A DNA stretch of 64,000 nucleotides, taken from positions 1-64,000 of the forward strand of contig JAJXTV010000018.1 in NCBI GenBank assembly GCA_021783515.1. Direction: 5' to 3'. The DNA is from Nitrospirota bacterium (GTDB lineage Bacteria > Nitrospirota > Thermodesulfovibrionia > Thermodesulfovibrionales > UBA6898). This document shows positions 1-64,000 of the stretch, in pieces (positions within the stretch are counted from its first letter, which is position 1; every line of letters begins with the position of its first letter). A program made the position numbers and the translations under genes. Below the pieces are notes generated by a model. It had not been told where the DNA came from. It worked only from the letters and a program-made list of their open reading frames with translations, and did not search any database.

Positions 1-100
<100 letters not shown>

Positions 101-467
101 TACTGTATAAACTCTTCGAAACTAACGGAACCTACTCTATAGTTTTCAAAGAACACTCTCGAGATACCTGATAAACATGGTCTACAGGATATTCCTGAGA
201 TAAGAAAGGCTACCTCAAAAAGCATAGCCTCCGAGCAACAACAGGATACTATAAACAAATCGTATCTGTTTTTGCAACCACTTTTTTCATCTATAGCATA
301 ACATTTTAAAAAAAATAGTCAAGGGGGGTAAATCTCCGGGAAAAAGAAACCTCACCCTCATATCGGCAAAAAACCGCGAGGCATACCGAAAAGGCTACTG
401 TTTACTCATATTTTCACCACGCCGGGGATAATAATCCTTACAAGTCGCATGCACCGGCAGCGCATTA
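101..467 (-). promoter_or_regulatory. rrn leader and promoter region
   Basis: This 367-base gap holds the control region of the 16S gene. On the minus strand, TTGACT (317-322) is followed after 16 bases by TATGCT (295-300), a good sigma-70 promoter. About 140 bases downstream, at 142-154, is GTTCTTTGAAAAC, which resembles the boxA antitermination sequence typical of rRNA leaders. A small hairpin (AGGCTA...TAGCCT, 207-233) lies in between. No coding region is seen. Confidence 0.7.
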
Positions 468-1091
468 TTATAATTCGTATACAAAAAAATTCGTTTCCTT
501 CTCCTCACCGACGGTAGACCCCGGTCCGTGCCCCGGCAGTATCCCCGTCTCCGCCGGAAGAGAGATTATCCTCGAAAAAGATTTCTTCAGGTCGTCGGCG
601 CTGCCCCCCGGAAGGTCCGTGCGGCCTACAGAGCCGGCAAAGACCGTATCTCCCGTAAACAGAACTCCCTCACCGAAGAGGCATATCCCGCCCGGGCTGT
701 GGCCCGGCGTCCACAGGACGGCAAACCGCAGACCACCCACGGCTATTTCGTCCCCTTCGTCGAGGAACAGATCCGGTGTGGCCGGCTGCTCGACAGCGAA
801 CCCCCAGAGCATCCCCTGGTGGCGTGCATGCATAAAGATCTCAAGGTCCCGTCTGTGGATTGCGACCCTCGCCCCCGTTTTCTTCTTTAACTCGGAAACG
901 CCCCCGACGTGGTCGAAGTGGGCGTGGGTACATACGATCATGCCGACCCTCACCCCGTTCTCCTCGACTATTCTCACGATCTTTTCCTCATCGCCTCCCG
1001 GATCGATAACGATCCCGTCGCCGCTTCCTTCATCCCATACGATATAGCAGTTGCTCTGGATCGGCCCGACAGCCACCGCGGAAATCTTCAT
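468..1091 (-). CDS. MBL-fold metallo-hydrolase (glyoxalase II-like)
   Basis: A 207-residue protein of the metallo-beta-lactamase fold, shorter than true glyoxalase II (about 250) and lacking its C-terminal substrate domain. The zinc ligands are visible: THAHFDHVGG near residue 55, TPGHSPGG near 130, TGD near 147 and LPGHG near 187. Such small GloB-like enzymes hydrolyse thioesters or act as persulfide-type hydrolases; the substrate cannot be told here. The ATG at 1091 overlaps the murJ stop codon (TGATG) and has AAGGAG seven bases upstream, so it is preferred over a GTG one codon earlier. It is probably translationally coupled to murJ. Confidence 0.87.
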   Translation of the reverse strand: MKISAVAVGPIQSNCYIVWDEGSGDGIVIDPGGDEEKIVRIVEENGVRVGMIVCTHAHFDHVGGVSELKKKTGARVAIHRRDLEIFMHARHQGMLWGFAVEQPATPDLFLDEGDEIAVGGLRFAVLWTPGHSPGGICLFGEGVLFTGDTVFAGSVGRTDLPGGSADDLKKSFSRIISLPAETGILPGHGPGSTVGEEKETNFFVYEL

Positions 1092-2665
1092 CACGCCACT
1101 CCTTTTGCGAATCTCTTCTTCACCGTCTTGAAGAGATATCCCAGTTCTTCATTCCTGAAAAGAATACTGACCGCCGTATAGATCATCACGCAGAGGCAAG
1201 CGGTCCCGGCAAACAAGAGCGCCTTCTCGGCCCCCCTCCCGCTCTTCGTCCATATCTCCCCATGCAGGATCAGCCAGCCCGAAAGTCCCATGACGGCGGA
1301 TGCCGTCGCTATCTTAAGGAAGGAGAGGAATATCTTTCGTGCGTCGACGCGCCTCAGTTTCTTCCTCAGGAAATAGAAGAGCAGGACGAAGTTGATGCCC
1401 GAGGCGAGGGCATTTGAGAGGGCAAGCCCTGCATGCTTCATCGGCCCCATCAGGGCGAGGCTCAGAACGATGTTGGAGAGCATCGCGATGACGGCTATCT
1501 TTACCGGGGTCCTGGTGTCCTGCATCGAATAGAATGTTGCGGTCACGACCCTGACTCCCACGACCGACCATATTCCAATCGAATAAAAGAGAAGGGCCTC
1601 CTCGGTCCCCCGGGTTGCCGCGTAGTCGAACTGGCCCCGCTGAAAGAGGAGATTGACGATGGGTTCGCGAAGGGCAATAAGTCCTGCCATGGCCGGGACT
1701 GTGATAAAGAACAGCAGCCGAAGGGCGAAGGAAAAATCGTCTCTCAGTCTTTCGAAGTCTCCCCTTACCGCATGCTCCGACAGGGCCGGCAGGACGGCCA
1801 TCCCCATTGCGACACCGAAGACCCCTATCGGAAACTGTACCAGTCTCATCGAGTAATAGAGATACGTGATGCTCCCGGAAGGCAGGTAAGAGGCCAGGAT
1901 ATTACTCACCACGATGTTCACCTGGTTGACCGCCAGCCCCATCGTGGCGGGGATGAGAAGCATCAACATTTTCTTAAGACCCGGATGACGGAAGGCCGGC
2001 TCGAACCCGAGACGATAGCCCTTTTTGAAAAAGGCAGGAAGCTGAAAGGCGAACTGGACGAACCCTCCCGCCAAGACCCCGAACGCCGCTACGATAATCG
2101 GCTTGCTCGCATTCGCTTCGAAGAGCACTATGCTCAGGATCAGCGTTACATTGAGCATTGCCGGAGCAAGGGCCGGGATGAAGAAGACCTTTTTTGTATT
2201 CAGGGCTCCCATCACCAGCGCGGCAAGGCTGATGAAAAGGAGAAAGGGGAACATGACCCTGGTGAGGAGGACTGTCAAATTGAACTTCTCGGCAGAGGCG
2301 AGAAACCCCGGGGCGATGACGGTCACGATCGCCGGGGAAAAGAAGATCCCTATCGCGCAGATCAGCCCGACCACGATCAGGATAAAGGTAAACGTCACCT
2401 TCACGAGCCGTCCGGCCTCTTCCTCGCCCTGTTTCTGGCGGTATTCGGTCAGCACGGGGATAAAGGCCGATGACATTGACCCCTCCGCGAAGAGTTCCCT
2501 GAGCAGATTGGGGATCCTGAATGCCGCAAAAAAGGTGTCAGAGACGCCGGAAGCGCCGAAATAGACCGCAAAGATCATATCGCGGACGAAGCCGAGCACC
2601 CTGCTGATAAACGTGGCGGCGGACATCACGCCCGCCGCCCTCGCGATTTTTCCCTTTTGGTCCAT
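1091..2665 (-). CDS. murJ: Lipid II flippase MurJ (MviN)
   Basis: A 524-residue integral membrane protein of the MOP superfamily, the usual length for MurJ. It begins with a cytoplasmic stretch and the family signature around residues 10-30 (GVMSAATFISRVLGFVRD), and has about 14 hydrophobic segments with charged residues in the central cavity (LRELFAEGSMSSAF). It flips the lipid-linked peptidoglycan precursor across the inner membrane. It is translationally coupled to the MBL hydrolase downstream. No Shine-Dalgarno sequence precedes the ATG, and an extended -10 sits only ten bases upstream, so the mRNA may be leaderless. Confidence 0.96.
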   Translation of the reverse strand: MDQKGKIARAAGVMSAATFISRVLGFVRDMIFAVYFGASGVSDTFFAAFRIPNLLRELFAEGSMSSAFIPVLTEYRQKQGEEEAGRLVKVTFTFILIVVGLICAIGIFFSPAIVTVIAPGFLASAEKFNLTVLLTRVMFPFLLFISLAALVMGALNTKKVFFIPALAPAMLNVTLILSIVLFEANASKPIIVAAFGVLAGGFVQFAFQLPAFFKKGYRLGFEPAFRHPGLKKMLMLLIPATMGLAVNQVNIVVSNILASYLPSGSITYLYYSMRLVQFPIGVFGVAMGMAVLPALSEHAVRGDFERLRDDFSFALRLLFFITVPAMAGLIALREPIVNLLFQRGQFDYAATRGTEEALLFYSIGIWSVVGVRVVTATFYSMQDTRTPVKIAVIAMLSNIVLSLALMGPMKHAGLALSNALASGINFVLLFYFLRKKLRRVDARKIFLSFLKIATASAVMGLSGWLILHGEIWTKSGRGAEKALLFAGTACLCVMIYTAVSILFRNEELGYLFKTVKKRFAKGVA

Positions 2666-2675
2666 TTCAGCGTTG

Positions 2676-2684
2676 ATTATAGCA
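2676..2684 (-). promoter_or_regulatory. Extended -10 promoter of murJ
   Basis: On the minus strand the sequence TGCTATAAT ends ten bases before the murJ ATG. A start site about seven bases downstream of the -10 would leave a leader of only two or three bases. No clear -35 is seen, which suits a TGn-type extended -10. The same TGCTATAAT occurs at the same distance before parA. Confidence 0.55.
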
Positions 2685-2703
2685 AAATTGGGGTATCGGA
2701 ATA

Positions 2704-4518
2704 TCAGCCGCGCCTTCCGGCAGCTGCACCCGGATCGCCATCACGATACGCCCGGATCTCCCGGATAAACTCTTCCCCATAGCGCTGAAGCTTTGCGTCT
2801 CCTATTCCGCTGATCCTTCTCATCTCCGGCAGAGTCCCGGGAAAATGTCTGCACATCTCGTGGAGGGTCTTGTCCGAGAATATGATATAAGGAGGGACAT
2901 GATGTTCTCCGGCCATCTTCTTCCTGAGGCTGCGAAGCCTTTCGAAGAGAGCTTCATCATACCGGCCGGAAGAGCTCCCCGCTATCGGTTTTGTCTTGGA
3001 TTTCGCCTCCAGCCTCTTCAACGCCTTCGCTTCTTCCTTGCCGGAGAGCACGTCCAGCCCCCTTTGGGTCAGCTTCAGGACAGGGTAAGGATCGCCCTCC
3101 TGTCTGATCATCTCCTGGGCCAGAAGCTCACCCAGGAGGAACCTCCAGTGTTGTTTGTCTTTCTGTCTTCCCGCACCGTAGGTCTTTATCTCATTATGCC
3201 TGAGCTCGCGCACGCGTTTTGTGTCGGCCCCCATCACGATATCGACGACATGGCCTGTGCCGAACCTCTGGCCTGTTTCCGAAACAGCCGCCATGATTAT
3301 CCGCGCGTCCACGGTTACGTCGATCTGCTCGACGGAGCCGGTGCATATGTCGCAGCCGCCGCAATTATCTTGTGGATAGTCCTCCCCGAAAAATCCGAGG
3401 AGCTGTCTCCTTCTGCAGACGTTGTGCGACGCATACTCGACGACCTGATTGAGCTTGCGGAGCGCAATGGAGCGTTCGTTCTCGTCCTCCATCCCGTCGA
3501 TGAAATAGCGGATCTTCGGTATGTCTCCCCTGCCGAAAAGAAGCAGGCAATGGGCCGGCTCTCCGTCACGCCCGGCCCGGCCGGTTTCCTGATAATAGCT
3601 TTCGATGTTTTTGGGGAGGTCCGCATGGAGGACGAACCGCACATTCGATTTGTCTATGCCCATGCCGAAGGCGACCGTCGCCACGATCACCTGGGACTCG
3701 TCCCTGTTAAACGCCTCCTGATTGCTGTTCCGCTCCTCCGAAGACAGCCCTGCGTGGTAGGGGAGAGCGCTGATACCGCGAGAGACAAGGAGACCGGCAG
3801 TCTCCATCACCGAATCGCGGGTCGTCCGATAGATAATGCCCGCTTCGCCCTGATGGGCCGCGAGGAACCCGAGTATCTGGGAGGCAACGCCTGTTTTCGG
3901 CTTCACCTCATAGAAGAGGTTCGCCCGGTTAAATGAGGCCCGGACGACAAATGGGGTCCTGAGGCCGATTCTGCGGATAATATCTTCCTGGACCTTCTTG
4001 GTTGCCGTTGCGGTAAAGGCCGCGGCAGGCACATCCGGGAATTCTCTCGACAGGAGGGAGAGGCTGAGATAGTCCGGACGAAAGTCGTGGCCCCACTCGG
4101 ATATACAGTGGGCCTCGTCTATGGTAAAAAGCGAGACAGGGAAGGACTTCAGGACCGCGAGAAAATGCGGCATCGCAAACCGCTCGGGCGCAATATAGAG
4201 GAGCTTTATCCTGTTTTGCTTCAGAGAGCGGGACACTCCGGAAATTTCCTCTGCGGTCATCGAGCTGTTGATGAATGCTGCCGGTATCCCGTTTTCGCGC
4301 GCCGCATCGACCTGGTCTTTCATCAGGGAGATGAGAGGGCTGATTATCACCGCCGTGCCCTCCTTCATCATTGCGGGAAGCTGGTAGCAGAGCGATTTCC
4401 CTCCGCCGGTAGGCATCACCGCAAAGACGTCCCTGCCGGCAAGAATGCTCCTTATGATTTCTTCCTGATTCGGCCGGAAGGCCTGAAAACCGAAAACCGT
4501 CCTGAGTGTGTTAAGCAT
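2704..4518 (-). CDS. recQ: ATP-dependent DNA helicase RecQ
   Basis: A 604-residue RecQ helicase with the complete bacterial domain set. The helicase core has MPTGGGKS (Walker A, residues 35-42), the DEAH box (134-137) and motif VI (QETGRAGRDG). The RecQ C-terminal zinc site follows around 373-397 (C...CGGCDIC), then a winged helix, and an HRDC domain ends the protein. It unwinds 3'-5' in recombinational repair. The ATG has AGGGG eight bases upstream. A copy of the dispersed 200-bp repeat lies immediately upstream, so the promoter must lie in or beyond that repeat. Confidence 0.97.
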   Translation of the reverse strand: MLNTLRTVFGFQAFRPNQEEIIRSILAGRDVFAVMPTGGGKSLCYQLPAMMKEGTAVIISPLISLMKDQVDAARENGIPAAFINSSMTAEEISGVSRSLKQNRIKLLYIAPERFAMPHFLAVLKSFPVSLFTIDEAHCISEWGHDFRPDYLSLSLLSREFPDVPAAAFTATATKKVQEDIIRRIGLRTPFVVRASFNRANLFYEVKPKTGVASQILGFLAAHQGEAGIIYRTTRDSVMETAGLLVSRGISALPYHAGLSSEERNSNQEAFNRDESQVIVATVAFGMGIDKSNVRFVLHADLPKNIESYYQETGRAGRDGEPAHCLLLFGRGDIPKIRYFIDGMEDENERSIALRKLNQVVEYASHNVCRRRQLLGFFGEDYPQDNCGGCDICTGSVEQIDVTVDARIIMAAVSETGQRFGTGHVVDIVMGADTKRVRELRHNEIKTYGAGRQKDKQHWRFLLGELLAQEMIRQEGDPYPVLKLTQRGLDVLSGKEEAKALKRLEAKSKTKPIAGSSSGRYDEALFERLRSLRKKMAGEHHVPPYIIFSDKTLHEMCRHFPGTLPEMRRISGIGDAKLQRYGEEFIREIRAYRDGDPGAAAGRRG

Positions 4519-4532
4519 GACTGACCCCTAAT

Positions 4533-4733
4533 GTTGCAACCCGGCGAAAAGAGCGTCCCTCAAATCCTTTTAATGCGATAAGATTTGACGTAGCATGGCG
4601 TCGAGAGTACAGGAGATCACTGAACGTTATGTCCCGGGTAGGCGCTTCGAAGGTGGCTTCCGATGCCGTAAGGAATCGCGACAAAAGGCTTTTCGGGCCA
4701 CTCTCCCCGCCTCTGTGGTGATATTTGTGCAAC
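4533..4733 (+). repeat. Dispersed ~200-bp repeat, copy A
   Basis: This copy starts with GTTGCA and ends with TGCAAC. It contains AGAGCGTCCCTCAAATCC, then GATTTGA forming a hairpin with CAAATC, the block AGCATGGCGTCG, GTGGCTTCCGATGC and finally AAAAGGCTTTTCGGGCC before a C-rich right side. The same blocks in the same order occur at 14471, 41220 and (reversed) 50241. It fills most of the 342-base gap between recQ and trpC. A short open frame from its internal ATG (4594) is not preserved across copies, so coding is doubtful. Confidence 0.85.
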
Positions 4734-4825
4734 TGCATGACTGAACGATCCCCCATTCGCTTTCTTGATGCGGTTATCTTAGCACAAAAGCCGAAGCGGT
4801 TCTCCGGGAAGGCACGCCCCGCATC

Positions 4826-4855
4826 TTGAAAATCCTCTCTGCTAACCTTTACAAT
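4826..4855 (+). promoter_or_regulatory. trpC promoter (likely leaderless)
   Basis: TTGAAA (4826-4831) and TACAAT (4850-4855) are separated by 18 bases, a good sigma-70 match. The -10 ends five bases before the trpC ATG at 4861, so transcription would begin at or within a base or two of the start codon. No Shine-Dalgarno sequence is present between the promoter and the ATG. Confidence 0.6.
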
Positions 4856-4860
4856 TCGTT

Positions 4861-5655
4861 ATGTCGATTTTAGATACAATCGTCGGGCGGAAAAAGGAGC
4901 GTCTGCTTCTGGCCAGGCTGAAGAGGCCGCTTTCCGAATTGAAGGCGGTCATCAGAGACATGGAGCCTCCCCGCAATTTCCTGACGGCGTTGCGCCGGGA
5001 CGGCGGCCCCGTCAGGATGATCGCCGAGGTGAAGAAGGCTTCGCCTTCGAAAGGCCTCATCAGGAAGGACTTCGACCCCGCTGCGATCGCGGCGGTCTAT
5101 GAGGCAAAGGCGGTGGATGCGATCTCGGTCATCACCGAGGAAGACTTCTTCCACGGCAGCCTCGATTTCCTGCCTCTCATAAAGAAAGCGGTCACAAGGC
5201 CAATCCTGCGGAAAGACTTCATCTTCGACGAATACCAGGTTTACGAGTCGAGGGCGAACGGTGCGGACGCGCTCCTGCTTATCGCTGCTCTGCTGAGCGC
5301 CGGCCAGGCGGCCGAATATCTCCACCACGCGGCAGAACTCGGCATGTCGGTGCTCTTCGAGATACACGATGAGGGTGAGCTCGAAAAGGCGCTCGAGATA
5401 AAGGCCCCGGTAGTGGGCATCAACAACCGGGACCTGAAAACGATGACGATCGATCTCGCGACATCCGTCAGGCTGCGGAAGATGATCCCTCCGGACCGCG
5501 TTGTGGTGAGCGAAAGCGGGATCTCGAGCAGGGATGACGTGGTCGCGCTGGAATCCTCCGGCATCGATGCGATACTGGTCGGCACCTGTCTCATGGAATC
5601 GAAAGACATCGGCGCAAAGATCGATCTGCTGAGAGGGTCAAAAGAAGGCGCTTAG
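4861..5655 (+). CDS. trpC: Indole-3-glycerol phosphate synthase
   Basis: A 264-residue monofunctional TrpC. The (beta/alpha)8-barrel signatures are present: AEVKKASPSKG near residue 58, LRKDFIFDEYQ near 120, GINNRDL near 183 and VSESGI near 218, giving the catalytic Lys and Glu residues of the family. It closes the ring of CdRP to form indole-3-glycerol phosphate in tryptophan synthesis. No other trp gene is in the window, so it stands outside a trp operon. It converges on tonB 25 bases downstream. Confidence 0.97.
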   Translation: MSILDTIVGRKKERLLLARLKRPLSELKAVIRDMEPPRNFLTALRRDGGPVRMIAEVKKASPSKGLIRKDFDPAAIAAVYEAKAVDAISVITEEDFFHGSLDFLPLIKKAVTRPILRKDFIFDEYQVYESRANGADALLLIAALLSAGQAAEYLHHAAELGMSVLFEIHDEGELEKALEIKAPVVGINNRDLKTMTIDLATSVRLRKMIPPDRVVVSESGISSRDDVVALESSGIDAILVGTCLMESKDIGAKIDLLRGSKEGA

Positions 5656-5680
5656 AAAAGACGCACGGCTTCCGGACCCG

Positions 5681-6559
5681 CTATCTCAGATAATATCCTC
5701 CGTAGAGATATACGAAGTGCCCCTCGATGGTATAGGAGTTCCTGCCCCATGAGTCCGGCAGCGGCCAGTAGGGCTCCCCGTCTTTCAGCGCCTTTATCGC
5801 CGCGTCATCGAGCATCTTGTATCCGGACGTCCTTACGAGCTCGACCGCTCCGAGCCGGCCGTCCTTCTTGATAGTAAAGCGGATCTTCAGGTCCCCGTAT
5901 ATTCCCCGCTCGGCCGCCTCGGGCGGATATACCCAGATGCTCTCGATCTTCTGCCTGAGTTTCGTCATATACCCGGCGACCTTATATTCCTTCGTGTCGA
6001 AGGTGACCGGGTTTTCGGTGTCTCCCTTCTTCCCCTCCGTGTCCTTCCTGGCGATCTGGTCGATGACTCCGGCGTCAAACATCTTCTTTCTGCTCAAATA
6101 GCCCGGCTTATCGGACGGCCGCGAAGTCGTCCTGTCGGCGGTCCCCGCTTCCTCGCCCTCTCTTTCGGTGCGTCCTTTACCCGTCCCTTCCGTTCCGGTC
6201 CCGGGAACGGGACGGGCCTCCTCCTTCAGCTGCTTCCTCGCCGGCATTCCCTCGCCGGGGATGACCGGTTTTTGGGCCGACGGCAGGCTTCTTTCAGGCA
6301 GGGGGGCGGGAACCCGGCGGCCGGACGGCGGAAGCGGAGGCACGGGAAGCACACTGCGCGGGGCAGGAAGGATTCGCAGCCGCGGGGGCGGAGGAGGGGG
6401 AGGCGGCGGGGCCGCAGGTTTTTTCATCTCCTCGGGAGATACAAGGTTCGCGACAAACTCCTTGGCCTTCTTCACCTGGGGCTCAGGGAGAAAATAAAGT
6501 CCCGTAAAAAGCAGGATATGGAAGATCACGGAGAAGGCGAGAAATTTCTTAATCGTCAC
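5681..6559 (-). CDS. TonB-family energy transducer
   Basis: A 292-residue TonB-like protein. A single N-terminal membrane anchor (about residues 6-23) is followed by a long proline-rich periplasmic linker with a run of eight or more prolines near residue 55. The C-terminal TonB domain occupies roughly 200-290, with the WVYPPEAAERGIYG and VELVRTSGYKMLDDAA motifs. It would link the inner-membrane proton gradient to outer-membrane receptors; ExbB and ExbD are not in this window. The start is GTG with AGGAAG upstream. It is last in the coaX-galT-usp-JAMM-tonB run. Confidence 0.9.
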   Translation of the reverse strand: MTIKKFLAFSVIFHILLFTGLYFLPEPQVKKAKEFVANLVSPEEMKKPAAPPPPPPPPPRLRILPAPRSVLPVPPLPPSGRRVPAPLPERSLPSAQKPVIPGEGMPARKQLKEEARPVPGTGTEGTGKGRTEREGEEAGTADRTTSRPSDKPGYLSRKKMFDAGVIDQIARKDTEGKKGDTENPVTFDTKEYKVAGYMTKLRQKIESIWVYPPEAAERGIYGDLKIRFTIKKDGRLGAVELVRTSGYKMLDDAAIKALKDGEPYWPLPDSWGRNSYTIEGHFVYLYGGYYLR

Positions 6560-6609
6560 TTCTAAGACTTCCTGTCTATCCGATCATTCATGCGCTGCGC
6601 TCGGCCTGA

Positions 6610-7116
6610 TCAGAAGCCGGGCGGAAAGGGGCAGTGGATCTTTGCTTTTCTGACCGAGAACTGACCGTTGAGGAAATAGGCCGATATCTTGAAGAAATAC
6701 TTGTCGACCGAGCCGGAGATTGTACTGTCACGGTTCTCCGCCCAGATCTTGGTCTTCTTGTTGTTGTTGATGGCGACGATAAGGTATATCTGGTTGGCGG
6801 CCATTCCTTTTATGTCCTCGGGACTCGGGTTCGGAAGCCCCTTCATATGCCCGAACTGGGTGTGAGAGTGGAAATCGCCGATGATCTGGAGCCGGTCGAA
6901 CCTCGCAAGGATAGGTTCGATCTTCCTGTGGCTCCTGTCAAGGGACACGACGCCCTTCGGCCTCCGGGAAGCGGTCTGGAAGCTGAAGGCATGCTCGATG
7001 ATAAAGCGGTCCTCAAGCTGATAGCCGAGCAGAAAACCGAGGCATTCCCGCTTATATACTTCGGCCGAACTCAGCAGCAGATCGAGAAAGGCGTTTTCGG
7101 ACAGATATACCCTCAT
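6610..7116 (-). CDS. JAMM/MPN-domain metalloprotease-like protein
   Basis: A 168-residue protein with the JAB1/MPN+ fold. The motif is visible as an upstream Glu in ECLGFLLG near residue 24, HSHTQ near 81-85, and SPED with the Ser and Asp of the SxxD zinc site near 97-100. Bacterial members cleave ubiquitin-like conjugates or release sulfur-carrier tails, but no partner ubiquitin-like or ThiS/MoaD-like gene is nearby. The substrate is therefore unknown. It lies four bases downstream of the usp gene, within the coaX operon. Confidence 0.8.
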   Translation of the reverse strand: MRVYLSENAFLDLLLSSAEVYKRECLGFLLGYQLEDRFIIEHAFSFQTASRRPKGVVSLDRSHRKIEPILARFDRLQIIGDFHSHTQFGHMKGLPNPSPEDIKGMAANQIYLIVAINNNKKTKIWAENRDSTISGSVDKYFFKISAYFLNGQFSVRKAKIHCPFPPGF

Positions 7117-7120
7117 CGCC

Positions 7121-7567
7121 TCAATGCTTCGGCAGCCTCACCGAGAGGACCGGGCAGGGGGCGTTGCGCACCACCTGCTCCGCCGTACTTCCGAAGAGCA
7201 CCCTATCGATTCCCCTGCGGCCGTGCGTGCCGAGGACGATCAAATCGATCTTATGGTCGGCGGCAAACTTGTTGATCTCCTCATGGGGTATGCCTTTCAG
7301 AACTAAACGCTCTATATCCTTCAAGTCCCTCATCTCCTCAATGAAGGTCTTTTCGATCTCGGCATGGGCGCTTTTTTCCATATCCCGGTAGATCTCGTCG
7401 ATCGACACATGAGGCACATACCAGCCTGCGGTCTTGGCAACATCGAAGATCACATGGACGATAGAGAGCTTCGCGCCGTATTGGCGCGCCATGTCCGCTG
7501 CATAAGGAAGGGCGTGGGCAGAGCCTTCCGAGAAATCCGTCGCAAAGAGAATCTTCCTGATCTCCAT
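7121..7567 (-). CDS. Universal stress protein (UspA family)
   Basis: A 148-residue single-domain Usp. It starts with the typical ILFATDFSEGS strand and ends with the ATP-binding signature G-x2-G-x9-G-S (GTHGRRG...FGS) near residues 118-132, so it is an ATP-binding type. These cytoplasmic proteins respond to stress and starvation. The ATG has GGGAGG upstream. It sits between galT and the JAMM gene with gaps of one and four bases, so it is part of the operon. Confidence 0.93.
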   Translation of the reverse strand: MEIRKILFATDFSEGSAHALPYAADMARQYGAKLSIVHVIFDVAKTAGWYVPHVSIDEIYRDMEKSAHAEIEKTFIEEMRDLKDIERLVLKGIPHEEINKFAADHKIDLIVLGTHGRRGIDRVLFGSTAEQVVRNAPCPVLSVRLPKH

Positions 7568-7568
7568 T

Positions 7569-8579
7569 TCAAACCTCCCTTAGATATTTCGAGGCGTCTT
7601 CAGGCGAAGTGGGCAAAATATAGAACCCCGAACCCCACTCAAACCCGCTGGTCCGCAGGAGCCTCGGGATGATCTCGACATGCCAGTGGAAATCCTCGCC
7701 GAGCGTGTGCCAGTGGTCTTTGCGGGGTATCCTGTTCGGCGCAGAGTGGATATAATAATTGAACGGGAGGCCGGGGAATGCCGCCCTCAACTTCTTGATC
7801 ACCGCCGAGAGGATAAGCGCCAGGTCGTCAATCTCTTCAGCCGTAATATCCTGAAAGGCGCAGCGGTGCTGCTGCGGCAGGATCCACGATTCAAACGGGA
7901 ACTTCGACGCGAAGGGGCAAAACGCGATGAAATGCCTCGTCTCAAGGATCACCCGACTGCCGGCCCTGAGCTCCTCGCGAAGGATATCGCAAAAAATGCA
8001 CCGCTCCTTGTAAGCGAAATACTGTTTCGCGCCGTCGAGTTCTTCCTTCACGCGCTTCGGGATAATAGGAGTAGAGGCAAGATAGGAAACGGGATGGGAA
8101 AAGACAGCCCCCGCCTCCCTTCCGGAATTCTTATAGATGAGTGTGTACCGAAGGCGGGGGTCCCTTTCGAGGTCGGCCATGCGGGCCTTGTATGTGGCGA
8201 CCACCTTGCACATCTGCTCGAGCCCCATCTCTTCGGGCCGGACCAGATGCTCCGGCGACTCCACGATGATCTCGTTTGCGCCGATACTGTTCATCTTGTC
8301 GTACATCCCCTCGCCTCTTCTGCCGAGGTCGCCCTCGACCTGAAAGACGGGGGAAAAGTGAGGGATCACCCTCGTCGCCCATTCCCTGCCTTTCCCCGGC
8401 AGCGACATGATTTCGGCCAGCGTCTCTTTTTCCCTCCCGGCGCAGAGCATACAGCTGGCTTCCGTGTTATCATCGGCGGCGACGGTATAGTCGGACGGAG
8501 ACTTCGGCCTGCTCAGCACCGCAATCCAGCGGCCCAAAAGAGGGTCTTTTCTCAGCTCATGCAGATCGGTTTTTTCCAT
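7569..8579 (-). CDS. galT: Galactose-1-phosphate uridylyltransferase-type HIT protein
   Basis: A 336-residue GalT-family protein. Two zinc-site cysteine pairs (CMLC near 44 and CIFC near 195) and the histidine-triad motif HWHVEI near 295 are visible. It transfers UMP (or a related nucleotide) between sugar phosphates. No galK or galE is adjacent, so the true substrate could be another hexose-1-phosphate, as in ADP-glucose-type relatives. The ATG at 8579 with GAAGGG upstream is chosen over an in-frame TTG at 8600. The start overlaps the coaX 3' end by 23 bases. Confidence 0.88.
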   Translation of the reverse strand: MEKTDLHELRKDPLLGRWIAVLSRPKSPSDYTVAADDNTEASCMLCAGREKETLAEIMSLPGKGREWATRVIPHFSPVFQVEGDLGRRGEGMYDKMNSIGANEIIVESPEHLVRPEEMGLEQMCKVVATYKARMADLERDPRLRYTLIYKNSGREAGAVFSHPVSYLASTPIIPKRVKEELDGAKQYFAYKERCIFCDILREELRAGSRVILETRHFIAFCPFASKFPFESWILPQQHRCAFQDITAEEIDDLALILSAVIKKLRAAFPGLPFNYYIHSAPNRIPRKDHWHTLGEDFHWHVEIIPRLLRTSGFEWGSGFYILPTSPEDASKYLREV

Positions 8580-9330
8580 GCAGTATCCGCAGCCCTTCAA
8601 GGGTCAGATCGATATTCAGCGTATGCGGCCTGGCGATCAACCCGGTCATTGCGCCCGCGTGCCCCCCGGTCAGCACGAGACGAAACGCGCTGCCGGTCTC
8701 CCGCTCGATCTCGGAAAGGATCCTTTCGACGCCTCCCGCCGTACCGAAGTATAAGCCCGAACGGATACAGGACTCGGTATCGGTACCGAGGGCTGCATCA
8801 GGCGGACCGAGGGGGATTTCTTGTAGCAGAGACGTCCCTCTTCCGAGCATTTCATTCATTAATCCCACCCCCGGCATGATCGTTCCGCCGATCAGGTTAT
8901 GGTCCCGGTCGACCGCGGTGATGGTTGTGGCCGTCCCGAAATCAGCGACCGCGACAGGTGCCCCGTAGAGTTCAGCTGCTGCGACCGCGTCGGCTATCCT
9001 GTCGGCGCCCAGCTTGTCGGGTTCGGCAACCTTCAGATTCAGTCCCGTATTCATCGTATGATCCACCACGCCCACCGCGGCATCGTCTTGAACAAGCGTC
9101 CGGAGGACTTCACAGAACGGCAAGGTATGGCTAAGAACCACAGATGATATTATACCGCCATCGCCCGGCTTTTTTTCTATCCCGGCTTTGCGAATGAATT
9201 CATCCATGCGCCGCAGATAGTCGGCCACATCCCTAAGGGGATAAGTGTTCACTTTCTGGACATGAAGCCCTGCTTCGGTAAAATAACCTATATGAATCGC
9301 TGAGTTACCGATATCGACGACGATCAGCAT
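8557..9330 (-). CDS. coaX: Type III pantothenate kinase
   Basis: A 257-residue CoaX of the ASKHA fold, which phosphorylates pantothenate in the first step of coenzyme A synthesis. Motifs include DIGNSAIHIG at the N terminus (phosphate 1), GADR near residue 103, ADFGTATT near 128 (phosphate 2) and GGT-MPG near 150. AAGGAA lies eight bases before the ATG. It heads the minus-strand operon that runs to tonB. Confidence 0.96.
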   Translation of the reverse strand: MLIVVDIGNSAIHIGYFTEAGLHVQKVNTYPLRDVADYLRRMDEFIRKAGIEKKPGDGGIISSVVLSHTLPFCEVLRTLVQDDAAVGVVDHTMNTGLNLKVAEPDKLGADRIADAVAAAELYGAPVAVADFGTATTITAVDRDHNLIGGTIMPGVGLMNEMLGRGTSLLQEIPLGPPDAALGTDTESCIRSGLYFGTAGGVERILSEIERETGSAFRLVLTGGHAGAMTGLIARPHTLNIDLTLEGLRILHGKNRSA

Positions 9331-9492
9331 CCAATAATTCCTTTATTGCAAAGCCTGTTTTTGTTCGAAAAGCAGCTTCGCCTCATATATATCTTAATCC
9401 ATCGGAGTCCAAAATAAGAAAAGACATGGACGGAATGAGCAAGACGGCTGTTCATGCAGGAAGCGGGCTATCCCCGAAGAAGGCGCGATCCC

Positions 9493-10311
9493 TTATCTCA
9501 GCTCCGTCACGTCTCCGGCGCTGATCCTTCTCGATTCCCCGGACCGGGGCCGCACAATCAGCATGCCTCCCTCATCGATCGCCTCGGCGATTCCCGAAAC
9601 GACTTCGTCCGCCAGGGCCACTCGCACCTTCTTCCCGAGCGTCGAGGAGAGCCTTTTCCACTCTTTCAGCACCGGGGTTCCCCCCTCCGCCATAAGCCGC
9701 CCATGCCAAGCCTCCAACTGCTTCAATACCTCTATGATGATCCCCTCTCTCGAACCCATATCACCTGTTTCAACCCTTACCGACGTGGCGACTTCTCTCA
9801 GTTCCTCAGGGAAATCCCCCGCTTCAGAATTTACGTTTATCCCGATTCCAATCACCGCGCGGCCGGGCCTGCCGGAACCGAAGCGAAGCTCCGACAGGAT
9901 CCCTCCGATCTTCCTGTTGTTCACCATAAGATCATTGGGCCATTTGACCCGTACTTCCAGGCCGGTCGTTATCCGTAGCGCCCAAGCCCCGGAAACCGCC
10001 GCAAGCAGGCTCAGGAGCGTCGCATCATCCGGCAGAGCTGCAGACGAGAAGATCGCACTGAGATAAATGTTTCGGTAGGGAGTCGAAATCCAGTTCCGGC
10101 CCCGCCTTCCGCGCCCGCTTGTCTGTGACTCGGCGATTAGTACCGCTCCCTGATCCGGGAGGTCCGATGCCGGAAGAGCAAGGCCGCGCTGGTTCGTCGA
10201 GTCGACGGAATCGAAGAAGAGCAGTCTTTCCCATATCCCGCCGCGGATACCGGCCTGTATCACATCGGAGGAAAGGGGGGGGAAGTGGCTGTCCGGACCG
10301 TTTGACGCCAT
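9493..10311 (-). CDS. birA: Biotin--[acetyl-CoA-carboxylase] ligase
   Basis: A 272-residue biotin protein ligase without an N-terminal DNA-binding domain, so a monofunctional enzyme rather than a repressor. It shows the [10 protein letters not shown] biotinyl-AMP loop near residue 65, KWPNDLMVN near 123 and GIGINVN near 155, then a small C-terminal SH3-like domain. It attaches biotin to the carboxylase carrier protein. A 162-base gap separates it from coaX downstream; birA and coaX are often neighbours in bacteria. Confidence 0.95.
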   Translation of the reverse strand: MASNGPDSHFPPLSSDVIQAGIRGGIWERLLFFDSVDSTNQRGLALPASDLPDQGAVLIAESQTSGRGRRGRNWISTPYRNIYLSAIFSSAALPDDATLLSLLAAVSGAWALRITTGLEVRVKWPNDLMVNNRKIGGILSELRFGSGRPGRAVIGIGINVNSEAGDFPEELREVATSVRVETGDMGSREGIIIEVLKQLEAWHGRLMAEGGTPVLKEWKRLSSTLGKKVRVALADEVVSGIAEAIDEGGMLIVRPRSGESRRISAGDVTELR

Positions 10312-10423
10312 TATTATTTCACCTTCATTTCAGAGGGTTATCGCCATACGGAGCAAAAGCGATGTCATAATTATGGTTCGATTATAGCACAGACTACGTC
10401 TTCTCGCGCCACCCCGATGGGTG

Positions 10424-10456
10424 TATAATCATCTCAGGGCATCGGGATAAAGGAGA
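10424..10456 (+). promoter_or_regulatory. cheR promoter -10 and ribosome binding site
   Basis: TATAAT at 10424-10429 is the likely -10; the -35 region (about 10401) is weak. A strong Shine-Dalgarno sequence, AAAGGAG, lies at 10449-10455. Five bases after it comes ATT at 10461, in the cheR frame, with no ATG, GTG or TTG nearby. The position of this site decides the cheR start. Confidence 0.6.
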
Positions 10457-10460
10457 GATC

Positions 10461-11309
10461 ATTTCCACTTTCGACAAGGAGGCGCTGAGGCGCATTTTCG
10501 AGTATGTCAACGAGGCCAGAGGCGTCGATTTTGGGCTGTACCGGCATGCTACCGTAACACGGAAGCTCGAGCTGAGACTCGGCGAAACCGGCAGCCACGA
10601 CTATCGGGAGTATCTGGCGCACCTCAGCTCCCACCCCGGCGAGCTCGACATGCTTATCCGGGCGCTGACGATCAAGGTGAGCAATTTCTTCAGAAACCCG
10701 CTCGTATATGAACTGCTCTTTTCCTCGGTGCTTCCTCAGCTTATATCCGAATTCTCTTTTCTCAAGGTCTGGAGCCTCGGCTGTGCCTATGGTGAGGAGC
10801 CCTATTCGATCGCGATGCTCATCAGAGAGCTCCTGAAAAAAGACAAAGGGACCTTCGACGTGAGGATCACAGGGACCGACATCGATGCGGCTGCCATTGA
10901 AAAAGGAGTTCGCGGAGAATACTCGGCGGACGAGCTCGAGGAAGTGAAGAAGAAATATCTCGATTCATGCTTTCAGAAGGTCTCGAGACAGGCAGCGCCG
11001 GACGGCCCCGAGGAAATCTACCGGATCAACAACGAGATCAAGTCAATGGTGCGGCTCGAATGCTCGGATATAGTAAGAGGACTCGAGACGAAGAAGAAAC
11101 AGCTCAACTCCTATAACCTCATCCTTTGCAGAAACGTGCTTATCTATATGGACAAGGCGCTTCGGGAAGATACCCTGAGAAATATCCTGGCGCTCCTGCC
11201 CGAAAAAGGCTGCCTTGTGACCGGGGAATCCGAGACGCTGCCCTCGGACATCCGGAGTGAATTCCTCCAGGTCTTCCCCGGCATGAAAATCTATAAGAAA
11301 AGCCGTTAG
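10461..11309 (+). CDS. cheR: Chemotaxis protein methyltransferase CheR, ATT start
   Basis: A 282-residue CheR that methylates receptor glutamates using S-adenosylmethionine. The first ATG in frame (10650) would delete the N-terminal helical CheR domain, which is clearly encoded upstream (FDKEALRRIF...RKLELRL...YREYLAHL). The frame opens with ATT at 10461, five bases after AAAGGAG. The SAM domain shows LKVWSLGCAYGEEPYS, ITGTDID and the CRNVLIYMD motif. No che operon is adjacent; the only other chemotaxis-type gene here is the CheW-CZB protein at 35232. Neighbouring ATC at 10458 is an alternative but sits too close to the ribosome site. Confidence 0.85.
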   Translation: MSTFDKEALRRIFEYVNEARGVDFGLYRHATVTRKLELRLGETGSHDYREYLAHLSSHPGELDMLIRALTIKVSNFFRNPLVYELLFSSVLPQLISEFSFLKVWSLGCAYGEEPYSIAMLIRELLKKDKGTFDVRITGTDIDAAAIEKGVRGEYSADELEEVKKKYLDSCFQKVSRQAAPDGPEEIYRINNEIKSMVRLECSDIVRGLETKKKQLNSYNLILCRNVLIYMDKALREDTLRNILALLPEKGCLVTGESETLPSDIRSEFLQVFPGMKIYKKSR

Positions 11310-11322
11310 AGGCCAGGTACCG

Positions 11323-11712
11323 TCAGGCCAGGGTATTTACGATACTGTCGACCTTCCTCGCATGCCGGGAGTCGAACAACCTCGGATCGCGTTTCCTGAG
11401 CATCCTGAAGAGCCTCAGCCTGTCGATGATCTTCATGCCGGCCATGTCCGCGTAGAGACTGAAGCCGTCGCCCATAAAGAAATCGACGCTCTTTCTTCTG
11501 TTTGTCCTGCTCCAGAGGTCCTCTATCGACTGGAGGATGACCGCTTCAGCCAGAGCCCTCATCTTTCTCCGGTCCACCTTTCGCTGGGCCTTCTTTGACG
11601 TCTTCACCTGCCTCTCTGCAGGCGGAAGGAGAGTATCGTTCCCGAGGGAAGAGGGTATTCTATGGAGCGTGGGGATGTTTCTCAGTATGGCCTGTACCTG
11701 GCAATTCTGCAT
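11323..11712 (-). CDS. Hypothetical protein
   Basis: A 129-residue soluble, basic protein with no motif I recognise. The middle is rich in Lys and Arg (KTSKKAQRKVDRRKMRALAEA, about 37-57), followed by helical segments and an aromatic stretch VDFFMGDGFSLYADM near 75-90. AAAGGAG lies seven bases before the ATG, supporting a real gene. It converges on cheR with a 13-base gap. No function is proposed. Confidence 0.65.
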   Translation of the reverse strand: MQNCQVQAILRNIPTLHRIPSSLGNDTLLPPAERQVKTSKKAQRKVDRRKMRALAEAVILQSIEDLWSRTNRRKSVDFFMGDGFSLYADMAGMKIIDRLRLFRMLRKRDPRLFDSRHARKVDSIVNTLA

Positions 11713-11851
11713 GTTCGTTCTCCTTTCAGAAGCAGATCATCTTCTTACAGGATAGCAAGTGCGACCCCTGAATAGGTATCGGCATATTGCTGATTTTTTT
11801 GTAGAGATAATTCTTCGGGGCCTGTAAGTCTTAGTCCTACAAGGGGAACTC

Positions 11852-12748
11852 TCAGGAAAGATAGCGGACCGGATTGTCCGCTGCGGCCTCGCTGATCTCG
11901 GCCTCGGGAACGCCGATTCCCCCCAAGACCTCGAAGGCGCCGGAAAGGCTGATCCCGCTTCCGGCAAGGACGCCTTCTTTATAGACAGGGGACCCCTTCC
12001 GGCCGGCATTTTTCACCGAGTCGGAGACGAGAATAATCCTGTCGAGTCGTTTGCGGTTGAAGATAAGTTCGAGGGTCAGCGGGTGAAGGTGAACACGGTC
12101 CGCGATCACTTCTATATACAGCTCTTCGTCGACCAGCCCGAGGCCCGCAAGACCGGGCTCTCTATGGTGAAACGGCCTCATTGCGTTAAAAAGATGGGTA
12201 ATGCCGGTTGCCCCCGCCCGCTTGCCGTCGAGCGCCTCCCGGTAGGTCGCGTCTGAATGGCCCATGTTCACCCTTATTCCCAGGGTCCTGCACCGCTCTA
12301 TGACCTTCAGGCCGCCCGGCAGCTCTGGCGCAATCGTTATGATCTTTATTATATCCTCGTAACCCGAGACCAGTTCTTTCAATGATGATAAGCCCGGTCG
12401 CAGGAAGAACTCTTTCGCGAGTGCCCCGCATCGTGCAGGGTTCAGAAACGGACCTTCGAGATGCAGCCCAAGAATCCTGGCCCCAAGGCGAAGGCCGTCC
12501 CCCCCAGGGCCCGCTGCCTCGCCGCCGGCTCTCTTCCGGGCGGCCTGTATCTGCATCGCCCTTCGCACCGCCTCCATACTGGTCCTCATTTGGGCCACCG
12601 GTCCGGGGTAGATTGCGGGAAGGATGGCGGCAGTTCCCGCAACAGCGTGAATTTCTGCGATCCTCAGAATATCGCCGGGGTCTCCCGTCCTGGTATCGTA
12701 CCTTCCGATCCCGTGGGTGTGGAGATCGACCGGCCCTTGCCGGATCAT
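11852..12748 (-). CDS. nagA: Short N-acetylglucosamine-6-phosphate deacetylase-like amidohydrolase
   Basis: About 298 residues, clearly NagA-like: VDLHTHGIGRYD at the N terminus, HLEGPFLN near 110, GHSDATY near 175, THLFNAM near 196 and VSDS near 250 supply the metal ligands and catalytic Asp. It would remove acetate from GlcNAc-6-phosphate. Standard NagA is about 380 residues; here the sequence starts directly at the barrel and stops after the last helix (NPVRYL), so both halves of the usual beta-sandwich domain are missing. The ATG at 12748 overlaps the upstream gene stop (ATGA) and is preferred to an upstream extension. Confidence 0.8.
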   Translation of the reverse strand: MIRQGPVDLHTHGIGRYDTRTGDPGDILRIAEIHAVAGTAAILPAIYPGPVAQMRTSMEAVRRAMQIQAARKRAGGEAAGPGGDGLRLGARILGLHLEGPFLNPARCGALAKEFFLRPGLSSLKELVSGYEDIIKIITIAPELPGGLKVIERCRTLGIRVNMGHSDATYREALDGKRAGATGITHLFNAMRPFHHREPGLAGLGLVDEELYIEVIADRVHLHPLTLELIFNRKRLDRIILVSDSVKNAGRKGSPVYKEGVLAGSGISLSGAFEVLGGIGVPEAEISEAAADNPVRYLS

Positions 12749-12924
12749 AGCATCCTGCCCCTTCTCGTAAAAAAGTCGCTTAGCGCAAGCCGAACGACGG
12801 CGCCCTTCGACCATCTTATGCCGGTCTCTTTTTCGAGTTCCTTCGCCGTTTCCTCAAGCGCCTCGATCACCTCTTCTTCGAGGTAGAGAGAGGTCTTGAC
12901 GAGTTTTTCCTTCTCTTCAGCCAT
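12745..12924 (-). CDS. Small ribbon-helix-helix-like protein
   Basis: A 59-residue protein whose pattern KTSLYLEEEVIEALEETAKELEKE...WSKGAVVRLALSDFF looks like an RHH/CopG fold: a short strand, then two helices. It could be a DNA-binding regulator or an antitoxin-like protein; no toxin is adjacent. The ATG at 12924 has GAAAGG eight bases upstream, better than an in-frame start at 13005. It overlaps the NagA-like gene by four bases (ATGA), so the two are translated together. Confidence 0.65.
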   Translation of the reverse strand: MAEEKEKLVKTSLYLEEEVIEALEETAKELEKETGIRWSKGAVVRLALSDFFTRRGRML

Positions 12925-13035
12925 GTCGAACCTTTCAGTTTCATAAACTCTTCGGTCACTTGAATCTAAAAGAATATCTGCCGAATGTATGGGCTTTTTC
13001 GGCATTTCGCCTGCTCATTAATGAACTGGGCTAAC

Positions 13036-14457
<1,422 letters not shown>

Positions 14458-14470
14458 TTATCCTATTGTA

Positions 14471-14671
14471 GTTGCATGCCGCCGGGAAGAGCGTCTGCCA
14501 AATCCCTTCTGATGCGATGGGATTTGAGTAGCATGGCGTCAAGAAAAGAGGGCTCTGACGAACAGTAAAGTCCGGGCAAAGCCCTCAGGTGTGGCTTCCG
14601 ATGCGCTAAGGAATTGATAGGAAAGGATTTTCAGGCCACTCTCCCCGGCTGTGTAGCGCTGTTTCTGCGAC
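14471..14671 (+). repeat. Dispersed ~200-bp repeat, copy B
   Basis: Starts GTTGCA and ends TGCGAC, one base from a perfect terminal inverted repeat. It holds the best hairpin of the family, CAAATCCC...GGGATTTG with a 12-base loop, then AGCATGGCGTCAAG, GTGGCTTCCGATGCGCTAAGGAATT and a CAGGCCACTCTCCCC right side. Its internal ATG frame is closed by an early stop. It lies in the 598-base gap between serS and the small gene at 14900. Confidence 0.85.
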
Positions 14672-14756
14672 CGGAGAGGTTAGCTTCACTTCGCGGCTAT
14701 GCCGGTGATGGTGAAAAATGCGGGAAAGCAGAAAAGAAATATTTATCTGCGCCACC

Positions 14757-14838
14757 TTTGTAAGACATTCGTAATGTCGCTGTACAAATGTTCTTGCAGA
14801 GAGGCGCTTCGATAAAGCAAGAGCGGGATTGCGACATT
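14757..14838. repeat. Nested inverted repeats upstream of the 14900 gene
   Basis: TTTGTA (14757) pairs with TACAAA (14783), and inside it GACATT (14764) pairs with AATGTC (14773). A third element, GCGACATT (14831), is the exact reverse complement of AATGTCGC (14773-14780), so two alternative stems are possible. It may be an operator or a leader RNA switch. No family is recognised. Confidence 0.45.
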
Positions 14839-14899
14839 ATAAAGATTTCTTTTCGGTCATTTCCGCAGAAAACAAGACGGAAAGAGAAATGAGGGCAGC

Positions 14900-15139
14900 A
14901 TGAGATTCGCGAAATTCTGGAAGGTGGAGATTTTCGAGCTTTCGCTGACCGAAAGGATGTTCTACCGGGACGCGATCAGGACCCTTCAGGCATGGAAGCC
15001 CCTGCGGCAGGAGTTCGCCGAACTTGAGATGATCAGGAGGATGCTCGAAGAGGAGATACATCTGCCGTCGGTGAATTCTCCTGAAGAAGGACTAACCCTC
15101 CGGATAAGCAATTCAACTCTCCGAGAGAGGGCTGAGTAG
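14900..15139 (+). CDS. Small hypothetical protein
   Basis: A 79-residue charged protein (MRFAKFWKVEIFELSLTERM at the start, then an Arg/Glu-rich helix). GAGGGCAG precedes the ATG at a usable distance and an 80-base region with nested inverted repeats lies upstream. Its last codon touches the start of truncated repeat copy E. No homologous family is recognised; it could be a small regulatory protein or a chance frame. Confidence 0.45.
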   Translation: MRFAKFWKVEIFELSLTERMFYRDAIRTLQAWKPLRQEFAELEMIRRMLEEEIHLPSVNSPEEGLTLRISNSTLRERAE

Positions 15140-15250
15140 CCCGAACAGCCTTTCGTAGCAATTCCGCAACCCTTAATCCCTGCTCCCCATGCCCTGATCA
15201 AATCTCATCGCATCAGTAAGGATTTGAGGGATGCCCTGCCCCCTTTCGCC
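15139..15250 (-). repeat. Dispersed repeat, truncated copy E
   Basis: Read on the minus strand it has CATCCCTCAAATCCTTACTGATGCGATGAGATTTGA and a matching GAATTGCTACGAAAGGCTGTTCGGGC at its other end. The roughly 70-base central hairpin block present in the full copies is missing. It fills the gap between the small gene at 14900 and the trpS 3' end. Confidence 0.75.
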
Positions 15251-15263
15251 CGGAACCTGCCGA

Positions 15264-16250
15264 CTAGGCCAGCCCCATCCCCTTCCTGACCAGCTCCATC
15301 GTCTCCCGGCAGACCGCTCTTGCCTTCTCGTTGCCCTTTTCTATGATCGCGTCGAGCCGTTCCGGGTCCTTTATAAGCTCTTCCCGCTTTTCCCAGATCG
15401 GCTCGAGCACCTTAAATACGTTTTTGATCAGGACCTTCTTGCAGTCGATACAGCCTATGCCGGCGGTCCGGCAGCCTTCGGCGACGCTCGCCTGCTCTTC
15501 TTTCGAGGAAAAGTCCTCATGGAGCTGAAATACCGGCGAGAGTTCGGGATTACCCGTATCGGTCCGCCTGATCCTTGCGGGGTCGGTCGCCATCGTCCTG
15601 ATCTTCTGATCGACCTCCTTCGGGCTGTCCGACAGATAGATCGCATTGCCGTAGCTCTTCGACATCTTCCTGCCGTCGACGCCCGGGACCTTCGGGAACT
15701 CGGTCAGCAGGGCCTCGGGCTCGGGAAAGATTTCTCCATAGAAATTGTTGAACCTCCTGGCGATCTCTCTCGATATTTCGAGATGCGGGACCTGGTCGAC
15801 ACCGACAGGGACGTATTTCGCCCGGTAGATGATGATGTCTGCAGTCTGCAAAAGAGGATAACCGAGAAAGCCGTATGTCGCGAGGTCCCTTTCCTTCAAC
15901 TCCTGCTGTTTCTCCTTGTATGTGGGGACCCGTTCGAGCCAGCCCAGCGGGGTGATCATCGAAAGGAGCAGGTGGAGTTCGGCATGCTCAAGGATCCTCG
16001 ACTGCAGGAATATGGTGCAGCGCTCAGGGTCGAGACCCGCCGCCAGGAAGTTGACGAGGAGGTCCCGCACCGACTCCCGGATCGCCGAAGGGTTCGCATA
16101 GCCCGTCGTCAGGGCGTGCCAGTCCGCCACGAAATAGTAACAGTCGTATTTGTCCTGGAGCCTCACCCAGTTTTGGATCGCGCCGACAAGATTGCCCAGA
16201 TGGACCCTGCCGGACGACTGCATACCGCTTAGTACCCGTTCCTTCGCCAT
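15264..16250 (-). CDS. trpS: Tryptophanyl-tRNA synthetase
   Basis: A 328-residue class I synthetase that charges tRNA-Trp. It shows the SGMQSSGRVHLGN version of the HIGH motif near residue 9 and KMSKSYGNAI (KMSKS) near 195. ATG at 16250 has AGGGG seven bases upstream and is preferred over a GTG two codons earlier. It starts nine bases after the M50 protease stop, so the two are probably cotranscribed, downstream of pckG. Confidence 0.96.
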   Translation of the reverse strand: MAKERVLSGMQSSGRVHLGNLVGAIQNWVRLQDKYDCYYFVADWHALTTGYANPSAIRESVRDLLVNFLAAGLDPERCTIFLQSRILEHAELHLLLSMITPLGWLERVPTYKEKQQELKERDLATYGFLGYPLLQTADIIIYRAKYVPVGVDQVPHLEISREIARRFNNFYGEIFPEPEALLTEFPKVPGVDGRKMSKSYGNAIYLSDSPKEVDQKIRTMATDPARIRRTDTGNPELSPVFQLHEDFSSKEEQASVAEGCRTAGIGCIDCKKVLIKNVFKVLEPIWEKREELIKDPERLDAIIEKGNEKARAVCRETMELVRKGMGLA

Positions 16251-16259
16251 GTCCACCCC

Positions 16260-16925
16260 TCAGTACAGTTGAAATAATCTCAGAAAAAAGTCGATTACAG
16301 GCATGATGATATGGTTCGCGATGCCGCTGTAAATAAGAACGATGACGATGATAAACCCGAACGGCTCTATCCTGCTGAACAACATCGCCTGCTTATAAGG
16401 CAAAAGACCGGTCAGCACCCGCCCGCCGTCCAGCGGCGGCATAGGGATCATGTTGAAGACGCCGAGCACCACGTTGACCACGATGCTCGACTGCATGATC
16501 ATCGCCAGCGGGCGCAATACCGTATTGGTAACTGTCTCCGGAGAAACAGCCGCAGCCGGCATAATAAGCCCCCTCAAAATTATAAAACTCGCCGTCGCCA
16601 GCAGCATATTCGTGACCGGCCCCGCAGCCGCCGATATCGCCATGCCCTCCCGAGGCTTCTTGAAATTCATCGGGTTAATCGGAACAGGCTTTGCGTATCC
16701 GAAGACGAACTTTCCGCCCGTGACATAATACAGCATGAGAGGAAGGATGATCGTGCCGAAAAGATCGATATGCGGGATCGGGTTGAGCGTCAGCCTTCCA
16801 GCGAACTTGGCGGTAGGGTCGCCGAGCTTATAAGCGACATACCCGTGCGAGACCTCATGGAAGGTTATCGCTATCAGGATCGGCAATGCCGAAATAATGA
16901 GTCCTATGATCTGGGTTGATTGCAT
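16260..16925 (-). CDS. Site-2 protease family membrane metalloprotease (M50)
   Basis: A 221-residue polytopic protein with the zinc site HEVSH near residue 24 and the second motif NMIPMPPLDGGR near 157, where the Asp completes the metal site. It belongs to the short M50 branch without a PDZ domain, commonly found beside trpS or scpA in many bacteria. Intramembrane cleavage of an unknown substrate is expected. It follows the kinase-like gene by six bases. Confidence 0.92.
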   Translation of the reverse strand: MQSTQIIGLIISALPILIAITFHEVSHGYVAYKLGDPTAKFAGRLTLNPIPHIDLFGTIILPLMLYYVTGGKFVFGYAKPVPINPMNFKKPREGMAISAAAGPVTNMLLATASFIILRGLIMPAAAVSPETVTNTVLRPLAMIMQSSIVVNVVLGVFNMIPMPPLDGGRVLTGLLPYKQAMLFSRIEPFGFIIVIVLIYSGIANHIIMPVIDFFLRLFQLY

Positions 16926-16931
16926 GACAGT

Positions 16932-18710
16932 TTACCCTTCGGTTGCCGGCTCCACCGGTGATGCGGAGCCTGCGGATAACGATTCGGCCTGCTTCCTTTC
17001 CGTCCCGGGTATCTTCCAGATGAGCTCGAAATTACAGACGATGACTTCGGGTTCGCCGTCACTATTATTCATGATCTTCCCCCCGCTGTCAACGGCGAGC
17101 AGGAGGTCGTTCTCCTTCAGCAGCGATCCGTCATAGCCGGCATTGCGGAGACGTTCCTTCACCTGTGCGAGGAGTTTCCGGCTCGTCGCCTCGTCTATCA
17201 GCCCCTTGTAGACCGCCTTCGAAAGATCGACCGGCGAATACTGAGGGCCCTGCTCCGCCACCGAGGGGTCCGGGCCGTTGTAATAGCCGCGGATCGTGAT
17301 GTAATTGTGCTGCTCCTGAAGGATAGGATTGCCCTCCGGGTCGAAGAGGTGCTTATGGGATTCATATTTTCTGAAATCCGCCGAGCGCTCGATCTTGCTC
17401 GTGCCGGTCATGTATATCGCCCGCACGTAAACCGTGGATATCCCGAGGCCCTTGAGCTCATGGGCGATCGCAAATTCCTCGAAGGGGCTGTTGATGCCGT
17501 TGGCGCGAACCAGCGGATCGGCGTAGTCCTCCTCGTCGGGAAGCTCGCCCACCCGGGAGGTCTCCCAGACGAGATTGATGTTGTCCTTTGTGATGGTGTA
17601 GAAGACCTCCTTGTTGTCCGACAGTTTCAGCGACGGTGTCTTCCTCCACCGTTCGGGGAGGAAGTAATCGAACAGCCGCGCGTTCCTCCCGACGACCCAG
17701 AGATGGCCGCCGGTGCTCTCGGCATGCCCGTATATGTAGGGGACGCCGAGTATCTCGGCCCGCTTCAGATGTGCGGGCAGCGATGTAGGCTTAAGACGAT
17801 TCCTTTGATCGTCCAGGTAGGAATGCCTCCGGGACTTCTTCACCGCTTCTTCGTGCTCTGCCGTCCGAAGCAAAAGTTCATAGTCGATCACGGAATATTT
17901 CCCCTCGTGGATAAGCTGATGCACGAAGTTCACCTGCTTTTCGACCGGGTCGTCCTCGCCCTCATCCTTTCCCATCTCCTCGATCCGCCGGGTGTCCTCT
18001 TCACCGATAATGACATGCTCCGGTTTCATGTCGGCCACCAGATATCCCTTCTTCGCCAGGTCTTCGAGCGCCTTGTAATTGATCACCTTGAGGTGCCGGA
18101 CGAGCTCTTCGTCGTTGATATCGATATGCTCGAAGATTTCGAGGAGGTTCTTCCCCTTGATCCACTCGTAGATCATCTTGTACTGCTTCAGGATGTCGAG
18201 GTCGATGCCTGGGTGTTTCGCCTGGATGCGGTTGATCTTCGAGCGGGACCTTCCGCTCTGCCAGGCCTGCATCCTGTCGGGAGGGACATAGATCGCCAGA
18301 GGGCGCTGGGTCTTAATCCTCATCTCCTTCGGGCCGTATGAGCTCTCCCTCATCTCCATGACCAGCGAAAACTCTTCCCACGGGCTGTTGAACTCGGCGT
18401 CGCAGAACTCCTGAAGGGTATGGGTGTCGATCGGGACGTCCTCTCCCACCCTGCAGTTCTTTACCACAAGATCGAGACTGCGCCCGTCTACCTCCTTGGT
18501 CGGCACCCGGTAGACGGAGCTGGTGCCCTGAAGCCTCACCTTGTGGCTGTCGAACCATTCCTTTTCGTACCAGTTGCTGATCTCGAAATGCTCCATATAG
18601 GGCTCGGCAAAGCGGGTGAGGTACAGGTCGCCTCCGTCGCTCGTCTTCACGTGGGCGTAAACCACACGCAGCACGTTGACGAGCGATTTTTTTGAAAGGA
18701 TCGCGTCCAT
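16932..18710 (-). CDS. Kinase-like protein with duplicated N-lobe-like segment
   Basis: A 592-residue soluble protein of uncertain family. Residues 78-280 resemble a protein-kinase fold: LVVK with a possible ATP-binding Lys84, a Glu-rich helix at 108-120, VADMKPEH at 225-232 like a catalytic HRD-x4-N loop, and SVIDYELL at 273-280 like a DFG motif. A second segment at 377-423 repeats the first: INLVWETSRVGELP against LDLVVKNCRVGEDVP, and NSPFEEF against NSPWEEF, but it has lost the Lys. It starts 34 bases after pckG and precedes the M50 protease by six bases, so it may act on or with PEP carboxykinase. The kinase assignment is inference from motifs. Confidence 0.6.
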   Translation of the reverse strand: MDAILSKKSLVNVLRVVYAHVKTSDGGDLYLTRFAEPYMEHFEISNWYEKEWFDSHKVRLQGTSSVYRVPTKEVDGRSLDLVVKNCRVGEDVPIDTHTLQEFCDAEFNSPWEEFSLVMEMRESSYGPKEMRIKTQRPLAIYVPPDRMQAWQSGRSRSKINRIQAKHPGIDLDILKQYKMIYEWIKGKNLLEIFEHIDINDEELVRHLKVINYKALEDLAKKGYLVADMKPEHVIIGEEDTRRIEEMGKDEGEDDPVEKQVNFVHQLIHEGKYSVIDYELLLRTAEHEEAVKKSRRHSYLDDQRNRLKPTSLPAHLKRAEILGVPYIYGHAESTGGHLWVVGRNARLFDYFLPERWRKTPSLKLSDNKEVFYTITKDNINLVWETSRVGELPDEEDYADPLVRANGINSPFEEFAIAHELKGLGISTVYVRAIYMTGTSKIERSADFRKYESHKHLFDPEGNPILQEQHNYITIRGYYNGPDPSVAEQGPQYSPVDLSKAVYKGLIDEATSRKLLAQVKERLRNAGYDGSLLKENDLLLAVDSGGKIMNNSDGEPEVIVCNFELIWKIPGTERKQAESLSAGSASPVEPATEG

Positions 18711-18744
18711 CGTCAATGCGGGGGATTACCCGGATGCATGGCGC

Positions 18745-20532
<1,788 letters not shown>

Positions 20533-20707
20533 GCGTATTCTCCTCGAAAGCGTATTTTTTCCTTATTGCTGCAGGATACTCTTTTAGGGCCAGGTCCGAC
20601 TCCCGATTATCCTGAAGGCACTCCGGGGATCTGCGCCGTCGCTCCGCGACAACACAGTATTTAAGAATTATATGAATTTCAGAGTCAAAAAATCCATTGT
20701 AATGGTA

Positions 20708-20713
20708 TATAAT
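20708..20713 (+). promoter_or_regulatory. -10 element of the kdsB operon
   Basis: A perfect TATAAT ends nine bases before the kdsB ATG, in very AT-rich surroundings. The expected start site would give a leader of about two or three bases, and there is no Shine-Dalgarno sequence. The -35 is not convincing. Confidence 0.5.
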
Positions 20714-20722
20714 TAAAAATTA

Positions 20723-23992
<3,270 letters not shown>

Positions 23993-23996
<4 letters not shown>

Positions 23997-24493
23997 GGGG
24001 ATGCGGATCTGCCTGCCTGGCCTTCGCCCTGATCGTGCTTTTTTCGGCGCTGCCGTCGGCCGCATCGTCCGGCCAGACTGCCGATGAAGCCACGCCGTAT
24101 TATACGAACAAGGACATAGAAAAATATGCGGCGCCGGCTGACAGCAAGCCGGCCGATTCGAAGGCGGAGCCCCCCGCCAAGACTGCCGTCAGCCAAAAAG
24201 AGGCCTCGGAAAGGAAGAAAACGGATAAGGAGCAGGAGTATTGGTGCAGAAAGGCGTCGGCCGCCAGAAAGACGCTCGAAAAGAGGCAAGACAGGATCTC
24301 GGAGATAGAGAAAGAGATCGCCGAAAAGAAAGATGCCGGGGCTTCAGGCGCTAAAGCGGGAAGGTCTCTGCAGAGGAGCCTGGACAAGGCAACGCGCGAA
24401 TACCATCGTGCCGAAAAAGACTTCGCCGAGATCGGGGACGAGGCCCACCGGAAGGGGATACCCCCCGGCTGGCTGAGGTGCCAGTTCGAATAG
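23993..24493 (+). CDS. Exported coiled-coil protein of unknown function
   Basis: A 166-residue protein with an N-terminal signal peptide (ACLAFALIVLFSALPSAASS) and no lipobox. A Pro/Ala/Lys-rich linker is followed by a charged coiled coil (about residues 75-150) and a short conserved-looking tail KGIPPGWLRCQFE. It lies inside the Kdo/lipid A operon, overlapping kdsA by four bases (ATGA) with a strong GGAG site, so a periplasmic envelope role is plausible but unproven. Confidence 0.75.
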
Positions 24494-24518
24494 CGATGAC
24501 ATCCCGCAAAGAGGGCAT

Positions 24519-25484
24519 ATGAATATTCTCGCGATAGCGGAAAAGGTGCTCAGGACAGAGGCGGACGCGGTCGCGGGGCTAATCGGCAGGCTCGACGCCA
24601 ATTTCGAAAAGGCGGTCGAGCTGATCTACCTGAGCGAAGGGAGGGTAATCGTTACCGGCATGGGGAAATCCGGAATCGTCGGCAAGAAGATCGCGGCGAC
24701 GTTGGCCTCCACCGGAACACCCGCTTTCTTTCTCCACCCGGCCGAGGCGAGCCACGGGGACCTCGGGATGGTCACCGCCCGGGATGTGATCGTCGCCATT
24801 TCTAACAGCGGCGAAACGGACGAGTTGATAGGGTTGATCCCCTTTCTGAAGCGTTTCAACGTCGGACTTATCTCGATGTGCGGCAATACCGACTCCACCC
24901 TCTCGAAGGCCGCCGACCTCGTCCTCGACATAGCCGTCCCGGAAGAGGCATGCCCTATGGGGATCGTGCCGACCGCCTCGACGACCGCGGCGATGGCGAT
25001 GGGCGACGCCCTCGCAGTCGCCCTCCTGATAAAGCGGGGTTTTAAGGAGGAGGACTTCGCACTCTTTCACCCGAGCGGGAGCCTCGGGAAGAAATTGTTC
25101 ATCAAGGTCTGCGACCTCATGCATACCGGCCAGGCAGTCCCGGTCACGGGCGCCGACGCCTCGATGACGGCCGCAGTCATGGAGATCTCCTCCAAGAGAC
25201 TCGGGGTAACGGTCGTTACTGACCCGGACGGGAAGATGCTCGGCATCGTCACCGACGGGGACGTAAGGCGGGGGATCGAAAAATGGGGCAAGGATTTCTT
25301 TGACATGCGCGCCGCGGAGGTGATGACGAAGGACCCCAAGACGGTCTCTTCCGGCGAGCTCGCGGCAAAGGCGCTCTCCATGATGGAGCGCCACTCGATC
25401 ACCGTGCTCGTCGTCCCTGACAAAGCGGGCAGGCCGACCGGCGTGATCCACCTCCACGATATCCTCAGGCAGGGGATCGTCTGA
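24519..25484 (+). CDS. kdsD: Arabinose-5-phosphate isomerase (KdsD/KpsF family)
   Basis: A 321-residue protein with an N-terminal SIS sugar-isomerase domain (TGMGKSGIVGKKIAATLASTG near residue 46, ISNSGETDE near 91) and two C-terminal CBS domains (about 205-320). It converts ribulose-5-phosphate to arabinose-5-phosphate, the KdsA substrate, so the enzyme and its consumer are in the same operon. The length and domain order match the family exactly. Confidence 0.96.
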   Translation: MNILAIAEKVLRTEADAVAGLIGRLDANFEKAVELIYLSEGRVIVTGMGKSGIVGKKIAATLASTGTPAFFLHPAEASHGDLGMVTARDVIVAISNSGETDELIGLIPFLKRFNVGLISMCGNTDSTLSKAADLVLDIAVPEEACPMGIVPTASTTAAMAMGDALAVALLIKRGFKEEDFALFHPSGSLGKKLFIKVCDLMHTGQAVPVTGADASMTAAVMEISSKRLGVTVVTDPDGKMLGIVTDGDVRRGIEKWGKDFFDMRAAEVMTKDPKTVSSGELAAKALSMMERHSITVLVVPDKAGRPTGVIHLHDILRQGIV

Positions 25485-25556
25485 TCCGGCCGGGCCGGAG
25501 GAGCATCCCTTCGGACTATGCCATGAAGAAGCGCCTTCTTTATTCCGGCGGTGACG

Positions 25557-26582
25557 ATGCATCCTGCTGAATTTCTCTACTCCCTCGGTTTCAGGATCAA
25601 ACAGCGCTGCGCCCTCAGGACCCGCAAGCAGCTTCCCTGCAGGGTCGTCAGCATAGGGAACATCACGACCGGCGGAACCGGCAAGACACCTGCGACAATC
25701 GCGGTAGCGGAGGAGGCGATCAGAAGAGGGCTCTCGCCGATCATCCTCACCCGGGGGTATAAGGGTACAGCGGCCGGCCCCTGCTTTGTGACGAAAGGCG
25801 AAGGACCTCTCCTCTCACCCGGGGAGGCCGGAGACGAACCCTTCCTCATGGCGGAAAGACTGAGTGGCGTCCCTGTTGTCAAGTGCGGTAGCAGATATGA
25901 AGGGGGCGTATTCGCCCTCCGGGAACTCGGGATATCGGAGAGAGAGTACCCGAGTCGCCTTTTCATTCTCGACGACGGGTTCCAGCACCGGGGGCTTTAC
26001 CGCGACAGGGACATCGTGCTGATTGACGCGGATTTACCTTTCGACAACGGCAGACTGCTTCCGCTCGGCAGGCTCCGGGAGCCGCTCTCAGGGCTGGGGC
26101 GGGCAGATGTTGTCGTACTGACGAAGTCCGGCCCGGGCGGCGCAGGCGACGGGCTTGCCGGACTCAAACAGGAGATTCGAAGCTGCAACGGGCGATGCGC
26201 TATTTACCGGGCGGAACACAGGCCGCTTTCCTGCAGGCTGTCCGACGGCAGCGAAAAACCGATCGACTGGATTGCCGGCAAAAAGGTTTTCGGGTTCTGT
26301 GCGATCGGCTCTCCGGAGTCATTCCGCAAGACCCTCCTTTCGGCCGGGGCCGAAATAACCGGATTTCGTCCCTTCCGCGACCACTATTCCTACCGGAACG
26401 AGGATATTTCCGCGATAAGGGACGGGGCCGAAAGAAGCGGGGCCGGGTGGATTGTTACTACCGAAAAGGATATAATAAAGGCCAGAAACCTCGGTCTGCC
26501 GGATAATATCGTTGTACTCACCATCGCTTTTTCGGCAGAAGAAGGATTTTACGACAGCGTATTCGGCCGGCAGCCGGCTTAA
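25557..26582 (+). CDS. lpxK: Tetraacyldisaccharide 4'-kinase
   Basis: A 341-residue LpxK that phosphorylates the 4' position of the lipid A precursor at the inner membrane. The P-loop is GNITTGGTGKTP near residue 36, and FILDDGFQHRGL near 138 carries the catalytic DDGFQH motif. It completes the lipid A-Kdo operon starting at kdsB. ATG at 25557 is chosen; GTG at 25551 is possible. The usual hydrophobic N-terminal anchor is short here (EFLYSLGF). Confidence 0.95.
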   Translation: MHPAEFLYSLGFRIKQRCALRTRKQLPCRVVSIGNITTGGTGKTPATIAVAEEAIRRGLSPIILTRGYKGTAAGPCFVTKGEGPLLSPGEAGDEPFLMAERLSGVPVVKCGSRYEGGVFALRELGISEREYPSRLFILDDGFQHRGLYRDRDIVLIDADLPFDNGRLLPLGRLREPLSGLGRADVVVLTKSGPGGAGDGLAGLKQEIRSCNGRCAIYRAEHRPLSCRLSDGSEKPIDWIAGKKVFGFCAIGSPESFRKTLLSAGAEITGFRPFRDHYSYRNEDISAIRDGAERSGAGWIVTTEKDIIKARNLGLPDNIVVLTIAFSAEEGFYDSVFGRQPA

Positions 26583-26620
26583 CGTTACGGGCAGGACAAT
26601 TATCGTTTCCGGAGGATAAG

Positions 26621-27031
26621 GTGGTCAGGTATATAAACGTCAAGAGCAGGACGAGGACTGAGTTCATCGACATAACCGACAAGGTCCAGGAGGTGTTGAA
26701 GGAGGCCGGCATCGTCAGCGGGATCTGCTATCTCTACGTGCCTCATACCACCGCGGCAGTGACGGTGAATGAAGGCGCCGACCCGAGCGTCCAGCGGGAC
26801 ATCCAGGCGCTTCTGAACAAGCTCGTGCCGTTCGAAGGCGATTACCACCACCGGGAAGGAAATTCCTCCGCCCATATCAAGGCCTCGCTAATCGGCACCT
26901 CTGAGACCGTTCTTGTCGACGAAGGGCGGCTCGTGCTCGGCACCTGGCAGTCGGTTTTTTTCTGCGAGTTCGACGGCCCGCGTCACAGAAGGGTCGCCCT
27001 GAAATGCATAGGAGACAAGAAGAGCAGCTGA
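26621..27031 (+). CDS. YjbQ/UPF0047 family protein
   Basis: A 136-residue protein of the secondary thiamine-phosphate synthase (YjbQ) family. The signature residues are visible: VPHTTAAVTVNEGADP near residue 45, YHHREGNSSAHIKASL near 77 and GTWQSVFFCEFDGPR near 107. Members have weak thiamine-phosphate synthase activity in E. coli; their main role is uncertain. GTG start with GGAGG upstream. It follows lpxK by 38 bases. Confidence 0.9.
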   Translation: MVRYINVKSRTRTEFIDITDKVQEVLKEAGIVSGICYLYVPHTTAAVTVNEGADPSVQRDIQALLNKLVPFEGDYHHREGNSSAHIKASLIGTSETVLVDEGRLVLGTWQSVFFCEFDGPRHRRVALKCIGDKKSS

Positions 27032-27064
27032 TCCCTGATCTTTTTTCTTCCTCAAGGGGGAGAG

Positions 27065-27940
27065 ATGTCCGAAGACAGATCCCTTAACGACCTCGCCTTC
27101 CTCAAAGAAGAGGTCAAGAGGCTCCGGCAGGCCCTGAAGGAGATGACCCCCGGGGTAGACGTTCTTCTCAGAAGACGGGGGTTTCAGATCTACAGGAAAG
27201 AGCCGGCCGACGACCTCCTTCTTCCCTCTGACGAGTTTCTCGACGACTACTACCGGATATTCCGGAAATATTCCTTCCGTCTTTTTCTGCGGGACGCAAT
27301 CAAACACCAGGAATCTTTTACCGCTCGGAAGGTGGCGAGATATGCCAGCCCGCAGGTGACGCGCGGGTATATCGCCTATCTGGCGGGGATCGGGCTTGCG
27401 GAGAAATACCGGCGGGGCTATCGTCTGGTCCGGCGGATGAAGAGCTTCGGCCAGACGCTCGAGTGGTATTTTGCCGAGCTATTGAAGAGGGAGTTCGGCG
27501 CCGATGCGGTCTGGGGGGCGAAGTTCAAGAGGCCGGACGTCGGAGGGGATTATGACGTCGTTGCGAAGATCGACGGCTCGATCCTCTACGCCGAGGTCAA
27601 GTCCTCGCCGCCAAAGCAGATCTACGACAGTGAGATATCCGCGTTTTTGGACAGGGTCTCGGACCTGCGGCCGGAGATCTCCATCTTCTTTATGGACACC
27701 GAGCTCAGGATGAAGGATAAGATCGTCCCCATGTTCGAGGAGGCGCTCAGGGAGAGGCACCGCACCCCGCCCGTGGTCCTGCGCATCGAGAAGGAGCTTT
27801 TTCGGATACGGGACGAAATATTTATAATAAACGCCGGGGACAGCATCATCCGCAATATCGAGACTGTTCTGAAATGCTATTTCGACGGAGGCGGCAACCG
27901 GAAAAAAGCCGTTCGTAATGCAGGAAGAAAACCGGTATAA
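27065..27940 (+). CDS. PD-(D/E)XK nuclease-like protein
   Basis: A 291-residue soluble protein of no named family. After a coiled N terminus comes a winged-helix-like segment (about residues 75-125) and then a core GGDYDVVAKIDGSILYAEVKSSPP near 160-185. This is the Asp ... Glu-X-Lys pattern of restriction-endonuclease-fold nucleases. A predicted DNA- or RNA-cleaving or repair role is inference. GGGGGAGAG precedes the ATG. It lies between a YjbQ gene and the aldolase without an obvious partner methylase. Confidence 0.6.
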   Translation: MSEDRSLNDLAFLKEEVKRLRQALKEMTPGVDVLLRRRGFQIYRKEPADDLLLPSDEFLDDYYRIFRKYSFRLFLRDAIKHQESFTARKVARYASPQVTRGYIAYLAGIGLAEKYRRGYRLVRRMKSFGQTLEWYFAELLKREFGADAVWGAKFKRPDVGGDYDVVAKIDGSILYAEVKSSPPKQIYDSEISAFLDRVSDLRPEISIFFMDTELRMKDKIVPMFEEALRERHRTPPVVLRIEKELFRIRDEIFIINAGDSIIRNIETVLKCYFDGGGNRKKAVRNAGRKPV

Positions 27941-28002
27941 TAGCGGTAGAAAATCCGGGTGCGTGATCGTAAGCGAACACAAATTCATATAAGGAGGGCT
28001 TG

Positions 28003-29355
28003 ATGAGCACGAGCAAGCTAAAAGACGTTATCGCAGCAGGCAGGGACGGCATCGAGATCAAAGACCGCAAGGCACTTTCGGGTTTGATGGACGGACTGGT
28101 CCACGAAGCGGTCTTTGCGGAAGAGGATAGAAGAAAGGGTCTGCTCCTTCTCATCAAGGAGATCGCGAAGGCATACGGCGCCGTACCGGCCTCGATCCAG
28201 GGCCTGTATGAAGAAATGGGGAGGAACTATCCCGGCTTCACCGTGCCGGCGATGAACATCCGCGGGCTTACCTACGATTCGGCACGGGCCGTCTTCAGAA
28301 AGGCGCTCGAAAAGAAGGTCGGGGCCTTCATCTTCGAGATAGCGCGTTCCGAGATAGGCTATACCAAACAGCGGCCTCTCGAATACTCGGCGGTCGTGCT
28401 TGCGGCCGCGGTGCGCGAGGGCTTTCAGGGGCCGGTCTTTATCCAGGGTGATCACTTCCAGCTGGTGAGGAAGAATTTTCTGGCTGATCCCGCTGCCGAA
28501 ACCGGGTACATTAAGGGGCTCATCAAAGAGGCCATCGAGGCGGAATTCTATAACATCGATATCGATTCATCGACGCTCGTCGACCTCGAAAAGCCAACGC
28601 TGAAAGAACAGCAGAGGCCGAATTTCGAAAAGACTGCAGAGCTGACGACGCTCGTGCGGGAACTGCAGCCGAAGGGGATAGAGGTATCGGTCGGAGGGGA
28701 GATCGGCGAGATAGGGAAGAAAAACAGCAACCCCGACGAACTGAAGGCATACCTCGACGGGTTCAGGGAGACATTCAGGGGAGGCAGGGGCCTCAGCAAA
28801 CTGAGCGTCCAGACCGGGACCTCCCACGGCGGAGTCGTCCTGCCCGACGGCTCACTCGCAAAGGTAAAGATAGACTTCGAGACGCTGAGGCGGCTATCCG
28901 ATATCGCAAGAAAGGAATACGGCCTGTCCGGCGCGGTCCAGCACGGCGCCTCGACACTTCCGGAGGAGGCGTTCCATATGTTCCCCGAAACCGGGACCTC
29001 AGAGGTCCATCTCGCGACCGGCTTTCAGAATATCATCTATGACAGCAGCCATCTCCCGGCCGATTTCAGGGAAGAGGTATATAAATTCATCAAGTCCGAG
29101 TATGCGAAAGAGAAGAAGGAAGACCAGACCGAGGAGCAGTTCATCTACAGCACGAGAAAGAAAGGGTTCGGCCCGCTGAAGAAGAACTGGTGGGACCTCC
29201 CGGAAGGGACCAAGGGGCCGATCATGAAGGAGCTCGAGGAGAAGTTCGGTCTGCTCTTCGACAAGCTGAAGGTGGTCAATACCGCCGAGATTGTCAGAAA
29301 AACGGTGAAACCCACGGTCGTAAAGAAAGAGATAGACCTCTCGCTGATCGGATAA
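28003..29355 (+). CDS. Class II fructose-bisphosphate aldolase family protein
   Basis: A 450-residue zinc aldolase, longer than the usual 280-360 because of an extended N terminus (about 110 residues) and a C-terminal tail. Barrel motifs include FIQGDHFQ near 147, IDIDSSTLVDL near 186, GGEIGEIG near 228, VQTGTSHGGVV near 268 and VQHGASTLPEEAF near 313, giving metal-binding histidines. It would cleave fructose-1,6-bisphosphate in glycolysis or make it in gluconeogenesis, which suits a genome with pckG. AAGGAGG precedes the ATG, and a terminator follows. Confidence 0.85.
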   Translation: MSTSKLKDVIAAGRDGIEIKDRKALSGLMDGLVHEAVFAEEDRRKGLLLLIKEIAKAYGAVPASIQGLYEEMGRNYPGFTVPAMNIRGLTYDSARAVFRKALEKKVGAFIFEIARSEIGYTKQRPLEYSAVVLAAAVREGFQGPVFIQGDHFQLVRKNFLADPAAETGYIKGLIKEAIEAEFYNIDIDSSTLVDLEKPTLKEQQRPNFEKTAELTTLVRELQPKGIEVSVGGEIGEIGKKNSNPDELKAYLDGFRETFRGGRGLSKLSVQTGTSHGGVVLPDGSLAKVKIDFETLRRLSDIARKEYGLSGAVQHGASTLPEEAFHMFPETGTSEVHLATGFQNIIYDSSHLPADFREEVYKFIKSEYAKEKKEDQTEEQFIYSTRKKGFGPLKKNWWDLPEGTKGPIMKELEEKFGLLFDKLKVVNTAEIVRKTVKPTVVKKEIDLSLIG

Positions 29356-29378
29356 AACGATCGTTTTCTGAGACCGAG

Positions 29379-29427
29379 ACGGTATCGGATGCCGGAGAAG
29401 AACGGGACCCGATACCGTCTTTTTTTG
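29379..29427 (+). terminator. Rho-independent terminator after the aldolase
   Basis: ACGGTATCGG (29379-29388) pairs perfectly with CCGATACCGT (29409-29418), followed by CTTTTTTT. A separate 14-base palindrome, AAAACGATCGTTTT, overlaps the aldolase stop codon just upstream. Confidence 0.9.
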
Positions 29428-29582
29428 CTTCGCAGCCAACTGTCCCGGGTGGAGAAACGCAAAGCGCCATTCCCGCTCCACTGGGCCCACCTCTTTCTTT
29501 CTTCTTTTTTTGCGGGATAATATTTTCCAGGGAGGCCGCCATACGGCAGCGGTACCGTTACGAGGGCAATCAAGGCAATATA

Positions 29583-29612
29583 CTTGACATGATCTTACTA
29601 AAGTATTATGCT
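29583..29612 (+). promoter_or_regulatory. dnaJ operon promoter with HAIR-like HspR operator
   Basis: TTGACA (29584-29589) and TATGCT (29607-29612) are 17 bases apart. Overlapping the -35 and spacer is CTTGACA-N7-ACTAAAG (29583-29603), which matches 11 of 14 positions of the HAIR inverted repeat CTTGAGT-N7-ACTCAAG bound by HspR. A bound dimer would block RNA polymerase. Because hspR is the second gene of the operon, this suggests autoregulation. Confidence 0.65.
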
Positions 29613-29648
29613 ATGAAATAAGATTATAAAAAACAAAGGAGTAGCCGA

Positions 29649-30731
29649 ATGGCGCCGCAAGTAAAGGATTACTATGAGTTATTGGAAGTCGACAAGAAGG
29701 CCTCTCCGGACGAGATAAAAAAGGCGTTCAGGAAGCTCGCCAGGAAGTATCATCCTGACCTGAATCCGGGAAATAAATCGGCGGAGCAGAAGTTTAAAGA
29801 GATTAACGAGGCATACAGCGTTCTCGGCGACGAGAAGAAGCGTGCCGAATACGACCAGTACGGCCGCTCACCCTTTGAAGGAGGCGGGCCCGGATTCGAC
29901 TACAGGGCCCATGCGCCGGGCAACAGCTTCGATTTCGGCGATATCTTTTCCGACATGTTCGGCGCCGGGGGAAGGGGCGAAGCCTATGCGATGAAGGGCC
30001 CCGACATGCTGATGAGCCTCCCGCTCTCCCTGGAAGAGGCGTTCTCCGGCGTCACAAAGCCGATATCCTTTGTTCGGGAGGCGGTCTGCAAGGCCTGCGG
30101 AGGCACGGGAGCAGAGACATACCGGCAGTGCGACGCGTGCAAGGGCACCGGAAAGGTCTCGGCGGCAAAGGGCTTTTTCAGGATGTCCCAGCCCTGCAGC
30201 GCCTGCGGAGGCACCGGCCGCAAGGTTACGAAGGGCTGCAGCGCCTGCGGAGGAAACGGAAAGACGATGCATACCGAATCGCTGAAGGTGAAGATACCCG
30301 CCGGAGCCGACAACGGTTCAAAGGTGAGGATACGGGGGATGGGCGGCGCAGGCCAGGGCGGAGGTCCGGCCGGCGACCTGCAGATAGAGATCACCGTTGC
30401 CGACCACCCCATCTTCAAGAGAAAGGGCGACAACATCCTGGTGGACCTGCCGGTGACGATAGGAGAGGCTGCCCTCGGAGCAAAGATAGAGGTTCCGACG
30501 ATCGACGGCACCGCAGCGATGACCCTTCCTCCCGGCACCCAGGGAGGACAGAAGTTGAAGCTCTCCGGAAAAGGGTTCCCGTCTGCCAAAAGCGGCCGGA
30601 GGGGTGATCAGCTCGTGACGATACGGATCGCCGTGCCCAAAAAAATCACCGATTCGGCCCGGGCGGCGCTCAAGGAACTGGAAGCCCTGTACGGCGAGTC
30701 GCCCAGGAAGGGAATGGTGAAGAAGCCATGA
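29649..30731 (+). CDS. dnaJ: Chaperone protein DnaJ
   Basis: A 360-residue type I J-protein, co-chaperone of DnaK. The J domain (residues 5-70) has the HPD motif in YHPDLNPG. A shortened Gly/Phe region follows, then four CxxCxGxG zinc repeats ([32 protein letters not shown]; about 142-210) and the C-terminal substrate-binding domains. AAAGGAG precedes the ATG. It is coupled to hspR by a four-base overlap and cotranscribed with clpB. dnaK and grpE are not in the window. Confidence 0.97.
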
Positions 30732-31075
30732 AGAGAAAGGACAAGGAGCAGCCTTTATATCTCATAAGCGTGGTGGCCGAAATGCTGAGTGTTCACCCGC
30801 AGACGCTGAGACTCTATGAGCGGGAGGGGCTGATCAATCCCCGGAGGACGAAGAAGCAGCGGCTTTATTCGGAAAACGACGTCGAACGGCTGAACCTCAT
30901 CCTGGAGCTGACGCGGGAACTCGGCGTCAACAAGGCTGGTGTCGATATCATACTGAGGATGCGCCACCGGCTGGAGGTCATGCAAAAGGAGATGGAAGAG
31001 ATGATGGGCTACCTCGAAGAAGAGATCCGGAAGGACATCAGGGAAAGACTGAGAAGGGAATTGGACGAAGAGTAA
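30728..31075 (+). CDS. hspR: HspR heat-shock repressor (MerR family)
   Basis: A 115-residue MerR-type regulator. The winged-helix DNA-binding part (about residues 10-75) reads [21 protein letters not shown] and [21 protein letters not shown], typical of HspR, followed by a helical dimerisation tail with an acidic end. HspR represses chaperone genes and is released when DnaK or other chaperones are busy. It sits between dnaJ and clpB as in actinobacteria and several deep-branching phyla. Confidence 0.92.
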
Positions 31076-31084
31076 GGAGGAATC

Positions 31085-33721
31085 ATGGATAAATTTACGA
31101 TAAAGAGCCAGGAAGCGATACAGAACGCGCAGGGACTCGCCGAAAGAAAGGGCCATCAGCAGATCGACGCCGAACACCTCCTCTGGGTGCTGCTTGAGGA
31201 CGACGAGGGCGTCGCATCGCAAATGCTCAAGAGGGTCGGCGTAAACACCGATACCCTGCAGAAGGACGTCGAAGCCGCAATCGACCGGATGCCGAAGGTC
31301 GTCGGTCCCACGCCGGTCGGCCAGATCTATATCTCTCCCCGGCTGAAGGACGTCTTAGGGCGGGCGCAGCAGGAGGCCGAACATCTCAAAGACGAGTTCG
31401 TCAGCGTCGAGCACCTGCTACTCGGCATCCTCGCGGCCGGAGGGCCGGCGGCGGACCTTCTCAAAAAATATGGCGCCGACCCGACAAGGCTGCTGACCGC
31501 GATGCGCGAGATTCGGGGCTCCCAGCGGGTCACCGACCAGAACCCCGAGGAGAAGTACCAGGCGCTGAAGCGATACAGCAAGGACCTGACCGAACTTGCC
31601 GCCAAGGGAAGGCTCGACCCGGTAATCGGCAGGGACGAAGAGATCAGGAGGGTGGTCCAGGTCCTCTCACGAAGGACAAAGAACAACCCTGTGCTGATCG
31701 GTGACCCGGGCGTCGGCAAGACAGCGATAGTCGAAGGGCTCGCCGAGCGGATCGTCGCCGGCGACGTGCCCGAGACGCTGAAGGAGAAGAAGGTGGTCTC
31801 CCTCGATATGGGTTCGCTGATCGCAGGGTCGAAGTTCAGGGGCGAATTCGAAGACAGACTGAAGGCGGTCCTGAAGGAAATCGAGGAGGCGGAAGGCAAG
31901 GTGATCCTCTTCATCGACGAGCTGCATACACTCGTCGGCGCCGGTGCGGCCGAGGGGGCGATCGACGCCTCGAACATGCTGAAGCCTGCTCTGGCAAGGG
32001 GCGACCTGCGTTGCGTCGGCGCGACAACGGTTGCCGAATACCGGAAATATATCGAAAAGGACAAGGCGCTGGAAAGAAGGTTCCAGCCGGTGCTGGTCAA
32101 GGAGCCCTCGGTCGAAGACACGATCTCGATACTCCGGGGCCTCAAGGAGCGCTACGAGGTCCATCACGGCGTTAAGATCAAGGACGCGGCCCTGATCTCG
32201 GCGGCGGTGCTTTCCCACCGCTACATCACGGACCGTTTCCTCCCGGACAAGGCGATCGACCTGATCGACGAGGCCGCTTCGAAGCTGAGGATGGAGATCG
32301 ACAGTATGCCGGTCGACCTCGACGAGATCGAGCGGAGGCTCAGGCAGCTCGAGATCGAAAAGCAGGCGGTGATGAGGGAGGATTCCAAGGAGTGCGAAGA
32401 GAAGCTTGAAAAGCTCAAACGAGAGATGGCGGAGCTCCAGGTCCGGCGCGACGAGCTGAGGGCCCAGTGGCTCTCCGAAAAAGAGGTGATCGCGAGAATA
32501 CGCGGGCTGAAGGAGGAAATCGAAAAGACCAAGATCGAATCTGAAAAGGCCGAGCGCGAGGGAGACCTCGGCAAGGCGGCCGAGCTGAGATACGGCAGGC
32601 TGACCGAGTTGCAGCGGTCGCTCGAGGTGGAAAACGCGAAACTTCGTGAGGCCCAGTCCAAGAGAAAGATGCTGAAGGAGGAAGTGGACGAGGAAGACGT
32701 GGCCGGGGTCGTCTCGAAATGGACCGGCATCCCGGTCTCGCGCATGCTCGAAGGCGAGGTGCAGAAGCTCCTGACAATGGACGACCGGCTGAGAATGAGG
32801 GTCGTCGGCCAGGACGAGGCGATCGCGGCGGTTTCGAATGCCGTCCGCCGGGCCCGGGCAGGGATCCAGGACCCGAACAGGCCGATAGGGTCGTTCATCT
32901 TCCTGGGACCGACCGGGGTCGGCAAGACAGAGCTTGCGCGGGCGCTCGCCGAGTTCCTCTTCGACGACGAGAACTCGATGATCAGGATCGACATGTCCGA
33001 ATACCAGGAGCGTCATACCGTATCGAGACTGATCGGCGCGCCTCCCGGATACGTCGGATACGAGGAAGGCGGCCAGCTGACCGAGGCGGTTAGAAGAAGG
33101 CCCTATTCGGTGGTGCTCTTCGACGAGGTCGAAAAGGCCCATCCCGAGGTCTTCAATCTCCTCCTTCAGCTGCTCGATGACGGCAGGCTGACCGACAGCC
33201 ACGGAAAGACGGTCGACTTCCGGAACACCGTCGTGATCATGACCTCGAACATCGGCAGCGGACACATCCAGGAGATGCTGACAGAGAAGGAGAAGAACCC
33301 CTCTGCGTACTGGATCGAAAATTCCGACTCCTTCAGGGAAAAGGTGATGAACGACCTGAAGACCTTCTTCCGTCCCGAGTTCTTAAACAGGGTCGACGAG
33401 ATCATCATCTTCAACCCGCTCTCAAAGGAGCTGCTGAAGCAGATCGTCGGGATTCAGGTGGACAGGATGAAGCGGTACATACGGGAGAGAAACGTAGACC
33501 TGGTCCTGACCGACAGCGCGAAGGAATACTTTGCGGCCGTCGGCTTCGATCCGATCTACGGGGCGCGGCCTTTAAAGAGGGTGCTCCAGAAGGTGATCCT
33601 GAACGAGCTTGCGAAGAAGATCCTCGACGGGACCTTCGGCGAGGGCGACGCGGTCGAGGTCGACTACCAGGACGGCAAGGTCCTCTTCACGAAGTTCGTC
33701 GCGGCCGAGATGACCCACTGA
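31085..33721 (+). CDS. clpB: ATP-dependent disaggregase ClpB
   Basis: An 878-residue ClpB with all parts: N domain (1-145), first AAA+ module with GDPGVGKTA near 208, the coiled-coil middle domain (about 410-525) that identifies ClpB rather than ClpA or ClpC, and second AAA+ module with GPTGVGKTE near 615. No IGF/L ClpP-binding loop is evident, as expected for a disaggregase working with DnaK/DnaJ. It ends the heat-shock operon. Confidence 0.98.
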
Positions 33722-33746
33722 GCGTCGCCTGAGCAGCGCACCAAAA

Positions 33747-33773
33747 GGGGGCGGCTTCCCCGCCCCCTTTTTT
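33747..33773 (+). terminator. Terminator of the dnaJ-hspR-clpB operon
   Basis: GGGGGCGG pairs with CCGCCCCC across a five-base loop and is followed by six Ts; the preceding A run makes it potentially bidirectional. Confidence 0.95.
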
Positions 33774-33866
33774 ATGCCCACCCTTCCGTGCCTCGGGGAC
33801 CCTTGCATTTTTTACGGTGTGATGGGATGATACCAGCGAAAGGAGTCTTCTAGGCCCACTTCCGCA

Positions 33867-34412
33867 ATGAGAAAGATACACACATACCGGCAGGCGATCT
33901 CGCTGCTCTTTTGTCTCGTCGCGCTCCTTCTGCTTGCCGGCTGCCCGTATGAATCCAGCGTGCCGCTTGGTCCGGCGACCGACGCAAAGATCGACGGAAG
34001 CCTGCTCGGCCGATGGAAATACGAGGACAAAAAAAGTAAAGCAACGGGGTTTCTTACCATGTCGAGGTTCAACAACTCCGAGCTGCTGATAGTCGTGGAA
34101 GAGGAGGGTAAGAAGGTCCCCGACATGATGAGGGCGTTTGCTACAAATGTCGGCGGGGAGAATTTTTTGAACGTGCAGGAGATCAAAGGCCCCTACGGCG
34201 ACAGGGCATGGATGTTCGTAAAATACAGGACAGGCGACTGCAGCCTCACCTACGGCGTGGTAAACGACTCGCTCGTCCCGGGGGGCGGGGACAAAAGCAA
34301 GCGGCTGACGAGCGGCCGGCTGTCCGACTTGATCAAAAAGAACCTCGGCAACAAGAAGGTCTTTGACGAGGAGACCACTCTCACCTGTGTCAAAACGGAG
34401 GGTACGAAGTGA
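33867..34412 (+). CDS. Hypothetical lipoprotein
   Basis: A 181-residue protein with a type II signal peptide ending in the lipobox LLAGC (Cys near residue 26). The mature part starts with a WKYED segment typical of small lipocalin-like or heat-resistance-type lipoproteins (LLGRWKYEDKKSKATGFLTM) and is mostly beta-rich. Function is unknown. It overlaps the methyltransferase gene by four bases (GTGA), so they are coupled. Confidence 0.8.
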   Translation: MRKIHTYRQAISLLFCLVALLLLAGCPYESSVPLGPATDAKIDGSLLGRWKYEDKKSKATGFLTMSRFNNSELLIVVEEEGKKVPDMMRAFATNVGGENFLNVQEIKGPYGDRAWMFVKYRTGDCSLTYGVVNDSLVPGGGDKSKRLTSGRLSDLIKKNLGNKKVFDEETTLTCVKTEGTK

Positions 34413-34969
34413 GCCACAGGGTCTGTCCATGGTGGCTGGGGTATCTGCTGGCGAGTCCTCTGAGGAGGCTCCTCCAGAACCCGACGGAGATTGTTAAGCC
34501 CTACGTAAGCGCAGGGATGAGCGTCCTCGACATCGGCTGCGGCATGGGATTTTTTTCTCTTCCGCTTGCGGAGCTGGTGGGCAAGAGAGGCAAGGTCATC
34601 TGCGTGGATCTGCAGGAAAAGATGATCGGCGGGCTCAGACGGAGGGCCGAAAAAGCGGGACTTTCCGACAGGATCGATGCGCGGGTATGCAATAAAGATT
34701 CGCTTGGAGTAAGGGATATTATTCATAAGATCGATTTTGCTGTCGCCTTTGCGCTCGTCCACGAGGTGCCCGATAAGGAGAGGTTGTTTTCGGAAATATA
34801 TAAGACGATGAAGGCGGCGGGGAAACTTCTGCTGGCAGAGCCGGCGGGGCATGTGTCGAAGACGGATTTCGGGAAGACCGTCTCGATCGCTCAGGCCGAG
34901 GGATTTGAACTGTTAACCGAACTCGATATACGGAGAAGCCATGCCGTTTTGCTGCAGGCACATGCTTGA
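34409..34969 (+). CDS. Class I SAM-dependent methyltransferase
   Basis: A 186-residue methyltransferase. Motif I is VLDIGCGMGFFSLPLAE near residue 38, followed by ICVDLQEKM near 63 (acidic residue contacting the ribose) and a motif-IV-like FAVAFALVHEVPDK near 115. The start of the protein (CPWWLGYLLASPLRRLLQNP) matches a small UbiE-like group found near lipoproteins; the substrate is unknown. GTG start overlaps the preceding stop. The 3' end overlaps a possible small gene on the other strand. Confidence 0.88.
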   Translation: MSHRVCPWWLGYLLASPLRRLLQNPTEIVKPYVSAGMSVLDIGCGMGFFSLPLAELVGKRGKVICVDLQEKMIGGLRRRAEKAGLSDRIDARVCNKDSLGVRDIIHKIDFAVAFALVHEVPDKERLFSEIYKTMKAAGKLLLAEPAGHVSKTDFGKTVSIAQAEGFELLTELDIRRSHAVLLQAHA

Positions 34970-35073
34970 CTGCTTCTCCGCGCTTTCCTCTTCCCCGGCA
35001 GCCTATGGCTGTATGCGGACGCGGCGCACGGCATCGTCACTGCTGCAAACAAAACAACCGCCAGGTAACGCAT
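34891..35073 (-). CDS. Possible small exported peptide
   Basis: A 60-residue frame with a clear signal peptide (MRYLAVVLFAAVTMPCAASA) and an unusually strong ribosome site, AAGGAGGAGG, before the ATG. The mature part is short, basic and contains two Cys (QACACS). Its last 26 codons lie opposite the 3' end of the methyltransferase gene. It may be a truncated exported protein whose original 3' part was lost, or a real peptide. Confidence 0.45.
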   Translation of the reverse strand: MRYLAVVLFAAVTMPCAASAYSHRLPGKRKARRSSQACACSKTAWLLRISSSVNSSNPSA

Positions 35074-35231
35074 GCTTCCTCCTCCTTTTCATGGTAGTTC
35101 TTGGTCGGTTAGACAAGCGGAGGGGAGAATTTGTTCCCGGACCGGGCCACAGGGATAGCTCCCCGCAGGCATACAACGACAGGGTAAATTCAGGGATCCC
35201 CGTTTGGCAGAGGTAAAAGAATCCTACCCTA

Positions 35232-36053
35232 TCACAGATCCAAAAAAGAAGGCAGGTTCAGAATAATTACGTCTTCTTCGCTGTCTCCGATCTTTTTCCT
35301 GCCGATTCCCTGGATCATCATCTTATCGATATCTCCCAATAAGGGGACATCTTTCACAATCTCGTCCATCTCTTCGAAGTATTTGATCGAGTCGGCGGAA
35401 AGGGCATATTTTTGGCCGTCATGGGCGACGACAACGGCGTATTCCTGATAGCTTTGTCTCATCTTTTCCTCGAAGCCGTCAAAGAGGGTCACCAACTTTG
35501 CCAGCTCATTGTTTTCTGCAGCATGGACCAGCAGTTTTGCCTCTTCTTTTCGACCTGCCCCCGTGAGTTCTTCCGCCTGATCGGCAAGTTTGTGGATGGC
35601 CTTATGCGGAGCATCAAACTGCGAAATATATGTGGCCAGCGCCAAAGTGTTGGGCCTATAGGTCTCGTACCATCTGCCGAAGGCACACCGATGAGGATTT
35701 CTTTCCACCGTTATATCCTTATCGTGTTCTACGGCTTGTTTTAATTCACCTATCCAGTTCAGGTGGTCCTGCTTCTTCACCATAAACGTCTGTACAAACT
35801 CGGTCACTTCCTCCTGCCGCGACTGAATAGACAATCTGATTCTCGTGTCTATTAACGGCACTGCCTCACCCATTAAATCTATCACCCCGCGGAGATAGCC
35901 GGGCATATTAGGCACAGACGTACAGGTGGGAGAGTCCACAATCTGAATGACATCGAAGTACGGCAATGCAAGCACATAATCCTTTGCCGAAAATACGAGA
36001 TAGGGGACTTCCTGCGTGCCTACACTGCCCTGTTGATCTAATCCATGTTCCAT
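35232..36053 (-). CDS. CheW-like protein with inserted CZB zinc-binding domain
   Basis: A 273-residue protein. Residues 15-90 are the first half of a CheW domain (YLVFSAKDYVLALPYFDVIQIV, then RGVIDLMGEAVPLIDTR). Residues 95-200 form a CZB domain with its zinc ligands H97, C123 (CAFGRWY), H150 and H154. The CheW fold resumes at 205-270 (YALSADSIKYF ... VIILNLPSFL). CZB domains sense zinc or oxidants such as HOCl in receptors; here it would act on the receptor-kinase coupling protein itself. GGAGGAG precedes the ATG. Confidence 0.82.
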   Translation of the reverse strand: MEHGLDQQGSVGTQEVPYLVFSAKDYVLALPYFDVIQIVDSPTCTSVPNMPGYLRGVIDLMGEAVPLIDTRIRLSIQSRQEEVTEFVQTFMVKKQDHLNWIGELKQAVEHDKDITVERNPHRCAFGRWYETYRPNTLALATYISQFDAPHKAIHKLADQAEELTGAGRKEEAKLLVHAAENNELAKLVTLFDGFEEKMRQSYQEYAVVVAHDGQKYALSADSIKYFEEMDEIVKDVPLLGDIDKMMIQGIGRKKIGDSEEDVIILNLPSFLDL

Positions 36054-36454
36054 ACAACTCCTCCATTGAGTCTCGAATATAAAACGCCGGAAACAGTATG
36101 TCCCGGCCCTTATTCAATGAAGCGACATCACGGGGCCTTGAGAAACATGCCCATAAGATACTTTACATGCGTGCTCTTTTGTCAAGGGAAAACAGCAGCG
36201 GAGCGCCCTTCACCTGAAGTCCGCTGTTGTAAAGCGCAATGTCGCAGATATCCCTGCGTAGACGGGAGAGGCAGAAGACGACGTGACGCCTTCCGAAAAG
36301 AGATGCGGATTTATGGAAGCAATACACAAAAAAAGGGGCGAGGACTATTTCCTCGCCCCTGCGGTTCAAGCTTAGAATAACGTTTGACAGAGGTCAACTT
36401 ATAACGATAATGGGAAGATTGTCGTTGTCTGCCCGCACCCGCCACGATGCCGAT
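36054..36454. other. Intergenic region between tex and the CheW-CZB gene
   Basis: A 401-base gap. The part next to tex holds that gene's terminator (36327-36360); the part near 36054 must hold the CheW-CZB promoter, though no strong hexamers stand out. A short minus-strand frame at 36163-36369 has no coding signs and overlaps the terminator. Confidence 0.5.
36327..36360 (-). terminator. Terminator downstream of tex
   Basis: On the minus strand AGGGGCGAGG pairs perfectly with CCTCGCCCCT across a seven-base loop, followed by seven Ts. Confidence 0.93.
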
Positions 36455-38728
36455 TCAGCCGCCGCTCTTCTTTTTGAACGCCTCGTAGAAGGGATTGTTC
36501 GCAAACTTCGGCGGTTTCTTCTCTTCCTTCGGCCTTCTGTCGGCCGCCTTTGTCTCCTTGGCGGTCCTGTCCCCGGAGCGGGAGGCCTCGGCCTTCGCTC
36601 CCGCCTTCATCGACAACTGGATGCGTCTTCTCTGGAGGTCCACCGCCAGTACGGTGACCGTCACCTTCTGGTGGACCTTGACCACCTCCGCAGGGTCCCT
36701 GACGAACCTGTCGGAAAGCTCGCTGATATGCACGAGCCCGTCCTGATGGACCCCTATGTCGACAAAGACCCCGAATGCGGCGATATTCGTCACGATCCCC
36801 GGAAGCCGCATGCCGGGAGTCAGGTCCTCGATCTTCCCTACTCCTTCCGCAAACCCGAACGGCTCGAACCGCTCGCGGGGGTCCCTTCCTGGCCTTGCGA
36901 GTTCCGTCATGATATCGTTCAGGGTCGGCATGCCGACGGTCTCCGTAAGGTACCGTGAAAGATCGATCTTCTTGCGGAGGGCATCTTCCTTTACAAGGTC
37001 GACGACGAAGCATCCGATATCGGTCGCCATCGCCTCGACGATATTATAACTCTCCGGATGGACCGCGCTTGCGTCGAGCGGGTTTTCGCCTTCCCTGATC
37101 CGGAGAAAGCCCGCCGCCTGCTCGAACGCCTTCGGGCCGAGGCGCGGCACTTTCAGCAGTTCCCGCCGGGAGGGGAAAGAACCGTGTTCATTTCTGTACT
37201 CGACAATGCCCTTTGCGAGCTGAGGCCCGAGCCCCGACACATAGGTAAGGAGCTGCCTGCTTGCGGTATTCAGCTCGACCCCGACGCTGTTGACGCAGCT
37301 CATGATGACGTCGTCGAGGCTCTTCTTCAGCCTGTTCTGGTCGACATCGTGCTGGTACTGGCCGACTCCGATCGACTTCGGATCGATCTTCACCAGTTCG
37401 GCGAGGGGGTCCATGAGCCGCCTTCCGATCGAGACCGTGCCCCGGACCGTCACGTCCTGGTCGGGGAACTCGTCCCGGGCAGTCTCGGAGGCGGAATAGA
37501 TCGACGCCCCGCTCTCGTTCACCATCACGACGACGATTGCCGAAGGAAGTCCCAACCCCCTGACGAAGGATTCGGTCTCCCTCCCCGCAGTGCCGTTTCC
37601 GACGGCGATCGCCTCTATTTCGAATCGTCCGCAGAGCTCCCTGATCTTCTGCCCGGCCTCCCCCGCATTCTTCTCCGAAAAATGGGGATAGACGGTGTCG
37701 CTGTGGAGCAGCTTGCCCTGCCTGTCGAGACAGGCGACCTTGCAGCCGGTCCTGAACCCCGGGTCGATCGCAAGCACGTTCTTCCTCCCGAGGGGTGCCG
37801 CAAGAAGAAGCTGTCTGACGTTTTCGGCGAAGACGCGTATCGCCTCTTCATCCGCCCGCTTCTTTGCGACCAGCCTCACCTCCGCCTCCATCGAAGCCGA
37901 TAGCAGTCTCCTGTAGCCGTCATGTACGGCGGTCTTCACCTGCCCCGACGCCGGTCCGCTCCCCTTTACGAATATCCCTTCGAGCAGGGCGAGCGCCTCT
38001 TCTTCGGGCGGCAGGACGCGCAGGATCAGAAACCCCTCGCTCTCCCCCCTGCGGATCGCAAGGACCCTGTGGGAAGGGGCCTTGGCGATCGGCTCCTCCC
38101 ATGCATAATAATCCCGGTATTTGATCCCCGTCTCCTCCTTGTCCGAAATGACCTTTGACCTCATGATGCCCCTGCCGGCAAAGAGGTCCCTCATCTTTTC
38201 CCTTGCCGTCTGGTCCTCGCTCACCCATTCGGCGATGATGTCCCGTGCGCCGGCCAGCGCCTCCTCGGCAGAGGAGACGCCTTTCCCCGCGTCGATGAAG
38301 GCTGCCGCCTCCGCCCCCGGATCCATCTCCTCTTGGGAGAAGAGCCTCACGGCGAGCGGCTCGAGCCCCTTTTCCTTCGCAACCGTCGCCCTCGTCCTGC
38401 GCTTCGGCCGGAAGGGAAGATAGATATCTTCGAGCACGGAAAGCGATGCGGCGGATGCGATCTTAGCCTTCAGCTCGTCGGTGAGAAGCCCCCGCTCCTC
38501 AAGGGAGCCGAGCACCGCCTCCCGCCGCTTGTCGAGCTCGCTCAGCTGTTCGAGTCTGTCCCGGATGGCGGCGATCACCACCTCGTCGAGGCTCCCGGTC
38601 GCCTCCTTCCGGTACCGGGCGATAAAGGGCACCGTCGCCCCCTCCTCGAGCAGGGCCGCGACGGCGCCCGCCCCTGAGGGTTTGATCCCGAGCTCCTTCG
38701 CAATTATGGATATATGCAGATCGTTCAT
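36455..38728 (-). CDS. tex: Tex-family RNA-binding transcriptional accessory protein
   Basis: A 757-residue Tex protein with the full domain order: N-terminal helix-turn-helix and helical region, YqgF/RNase H-like domain (VLAIDPGFRTGCKVACLD near 325), helix-hairpin-helix pair (about 490-560) and a C-terminal S1 RNA-binding domain (about 645-715: GIVTNIAAFGVFVDIGVHQDGLVHISEL). It ends with a Lys-rich tail. Tex helps clear or rescue stalled transcription complexes in the cytoplasm. GAGGAGA precedes the ATG. Confidence 0.97.
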   Translation of the reverse strand: MNDLHISIIAKELGIKPSGAGAVAALLEEGATVPFIARYRKEATGSLDEVVIAAIRDRLEQLSELDKRREAVLGSLEERGLLTDELKAKIASAASLSVLEDIYLPFRPKRRTRATVAKEKGLEPLAVRLFSQEEMDPGAEAAAFIDAGKGVSSAEEALAGARDIIAEWVSEDQTAREKMRDLFAGRGIMRSKVISDKEETGIKYRDYYAWEEPIAKAPSHRVLAIRRGESEGFLILRVLPPEEEALALLEGIFVKGSGPASGQVKTAVHDGYRRLLSASMEAEVRLVAKKRADEEAIRVFAENVRQLLLAAPLGRKNVLAIDPGFRTGCKVACLDRQGKLLHSDTVYPHFSEKNAGEAGQKIRELCGRFEIEAIAVGNGTAGRETESFVRGLGLPSAIVVVMVNESGASIYSASETARDEFPDQDVTVRGTVSIGRRLMDPLAELVKIDPKSIGVGQYQHDVDQNRLKKSLDDVIMSCVNSVGVELNTASRQLLTYVSGLGPQLAKGIVEYRNEHGSFPSRRELLKVPRLGPKAFEQAAGFLRIREGENPLDASAVHPESYNIVEAMATDIGCFVVDLVKEDALRKKIDLSRYLTETVGMPTLNDIMTELARPGRDPRERFEPFGFAEGVGKIEDLTPGMRLPGIVTNIAAFGVFVDIGVHQDGLVHISELSDRFVRDPAEVVKVHQKVTVTVLAVDLQRRRIQLSMKAGAKAEASRSGDRTAKETKAADRRPKEEKKPPKFANNPFYEAFKKKSGG

Positions 38729-38920
38729 CGTCTCTCCTCAGTCAGTTAGTGCCGCGCTTCCGGCAGACAAAAGGCCCTTGGTTCTTCGGTATCGGGATAA
38801 AGTCCGACAGACATGCGCAGAGGACGGCTACGTCTTTTCGTCACGCTTAGCTTATCAAAAAATGAAAACCGGCGTAAACCTTTCCGGATGACAGGCGCAG
38901 GAAGGGGCGCCCTGTCCTTC

Positions 38921-39103
38921 TCAGAGCGTATTGAGATAGGCGAAGGACGGCATGCGGCCCATCGGCTGCTTGAGCTGGAAGCGGATGCTTTCTGCAGTCG
39001 CCGGGTGGCCGCTGATCGGCAGCCTCGGCCTCTTGAGAATGCCCTTCAGCCCCGGTCCGACGATCGTCCTGGCACTGTCGGGGTCATGGCAGCAGATCGT
39101 ATC
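38921..39103 (-). pseudogene. Relic of a class I cytochrome c gene
   Basis: A 60-residue frame with no start codon reads like the C-terminal two-thirds of a mono-haem cytochrome c: CCHDPDS, VGPGLKGIL, LPISGHPATAESIRFQL, then MGRMPSFAYL, where the Met would be the sixth haem ligand. The haem motif is broken: the position four before His is Thr instead of Cys, and a stop codon lies six codons upstream of that His. It therefore looks like a decayed gene fragment. It lies in the 520-base gap between tex and the VKOR gene, which holds nothing else recognisable. Confidence 0.6.
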
Positions 39104-39248
39104 TTAACCGGCATGTCGCCTCCCTCCCGCTTATTGTACCACCACTCCCGGCGTTATTTTCCCTCACAAAAATGTCTGGGATGCCGTATAATCCCGTTAT
39201 TTTAATGCCTGGTCACTATTTGACGTCGATGAGGTAAAATAAAGGGTA

Positions 39249-40154
39249 ATGACAGTCCTTAAGGGCAGAAGATACCGTTACTCGTTCCTCGCCGCGTCGC
39301 TCCTCGGCACTGTTTACCTGATGGTCGAAATTATTCTCAAATATCTCGGAAGCGAGGGCCTCTGCCGGACCGAAGGCTGCAGGATCGTTGCGCAGCAGGC
39401 CAGGTTCGGGGACCTCTCGATTCTCCTGATCGGCGTCTTCACCTTTGCCCTGCTTTCGGTGCTGGCGTTTCTTGCCCTGCGCAGGGACAGGCCGACCGTG
39501 GATAAGGTCGTCAATCTCATCCTGATCGTCTCTCTTGCGGCAGAGGGTTTCTTTACCGGTTATCAGGCATTTCGTATCCAGACCGCCTGCCTTTTCTGCC
39601 TCATCACCCTTGGTTTCTTCCTCGTGCTCGCCGGGATGCGCCTTCTTTCCGGGGAGAGGGACATCCTTGCCGGCCTTTTATCGTTTGCAGGAGTGTTTGT
39701 CCTGTTCTGGCTCATTCTCCCTTCTGGCGGCGCCGTTCCTCTCCCGCAGGATGAGATGGTCCTTTTCTACAGCCAGGACTGCAAGTACTGCCAGGAGGTC
39801 ATAAAGGAGATCGAGTGCGCAAAACTGAAAATACGGCACCTTCCCGTTTCCGACTATTCGGGGACGCTCAAGGCCGTCGGGATCGAGCACGTCCCCACCC
39901 TTCTGGTCAACCGGGGGGCCCAAAAGCTTCTCCTCACCGGCAAGGAGGCGATCGACAATTACCTTTTCTGCAAGCCTGGAGAGACTAAACCTCAACCAGG
40001 GGCGGGGTCATCGGCAAAAGAACAAGGGAAAGATATTCTGAAGAAAGAACCGGAAGCCCCGGCGGACAACCTGCTGAAGAGCGGCAAAACTTCCGGGTTG
40101 CTGGATCAGCCGCAGGATGAGGGCGTCTGCCAGGAGGATGTCAAATGCAAATAG
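39249..40154 (+). CDS. VKOR-domain thiol oxidase fused to a thioredoxin-like domain
   Basis: A 301-residue protein. The first 150 residues are four or five membrane helices of the vitamin K epoxide reductase family, with loop cysteines (LCRTEGCRIV near 38-44) and the active CxxC in TACLFCLI near 115. A periplasmic thioredoxin/glutaredoxin-like domain follows with SQDCKYCQEV (CxxC near 178-181) and the cis-Pro in EHVPTLLV. Such fusions oxidise protein thiols using quinone, replacing DsbB/DsbA. A hydrophilic tail ends in more cysteines. AAGGG precedes the ATG. Confidence 0.87.
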   Translation: MTVLKGRRYRYSFLAASLLGTVYLMVEIILKYLGSEGLCRTEGCRIVAQQARFGDLSILLIGVFTFALLSVLAFLALRRDRPTVDKVVNLILIVSLAAEGFFTGYQAFRIQTACLFCLITLGFFLVLAGMRLLSGERDILAGLLSFAGVFVLFWLILPSGGAVPLPQDEMVLFYSQDCKYCQEVIKEIECAKLKIRHLPVSDYSGTLKAVGIEHVPTLLVNRGAQKLLLTGKEAIDNYLFCKPGETKPQPGAGSSAKEQGKDILKKEPEAPADNLLKSGKTSGLLDQPQDEGVCQEDVKCK

Positions 40155-40167
40155 CGGCGTATGTCAG

Positions 40168-40200
40168 GAACGCCGTGTGTGTGAGGCGTTCGGCCTTTTT
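40168..40200 (+). terminator. Terminator after the VKOR fusion gene
   Basis: GAACGCC (40168-40174) pairs with GGCGTTC (40185-40191), followed after CGGCC by five Ts. Confidence 0.75.
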
Positions 40201-40224
40201 GTCTTCTCCCTTTTGACTGAAGGA

Positions 40225-40647
40225 TCACTTCCCGGCCTTTGAGATGAACCAGACGAAGGTGCTTTCAAAGGTGACTTTCTTCTCCTCGTCGACGACCTTC
40301 ACCATGACGTCCACAAGGGTCCGTCCCTTTTCCGAGAGCTCTTTCTTTGCCCTCATAACGCTGTCTGCGTCGATGAAGCCTGTTGAATACAGTCTTCCCT
40401 TCGCCGGGTTTTTATATTTGACCTCGACCCTCCTCACCACCGGGAGATAGGCCCCGTTCCAGTCGCCGAAGTTTCTTTCCAGGATCTCCCCGCTTGAGGC
40501 CTCCGCCAGCGCATATTGGGCGGACGCATGGACAGTGCCTAAATGATTCTGATATTTTTGATCGTCTTCGAGCATAAGGATCGTGTCGGGCAGGTCCGAC
40601 CCCTTTATCAGGAGGACCTTGTTGAAAGGCAGGTCTAAAACGTTCAT
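40225..40647 (-). CDS. Hotdog-fold thioesterase-like protein (DUF4442 type)
   Basis: About 140 residues with the hotdog-fold pattern: NHLGTVHASAQYALAEASSGEI near 38-60 is the central helix region, and VRRVEVKYKNPAKG and VTFESTFVWFI form the sheet. It resembles PaaI/YiiD-C-type proteins acting on acyl-CoA or acyl-carrier thioesters; the substrate is unknown. AAAAGG five bases before ATG 40647 favours that start over an ATG at 40662. It converges on the VKOR gene. Confidence 0.72.
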   Translation of the reverse strand: MNVLDLPFNKVLLIKGSDLPDTILMLEDDQKYQNHLGTVHASAQYALAEASSGEILERNFGDWNGAYLPVVRRVEVKYKNPAKGRLYSTGFIDADSVMRAKKELSEKGRTLVDVMVKVVDEEKKVTFESTFVWFISKAGK

Positions 40648-40890
40648 CTTTTCCTTTTGCATGAGCTAATGATGATAGCAGGTAAGGAGCTGCTCTTACA
40701 AGGACGCCGGCATTCATGAGGCCCCCATCTGTCCGCGTGTTATTCATGTCCCGCTTGGGCCGGTTCAGCAGGAAGGAGGCCCTCACATGCCGCAGACGGC
40801 GTTCGCGACATTTGACAAAACAGCAAACGAGTGGTCCAATGTAAGTGAGACAAGACCTATTCACCATCATGTGATGGGCGGAGGTGCGGC

Positions 40891-41190
40891 ATGAAAAGAC
40901 TGATCGCCACGTTGTTTCTTTTCTCCGTAATCATATCGCTGTTGGGCGGTTGCACATACTATTACCCTTATGACTACGACCGCTATTACTACCCGGACAA
41001 TTACGGTTTCATCGCTCCTTTTTACTATGATTCTCCCTACGGCTACTACTCGTTTTCACCATATCCTTTGCCCTATCCTTATGATGGGTACTACAATTAC
41101 CCCTCCCCGCGGTATTATTTTGGCGAAAGTCCGGAAGAATATACGGAGCGGCACTTCCAGCCGGGCGGGCAGCCAGGTGGAGAGAAATAA
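40891..41190 (+). CDS. Small tyrosine-rich lipoprotein
   Basis: A 99-residue protein with a type II signal peptide and lipobox LLGGC near residue 21. About a quarter of the mature part is Tyr, with Pro, Gly, Asp and Ser between them in a loose YxYY/PY pattern, so it is probably unstructured and surface- or periplasm-exposed. GGAGGT precedes the ATG. No family function is recognised. Confidence 0.75.
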   Translation: MKRLIATLFLFSVIISLLGGCTYYYPYDYDRYYYPDNYGFIAPFYYDSPYGYYSFSPYPLPYPYDGYYNYPSPRYYFGESPEEYTERHFQPGGQPGGEK

Positions 41191-41219
41191 GGGGCAAGCC
41201 CCTTTCTTTAAGAGCCCAA

Positions 41220-41395
41220 TAACTGAGCCGACTCCTCACATCCTTTCTGATGCAAGAGGATTCGACAGAGCATGGCGGCGGGAATACAGGACTTCACGAG
41301 GAATTATGGCTCCGTCAGGGTCTTTGGGAGTGCCTTCCGATGCGCTAAGAACTCGCTACGAAAGGCTTTTCGGGCCGCCCCAGTCAATAGCCGGG
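41220..41395 (+). repeat. Dispersed ~200-bp repeat, copy C
   Basis: Carries the same ordered blocks as the other copies (ACATCCTTTCTGATGCAAGAGG, AGAGCATGGCGGCG, GGACTTCACGA, GCCTTCCGATGCGCTAAG, CGAAAGGCTTTTCGGGCC). The terminal GTTGCA/TGCAAC hexamers are not intact and the C-rich right side is shortened, so it is a worn copy. It occupies the gap between the Tyr-rich lipoprotein and the CNB-domain gene. Confidence 0.78.
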
Positions 41396-41400
41396 CAATC

Positions 41401-41922
41401 TTATTTCAGATTCATGGCACGCAGACGCCGGGCTTCGATCCCGGCAATCTTACTCATGAGCATATAACCCAATCGCGGGCGCTTCTTCATAAGACTGGTA
41501 AGCGCGGCATTGTTCAACTCGATCAGAAGGCTCCTTTTGAGGACAATCACGTCCGCACTGGCCGGCAGCGCATCAAGGAATTCGACCTCTCCGACAAGGG
41601 ATTGCGTGGGAAGAGTGGCAACGAGCTTCCCGCTTACCTTAACCTCCGCCTGGCCTTCGAGTATGATGAACATCTTGTCCGAGGCCTTCCCCTGCTCGAT
41701 AATGCGATCACCTTCTTGGGCGTGCCTCAAAGTCGCCGCCGCCTTCAGGGCGGCCCTCTCGTTGTCGGTCAGTCCTGCAAACAGTTTGGCCTGCTCCAGC
41801 GCCCTGGACAGCTCCGATGTTTTTGTCTTCTCTGCAGCAAACGATTCGGCCGCAAAATTCCCGGCCATCACAAGAATAACCACGACTGCCAAAAACAAAC
41901 GTGCTGCCTGTCTCGTAACCAT
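41401..41922 (-). CDS. Exported cyclic-nucleotide-binding-domain protein
   Basis: A 173-residue protein with a signal peptide (ARLFLAVVVILVMAGNFAAESFA) and a cupin-like cyclic nucleotide-binding domain: LRHAQEGDRIIEQGKASDKMFIILEG near 65-90, then a phosphate-cassette-like LVGEVEFLDALPASADV. The usual Arg of the cAMP cassette is not clear (ASADV in place of R-S/T-A), so ligand binding is uncertain. It has no output domain. AAGGGGAA precedes ATG 41922. Export of a CNB domain is unusual. Confidence 0.78.
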   Translation of the reverse strand: MVTRQAARLFLAVVVILVMAGNFAAESFAAEKTKTSELSRALEQAKLFAGLTDNERAALKAAATLRHAQEGDRIIEQGKASDKMFIILEGQAEVKVSGKLVATLPTQSLVGEVEFLDALPASADVIVLKRSLLIELNNAALTSLMKKRPRLGYMLMSKIAGIEARRLRAMNLK

Positions 41923-42051
41923 AAATTCCCCTTTCACGTAAAAGCGGTAGGTCAGCCGACTCCGGAATTCACCGTCCCGTTTCGGCGGTTATGTCCCTTG
42001 CCCGTCTTGTCTTAGTCAAAATATAATGAATGTCGATATTATATAGGAACA

Positions 42052-43929
42052 TCACTTCCTGCGATAACTCCCCCTTATCTCGCCGATATACCGCGACGGC
42101 AGCATCCGGGACGTCCTTCCGAACTTCATCCTGTAGTCGGCTGACGAAAGGTAGAGTCCCTCCTTTGCCCGTGTGCACGCCACATAAAAGAGCCTTCTTT
42201 CCTCTTCGAGCGCCGCGCCGCTCATAAGAGATCTTTCGGAGGGGAAGATCCCCTCTTCCAGCGCCGGCAGGAAGACGACCGGCCATTCGAGCCCCTTTGC
42301 GGCATGTATCGTCATTATCTTGACGCTTTCCTCCTGGCTGATCCTGTCCTGGTCCGAGGCGAGGAGACTGTCTTCCATAAATTCGGAGAAGGGCCTCCCC
42401 TCCGTTTCGACCGACAGGAGCACGTTGCAGAGTTCCGAGACATTTTCTATGCGGTCCTCATGGTCTTCCTTGTATTCCTCCTTCAGATATTCGAGGTAGT
42501 CCAGCTCCCGGATAATGCTCATCAGGACGCTATAGGGTTTTTCTTCCACCTCATCTGCGTGCTTCGACAGCATGCCGATAAGCGCATCCGCGTTTCCCCG
42601 CGATCTCCGGGAAAGACGGGCGGCCCCGAGCGCCTGAATCCAGTCGGTCTCGAAATGCTCCGCGATGCCGGCGACCGCCTTCTTGCCGATCCCCCGCGCC
42701 GGCGTGTTGACAATGCGCACGAAGGCCGCCCTGTCCTTTGTGTTGGCGATAAGCCTGAGGTAACAGAGCAGGTCCTTCACCTCGGCCCGTTCGTAAAACG
42801 CCTGGCCCCTGACGATCTCGTAGGGGATGCCGTGCTGCATGAAGCTGCTCTCAAGCCCGCGGGAAAGGAAGCTCAGGCGTATGAGGACGGCTATGTCCGA
42901 ATAGGACTGCTCTGCGGCAAGCTCCTGTATCTTTTCGGCGATGCGTCTGTTTTCCGCGTCGTGGTCGGCGGAGTCGCGATATTCCACCTCTCCCTCTTCT
43001 TCCCTGTCGGTATGAAGCGTGAGGACCTTGTCCGCCCACATGCGATCGACCTTGCCGATGACGATATTGGCGACATCGAGGATCTTTCGTGTCGACCGGT
43101 AGTTCTGCTCGAGACGCATCTCGGTGGCGCCGAACTCCCGTGCGAATTTCAGGATGTTTTCAGGTACGGCGCCGCGCCAGGTATAGATCGTCTGGAAGGG
43201 GTCGCCGACCACGAAGATATTGTTTCTGTTCCTTCCCGAAAGGAGTTTTATGAGGGAGTACTGGATCTCGTTGGTGTCCTGAAATTCATCCACCATGAAA
43301 TAATCATAGCGGTCCTGCCACTTTGCGAGGATCTCGGGCCTGTTGAGAAAGAGATGGGTGGTGGAGTGGATCAGGTCGTCGTAGTCGAGCGCGTTGGACT
43401 GCTCGAGCTCCCGCTGATAGGCGCCTGCCGCTTCCGCATACCGGTTCTGGGGATAGGGCAGAGACAGTATGTACTGCACGATATCGCCCCGGTACGTCTG
43501 CTTCGCCTTCGATATCGTCCTCTGCGCGTCGTCCGCCTCCTTCGGGTCGAGATTGAACCGCTTCAATATCTCCTTCATCGTCTTTTTGGTGTCTGTCTGG
43601 TCGTAGATGATGAACTTCTTGTCGAAGTTCCTTCCGAGGGAGGCGATGTCCTCCCTGAGTACCCGGACGCAGAACGAGTGAAACGTGCTGACGGAGCGGG
43701 GCGTGAGGGAGAGCATTCTTTCGACGCGGCCTGCCATTTCCTGGGCGGCCTTTTTGGTGAAGGTGATGGCGAGGATACGGTGAGGCCTGAGGCCCTTCTC
43801 TCTGATGAGATAGCCGATCTTGTGCGTAAGGACCTTCGTCTTGCCGCTGCCCGCCCCTGCCAAAAGCAGCAGGGGCGAGCCGAAGTGCTCGACCGCGGCC
43901 TTCTGCTCCTGATTCAGACCTTTTAACAT
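42052..43929 (-). CDS. UvrD/Rep-type superfamily 1 DNA helicase
   Basis: A 625-residue SF1A helicase. It shows AGAGSGKTKVL (Walker A) near residue 25, VDEFQDTN (motif II) near 213, LEQNYRST near 275, TIHAAKGLEWPVV (motif V) near 555 and FYVACTRAK (motif VI) near 600. It is shorter than PcrA/UvrD (about 720) because the variable C-terminal tail is missing. The closest match could be Rep, PcrA or UvrD; the exact subtype is left open. Confidence 0.93.
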   Translation of the reverse strand: MLKGLNQEQKAAVEHFGSPLLLLAGAGSGKTKVLTHKIGYLIREKGLRPHRILAITFTKKAAQEMAGRVERMLSLTPRSVSTFHSFCVRVLREDIASLGRNFDKKFIIYDQTDTKKTMKEILKRFNLDPKEADDAQRTISKAKQTYRGDIVQYILSLPYPQNRYAEAAGAYQRELEQSNALDYDDLIHSTTHLFLNRPEILAKWQDRYDYFMVDEFQDTNEIQYSLIKLLSGRNRNNIFVVGDPFQTIYTWRGAVPENILKFAREFGATEMRLEQNYRSTRKILDVANIVIGKVDRMWADKVLTLHTDREEEGEVEYRDSADHDAENRRIAEKIQELAAEQSYSDIAVLIRLSFLSRGLESSFMQHGIPYEIVRGQAFYERAEVKDLLCYLRLIANTKDRAAFVRIVNTPARGIGKKAVAGIAEHFETDWIQALGAARLSRRSRGNADALIGMLSKHADEVEEKPYSVLMSIIRELDYLEYLKEEYKEDHEDRIENVSELCNVLLSVETEGRPFSEFMEDSLLASDQDRISQEESVKIMTIHAAKGLEWPVVFLPALEEGIFPSERSLMSGAALEEERRLFYVACTRAKEGLYLSSADYRMKFGRTSRMLPSRYIGEIRGSYRRK

Positions 43930-44166
43930 TTCCGGGGGAAGACTTTCTTTACGTGAGAGGGGCCGCGGTTTCTCGCGAAATTATTTTCATCTTCTCTGGA
44001 AACCGGGGCAAATACACAATCTTGTTGCTATCCAATCTATCGGGTTTTATCTATCATGCAATTTCCCGGTCAACAAATCAAGGGATTGCGGGAGTTATTT
44101 TCGCATAAGGGGGAAAAATAAAGGATAATCTGTCCCCTTTTAGGTTTCTTCAGAAAAGGAGCACAA

Positions 44167-44703
44167 TCAACGCTCAATTCCCTTTTCCTCTTCCTTAAGC
44201 TTTTTTAGCAGCCTGCCTATCTCCTCCTGAAAGTCCCTGCTCTTAAATATAATCGTTCCACTTTTGTCGATCACGATGTTGGTCTGTACCTGCGCGTGAA
44301 ACGAGTCGGCTATCTTGTTGCCCGCGTCGTAGACAACGGGAAAGGGTATCTTCTTGTTTTTGACGAACTGCGCCAGGTCTTTTTTGATGCCCAGGTTGAT
44401 CCCGATAAACTCGACGCTGCTGCCGTATCTTTCATAGAGATCTTCGACCAGGGGGAACTCCTCTTTGCAGTGAGGGCACCAGGTCGTCCAGAAGATAAGA
44501 TAGACCGGCTTCTTTCCCCTGAAATCCCTGTCATAGGAAAGTTCCTTCCCCTGAACAGTGACGCCGCGAAAGCCGGGCGCCTTGTCTCCGACCTCCTGGG
44601 CTTGACCTCTCACGGGAAGAAGAACCAGCAATAAGAAGAGTATCCCGCCCTTCACCATACTCCGCGTGACCGATCGTCTGTCAAAACATGCCTTCCCTGT
44701 CAT
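44167..44703 (-). CDS. TlpA/ResA-type thioredoxin-fold protein
   Basis: A 178-residue exported thiol-redox protein. A signal peptide or anchor (GGILFLLLVLLPVRGQA) is followed by a TlpA-like domain with FWTTWCPHCKEEFP (active CxxC, WCPHC) and VVYDAGNKIADSFHAQVQTNIVID carrying the strand before the cis-Pro site (here Thr-Asn, so the cis-Pro seems replaced). It would reduce disulfides in the periplasm, for example during cytochrome c assembly. ATG 44703 has AGAGG upstream; a longer frame to 44850 is unlikely. Confidence 0.82.
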   Translation of the reverse strand: MTGKACFDRRSVTRSMVKGGILFLLLVLLPVRGQAQEVGDKAPGFRGVTVQGKELSYDRDFRGKKPVYLIFWTTWCPHCKEEFPLVEDLYERYGSSVEFIGINLGIKKDLAQFVKNKKIPFPVVYDAGNKIADSFHAQVQTNIVIDKSGTIIFKSRDFQEEIGRLLKKLKEEEKGIER

Positions 44704-45162
44704 ATTCGCCTCTTCTCCCGCGCAAGGAATCTTCCGCTCGCCCTTGCGCACTGGTTTCCTGAAATTTCGGTGCAGAACTGACGCAATGCGTATTTTCGAG
44801 TGTCGTCCCGGCCCCGGATCGGCCGTTCTGGAAAGCGACACCTCGTTCACCTCATTAATTTAAGTATAACGGCAAGGAAAGAGATAGAGCAAATAGAGAA
44901 AAGCTCTTGATATGCGGCCGTATAGGGTATTCAGGCGGGTTTTCAGGAACAGCGGGGGAGACCGCAATTTGACAAGGCCCATCCCGCGTATGGTTAAATA
45001 CTAGACTACTTAAACTTCCATAAAATCAAACCAACTCACCAGGCTTCTGCCCGTCAATCAAGAAAACTGTTGCGAAAAAGACAGGGTCTCTGATTTTTGG
45101 CGACATTAAGAATCTGACTGCCCAAGGTAATTGGCTCGGAGCTTGGTTTTCAGGAGGTGTCT
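44704..45162. other. Intergenic region upstream of the transglycosylase gene
   Basis: A 459-base gap between divergent genes. A CCAAG...CTTGG stem (45122-45146) sits just ahead of the AGGAGG ribosome site of the next gene and could affect its translation. No known riboswitch, tRNA or repeat was recognised. Confidence 0.45.
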
Positions 45163-45855
45163 ATGTTCAAGAGCGCAATAAGAAAATGGGGGGAGATCAG
45201 GTATGGGCGGATATCATCAGCGCAATACCTTATTGTAAGCCTCGTTGTGATAATCGGTCTCGCTCTCCTATCTATGGCGACGGCGCCCGGAGAACGGGAA
45301 GATGCTCCGTATCGGGTTTCGCATAATCGGGCCGGCGCGGGCGTGAATGAGGCGACTAAGCCGCTTATCCTGCAATGGATGAAAGATCGCTCAGATATGC
45401 CTGAGCAGGTCCTTGAGAGGATCTACAGTGCGGCCATGGACAACGTCAACGCCGACCTGGTCCTTGCCATCTGTCTGGTAGAGTCCAACTTCAACCCTCA
45501 TGTGGAAAGCGAAAAAGGCGCGATGGGACTGATGGGTATAATGCCGACCGTATGGCTGGAAGAACTGAAGGCGCACGGGATTGTGAGAGAGCGGGACGAT
45601 CTCTTGACGATATCGAGTAATATAAAATCCGGCGGATACGTGCTTGGGAGATATCTGGCAAGGACGAACAATCTCAGGGAAGCCCTCAGCCTTTATGCAG
45701 GCGGAGACCCTGCATACGCGGTCAGGGTCTTGCGGATGCTCGGGGAGATCACGCAGGTCAGGCGTTCGGAGAATGAACCCCGCCTTGAGGCGCTCAGGAC
45801 AGAGGCGCAGTTTCGCCCCGCATTACATTTAAGTGAGCGATGGGGTCAGACTTGA
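45163..45855 (+). CDS. Lytic transglycosylase-like protein (SLT domain)
   Basis: A 230-residue protein with an N-terminal membrane anchor (YLIVSLVVIIGLALLSMA) and an SLT lysozyme-like domain (about 85-210). The catalytic Glu lies in ICLVESNFNPHVESEKGAMGLMGIMP, followed by NIKSGGYVLGRYL and LSLYAGGDPAY. It would cut peptidoglycan in the periplasm. AGGAGG precedes ATG 45163. Its last five codons and stop (WGQT-stop) are supplied by the inverted end of the transposon inserted at 45840, so the original C terminus is altered. Confidence 0.85.
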   Translation: MFKSAIRKWGEIRYGRISSAQYLIVSLVVIIGLALLSMATAPGEREDAPYRVSHNRAGAGVNEATKPLILQWMKDRSDMPEQVLERIYSAAMDNVNADLVLAICLVESNFNPHVESEKGAMGLMGIMPTVWLEELKAHGIVRERDDLLTISSNIKSGGYVLGRYLARTNNLREALSLYAGGDPAYAVRVLRMLGEITQVRRSENEPRLEALRTEAQFRPALHLSERWGQT

Positions 45856-46847
45856 CTATTGACATCTGGCTTTCGTTCTTTCAATTTTGCAATCACCTTC
45901 GCCGCGTCTTTCTTCATTTCCTTCTGTTTTATATGGCGAGTGATCAGGGCCGGGTCTTTTCGCATATATGCTGCGATCTCTCTGCCCTTATAACCGAAGT
46001 CGTGAGCCACAAGGCTGAACATCTTTCGCCCTCTCGATATGTTTCCGTCTTTGCTTTTCTCTCTCATCTGAGCCGGCGTTATTCCAAATATCTCCTCGAT
46101 CACCCCGGAAATTGCCGGAAGAGAGTATTCTCGTTCCCTCCTGCCCGGCTCGATCCCGGCCTCACATTTGTCTATTACCCTATCTGCAAATGTCTCATCC
46201 CCAAGTATTCTCTTGTCGATAGTGTTATAGATATCCTCCTTCTTTACCACTATTCCGTTGCCGACAAATGCCCCATAGAGCCTTCGAGCCGCCTTTTTGT
46301 CAGCGGAAAACAGTCGCAGAACCAGGTCCTCGTCCACGATACTCTTGTCCGTCGACCTGAGGTAGTACCTATGGCTGCTCCAGCGATATTCTTGCGGGGT
46401 CTTTACCAGATGCGCCCTCACGGGATTCAGATGTATATATTTGACAAGAGAAAGCAAATAACTGTCGCGGTCGCATAGTATTGCCTTGTATCTGCCCTGA
46501 AAGAGATGCCCCACCGTCCTGTATCTTCTGTTGAACCGGCCGGTGTAGCTCTGGTTGATGCCTTGGAGTATCTTCGACAGAGGCGTCTCGCCCGTCTCTA
46601 CAAGAAGGTGGACGTGGTTGCCCATGAGAACATATGCATAGAGCCGATATTTATACAGGTCCTTATATCTGGCAAGTACCTCAAGATATTTCCCGTAGTC
46701 TTCATCGTCCCGGAAAATCTTCTGCCGCTGGTTGCCACGGGTTATAACGTGGTAGAAGGCGCCTTCAAATTCTATTCTCGGCTTACGGGCCATGCCATCA
46801 GTCTATTGGTACTAACCGCAAATGTCAATAGTCAAGTCTGACCCCAT
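45840..46847. mobile_element. Single-gene transposon with 26-bp inverted ends
   Basis: A 1008-base unit bounded by perfect 26-base inverted repeats: ATGGGGTCAGACTTGACTAT... at 45840-45865 and its reverse complement at 46822-46847. It contains one intact transposase gene of the IS200/REP-associated (Y1) type. No target-site duplication is evident. It inserted at the 3' end of the transglycosylase gene. Confidence 0.85.
45846..46793 (-). CDS. REP-associated tyrosine transposase (Y1 type)
   Basis: A 315-residue transposase of the IS200-like RAYT group. The N-terminal HUH nuclease shows FYHVITRGNQRQKIF, the metal-binding HVHLLVE (HUH) near residue 60 and a tyrosine in INQSYTGRFNRRY. LFQGRYKAILCDRD and YIHLNPVRA are typical group motifs, and a C-terminal DnaA-like helix-turn-helix region (about 220-300) probably binds DNA. 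It is full length with no frameshift. Its stop codon lies inside the left inverted repeat. Confidence 0.93.
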   Translation of the reverse strand: MARKPRIEFEGAFYHVITRGNQRQKIFRDDEDYGKYLEVLARYKDLYKYRLYAYVLMGNHVHLLVETGETPLSKILQGINQSYTGRFNRRYRTVGHLFQGRYKAILCDRDSYLLSLVKYIHLNPVRAHLVKTPQEYRWSSHRYYLRSTDKSIVDEDLVLRLFSADKKAARRLYGAFVGNGIVVKKEDIYNTIDKRILGDETFADRVIDKCEAGIEPGRREREYSLPAISGVIEEIFGITPAQMREKSKDGNISRGRKMFSLVAHDFGYKGREIAAYMRKDPALITRHIKQKEMKKDAAKVIAKLKERKPDVNSQV

Positions 46848-46872
46848 ATTTCCATTGTTTTTTATTACAAAG

Positions 46873-46934
46873 GTGGTTATTCCGGCGAAATCTGCCACCC
46901 ATTCCGGAACAAACCTGCCAGGGATGGCAGGGGA
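46873..46934 (+). repeat. Left array of ~22-bp repeats (IS21-end-like)
   Basis: Two tandem units, ATTCCGGCGAAATCTGCCACCC and ATTCCGGAACAAACCTGCCA, repeat at a 22-base period. The right-hand side of the hicAB pair holds an inverted version. Multiple short repeats at each end are characteristic of IS21-family elements. No istA or istB gene is present. Confidence 0.55.
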
Positions 46935-46976
46935 AAAGATGTTGCTATAGTACTGCTAATGATACTATAATAAATT

Positions 46977-47238
46977 GTGGCGACGATCGCGGAGATAGTT
47001 CTGCAGATGAGGAACAATGCACGCGATGTGCGGTTCGATGATTTATGCCGGGTTTGCGATCATTATTTCGGCCCTGCCCGGCAGAAGGGAAGCAGCCACA
47101 GGATATACAAGACCCCGTGGCCCGGAGACCCCCGAGTGGAATATTCAGAGCGACAGGGGAAAGGCGAAGGCGTATCAAGTAAAACAGGTGCTCTGGGCAA
47201 TAGATCTTTTGGAGGTTGATCATGACTCTAAAAAATGA
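46977..47238 (+). pseudogene. hicA: HicA-type toxin gene, frameshifted
   Basis: The first frame encodes the HicA start through RFDDLCRVCDHYFG, RQKGSSHRIYKTPWPGDPRV; the next frame over continues IQSDRGKAKAYQVKQVLWAIDLLE to a stop at 47238. Removing one G from the GG at 47138-47139 would restore VNIQSD, the family sequence. So the gene carries a single-base insertion, either natural inactivation or an assembly error. HicA is an mRNA-cleaving toxin with an active His, here in SSHRIY. GTG start. Confidence 0.82.
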
Positions 47239-47563
47239 CCATTATACTTATCGCGTCACCTGGTCCGAGGAAGATAAGGAGTATGTCGGACTCTGCGCGG
47301 AATTCCCCAGCCTGAGCTGGCTTGCTAAAACGCACGAGTCCGCGCTAAGAGGTATACGGTCGCTGGTCGCGGAGGTCATAGAAGACCTCCGGAAAAACAA
47401 CGAGGAGATCCCGGAGCCGTTTGCAAATCGGCACTATAGCGGCAAATTCGTTGTACGCGTCACTGCTGAGACCCATAGAGAACTTGCTATCCGGTCGGCC
47501 GAAGCCGGGGTGAGCCTGAACCGCCTTGTGGCTGACAAACTAAGCCGCCGGGCGAGCCGCTGA
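47222..47563 (+). CDS. hicB: HicB-family antitoxin
   Basis: A 113-residue antitoxin. The N-terminal partial RNase H-like fold has YRVTWSEEDKEYVGLCAEFPSLSWLA, followed by a C-terminal ribbon-helix-helix (KFVVRVTAETHRELAIRSAEAGVSLNRLVADKL) that binds the operator. GGAGG lies six bases before ATG 47222. The start overlaps the frameshifted hicA by 17 bases, the usual hicAB arrangement. It appears intact although its toxin does not. Confidence 0.92.
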   Translation: MTLKNDHYTYRVTWSEEDKEYVGLCAEFPSLSWLAKTHESALRGIRSLVAEVIEDLRKNNEEIPEPFANRHYSGKFVVRVTAETHRELAIRSAEAGVSLNRLVADKLSRRASR

Positions 47564-47580
47564 ATTGCGCCTCCGCTTTG

Positions 47581-47668
47581 TCCCCTGCCAAGGGTGGCAG
47601 GTTTGCACTGGAACAGGTGGCAGGAATAAAATGCAACAGCCGGCAGGAATCAATCGGAATGGGTGGCA
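47581..47668 (-). repeat. Right array of ~22-bp repeats (IS21-end-like)
   Basis: On the minus strand four units at about 22-23-base spacing begin CTGCCACCCATTCC, CCTGCCGGC, CCTGCCACCTGTTCC and CCTGCCACCCTTGGCAGGGG. The outer unit repeats CTGCCACCCATTCCG of the left array in opposite orientation. Together the arrays bracket hicAB. Confidence 0.55.
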
Positions 47669-47775
47669 GAGATGGTCCGGAAAATGCAAGTGGGCTTGGA
47701 TACCCTTCCATGCATTGGCTTGCTGGCACGACAGATCTGATAAATGCCATCGGTTTTGAGGTAAGAATCCTACAC

Positions 47776-50187
<2,412 letters not shown>

Positions 50188-50240
50188 TTACGCCTTCCCT
50201 AATATGTCTTGTTTTTTAACTTTCCACTTTTAACTCTCTA

Positions 50241-50440
50241 GTTGCATAAAGAGCGCCTCAACGGCGGGGTGGGCGGCCCGAAAAGCCTTTCGCAGCGATC
50301 CCTCAGCGCATCGGGAGCCACGCCCGAGGCTCCGAGCGGGACATCACTTTTCGTGAAGTCCTCTACACCCGACGCCATGCTCAGTCAGATCCCATCGCAT
50401 CAGAAAGATTTGAGGAACGCTCTCCCTGCCTGGCTGCAAC
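50241..50440 (-). repeat. Dispersed ~200-bp repeat, copy D
   Basis: The best-preserved copy, in reverse orientation, bounded by perfect GTTGCA and TGCAAC hexamers at 50241 and 50435. It contains all the shared blocks and two good hairpins: GGACATCAC/GTGAAGTCC (around 50340-50362) and CGAAAAGCCTTTCG (about 50279-50292). It fills nearly all the 291-base gap between dnaN and gyrB. On the minus strand its internal ATG opens a frame of about 50 codons. Confidence 0.87.
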
Positions 50441-50469
50441 GATAGGGTTAACTTCCAGCTTTATTTTCG

Positions 50470-51570
50470 CTATATCCTCATCGGCATGATCACGCACCGG
50501 TAGTCGACGTCGGTCTCTTCCCTGATCAGAACAGGGCTGAGCGGCGCCTGCAGTTCCAGCACCACTTTCTCGGCCGCCATCGCGTCGAGGATATCGATCA
50601 GGTACTTTGCGTTGAAACCGAGGGAGACCTCTTCTCCGGTATAGTCGACCGCAACCTCGTCGCGGGCCTCGCCGAGATCGGGGTTGGACGAGGTGATCGA
50701 AATCAGTCCCCCGGTGAGGTCCACCTTCACGGCGTTCGACCGCTCTCTCGACATGATCGCAACCCTCCGAAGCGTCTTGGCGAAAGATTCCCTTTCGACC
50801 GTCACCTTCTTTTCATTGGCCGGCGGGATCACCTGGTCGTAATTGGGATAGGTTCCTTCGATCAGCCTCGTGAGAAACTGTATCTCTCCGAGCCCGAAGA
50901 GCACGTGGTTTTTGCCGAGCGTCATCCTGACGCTCTCACCGGACTTCTCAAGGAGCTTCCTCAGCTCGGTGGCGGCCTTCCTCGGCACGATCACCTTCCG
51001 CTCTTCCTTGATCGCCCCGTCGATATCTCTCTTGACCAGCGCAAGCCGGTGGCCGTCAGTCCCGACAACGGTCGCCTTGGCGCCGGGGATGAAATGAAAG
51101 AGCAGGCCGTTCAGCGTATAGCGCGTGTCGCTCTCTCCCGCGGCGTAGACCGTCTTTTCGATCACCTCGGCGAGCACCTTCGAAGGAACCTGCAGCTCTT
51201 CCATGTCCTCCATGCCGGGCCATGCCGGGAACTCCTTCGGCGGCAGGCAGGCGAGCCTGAAGCTGCTGGCCCCCGCCTTCAGTTTCAGCCACTGCTCGTC
51301 GACAGATTCGCAGACGATGTCCCCCTCGACCTCTCTGACGATCTCGAACATCTTTCGCGCGGGGATGCAGATCTTGCCCTCTTTTTCGACTTTAATCTGG
51401 AGAGGCTCCCTCAGGGCGGTATCGAGGTCGGTGGCGGTGATGAAGGATCCGTTCTTTCCGGCGTCCAGAAGAAAATGGCTCAGCACCGGCATCGTGTTCC
51501 TCTTTTCGACGATATTTTGTATGTTCGAGAGCTTCGCCAGTATTTCGTCCTTCGAAACGATGATCTTCAT
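50470..51570 (-). CDS. dnaN: DNA polymerase III sliding clamp (beta subunit)
   Basis: A 366-residue beta clamp with three similar domains of about 120 residues, starting MKIIVSKDEILAKLSNIQNIVEKRNTMP and ending with the conserved C-terminal hook VDYRCVIMPMRI. It forms the ring that tethers polymerase III and other factors to DNA. AAGGAGGGG lies before the ATG. It follows dnaA after 11 bases, so the two are cotranscribed. Confidence 0.98.
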   Translation of the reverse strand: MKIIVSKDEILAKLSNIQNIVEKRNTMPVLSHFLLDAGKNGSFITATDLDTALREPLQIKVEKEGKICIPARKMFEIVREVEGDIVCESVDEQWLKLKAGASSFRLACLPPKEFPAWPGMEDMEELQVPSKVLAEVIEKTVYAAGESDTRYTLNGLLFHFIPGAKATVVGTDGHRLALVKRDIDGAIKEERKVIVPRKAATELRKLLEKSGESVRMTLGKNHVLFGLGEIQFLTRLIEGTYPNYDQVIPPANEKKVTVERESFAKTLRRVAIMSRERSNAVKVDLTGGLISITSSNPDLGEARDEVAVDYTGEEVSLGFNAKYLIDILDAMAAEKVVLELQAPLSPVLIREETDVDYRCVIMPMRI

Positions 51571-51581
51571 GCAGCCCCTCC

Positions 51582-52916
51582 TTAGTTCTTTATCTTCTGT
51601 AAGAGATTTTCTATCATCCTGCTGAATGTCTCATCCTTTGTCCTGCGCTCCTCGATCTGCTTGCAGGCATAGATGACCGTCGCATGGTCCTTGCCGCCGA
51701 AATGTTTTCCGATATCGCTCAGCGAGGACTCGGTCACCTGCTTGGTCAGATACATCGCCACCTGCCGGGGCAGCGCGACGTCCTTCGTCCTCCTCTTCGC
51801 CTTGATGTCGGTCATGCTAATATTGTAGAAGTCGCAGACGATCTTCTGGATTGACTCGACCGTGACCGGCCTTTCGTCGTCGTGTATGATGTCTTTGAGG
51901 ACCTTTTTCGTCGTCTCGATCGTAATCTCCCCGCCGGTGAGGGACGCCTGGGCCGCAATCCGTATGAGACAGCCCTCGAGTTCGCGGATATTGGAGCGAA
52001 TCTTGGTGGCGAGAAAATTTGCGACCTCTTCCGGAATTTTTTTCAGCGCCATCATTTCAGACTTCTTGTAGATGATCGCGAGCTTCGTCTCGACGTCGGG
52101 GGGCTGAATGTCGGCGATGAGCCCCATATTGAATCTGGAGCGGAGGCGGTCTGTCACCTCGCTGATCTCCCGCGGCGGCCTGTCGCAGGAGATCACGATC
52201 TGTTTCTGCTTTTCGTAGAGGGCGTTGAACGTGTAGAAGAACTCCTCCTGGGTCGCCGTCTTCTTGGCGATAAACTGGACGTCGTCGAGAAGGAGAAGAT
52301 CGAGGTTCCGGTATTTGTCCTTCAGCTCGACCATCTTGTCGTGGCGCAGCGCCGAGACGACCTCGTTGGTAAACTGTTCGGAAGAGACATACAGCACCGA
52401 GGAGTCGCTGCGGGAATCGAGCACCCTGTTGCCGATCGCATTCATCAGGTGCGTCTTTCCGAGCCCTACGCCGCCGTATATGAAGAGCGGGTTATAGGTC
52501 TTGCCGGGGGATTCGGCGACCGCGATTGCGGCGGCCTGGGCGAACTGGTTGCTGTTGCCGGTGATGAAATTCTCGAACGTATACTTCGGATTGAGATAGA
52601 TCCCCTTGCTGGCGAGCCTGATCCTGCGGTTTTCGAGCTTCTCGATCATCTTTCTCTGGGGGTTCTGCTGTTTTTCCTCGATCTTGTAGCGCAGCGTGAC
52701 CGGATAGCCGACGATCGTCTCGATCGATTCCTTCAGCAGATTCGGATACGAATCCTCGATCCATTCCTTGAAGAAACGGTTCGGGATCTCGAGGGTGGCG
52801 GTCTGTTCTTTCAGATTGGAAAGTTTGATGGGCTTGAACCATAAATCAAATATACTGCCCCCGACCTTGCCCTCTATCTTCGAGAGACTCTTATTCCATA
52901 TGTCTTCTATTGTCAT
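51582..52916 (-). CDS. dnaA: Chromosomal replication initiator DnaA
   Basis: A 444-residue DnaA: domain I (1-80), a short linker, AAA+ domain with GGVGLGKTH (Walker A, 148-156) and LLLDDVQFI (Walker B, near 210), and the C-terminal helix-turn-helix with the box-binding signature KDHATVIYACKQIEE. It binds and opens oriC with ATP. No Shine-Dalgarno sequence precedes the ATG, but a promoter 65 bases upstream gives a leader with DnaA-box-like sites, which suggests self-regulation. Confidence 0.98.
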   Translation of the reverse strand: MTIEDIWNKSLSKIEGKVGGSIFDLWFKPIKLSNLKEQTATLEIPNRFFKEWIEDSYPNLLKESIETIVGYPVTLRYKIEEKQQNPQRKMIEKLENRRIRLASKGIYLNPKYTFENFITGNSNQFAQAAAIAVAESPGKTYNPLFIYGGVGLGKTHLMNAIGNRVLDSRSDSSVLYVSSEQFTNEVVSALRHDKMVELKDKYRNLDLLLLDDVQFIAKKTATQEEFFYTFNALYEKQKQIVISCDRPPREISEVTDRLRSRFNMGLIADIQPPDVETKLAIIYKKSEMMALKKIPEEVANFLATKIRSNIRELEGCLIRIAAQASLTGGEITIETTKKVLKDIIHDDERPVTVESIQKIVCDFYNISMTDIKAKRRTKDVALPRQVAMYLTKQVTESSLSDIGKHFGGKDHATVIYACKQIEERRTKDETFSRMIENLLQKIKN

Positions 52917-52929
52917 GTTTGCGTAATTG

Positions 52930-52960
52930 TTCTTAACAAATTTTCAACAATTGTTAATAA
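52930..52960. promoter_or_regulatory. DnaA-box-like sites in the dnaA leader
   Basis: TTCTTAACA (52930-52938), TTTTCAACA (52941-52949) and, on the minus strand, TTATTAACA (52952-52960) lie within 31 bases. Each differs by two or three bases from TTATCCACA but shares the TTnTnAACA pattern with TTATCAACA at 53147. They fall between the dnaA promoter and the dnaA ATG. Confidence 0.5.
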
Positions 52961-52981
52961 CTCTGCCTTGGAAGGTAAGCT

Positions 52982-53010
52982 ATTATAGCTCAATTTGATA
53001 TTTCAGACAA
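52982..53010 (-). promoter_or_regulatory. dnaA promoter
   Basis: On the minus strand TTGTCT (53005-53010) and TATAAT (52982-52987) are exactly 17 bases apart, giving a start near 52975 and a leader of about 59 bases before the dnaA ATG. Confidence 0.8.
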
Positions 53011-53146
53011 TATCCCGGGAAGTTCGCTGTCAGCAACTTTTTGGTTTCTCACCCTTCGCCAAACTGTTCGGATCTCCCCGGTTTCCCCTACATACTTCCC
53101 AAGATGAATAATACTGTAAAAACAGGGCGATAGAGTTCTTTCCCTC

Positions 53147-53195
53147 TTATCAACAGCACCTACCACTACTACTAGCTTTTTAATATTTAAAAGAT
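53147..53195 (+). promoter_or_regulatory. DnaA box plus trio-like unwinding element
   Basis: TTATCAACA (one base from TTATCCACA) is followed by the short GC block GCACC, then TACCACTACTACTA, whose complement reads TAGTAGTAGTGGTA. An AT-only-like run (TTTTTAATATTTAAAA) comes next. This order, box, GC cluster, TAG trinucleotides and AT-rich DNA, is that of the basal origin-unwinding element described in Bacillus. Confidence 0.6.
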
Positions 53196-53217
53196 AGAAG
53201 AAGAGAAAGGATAATAC

Positions 53218-53246
53218 TTGACAGATAGGGGTGTGAAGCTTAATCT
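53218..53246 (+). promoter_or_regulatory. Promoter of the kdsC-pgsA-plsY operon
   Basis: A perfect TTGACA (53218-53223) and TAATCT (53241-53246) are 17 bases apart. The start would be near 53253, about 50 bases before the kdsC ATG. Confidence 0.7.
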
Positions 53247-53303
53247 ATCTTTCATATCGTCTTCCCGGGCAGACTGGAAAAAATTGCGGCTTAGCCGAAA
53301 ACC

Positions 53304-53864
53304 ATGAAAAAGAGTCCTGCTTCACGAAAGATAACGCAGAGAGAAATCAAAAGGATCGCCAGGAAGATACGCCTGCTCGTTCTTGATGTAGACGGGGTAC
53401 TGACAGACGGCAGCATTATCCTGGATAACGAGGGGAATGAATACAAATCGTTTCATGTCCGCGACGGCCACGGCATCAAGATGCTGCAGAGGGCGGGGGT
53501 CAACGTGGCGATCATTACGGGAAGGCAGTCGAAAGTGGTCGAAAGAAGGGCCGCGGAGCTCGGCATCAAGGATGTCTTTCAGAAATGCTTCAACAAGATC
53601 GCTGCCTACGAGGACCTTATCCGTAAGTACTCACTTGCTCCGTCGGAGGTCGCCTATATGGGGGACGACATCGTCGACGCCCCGGTGATGAGCAGGGTCG
53701 GACTCCCGGTCTCGGTCGCGGACGCGGACCAGGGGATCAGGAAATTTTCACTCTTCGTGACGAAATGCAGGGGGGGGAGGGGAGCGGTCAGAGAGGTTAC
53801 CGACTGTATTCTCGACGCGAAAGGGCTTCTGCAGGGGATTCTCGATGAGTACCTTGAGGCTTAA
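53304..53864 (+). CDS. kdsC: 3-deoxy-manno-octulosonate-8-phosphatase
   Basis: A 186-residue HAD-family phosphatase of the short KdsC type. LDVDGVLTDG near residue 29 holds the nucleophile Asp, and MGDDIVDAPVM near 118 is the metal-binding motif. It removes phosphate from Kdo-8-phosphate, the step between KdsA and KdsB, both encoded 30 kb away. The first 20 residues are basic. It overlaps pgsA by 20 bases. Confidence 0.93.
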   Translation: MKKSPASRKITQREIKRIARKIRLLVLDVDGVLTDGSIILDNEGNEYKSFHVRDGHGIKMLQRAGVNVAIITGRQSKVVERRAAELGIKDVFQKCFNKIAAYEDLIRKYSLAPSEVAYMGDDIVDAPVMSRVGLPVSVADADQGIRKFSLFVTKCRGGRGAVREVTDCILDAKGLLQGILDEYLEA

Positions 53865-54378
53865 CCTCCCTACGATCCTGACCCTGAGCCGGATCGTGCT
53901 GATCCCTTTTTTCGTCGTCTCCGTCTACCGCCATCCGATCGTCGGCGCGCTCGTCTTCGGCGTGGCGTCGATCACGGATTTTCTCGATGGGTATCTTGCC
54001 CGCCGCTCCGGCCAGATTACGAAGTTCGGCATCATCATGGACCCAATCGCCGACAAGTTCCTCATCATCTCCGCCCTGATCGTGCTGGTCGATATGGAGA
54101 GGCTTCCGGCATGGATAGCGATCGTCCTGATCGTAAGGGATTTTCTGATCACGACGCTGAGGGTGGTGGCGCTTGCGCGGGACATCGTTATCCCGGCGGA
54201 GATGGGGGGGAAGCTCAAGACAACCGCCCAGATCATCTCGATTCTCTGTCTTGTACTGCTGGGGAGTATTTTCCAGATCGATCTCTATGATGTGGGGATT
54301 GTCTTTGTCTGGATCGCGATGGTACTGGCGGTGGTGTCGGGAGTGGGGTACACGCTTTCTTTCTGGAGAAATCTGTGA
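53845..54378 (+). CDS. pgsA: CDP-diacylglycerol--glycerol-3-phosphate 3-phosphatidyltransferase
   Basis: A 177-residue membrane enzyme with the CDP-alcohol phosphotransferase motif D-G-x2-A-R-x8-G-x3-D-x3-D, here DFLDGYLARRSGQITKFGIIMD near residues 47-69. It has five or six membrane helices. It makes phosphatidylglycerol phosphate, leading to phosphatidylglycerol and cardiolipin. It overlaps kdsC and plsY, so the three genes are one translationally coupled unit. Confidence 0.95.
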   Translation: MSTLRLNLPTILTLSRIVLIPFFVVSVYRHPIVGALVFGVASITDFLDGYLARRSGQITKFGIIMDPIADKFLIISALIVLVDMERLPAWIAIVLIVRDFLITTLRVVALARDIVIPAEMGGKLKTTAQIISILCLVLLGSIFQIDLYDVGIVFVWIAMVLAVVSGVGYTLSFWRNL

Positions 54379-54959
54379 AGCCGGTGCTGCTGGGGGCCAT
54401 TGCGTTTCTTCTGGGCTCGATACCGACCGGAATGCTGGTGGCCGGCGCGAAGGGCATCGACCTTCGGGGAAGGGGAAGCGGCAATATCGGGGCAACCAAT
54501 GTGCTGAGGACGACCGGAAAAGGGGCGGCGCTTCTGACCCTTTTGGGAGACGGAATCAAGGGAGCACTGGCGGTCCTGATAGCACGGCACTTCGGCGCCG
54601 GGGTCTTTTATGAAGGGATGATAGGCGTCTGCGCGGTGCTCGGGCACAATTATTCCGTGTTTCTGAAGTTCCGGGGCGGCAAGGGTGTGGCCACGAGTAT
54701 AGGGGTATTAAGTATTTACTCTCCACAAACGGGGGCGATTACTATTATAATATGGCTGATGACGGTATTGATTACCAGATATTCATCGTTGGGGGCGCTG
54801 GTGTCATTCGGCATTCTGCCTTTCAGCGCATTCTTTATCGACGCGACCGGGAAACTTCCGGTCTATCTCCTTCTTACGTTGATGATATTTGTCCGCCACA
54901 GGGAGAACATCCTCCGTCTCATTGCCGGCGCCGAGCAGAAGATAGGCGGCCGCTTATGA
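54375..54959 (+). CDS. plsY: Glycerol-3-phosphate acyltransferase PlsY
   Basis: A 194-residue membrane protein with the three PlsY motifs: GSIPTGM near residue 13 with GSGNIGATNVLRT near 34, GHNYSVFLKFRGGKGVATS near 90, and the final TM helices with RHRENILRL near 178. It acylates glycerol-3-phosphate from acyl-phosphate, the first step of phospholipid synthesis. It overlaps pgsA and the next gene by four bases each. Confidence 0.96.
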   Translation: MKPVLLGAIAFLLGSIPTGMLVAGAKGIDLRGRGSGNIGATNVLRTTGKGAALLTLLGDGIKGALAVLIARHFGAGVFYEGMIGVCAVLGHNYSVFLKFRGGKGVATSIGVLSIYSPQTGAITIIIWLMTVLITRYSSLGALVSFGILPFSAFFIDATGKLPVYLLLTLMIFVRHRENILRLIAGAEQKIGGRL

Positions 54960-56650
54960 TGAGAATCGGAGGCCTTCTGCTCGTCTTCCTGCTTGTCCTG
55001 CCTGCGCTGTCTCACGGAGACGAATATTACGATCGCCAGACGGAGAAGGGGATACGGAATGCAGATACCTATGCCTACCTGCTGATCGCGAAGGCCGGGC
55101 AGGACGGGGAAAAAGCGTTACCCCTGCTTCGGGAGGCGCTCAGCTATGACCCTGATCTTCCCGCGGTCTACTTTGCGCTGGCACGGGCAACTTTTTCGTT
55201 TTCCGGCTCCGGCCTGTTCGACAGCATCGATTATGTCATCGGCGGTATCGACGCCTATGCGAGAAATTTCTGGTGGTCGTTTACGCTGGCAGGGTCTCTC
55301 TTTTTCAGCCTTGTCATCTCCTTTGTCCTTGCGGTCTCCCTGATATTTGCAGTCAGGATCTTCCCCGATGTCCCTCTGCTTTCTCATGACGTAGGGGAGG
55401 CGGCCTGGAAGTTGTCGCTGCTGGTTGCGACCGTGGCGCTTTCTGCCGTGAGTCCGCTCCTGCTGATTGGAAGCGTGGCGGTCCTCACCGGTCTGTATAT
55501 GAAGAAATACAACCGGATCGTGGTCTATATGGTTCTGCTCTTCCTCTTCTGTTATCCCCTGCTGTCGAGGATGGCCCTGGGCTACCTCAATGCCGCGTCG
55601 AGCGGCAGCCTGAAGGCGGTCGTCCAGGTCAATGAGTCCGAGAATAACGACTACGCCGTCGAGGCGCTCCACAAAGGCGACGATTTTGCCTCGCTTTTTT
55701 CCTATGCGCTTGCCCTGAAAAGGGAGGGGCGCTATGATGAGGCGATCTCGGCATACAGTCGACTGCTGAAGAAGAAGGAGGACCCGAGGGTATACGTGGA
55801 CCTCGGAAACTGTTACATCGGCCTCTATAATTTCGATGAGACAAAGAAGGGGAACCTCGAAGAGGCGGCAAAGTATTATCAGTCGGCCCTGAAGATCAGA
55901 CCTCTGGTTTCGGCATACTACAACCTTTCTCTGGTGTCCCGGGAGATGCTCGACTTTACGAAGGGCGAAGAGTATTTCCGATCGGCCCTTTCCCTGGACA
56001 GAGCGGCGGTAGCCGGCTACCGCGCGATGTCGGCGAGAAAGCTGAACCGGTTCGTAGTCGACGAGACGCTGAAGCCCTCGGAATTATGGGATTATGCGTT
56101 CAGGGTTCCCGAAAGGTTTTCGACGCTCGGCGTTGCGGTGGTCCCGCCGGCCGTTCTCTCCCTTGCGGCGCTGCTTCTGGGGGTCGCTTTTTTCCTTTTG
56201 AACGGCAGCGGAGGCAGCCGCGCCTACCGGTGCAGGAAATGCAACAAGATACTCTGCGAGAGGTGCGAAACGAGGGCCGTATGGGGACAGATGTGCCCCG
56301 AGTGTTACTCCTCCCTCATCAAGCTTGAGGAGATGGATGTGAGAGAGCGGGTGGCCAGGCTTCTTTCGATATACGAGCAGAGGAGAAGACAGAGGACCGT
56401 CCTGAAGGCGTTGTCGTTCATCCTGCCGGGTCTTCCGGAGGCATATGCCGGAAAGATCCTCTTCGGCCTGATCTTCCTCTGGCCTGTTCTCTTTCTTTTC
56501 CTTCTGCCGGCCTCTGTCGCGCTCTTCGTCCCGGACAGCCATCTGGTAGCCCACGGCTTCATCAAGTGGACTTCCTTTATCGTGGCGGTCATGCTCTATG
56601 CCGTGTTTCATATCATCACAAGAAAGAGGATCGCAAAGGGATGGCTCTAG
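54956..56650 (+). CDS. Membrane TPR protein with zinc ribbon
   Basis: A 564-residue protein with a signal peptide (GGLLLVFLLVLPALSHG), TPR-like helices, a block of membrane helices (about 95-215), more TPR units (about 240-370: YDEAISAYSRLLKKKEDPRVY, LEEAAKYYQSALKIRP), another membrane segment and a zinc ribbon near 425-455 (CRKCNKILCERC ... CPEC). It ends with two more membrane helices. It probably scaffolds an envelope complex. It overlaps plsY (ATGA) and the DUF4388 gene downstream by ten bases, so it is part of that unit. Function unknown. Confidence 0.82.
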   Translation: MMRIGGLLLVFLLVLPALSHGDEYYDRQTEKGIRNADTYAYLLIAKAGQDGEKALPLLREALSYDPDLPAVYFALARATFSFSGSGLFDSIDYVIGGIDAYARNFWWSFTLAGSLFFSLVISFVLAVSLIFAVRIFPDVPLLSHDVGEAAWKLSLLVATVALSAVSPLLLIGSVAVLTGLYMKKYNRIVVYMVLLFLFCYPLLSRMALGYLNAASSGSLKAVVQVNESENNDYAVEALHKGDDFASLFSYALALKREGRYDEAISAYSRLLKKKEDPRVYVDLGNCYIGLYNFDETKKGNLEEAAKYYQSALKIRPLVSAYYNLSLVSREMLDFTKGEEYFRSALSLDRAAVAGYRAMSARKLNRFVVDETLKPSELWDYAFRVPERFSTLGVAVVPPAVLSLAALLLGVAFFLLNGSGGSRAYRCRKCNKILCERCETRAVWGQMCPECYSSLIKLEEMDVRERVARLLSIYEQRRRQRTVLKALSFILPGLPEAYAGKILFGLIFLWPVLFLFLLPASVALFVPDSHLVAHGFIKWTSFIVAVMLYAVFHIITRKRIAKGWL

Positions 56651-57699
56651 AGGGATCTTTATCCGATTTCGGCCTGGCCGATATCCTTCAGCTGATATAT
56701 TTCCAGCGGAAGACCGGCGTGCTGACGCTCGACGGCAGAATGGACCGGGTGAAACTCCTCTTTGTCGAGGGCAATATCTCGGGTGCGGAGTCGAAGCGGC
56801 GGGTGGACGACAACCGGCTCGGAAAGATCCTGTTGAAGAAGGGGCTCATCCAGGAAGGAGACCTCCAGGCCGCCCTTGCCGAGCATAAGAAGTCGGGCGA
56901 GAAACTCGGAAATATACTCATAAAGAGGGAGATGGTCGCAAGGGAGTCGGTCACGGAGGTCGTCAACAGCCAGATCACCGAAACGGTCATTCAGCTCTTC
57001 AACTGGAAAGAGGGCACGTACGAATTCAAGGCCCAAAGACTCCCGCAGGACAATGAGCTCTCTTTTTCTCTTGATACCCAGCACCTCCTGATGGAGGGTC
57101 TGAGGATTGTGGACGAGTGGTCGGTGATCAAGGGGCGGGTCTCGCTCGACATGGTCTTCCGGGCAAAGGAGGAGACACCGGAGGATCTCAGCGAGGAGGA
57201 AGAGGCGATCTTCAGGTACGTAGACGGCGAAAACGATGTGAGCACGATCATCGACATCAGCGGCAGGGATAATTTTCAGGTCTCCAAGACCCTTCTGGCC
57301 CTGATGGAAAGGGGGATTGTCGAGGCTGCCGAGGCCGCTGCGGTCGAGGCGATGCCGGTCGAGACGGCGGAGGCACGGAAGCGGAAGACGCTGCCTTTTT
57401 TCAGGTTCCTCGTGCCGGCTACCCTGTTCATCTCCCTGATGCTCTCGGTGTCGATCGTGGCGGTCAGAGGCGGCGGCCCTGCGAAGGAATTCAGGGCTGC
57501 GGCGGCGATCGACAGGATGCGAAACGCAATAGAGACGTACAAGATCCTGAATTCGGCATATCCCGCTTCTCTCGATCTTGTCAGCCGCGCGGACGACCCC
57601 TGGGGACGGCCGTATGTCTATCGGGTATCGGGCGGCTCCTTCTCCCTGGTGAGCGCGGGGTCCGACGGCAAAGAGGGAACGGCGGATGACATCGAGTGA
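56641..57699 (+). CDS. DUF4388 (PatA-like) protein with GspG-like C-terminal domain
   Basis: A 352-residue protein. Residues 1-100 are a DUF4388/PatA N-terminal domain (GSLSDFGLADILQLIYFQRKTG, TGVLTL). A helical middle region (about 70-240) includes GKILLKKGLIQEGDLQAAL and a C-terminal winged-helix-like part. A membrane helix follows near 255-275, then an external segment like the pseudopilin GspG (DPWGRPYVYR, SAGSDGKEGTADDIE). It is translationally coupled to the TPR/zinc-ribbon protein. A role in signalling or gliding/pilus-type assembly is possible but not shown. Confidence 0.78.
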   Translation: MALEGSLSDFGLADILQLIYFQRKTGVLTLDGRMDRVKLLFVEGNISGAESKRRVDDNRLGKILLKKGLIQEGDLQAALAEHKKSGEKLGNILIKREMVARESVTEVVNSQITETVIQLFNWKEGTYEFKAQRLPQDNELSFSLDTQHLLMEGLRIVDEWSVIKGRVSLDMVFRAKEETPEDLSEEEEAIFRYVDGENDVSTIIDISGRDNFQVSKTLLALMERGIVEAAEAAAVEAMPVETAEARKRKTLPFFRFLVPATLFISLMLSVSIVAVRGGGPAKEFRAAAAIDRMRNAIETYKILNSAYPASLDLVSRADDPWGRPYVYRVSGGSFSLVSAGSDGKEGTADDIE

Positions 57700-57748
57700 C
57701 CCGCGCCCCTGGCGCCGGGGCTGGGATGAAGCGGTGCGGTAACTGCCT

Positions 57749-58453
57749 GTGAAGAGGGCGGTTGTACTGTTGAGCGGGGGCGTGGATTCGTCGACGGTCC
57801 TCGCCATTGCGAAGGCGGAAGGCAATGAGGTCTATGCGCTGAGCTTCGACTATCGTCAGCGGCATCGGGTCGAACTGGAGTATGCGAAGAAGATGGCCGC
57901 AGCAGCGGGAGTCGCCCGGCACCTGATCGTGCAGTTCGATCTGAGGGAGATCGGAGGATCGGCGCTTACTTCCGGGATGGAGGTCCCGAAGGACAGGCCG
58001 TCGAAGGAAGGAGAGGCGCAGGAGATCCCCGTCACCTATGTACCGGCACGCAATACGATCTTCCTGTCGTTCGGGCTTGCCTGGGCCGAAGTTCTCGGCG
58101 CGGAAAGCATCTACATCGGCGCCAATGCGATCGATTACAGCGGCTACCCGGACTGCCGTCCGGAATATCTCGGCGCCTTCGAGAGGGTGGCGAATCTCGC
58201 CACGAAGGCCTCGGTCGAGGGCGCGATGAAGTTTCGGATCATGGCGCCCCTGATCTCGATGAAGAAGTCTGAAATTATCGCAAAAGGGGGGGAAATAGGG
58301 GTCGACTACGGCCTTTCCTGGAGCTGCTATGACCCGCAGCCGGGAGATAAGGCCGGAGAAGTCGTTCCCTGCGGCCGCTGTGACAGCTGCCGGCTTCGGG
58401 CGAAGGGGTTTGCAGAGGCCGGAATGAGGGACCCGCTGGCGGAAGATCGATAA
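57749..58453 (+). CDS. queC: 7-cyano-7-deazaguanine synthase QueC
   Basis: A 234-residue QueC that makes preQ0 in queuosine synthesis. The PP-loop SGGVDSST is near residue 9, and four zinc cysteines lie near 190-212 (C...[10 protein letters not shown]). Other que genes are not in the window. GTG start with a weak ribosome site. Confidence 0.96.
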
Positions 58454-58485
58454 TCGGGAGGCAAATACTGATTGAGGAGGGCAGG

Positions 58486-58764
58486 ATGGGCGAGAAGCTG
58501 TCTCATGAAGAGTTTGTGAAGAAGGCTATCGTGAGCCTGAGGAAGGAAGGCTACAAGGGAATCCATTCGGTCTATTCCGGATTCAACGAGGCGTTCAAGA
58601 AGTATTTTGGGGATGAGAGCCCGGTGGAGGTGACGAACGCACTGGCGGCCCAAGGGAAGGTCATTATACGGCCGGTGAAAGGCGGGGTCATGCTGTATCT
58701 GCCCGAAGACGCGCCCGGCTCGGGCAGCGGCGAACTGGCGCTTAAGAAGATGGGGCTTGCGTGA
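58486..58764 (+). CDS. Small hypothetical protein upstream of selA
   Basis: A 92-residue protein with a GAGGAGG site before the ATG. It has an amphipathic N-terminal helix region (EEFVKKAIVSLRKEGYKGIHSVYSGFNEAFKKYF) and a short beta hairpin (KVIIRPVKGGVMLYLP), consistent with a small winged-helix-like fold. It overlaps selA by four bases (GTGA), so it is coupled to selenocysteine synthesis. No family is recognised with certainty. Confidence 0.7.
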   Translation: MGEKLSHEEFVKKAIVSLRKEGYKGIHSVYSGFNEAFKKYFGDESPVEVTNALAAQGKVIIRPVKGGVMLYLPEDAPGSGSGELALKKMGLA

Positions 58765-60170
58765 CCTCCCCCGGCTCCGAGACGAAGACTCTTCTTTTGG
58801 GTATCCCGTCGGTGGACGAGATCCTGAAGGGGCCCGACGGCAGACAATGGTTGGCGCGTTTTCAGAGAAAGATCGTAGTCTCTGCCGTCCGGGACGTTGT
58901 CGCTGAGAGGAGGAGCGCATTACTGGCGGGAGAAGCGGCCGATCTTACCCGGGAGGGTCTCTCAGCCGATATCCTGCGGAGGATCTCTGCGCTCACCTCG
59001 TTCAGTCTGAGGCCGCTGATCAACGCCACAGGAATCGTCATCCACACGAACCTCGGCAGGGCCCCCCTCTCCGACAAGATACTCGACAACGTTCTTGAGG
59101 TGAGCAGGGGATATTCGAACCTCGAATACGACACGGCGAGCGGAAAGAGAGGACAGCGGCATACGCATACGAGGAGTCTCCTCAGGGATATAACCGGGGC
59201 CGAGGATGCGCTTATCGTCAACAACAATGCCGCGGCCGTCTTCCTCTGTCTCTATTCGCTTGCGCGGGGCAGGGAGGTGATCGTCTCGAGGAGCGAACTT
59301 GTGGAGATCGGCGGGTCGTTCAGGGTTCCCGACGTGATGGCCGCCAGCGGGGCGGTGCTGAGAGAGGTCGGCACGACGAACAAGACCCATCTGAGGGACT
59401 ACGAGAATGCGATCAATGAGCAGACCGGCCTGATTCTGAAGGTGCACCAGTCGAACTACCGGATCAGGGGATTCACCAAGAGCATAGAGATAGAGGACCT
59501 CGCCGCCCTCGGCGGACGGCATAGCATCCCGGTGATGTTCGACCTCGGGAGCGGCTGTCTCGTTGACCTTCGGCCTTACGGCATCCACGAGGAGCCGGCA
59601 GTCCCGGACATCGTCAGGACCGGCGCCGACATCATCACCTTCAGCGGGGACAAGCTGCTCGGGGGGCCTCAAGGCGGGATCATCCTCGGCAGGAAGCAGC
59701 ATGTCGAAACGATACGGAAAAACCCGCTGGCAAGGGCGGTGAGGATAGACAAAATGGCGATTGCGGCGTTCGAGGCGACGCTGATGGAGTATAGGGACGC
59801 CGAGAATGCCAAGAAGGAGATCCCGGTCCTGGCGATGCTTCTGCAGGACCGAAAGGAGATAGAGGCGCGCGCAAAGAAGATGGCGGCCTCGCTCAGAAAG
59901 AAGATCCGTGGGGAGGATATCCGGGTGATAGGGGACTCTTCGAAGGCGGGCGGAGGATCGCTCCCGGAGATAGAATTTCCGACGCATGCGGTCGCAATAA
60001 GGCCTTCCGCCGTTTCGGTGAACGAGCTGGAGCAGAGACTCCGGCAGGGTTTGCCGCCGGTGATCGCACGCATACGGGAAGACGCCCTGCTCCTGGACGC
60101 CAGGACGGTCAGGGACCACGAGATCAGGGAGATCGTCGCGGCGGTCTTCTCAGCGCTTTCCACTTCCTGA
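58761..60170 (+). CDS. selA: L-seryl-tRNA(Sec) selenium transferase
   Basis: A 469-residue PLP enzyme that converts Ser-tRNA(Sec) to Sec-tRNA(Sec). It shows NATGIVIHTNLGRAPL near 90 and TFSGDKLLGGPQGGII near 295, where Lys of the SGDKLLGGP motif binds PLP. Length matches the family. selB follows after a single gene on the other strand, but selC and selD are not in the window. Confidence 0.96.
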   Translation: MTSPGSETKTLLLGIPSVDEILKGPDGRQWLARFQRKIVVSAVRDVVAERRSALLAGEAADLTREGLSADILRRISALTSFSLRPLINATGIVIHTNLGRAPLSDKILDNVLEVSRGYSNLEYDTASGKRGQRHTHTRSLLRDITGAEDALIVNNNAAAVFLCLYSLARGREVIVSRSELVEIGGSFRVPDVMAASGAVLREVGTTNKTHLRDYENAINEQTGLILKVHQSNYRIRGFTKSIEIEDLAALGGRHSIPVMFDLGSGCLVDLRPYGIHEEPAVPDIVRTGADIITFSGDKLLGGPQGGIILGRKQHVETIRKNPLARAVRIDKMAIAAFEATLMEYRDAENAKKEIPVLAMLLQDRKEIEARAKKMAASLRKKIRGEDIRVIGDSSKAGGGSLPEIEFPTHAVAIRPSAVSVNELEQRLRQGLPPVIARIREDALLLDARTVRDHEIREIVAAVFSALSTS

Positions 60171-60218
60171 TCCGCTGACGCGCCGGAAGACCGGCGCCGG
60201 CAGCGGGGATAACGGTGT

Positions 60219-60536
60219 TTATTTGCCGGTCAGCTTCTTCATAATGAAGGCCGAGAGCATAAACTTCGGAAACTCCTCGGACTTTACGAGCTTGTAAAAA
60301 TCACAGACCTCGCAGTTTTTGTATTTTTGCGCAAAGGTCCCCTGCACTTCTCCCTTACACAATGTTCCGGCCAGTACCCAGCAGCTCCTGCCTCCATGAC
60401 TGCCCTCATGGATGCCGTCGAGCCTCCTCTCTTGGGTCGCCGGGCAGACACCGAGGTCGGCCGCATGCGCGCCGCCCGGCTCCCTGCCGCATTTCTTGAA
60501 TTCCCAGCAATTGAGCTTCTTTTTTTTCTCCGTCAT
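60219..60536 (-). CDS. Small two-CW-type cysteine-rich protein
   Basis: A 105-residue protein with Cys pairs in the 'two-CW' arrangement: NCWEFKKCGREPGG, VCPAT, SCWVLAGTLC and NCEVCDFYKLV. These eight or so cysteines could bind metal or an iron-sulfur centre. Such proteins are common in sulfate-reducing and Nitrospirota-type bacteria and of unknown role. It lies between selA and selB on the opposite strand. Confidence 0.75.
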   Translation of the reverse strand: MTEKKKKLNCWEFKKCGREPGGAHAADLGVCPATQERRLDGIHEGSHGGRSCWVLAGTLCKGEVQGTFAQKYKNCEVCDFYKLVKSEEFPKFMLSAFIMKKLTGK

Positions 60537-60673
60537 CGATGCCTCCCTTTTAGTAACGCCTCAAGAATAATTATACAATATTGTTTATCTATTATGGGTA
60601 TAGAAAAAAACCGACATGCCCGTAGAAAAAGATTATAATGGATAGAGATTTTTTTTTCACGGACCGGATAACG

Positions 60674-62557
60674 ATGAGACATATTATACTCGGCACGGCA
60701 GGTCATATCGACCATGGCAAGAGTTCCCTGGTGAAGGCGCTCACCGGCGTCGATCCCGATCGGCTCAAGGAGGAAAAGGAGCGGGGGATCACGATCGATA
60801 TCGGTTTCGCCGACCTGATTTACCAGGAGAGCGGGCTGACCGTCGGCATCGTGGATGTGCCGGGCCATGAAAAACTTATCCGGAATATGCTGGCAGGCGC
60901 TGGCGGCATCGATATGGTGATGCTCGTGATCGCCGCCGACGAGGGGATCATGCCGCAGAGCCGGGAACATCTTGCGATCTGCGATCTGCTGAAGATACGC
61001 TCGGGGCTTGTTGCGGTGACGAAGACCGATCTTGTCGAAAGGGACTGGATCGATCTGGTAAAAGACGAGATACGCTCTTTTGTGAAGGGCACCTTTCTCG
61101 AAGGCTCTCCCATCGTCCCGGTCTCCTCTAAAACCGGGGAGAACCTCGACATTCTGAAGCAGGAGATACGGGAGATCGCCCTCAGGGTCGCCCCGAAAAA
61201 CCCGGAGGGCCTCTTCAGACTTCCGATAGACAGGGTATTTACCCTGAAGGGCTTCGGCACGGTCGTGACGGGTACGGCGATTTCGGGCACCGTCTCCCTG
61301 GAGGGGCAGGTCGAGATACTGCCGGCGGGCATCACGACGAAGGTGAGGGGTTTGCACAGCCACGGCAAGGCGATCGAAAAGGCATATGCCGGCCAGAGGG
61401 TCGCGCTGAATCTTCAGGGCGTCGAAAAGGAGAGCCTTAAGAGGGGCGATGTGGTGGTGACGCCGTCGAGATTCGTTGCAACGAGGAGCATCGACGCCTT
61501 TCTGGAGCTTCTTCCGGGTGCCCCTCTGCTGAAGAGCAAGACACTTGTCCATTTTTACGCGGGCACGGCCGAGACGGTGGCGAGAGTGATATTGTACGGG
61601 ACGGAAGAGTTGAAGCCGGGCGGCAACAGCTATTGCCAGTTCAGGCTCCAGGATCCGCTGATCGCCGTGGCGGAAGACAGGTATATCATCCGGAGGTTTT
61701 CGCCGCTGGAGACCCTGGGCGGAGGAGTCGTTCTCGACCCGTGGCCTTCGAAGAGGAGGCGGAGAGACGGGCTTGAGGACCTGGCCGTGCTCCATGCCGG
61801 CGGACTTGATCAAAAGATTTCTTTGAAGGTCGGGAAGTCCGGGGCCGGCGGGATCTCTCTCAACTCGATAAAAGGGTGGGTGAAGGCCGAGCCGAAGGCG
61901 GTCGAAGAAGCGGCGAAGAAGCTTCTTCAGGCCGGAGAGGTGACTCAGATCGAGGACCATCTCCTTCACAAACAGGTTATTTCGGTCCTCCGGGATGCGA
62001 TCACCGGCATGCTCAGGGCCTTCCACAAGAAAAACCCCCTGAAGGCCGGGATGTCAAAGGAAGAGGTGAGAAACCAGCTCAGGATAGACGCCCGCATCTT
62101 TAATTTTGTCCTTGCCGGCCTGAAAAATATCGTTGTCGACAAGGACCTGGTGAGGCTTGCCGAGTTCAGGGTTGCCCTTTCGGGCAGCGAGGAGGGTTAC
62201 AGCACAAAGATGCTCGACCTGCTCGAAAAAGGAGGATTTCAGCCGCCCCTCCGGGATGAGCTGGCGGCTGAGCTGAAACTGGACCAGAAGCGGCTTGCCG
62301 ACATTCTGGGGCATCTTGCGAAAGAGAAGAGCATTGTTCGCATAAATGAATCAATTTATCTGTCGGCGCGGAGCTTTGAGCAGATGATATCCCTGGTCCA
62401 TTCCTTCTTTTCAAAAAAGCCGGAGATGACGGTGGCCGAGTTCAGGGACCTTCTCAATACATCGAGAAAATACGCGCTGCCGTTTCTTGAGTATCTCGAC
62501 TCCGGCAAGATCACGATCAGGACCGGAGATGTGCGGAAGCTACTCGCCAGGAGATGA
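60674..62557 (+). CDS. selB: Selenocysteine-specific elongation factor SelB
   Basis: A 627-residue SelB. GTP-binding motifs are [13 protein letters not shown] at the N terminus, DVPGHE near 64 and TKTD near 118. Domains II/III follow, then four C-terminal winged helices (about 375-627) that bind the SECIS hairpin of selenoprotein mRNAs. The [10 protein letters not shown] start at 60674 matches the family; an ATG at 60638 is possible. It delivers Sec-tRNA to in-frame UGA codons; no selenoprotein is evident in this window. Confidence 0.94.
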
Positions 62558-62733
62558 TACATGCCGGAAAAGAGTAAGAATCGGTTCCCTTCTTCAGTAC
62601 CTGCTTTCGATTCCCGATAGTCGCATAAAATTCGCAAACACATACCAGTCCTTAAGTGATCTGCCGCTGATCCCTCCCACAGTCTCTATGCAGGAGTTCA
62701 CCTCATCTTGACTTCAGGTCACAGTCCCTTTTC

Positions 62734-62812
62734 CGTCATGCCCGAGGACTTCAGTCGGCCATCCAGGTGCGATAATAAATGGATTGCCGCCTAAAGACTG
62801 CGGCAATGACGA
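62734..62812. repeat. REP-like imperfect palindrome
   Basis: CGTCAT at the left pairs with ATGACG at the right, ATCCA with TGGAT, and an inner stem TTGCCGC/GCGGCAA lies within the right half. The TGGATTGCCGC...GCGGCAATGACG type is a widespread extragenic palindrome in many bacterial genomes. It is unrelated to the 200-bp repeats. Confidence 0.65.
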
Positions 62813-62860
62813 ACTAACCCCAGATACTTTTTGCAGCTCCACGGCTGATTAAATCTGTGT

Positions 62861-62876
62861 TGTTCCACGTGGAACA
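62861..62876. promoter_or_regulatory. parS centromere site 1
   Basis: TGTTCCACGTGGAACA is a perfect 16-base palindrome matching the parS consensus TGTTNCACGTGNAACA bound by ParB. One more base pair (T...A) extends the symmetry. Confidence 0.92.
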
Positions 62877-62898
62877 AGCGGAAATATGCCCGGATCGA

Positions 62899-62914
62899 TG
62901 TTCCACGTGGAACA
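62899..62914. promoter_or_regulatory. parS centromere site 2
   Basis: A second identical TGTTCCACGTGGAACA, 38 bases centre to centre from site 1 and 49 bases before the parA -10. Confidence 0.92.
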
Positions 62915-62959
62915 AATCGGCTTTTTATTTAAGTTTTTTCATCGCTTCTTTTGGCAAAA

Positions 62960-62968
62960 TGCTATAAT
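62960..62968 (+). promoter_or_regulatory. Extended -10 promoter of parA (likely leaderless)
   Basis: TGCTATAAT ends nine bases before ATG 62978. No Shine-Dalgarno sequence is present and no good -35 is seen. The start would fall within about three bases of the ATG. ParB on the nearby parS sites could affect it. Confidence 0.6.
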
Positions 62969-62977
62969 AGTCTGAAA

Positions 62978-63757
62978 ATGCACAGGATCTGCGCGATAGT
63001 AAACCAAAAAGGGGGAGTGGGGAAGACGACGACCGCCATCAATCTTGCGGCCTCTCTTGCGCTTTCGGGCGAAAAGATCCTCCTGATCGATATCGACCCC
63101 CAGGGAAATTCCACGTCGGGTCTCGGCATTTCGTCCGAGACCACGGAGAAGACCCTCTACAGCGTCCTCGCGGGAGACTGTACGGCGAAGGAGGCGATTG
63201 TCGGCACCTCCGTAGAAAATCTCTTCCTTCTGCCTTCCGGCATCGACCTCCTCGGGGTCGAGGTCGAGCTTGCCGGAAAAGAAGGGAGGGAGCGGATGCT
63301 CGCTGCGGCGCTCGCTGCGATAAAGGACGACTACCGGTATATCTTCATAGACTGTCCCCCCTCGCTCGGCGTGCTCACCGTCAACGCGCTCGTAGCTGCG
63401 GAATCGGTGATCGTGCCGGTCCAATGCGAATATTATGCGCTCGAAGGATTGGGACTTCTTATGAGGACCCTTCGCCTGGTCAGGGGCTCATTCAACCCTG
63501 CCATCGATATCGAAGGGATCGTGCTCACCATGTTCGACACCCGAAACAGTCTGGCGCATCAGGTAGTCACGGAGATCAAGAAACATTTCGGGGACAAGGT
63601 CTACAATACGGTGATCCCCCGGAACGTTGCCCTGAGCGAGGCCCCTAGCCACGGCAAGCCGATCATACTTTACGACGTACGCTCTCGCGGGGCGCAGAGC
63701 TATCTTTCTTTGGCCAAGGAGATCTTGCATGAAAGCGGCGTTGGGCAAGGGGCTTAA
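62978..63757 (+). CDS. parA: Chromosome partitioning ATPase ParA (Soj)
   Basis: A 259-residue ParA. The deviant Walker A KGGVGKTTT lies at residues 11-19 and the switch motif DCPPSLGVLT near 122. It lacks the N-terminal DNA-binding extension of plasmid types, so it is a chromosomal Soj-type protein. It works with ParB and the parS sites just upstream to move origins. ATG 62978 is preferred to an upstream TTG (62951). parB overlaps its end by 29 bases. Confidence 0.97.
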   Translation: MHRICAIVNQKGGVGKTTTAINLAASLALSGEKILLIDIDPQGNSTSGLGISSETTEKTLYSVLAGDCTAKEAIVGTSVENLFLLPSGIDLLGVEVELAGKEGRERMLAAALAAIKDDYRYIFIDCPPSLGVLTVNALVAAESVIVPVQCEYYALEGLGLLMRTLRLVRGSFNPAIDIEGIVLTMFDTRNSLAHQVVTEIKKHFGDKVYNTVIPRNVALSEAPSHGKPIILYDVRSRGAQSYLSLAKEILHESGVGQGA

Positions 63758-64000
63758 TGCCCTGATCCCTGAAAAGGGAGAAGAAGTACTGTATCTCGAT
63801 ATCGACAGGATCATGCCCGGCAAGCAGCAGCCCCGGAGGGTTTTTCGCGAGGATTCGCTGAAGGAGCTGGCGGCCTCGATCAAGGAAAAGGGCGTACTTC
63901 AGCCGGTGATCGTCTCGAGGACCGGCGACGGCACCTTCAACCTGATAGCGGGGGAGCGGCGCTGGAGGGCCTCTCAGCTCGCCGGACTGAAGAAGATGCC
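63729..64000 (+). CDS. parB: Chromosome partitioning protein ParB (partial)
   Basis: The first 90 residues of ParB, cut by the window edge. It starts MKAALGKGLNALIPEKGEE, a typical ParA-contact N terminus, followed by the ParB/sulfiredoxin domain with the CTP-binding GERRWRAS motif near residue 78. It loads at parS and slides as a CTP-dependent clamp. AAGGAG precedes the ATG at 63729, which lies inside parA. Confidence 0.96.
   Translation, partial: MKAALGKGLNALIPEKGEEVLYLDIDRIMPGKQQPRRVFREDSLKELAASIKEKGVLQPVIVSRTGDGTFNLIAGERRWRASQLAGLKKM

Follow-up and report, generated by a model that had tools for sequence, protein, structure and literature searches.

The window analysed here is a 64,000-nucleotide stretch from a 3.16-Mb, 48-contig draft genome of the Nitrospirota. 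It contains five copies of a ~200-bp repeat: three near full length, one core-only and one internally deleted. Every one of them lies in a gap between genes, as a preliminary description of this DNA had said. Pairwise identity is 72-79% over 80-130 nt, and E-values reach 1e-58 (for a copy outside the window in the same genome), which is far beyond chance. The copies and the parts of copy 1 are as follows; P1, P2 and P3 are the stems of the folded core described below.

4525-4740, plus strand: copy 1, near full length, between recQ (minus) and trpC (plus); ends CCCCTAATGTTGCAAC and GTGCAACTGCATGA
4543-4711, plus strand: core of copy 1, P1 to P1'
4543-4559, plus strand: left arm of P1 in copy 1, pairing with 4695-4711; variable sequence with compensatory change; coordinates from the covariance-model match
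4562-4580, plus strand: left arms of P2 and P3 in copy 1 (AAATCCTTTTAATGCGAT); the partner on the right side is ATCGCGACAAAAGGCTTTT
14462-14678, plus strand: copy 2, near full length, upstream of serS (minus); core at 14481-14649
15126-15244, minus strand: internally deleted copy adjoining a class-I W/Y tRNA synthetase gene; model E-value 4e-13
41222-41384, plus strand: core-only copy, no recognisable ends, between a small ORF (plus) and a cyclic-nucleotide-binding protein gene (minus); E-value 2e-23
50234-50447, minus strand: copy 4, full length, between dnaN and gyrB; core at 50263-50430

The preliminary description had counted four near-full copies. This holds for those at 4533, 14471 and 50241, but the one at 41220 has lost its ends and is thus a core rather than a near-full copy. 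The reversed deletion copy it placed at 15139 was recovered at 15126-15244; the P1, P2 and P3 strands are kept there and most of the apical domain is gone. Its list of neighbours stands for recQ/trpC, serS, the W/Y tRNA synthetase gene and dnaN/gyrB, to which the cyclic-nucleotide-binding protein gene beside the 41220 copy has to be added.

Other features of the window are a 16S rRNA gene within which it opens (1-100, minus strand) and a separate mobile element at 45840-46847, where a 29-bp, 97% inverted repeat (ATGGGGTCAGACTTGACTATTGACATCTG) surrounds the gene for a 315-aa Y1 (IS200-like) transposase. The stretch between this element and gyrB (46891-47670) has at least three occurrences of the imperfect inverted repeats CTGCCACCCATTCCGGAACAAACCTGCC.

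Mobility and the probable transposase partner

A covariance model detected ~50 loci of the repeat in the whole genome (E <= 1.4e-6). The elements are ~215 bp long, encode no protein and are too short to hold a transposase, and indels between copies are frequent. They are bounded by imperfect inverted repeats of ~15 bp, with CCCTAWCGTTGCATA on the left and a partner bearing GTTGCAT on the right. Allowing up to 3 mismatches, the end sequence was found at 32 places in the genome, compared with 4 for the reversed pattern. Small, internally deleted remnants have kept both ends and lost the core.

Exact 4-bp target duplications flank 17 of 35 curated copies, where shuffling gives an expectation of 3.0. 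They are of the TTNA type, and TTAA, TTTA, TTGA, ATAA, TAAA and TCAA were seen. The count was made on curated ends, and an automatic scan was discarded for its false right ends. Copy 4 has an exact duplication (TTAA at 50230-50233 and 50448-50451), and the flanks of copy 2, TTTA-like and GTTA, are a decayed one. On either side of copy 1 stands CTGA (4521-4524 and 4741-4744), inside a 10-bp direct repeat GCATGACTGA at 4515-4524 and 4735-4744; the copy was entered as a mismatch, which makes the count conservative. This direct repeat overlaps the recQ start codon and exceeds the usual 4-bp duplication.

The site of copy 4 is unoccupied in relatives. The dnaN-gyrB gap measures 291 nt here and 30-157 nt in 24 other genomes of the family, all of which lack the copy (144, 87 and 59 nt in those of the same genus), and copy 4 is thus a lineage-specific insertion. 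Judged by these sequence features, the repeats are mobile.

At the same ends, two relatives carry a transposase of 460-480 aa (G048, with both ends seen, and G103, with one). Both proteins belong to the IS1380 family (NF033539, E-values 3e-66 and 9e-68, above the curated cut-off), and we thus class the repeats as IS1380-type MITEs, that is, non-autonomous transposons. Ends of this type, which we call type A, also occur in G096, and in G260, related at class level, an IS1380 copy has CCTTAnnGTGGCATAAA-like ends with TTAA next to each of them. The draft genome of the window itself yielded no IS1380 transposase, nor did most other genomes rich in copies. The usual marks of a MITE, namely terminal inverted repeats, target duplication and a short length with no protein of its own, are therefore seen in this genome, and the remaining one, ends shared with an autonomous transposon, in its relatives. 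Matching ends and duplications suggest that an IS1380 transposase acted on the ends in the window; transposases of this TTAA-type family would move the MITEs in trans, using the ~15-bp imperfect ends and producing TTNA duplications. The non-autonomous element offered as one option in the preliminary description is borne out by the inverted repeats, the 4-bp duplications, the unoccupied site and the matching transposase.

The sister species G002 contains another MITE, ~235 bp long, which has the same ends and no core and has spread to dozens of places. The core is thus not needed for movement. At L121:1498-1736 and other loci in G002, the core-less MITE holds a REP-like GTCATTCCCGCAGTCTTTAGGCGGGAATCCA hairpin, and many of its copies or ends lie at contig breaks.

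The folded core and its spread

Between the ends lies a core of ~170 nt, a three-part long-range stem conserved across the Thermodesulfovibrionales. From the outside inwards it consists of P1, a conserved 2x2 internal loop, P2 (AAAGCCUUU:AAAGGCUUU) and P3 (GCGAU:AUCGC), stacked on one another and closed by a lineage-specific apical domain. The pairing seen in relatives is between CAAAGCCTTT..AATGCGAT on the left strand and ATCGC..AAAGGCTTTT on the right, and it served as the basis of the covariance model. RNAalifold recovered almost no structure from our first alignment of copies from the window's own genome, and the stability of a single folded copy is not unusual (z -1.4). The long-range stem emerged once the alignment included relatives, and could afterwards be seen in within-genome alignments as well. 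Conserved hairpins had been proposed for the repeat. A conserved fold does exist, but the CAAATCC/GGATTTG hairpin is not part of what is deeply conserved, which is P2 plus P3.

The sequence of P1 differs from copy to copy while its pairing is kept. In a MAFFT alignment of 168 copies, P1 is paired at 81.5% compared with 54.9% after shuffling, and nearly every position shows 4-6 standard pair types; pairing of P2 and P3 is likewise above shuffles. The strongest case comes from within single genomes (G013, G021, G114, G049, G085 and G093), where the P1 arms vary between copies and pair within each copy. In G013, the arms are only 52% alike between copies, and 10.4 of 12 positions pair within a copy compared with 7.4 across copies. 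Controlled by shuffles and by cross-copy pairing, this strong compensatory change in the stem sequences shows that the core has a conserved fold. Further copies and compensatory changes, on which the preliminary description had staked its reading, are thus both present (~50 loci; a paired P1), and the repeated RNA that it named as a second option gains from the conserved fold, although an RNA function itself is a matter of inference.

Two observations concern individual arms. At L029:1523-1688 the central hairpin, TTCGACAGGCTCAC..GTCACCCTGAGCTTGTCG, is similar to a common type of REP repeat, which gives the impression of an exchanged apical arm. The sequences GTTAGGC/GCCTAAC in some P1 arms suggested an integron attC site; upon inspection, we rejected this because the two boxes are in inverted order and are absent from other copies.

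Full-length matches to the core were found with the covariance model in 35 of the 149 genomes of the order, belonging to seven families. In a sample of the phylum, 27 of 296 genomes have the core; most are Thermodesulfovibrionales, and the others are three genomes from another family of the same class and one from elsewhere in the phylum. A narrow pattern scan of named genomes gave no match, and a looser one gave 19 stretches, all from Nitrospirota except for one bacterium. This distribution bears on the idea that the core is a single-copy housekeeping RNA gene, duplicated by chance and with no tie to transposition. Its deep conservation and the several genomes with a single match would suit such a gene, but most genomes of the order have no match, others have many, and the sites at which copies lie are lineage-specific and show transposon ends and target duplications. 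We regard this explanation as highly improbable.

The same core was found within at least three different sets of ends:

Type A ends (GTTGCAT): this genome, many G085 copies, a G131 copy and a few G013 copies
Second type of ends (ATAATCCGTAATCA): G114, G049 and G093
Third type of ends (CTGCCGATAG): G033

A transposase for the second type was looked for and not found; the large ORFs beside four solo ends of this kind are housekeeping genes. From their CC-TAA starts and TTGA-like flanks, our guess is that the second and third types may also be driven by IS1380. In G145, the second kind of end (ATAATCCGTAANCA) occurs at 105 sites, many of which lie where contigs stop; this points to a highly active transposon absent from that assembly. 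Most copies in G013 and G021 have no clear ends, and the core persists. Because the core persists after its ends have decayed and turns up with different ones, it appears to be kept for a purpose other than recognition by a single transposase.

Strand, orientation and function

The simplest account of the repeats would be a plain IS1380 MITE whose palindromic interior is a DNA feature only, either a hairpin or cruciform aiding transposition or a palindrome corrected by template switching, with no function as RNA. Ends, target duplications and transposase all fit this account, correction at the DNA level would keep drifting arms paired, and folding energies favour neither strand overall. It does not explain, however, why unpaired conserved bases differ between the arms (at the junction of P2 and P3, AAU in one and U in the other; CUAAGG in just one of them), which is unexpected in a symmetric DNA site. 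Nor does it account for the persistence of the core in G013 and G021 after the loss of most ends, for the spread of the core-less MITE in G002, or for the unequal tolerance of A.C and G.U mismatches described next. We thus consider it unlikely.

In the orientation of the preliminary description (plus strand for copy 1), the mismatches in P1 comprise 46 A.C and 14 G.U; an A.C on this strand is a G.U on the other. The terminal repeats of this genome show the reversed ratio (10 A.C, 19 G.U; Fisher p 2e-4). The A.C excess in P1 holds in every gene context, which together with the reversed ratio makes a simple mutation bias unlikely; by genome it is seen in 8 of 10, which alone is not significant. 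In addition, 142 of the 168 copies have UC/UC as the 2x2 loop joining P1 to P2, which on the opposite strand is a tandem G.A. Tandem G.A is a well-known stable RNA motif. From the mismatch asymmetry and this loop we infer, at odds of about two to one, that the functional RNA is the strand opposite to the orientation described.

The orientation of the copies relative to genes is also uneven. Between co-directional genes, the described strand is sense to the genes in 55 copies and opposite in 13 (p 2.7e-7; gene contexts from a home-made gene caller), and the sense orientation is the commoner one in every genome with at least 3 informative copies. Copy 4, for example, is co-directional in this orientation with both dnaN and gyrB. 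The core-less MITE of G002 shows a ratio of 6:5, a small sample that does not differ significantly from 55:13 (p 0.11).

One reading of this bias is that the core acts in cis, in host mRNAs and in the described orientation, as an element for processing or stabilising them at the 3' end or between genes. Correia and ERIC repeats have been reported to affect mRNA via RNase III or RNase E (PMC10969869, PMC2229807). In favour of this reading, copies between co-directional genes lie a median of 39 nt after one and 73 nt before the next, and 55 of 68 are sense to both. The mismatch asymmetry, however, favours the other strand, and many copies lie between divergent (30) or convergent (27) genes. A cis-acting element thus seems to us a doubtful explanation, somewhat more so than a DNA palindrome.

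We favour instead, with a probability of roughly 60%, an unnamed structured RNA that has been spread repeatedly as cargo of IS1380-mobilised MITEs, its function as RNA being read from sequence comparison. The ~170-nt core would be a conserved structured module, most likely RNA, whose fold works, to go by the mismatch asymmetry, when transcribed from the strand opposite to that described. The RNA may be a stable or processed transcript, a point on which we are less sure than on the strand. Insertions that place this RNA inside a host mRNA would mostly have been lost, leaving the bias of 55:13. In a fuller version, which we put forward tentatively, the core may be a new class of structured RNA, made from the opposite strand and with a function of its own, whether for the cell or for the element, kept across the Thermodesulfovibrionia by repeated transfer between the MITEs of different transposons.

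Comparison with known systems

A known Rfam family, the counter-possibility raised in the preliminary description, was not found: none of 4227 families matched at gathering or credible permissive scores. The core does resemble Rfam families in having a conserved secondary structure backed by covariation. IMG/VR likewise gave no match, and the open-access literature searched contained no account of an IS1380 MITE bearing such a core, or of repeats like these in this lineage.

IS1380 insertion sequences share with the repeats ends that start with CCYTA plus GTTGCATAAA and short TTNA duplications. A Paracoccus member of the family has 16-bp ends and a 5-bp duplication (PMC3281130), and piggyBac, for which IS1380 served as the outgroup, has CCCTT-type ends and TTAA sites (PMC10813416). 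Unlike the repeats, these insertion sequences carry a transposase, and the ~170-nt core was not seen in them; the non-coding ends of the IS1380 copies L130 and L378 are too short to hold it.

Close parallels are the folded MITEs Correia/NEMIS, ERIC/IRU, BOX, RUP and SPRITE. In the passages cited, these are 100-220 bp long, mostly intergenic and present in dozens of copies, with folded transcripts predicted and mobilisation in trans presumed (PMC3049150, PMC2229807, PMC10969869). The repeats resemble them, as there described, in size, intergenic setting, copy number and folded interior, and belong with Correia, ERIC and BOX to the same kind of element, MITEs whose interior is folded. In these accounts, however, each family is confined to one species or group of genera and has one kind of end, whereas the present core spans a bacterial order, occurs with at least three kinds of ends and has undergone compensatory change inside individual genomes. 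The usual view of MITEs is of parasites defined by their ends, with an interior that is free to vary; here, the interior is conserved across an order and between different ends. If it is an RNA, it would be a multi-copy RNA class that has no name yet, from a lineage known almost exclusively through metagenomes, and would offer a test of how mobile DNA spreads and preserves functional RNA. The covariance model makes the core directly searchable. Compared with the known folded MITEs, what is new is how deeply the core is conserved, that it has exchanged ends and that compensation occurs within genomes.
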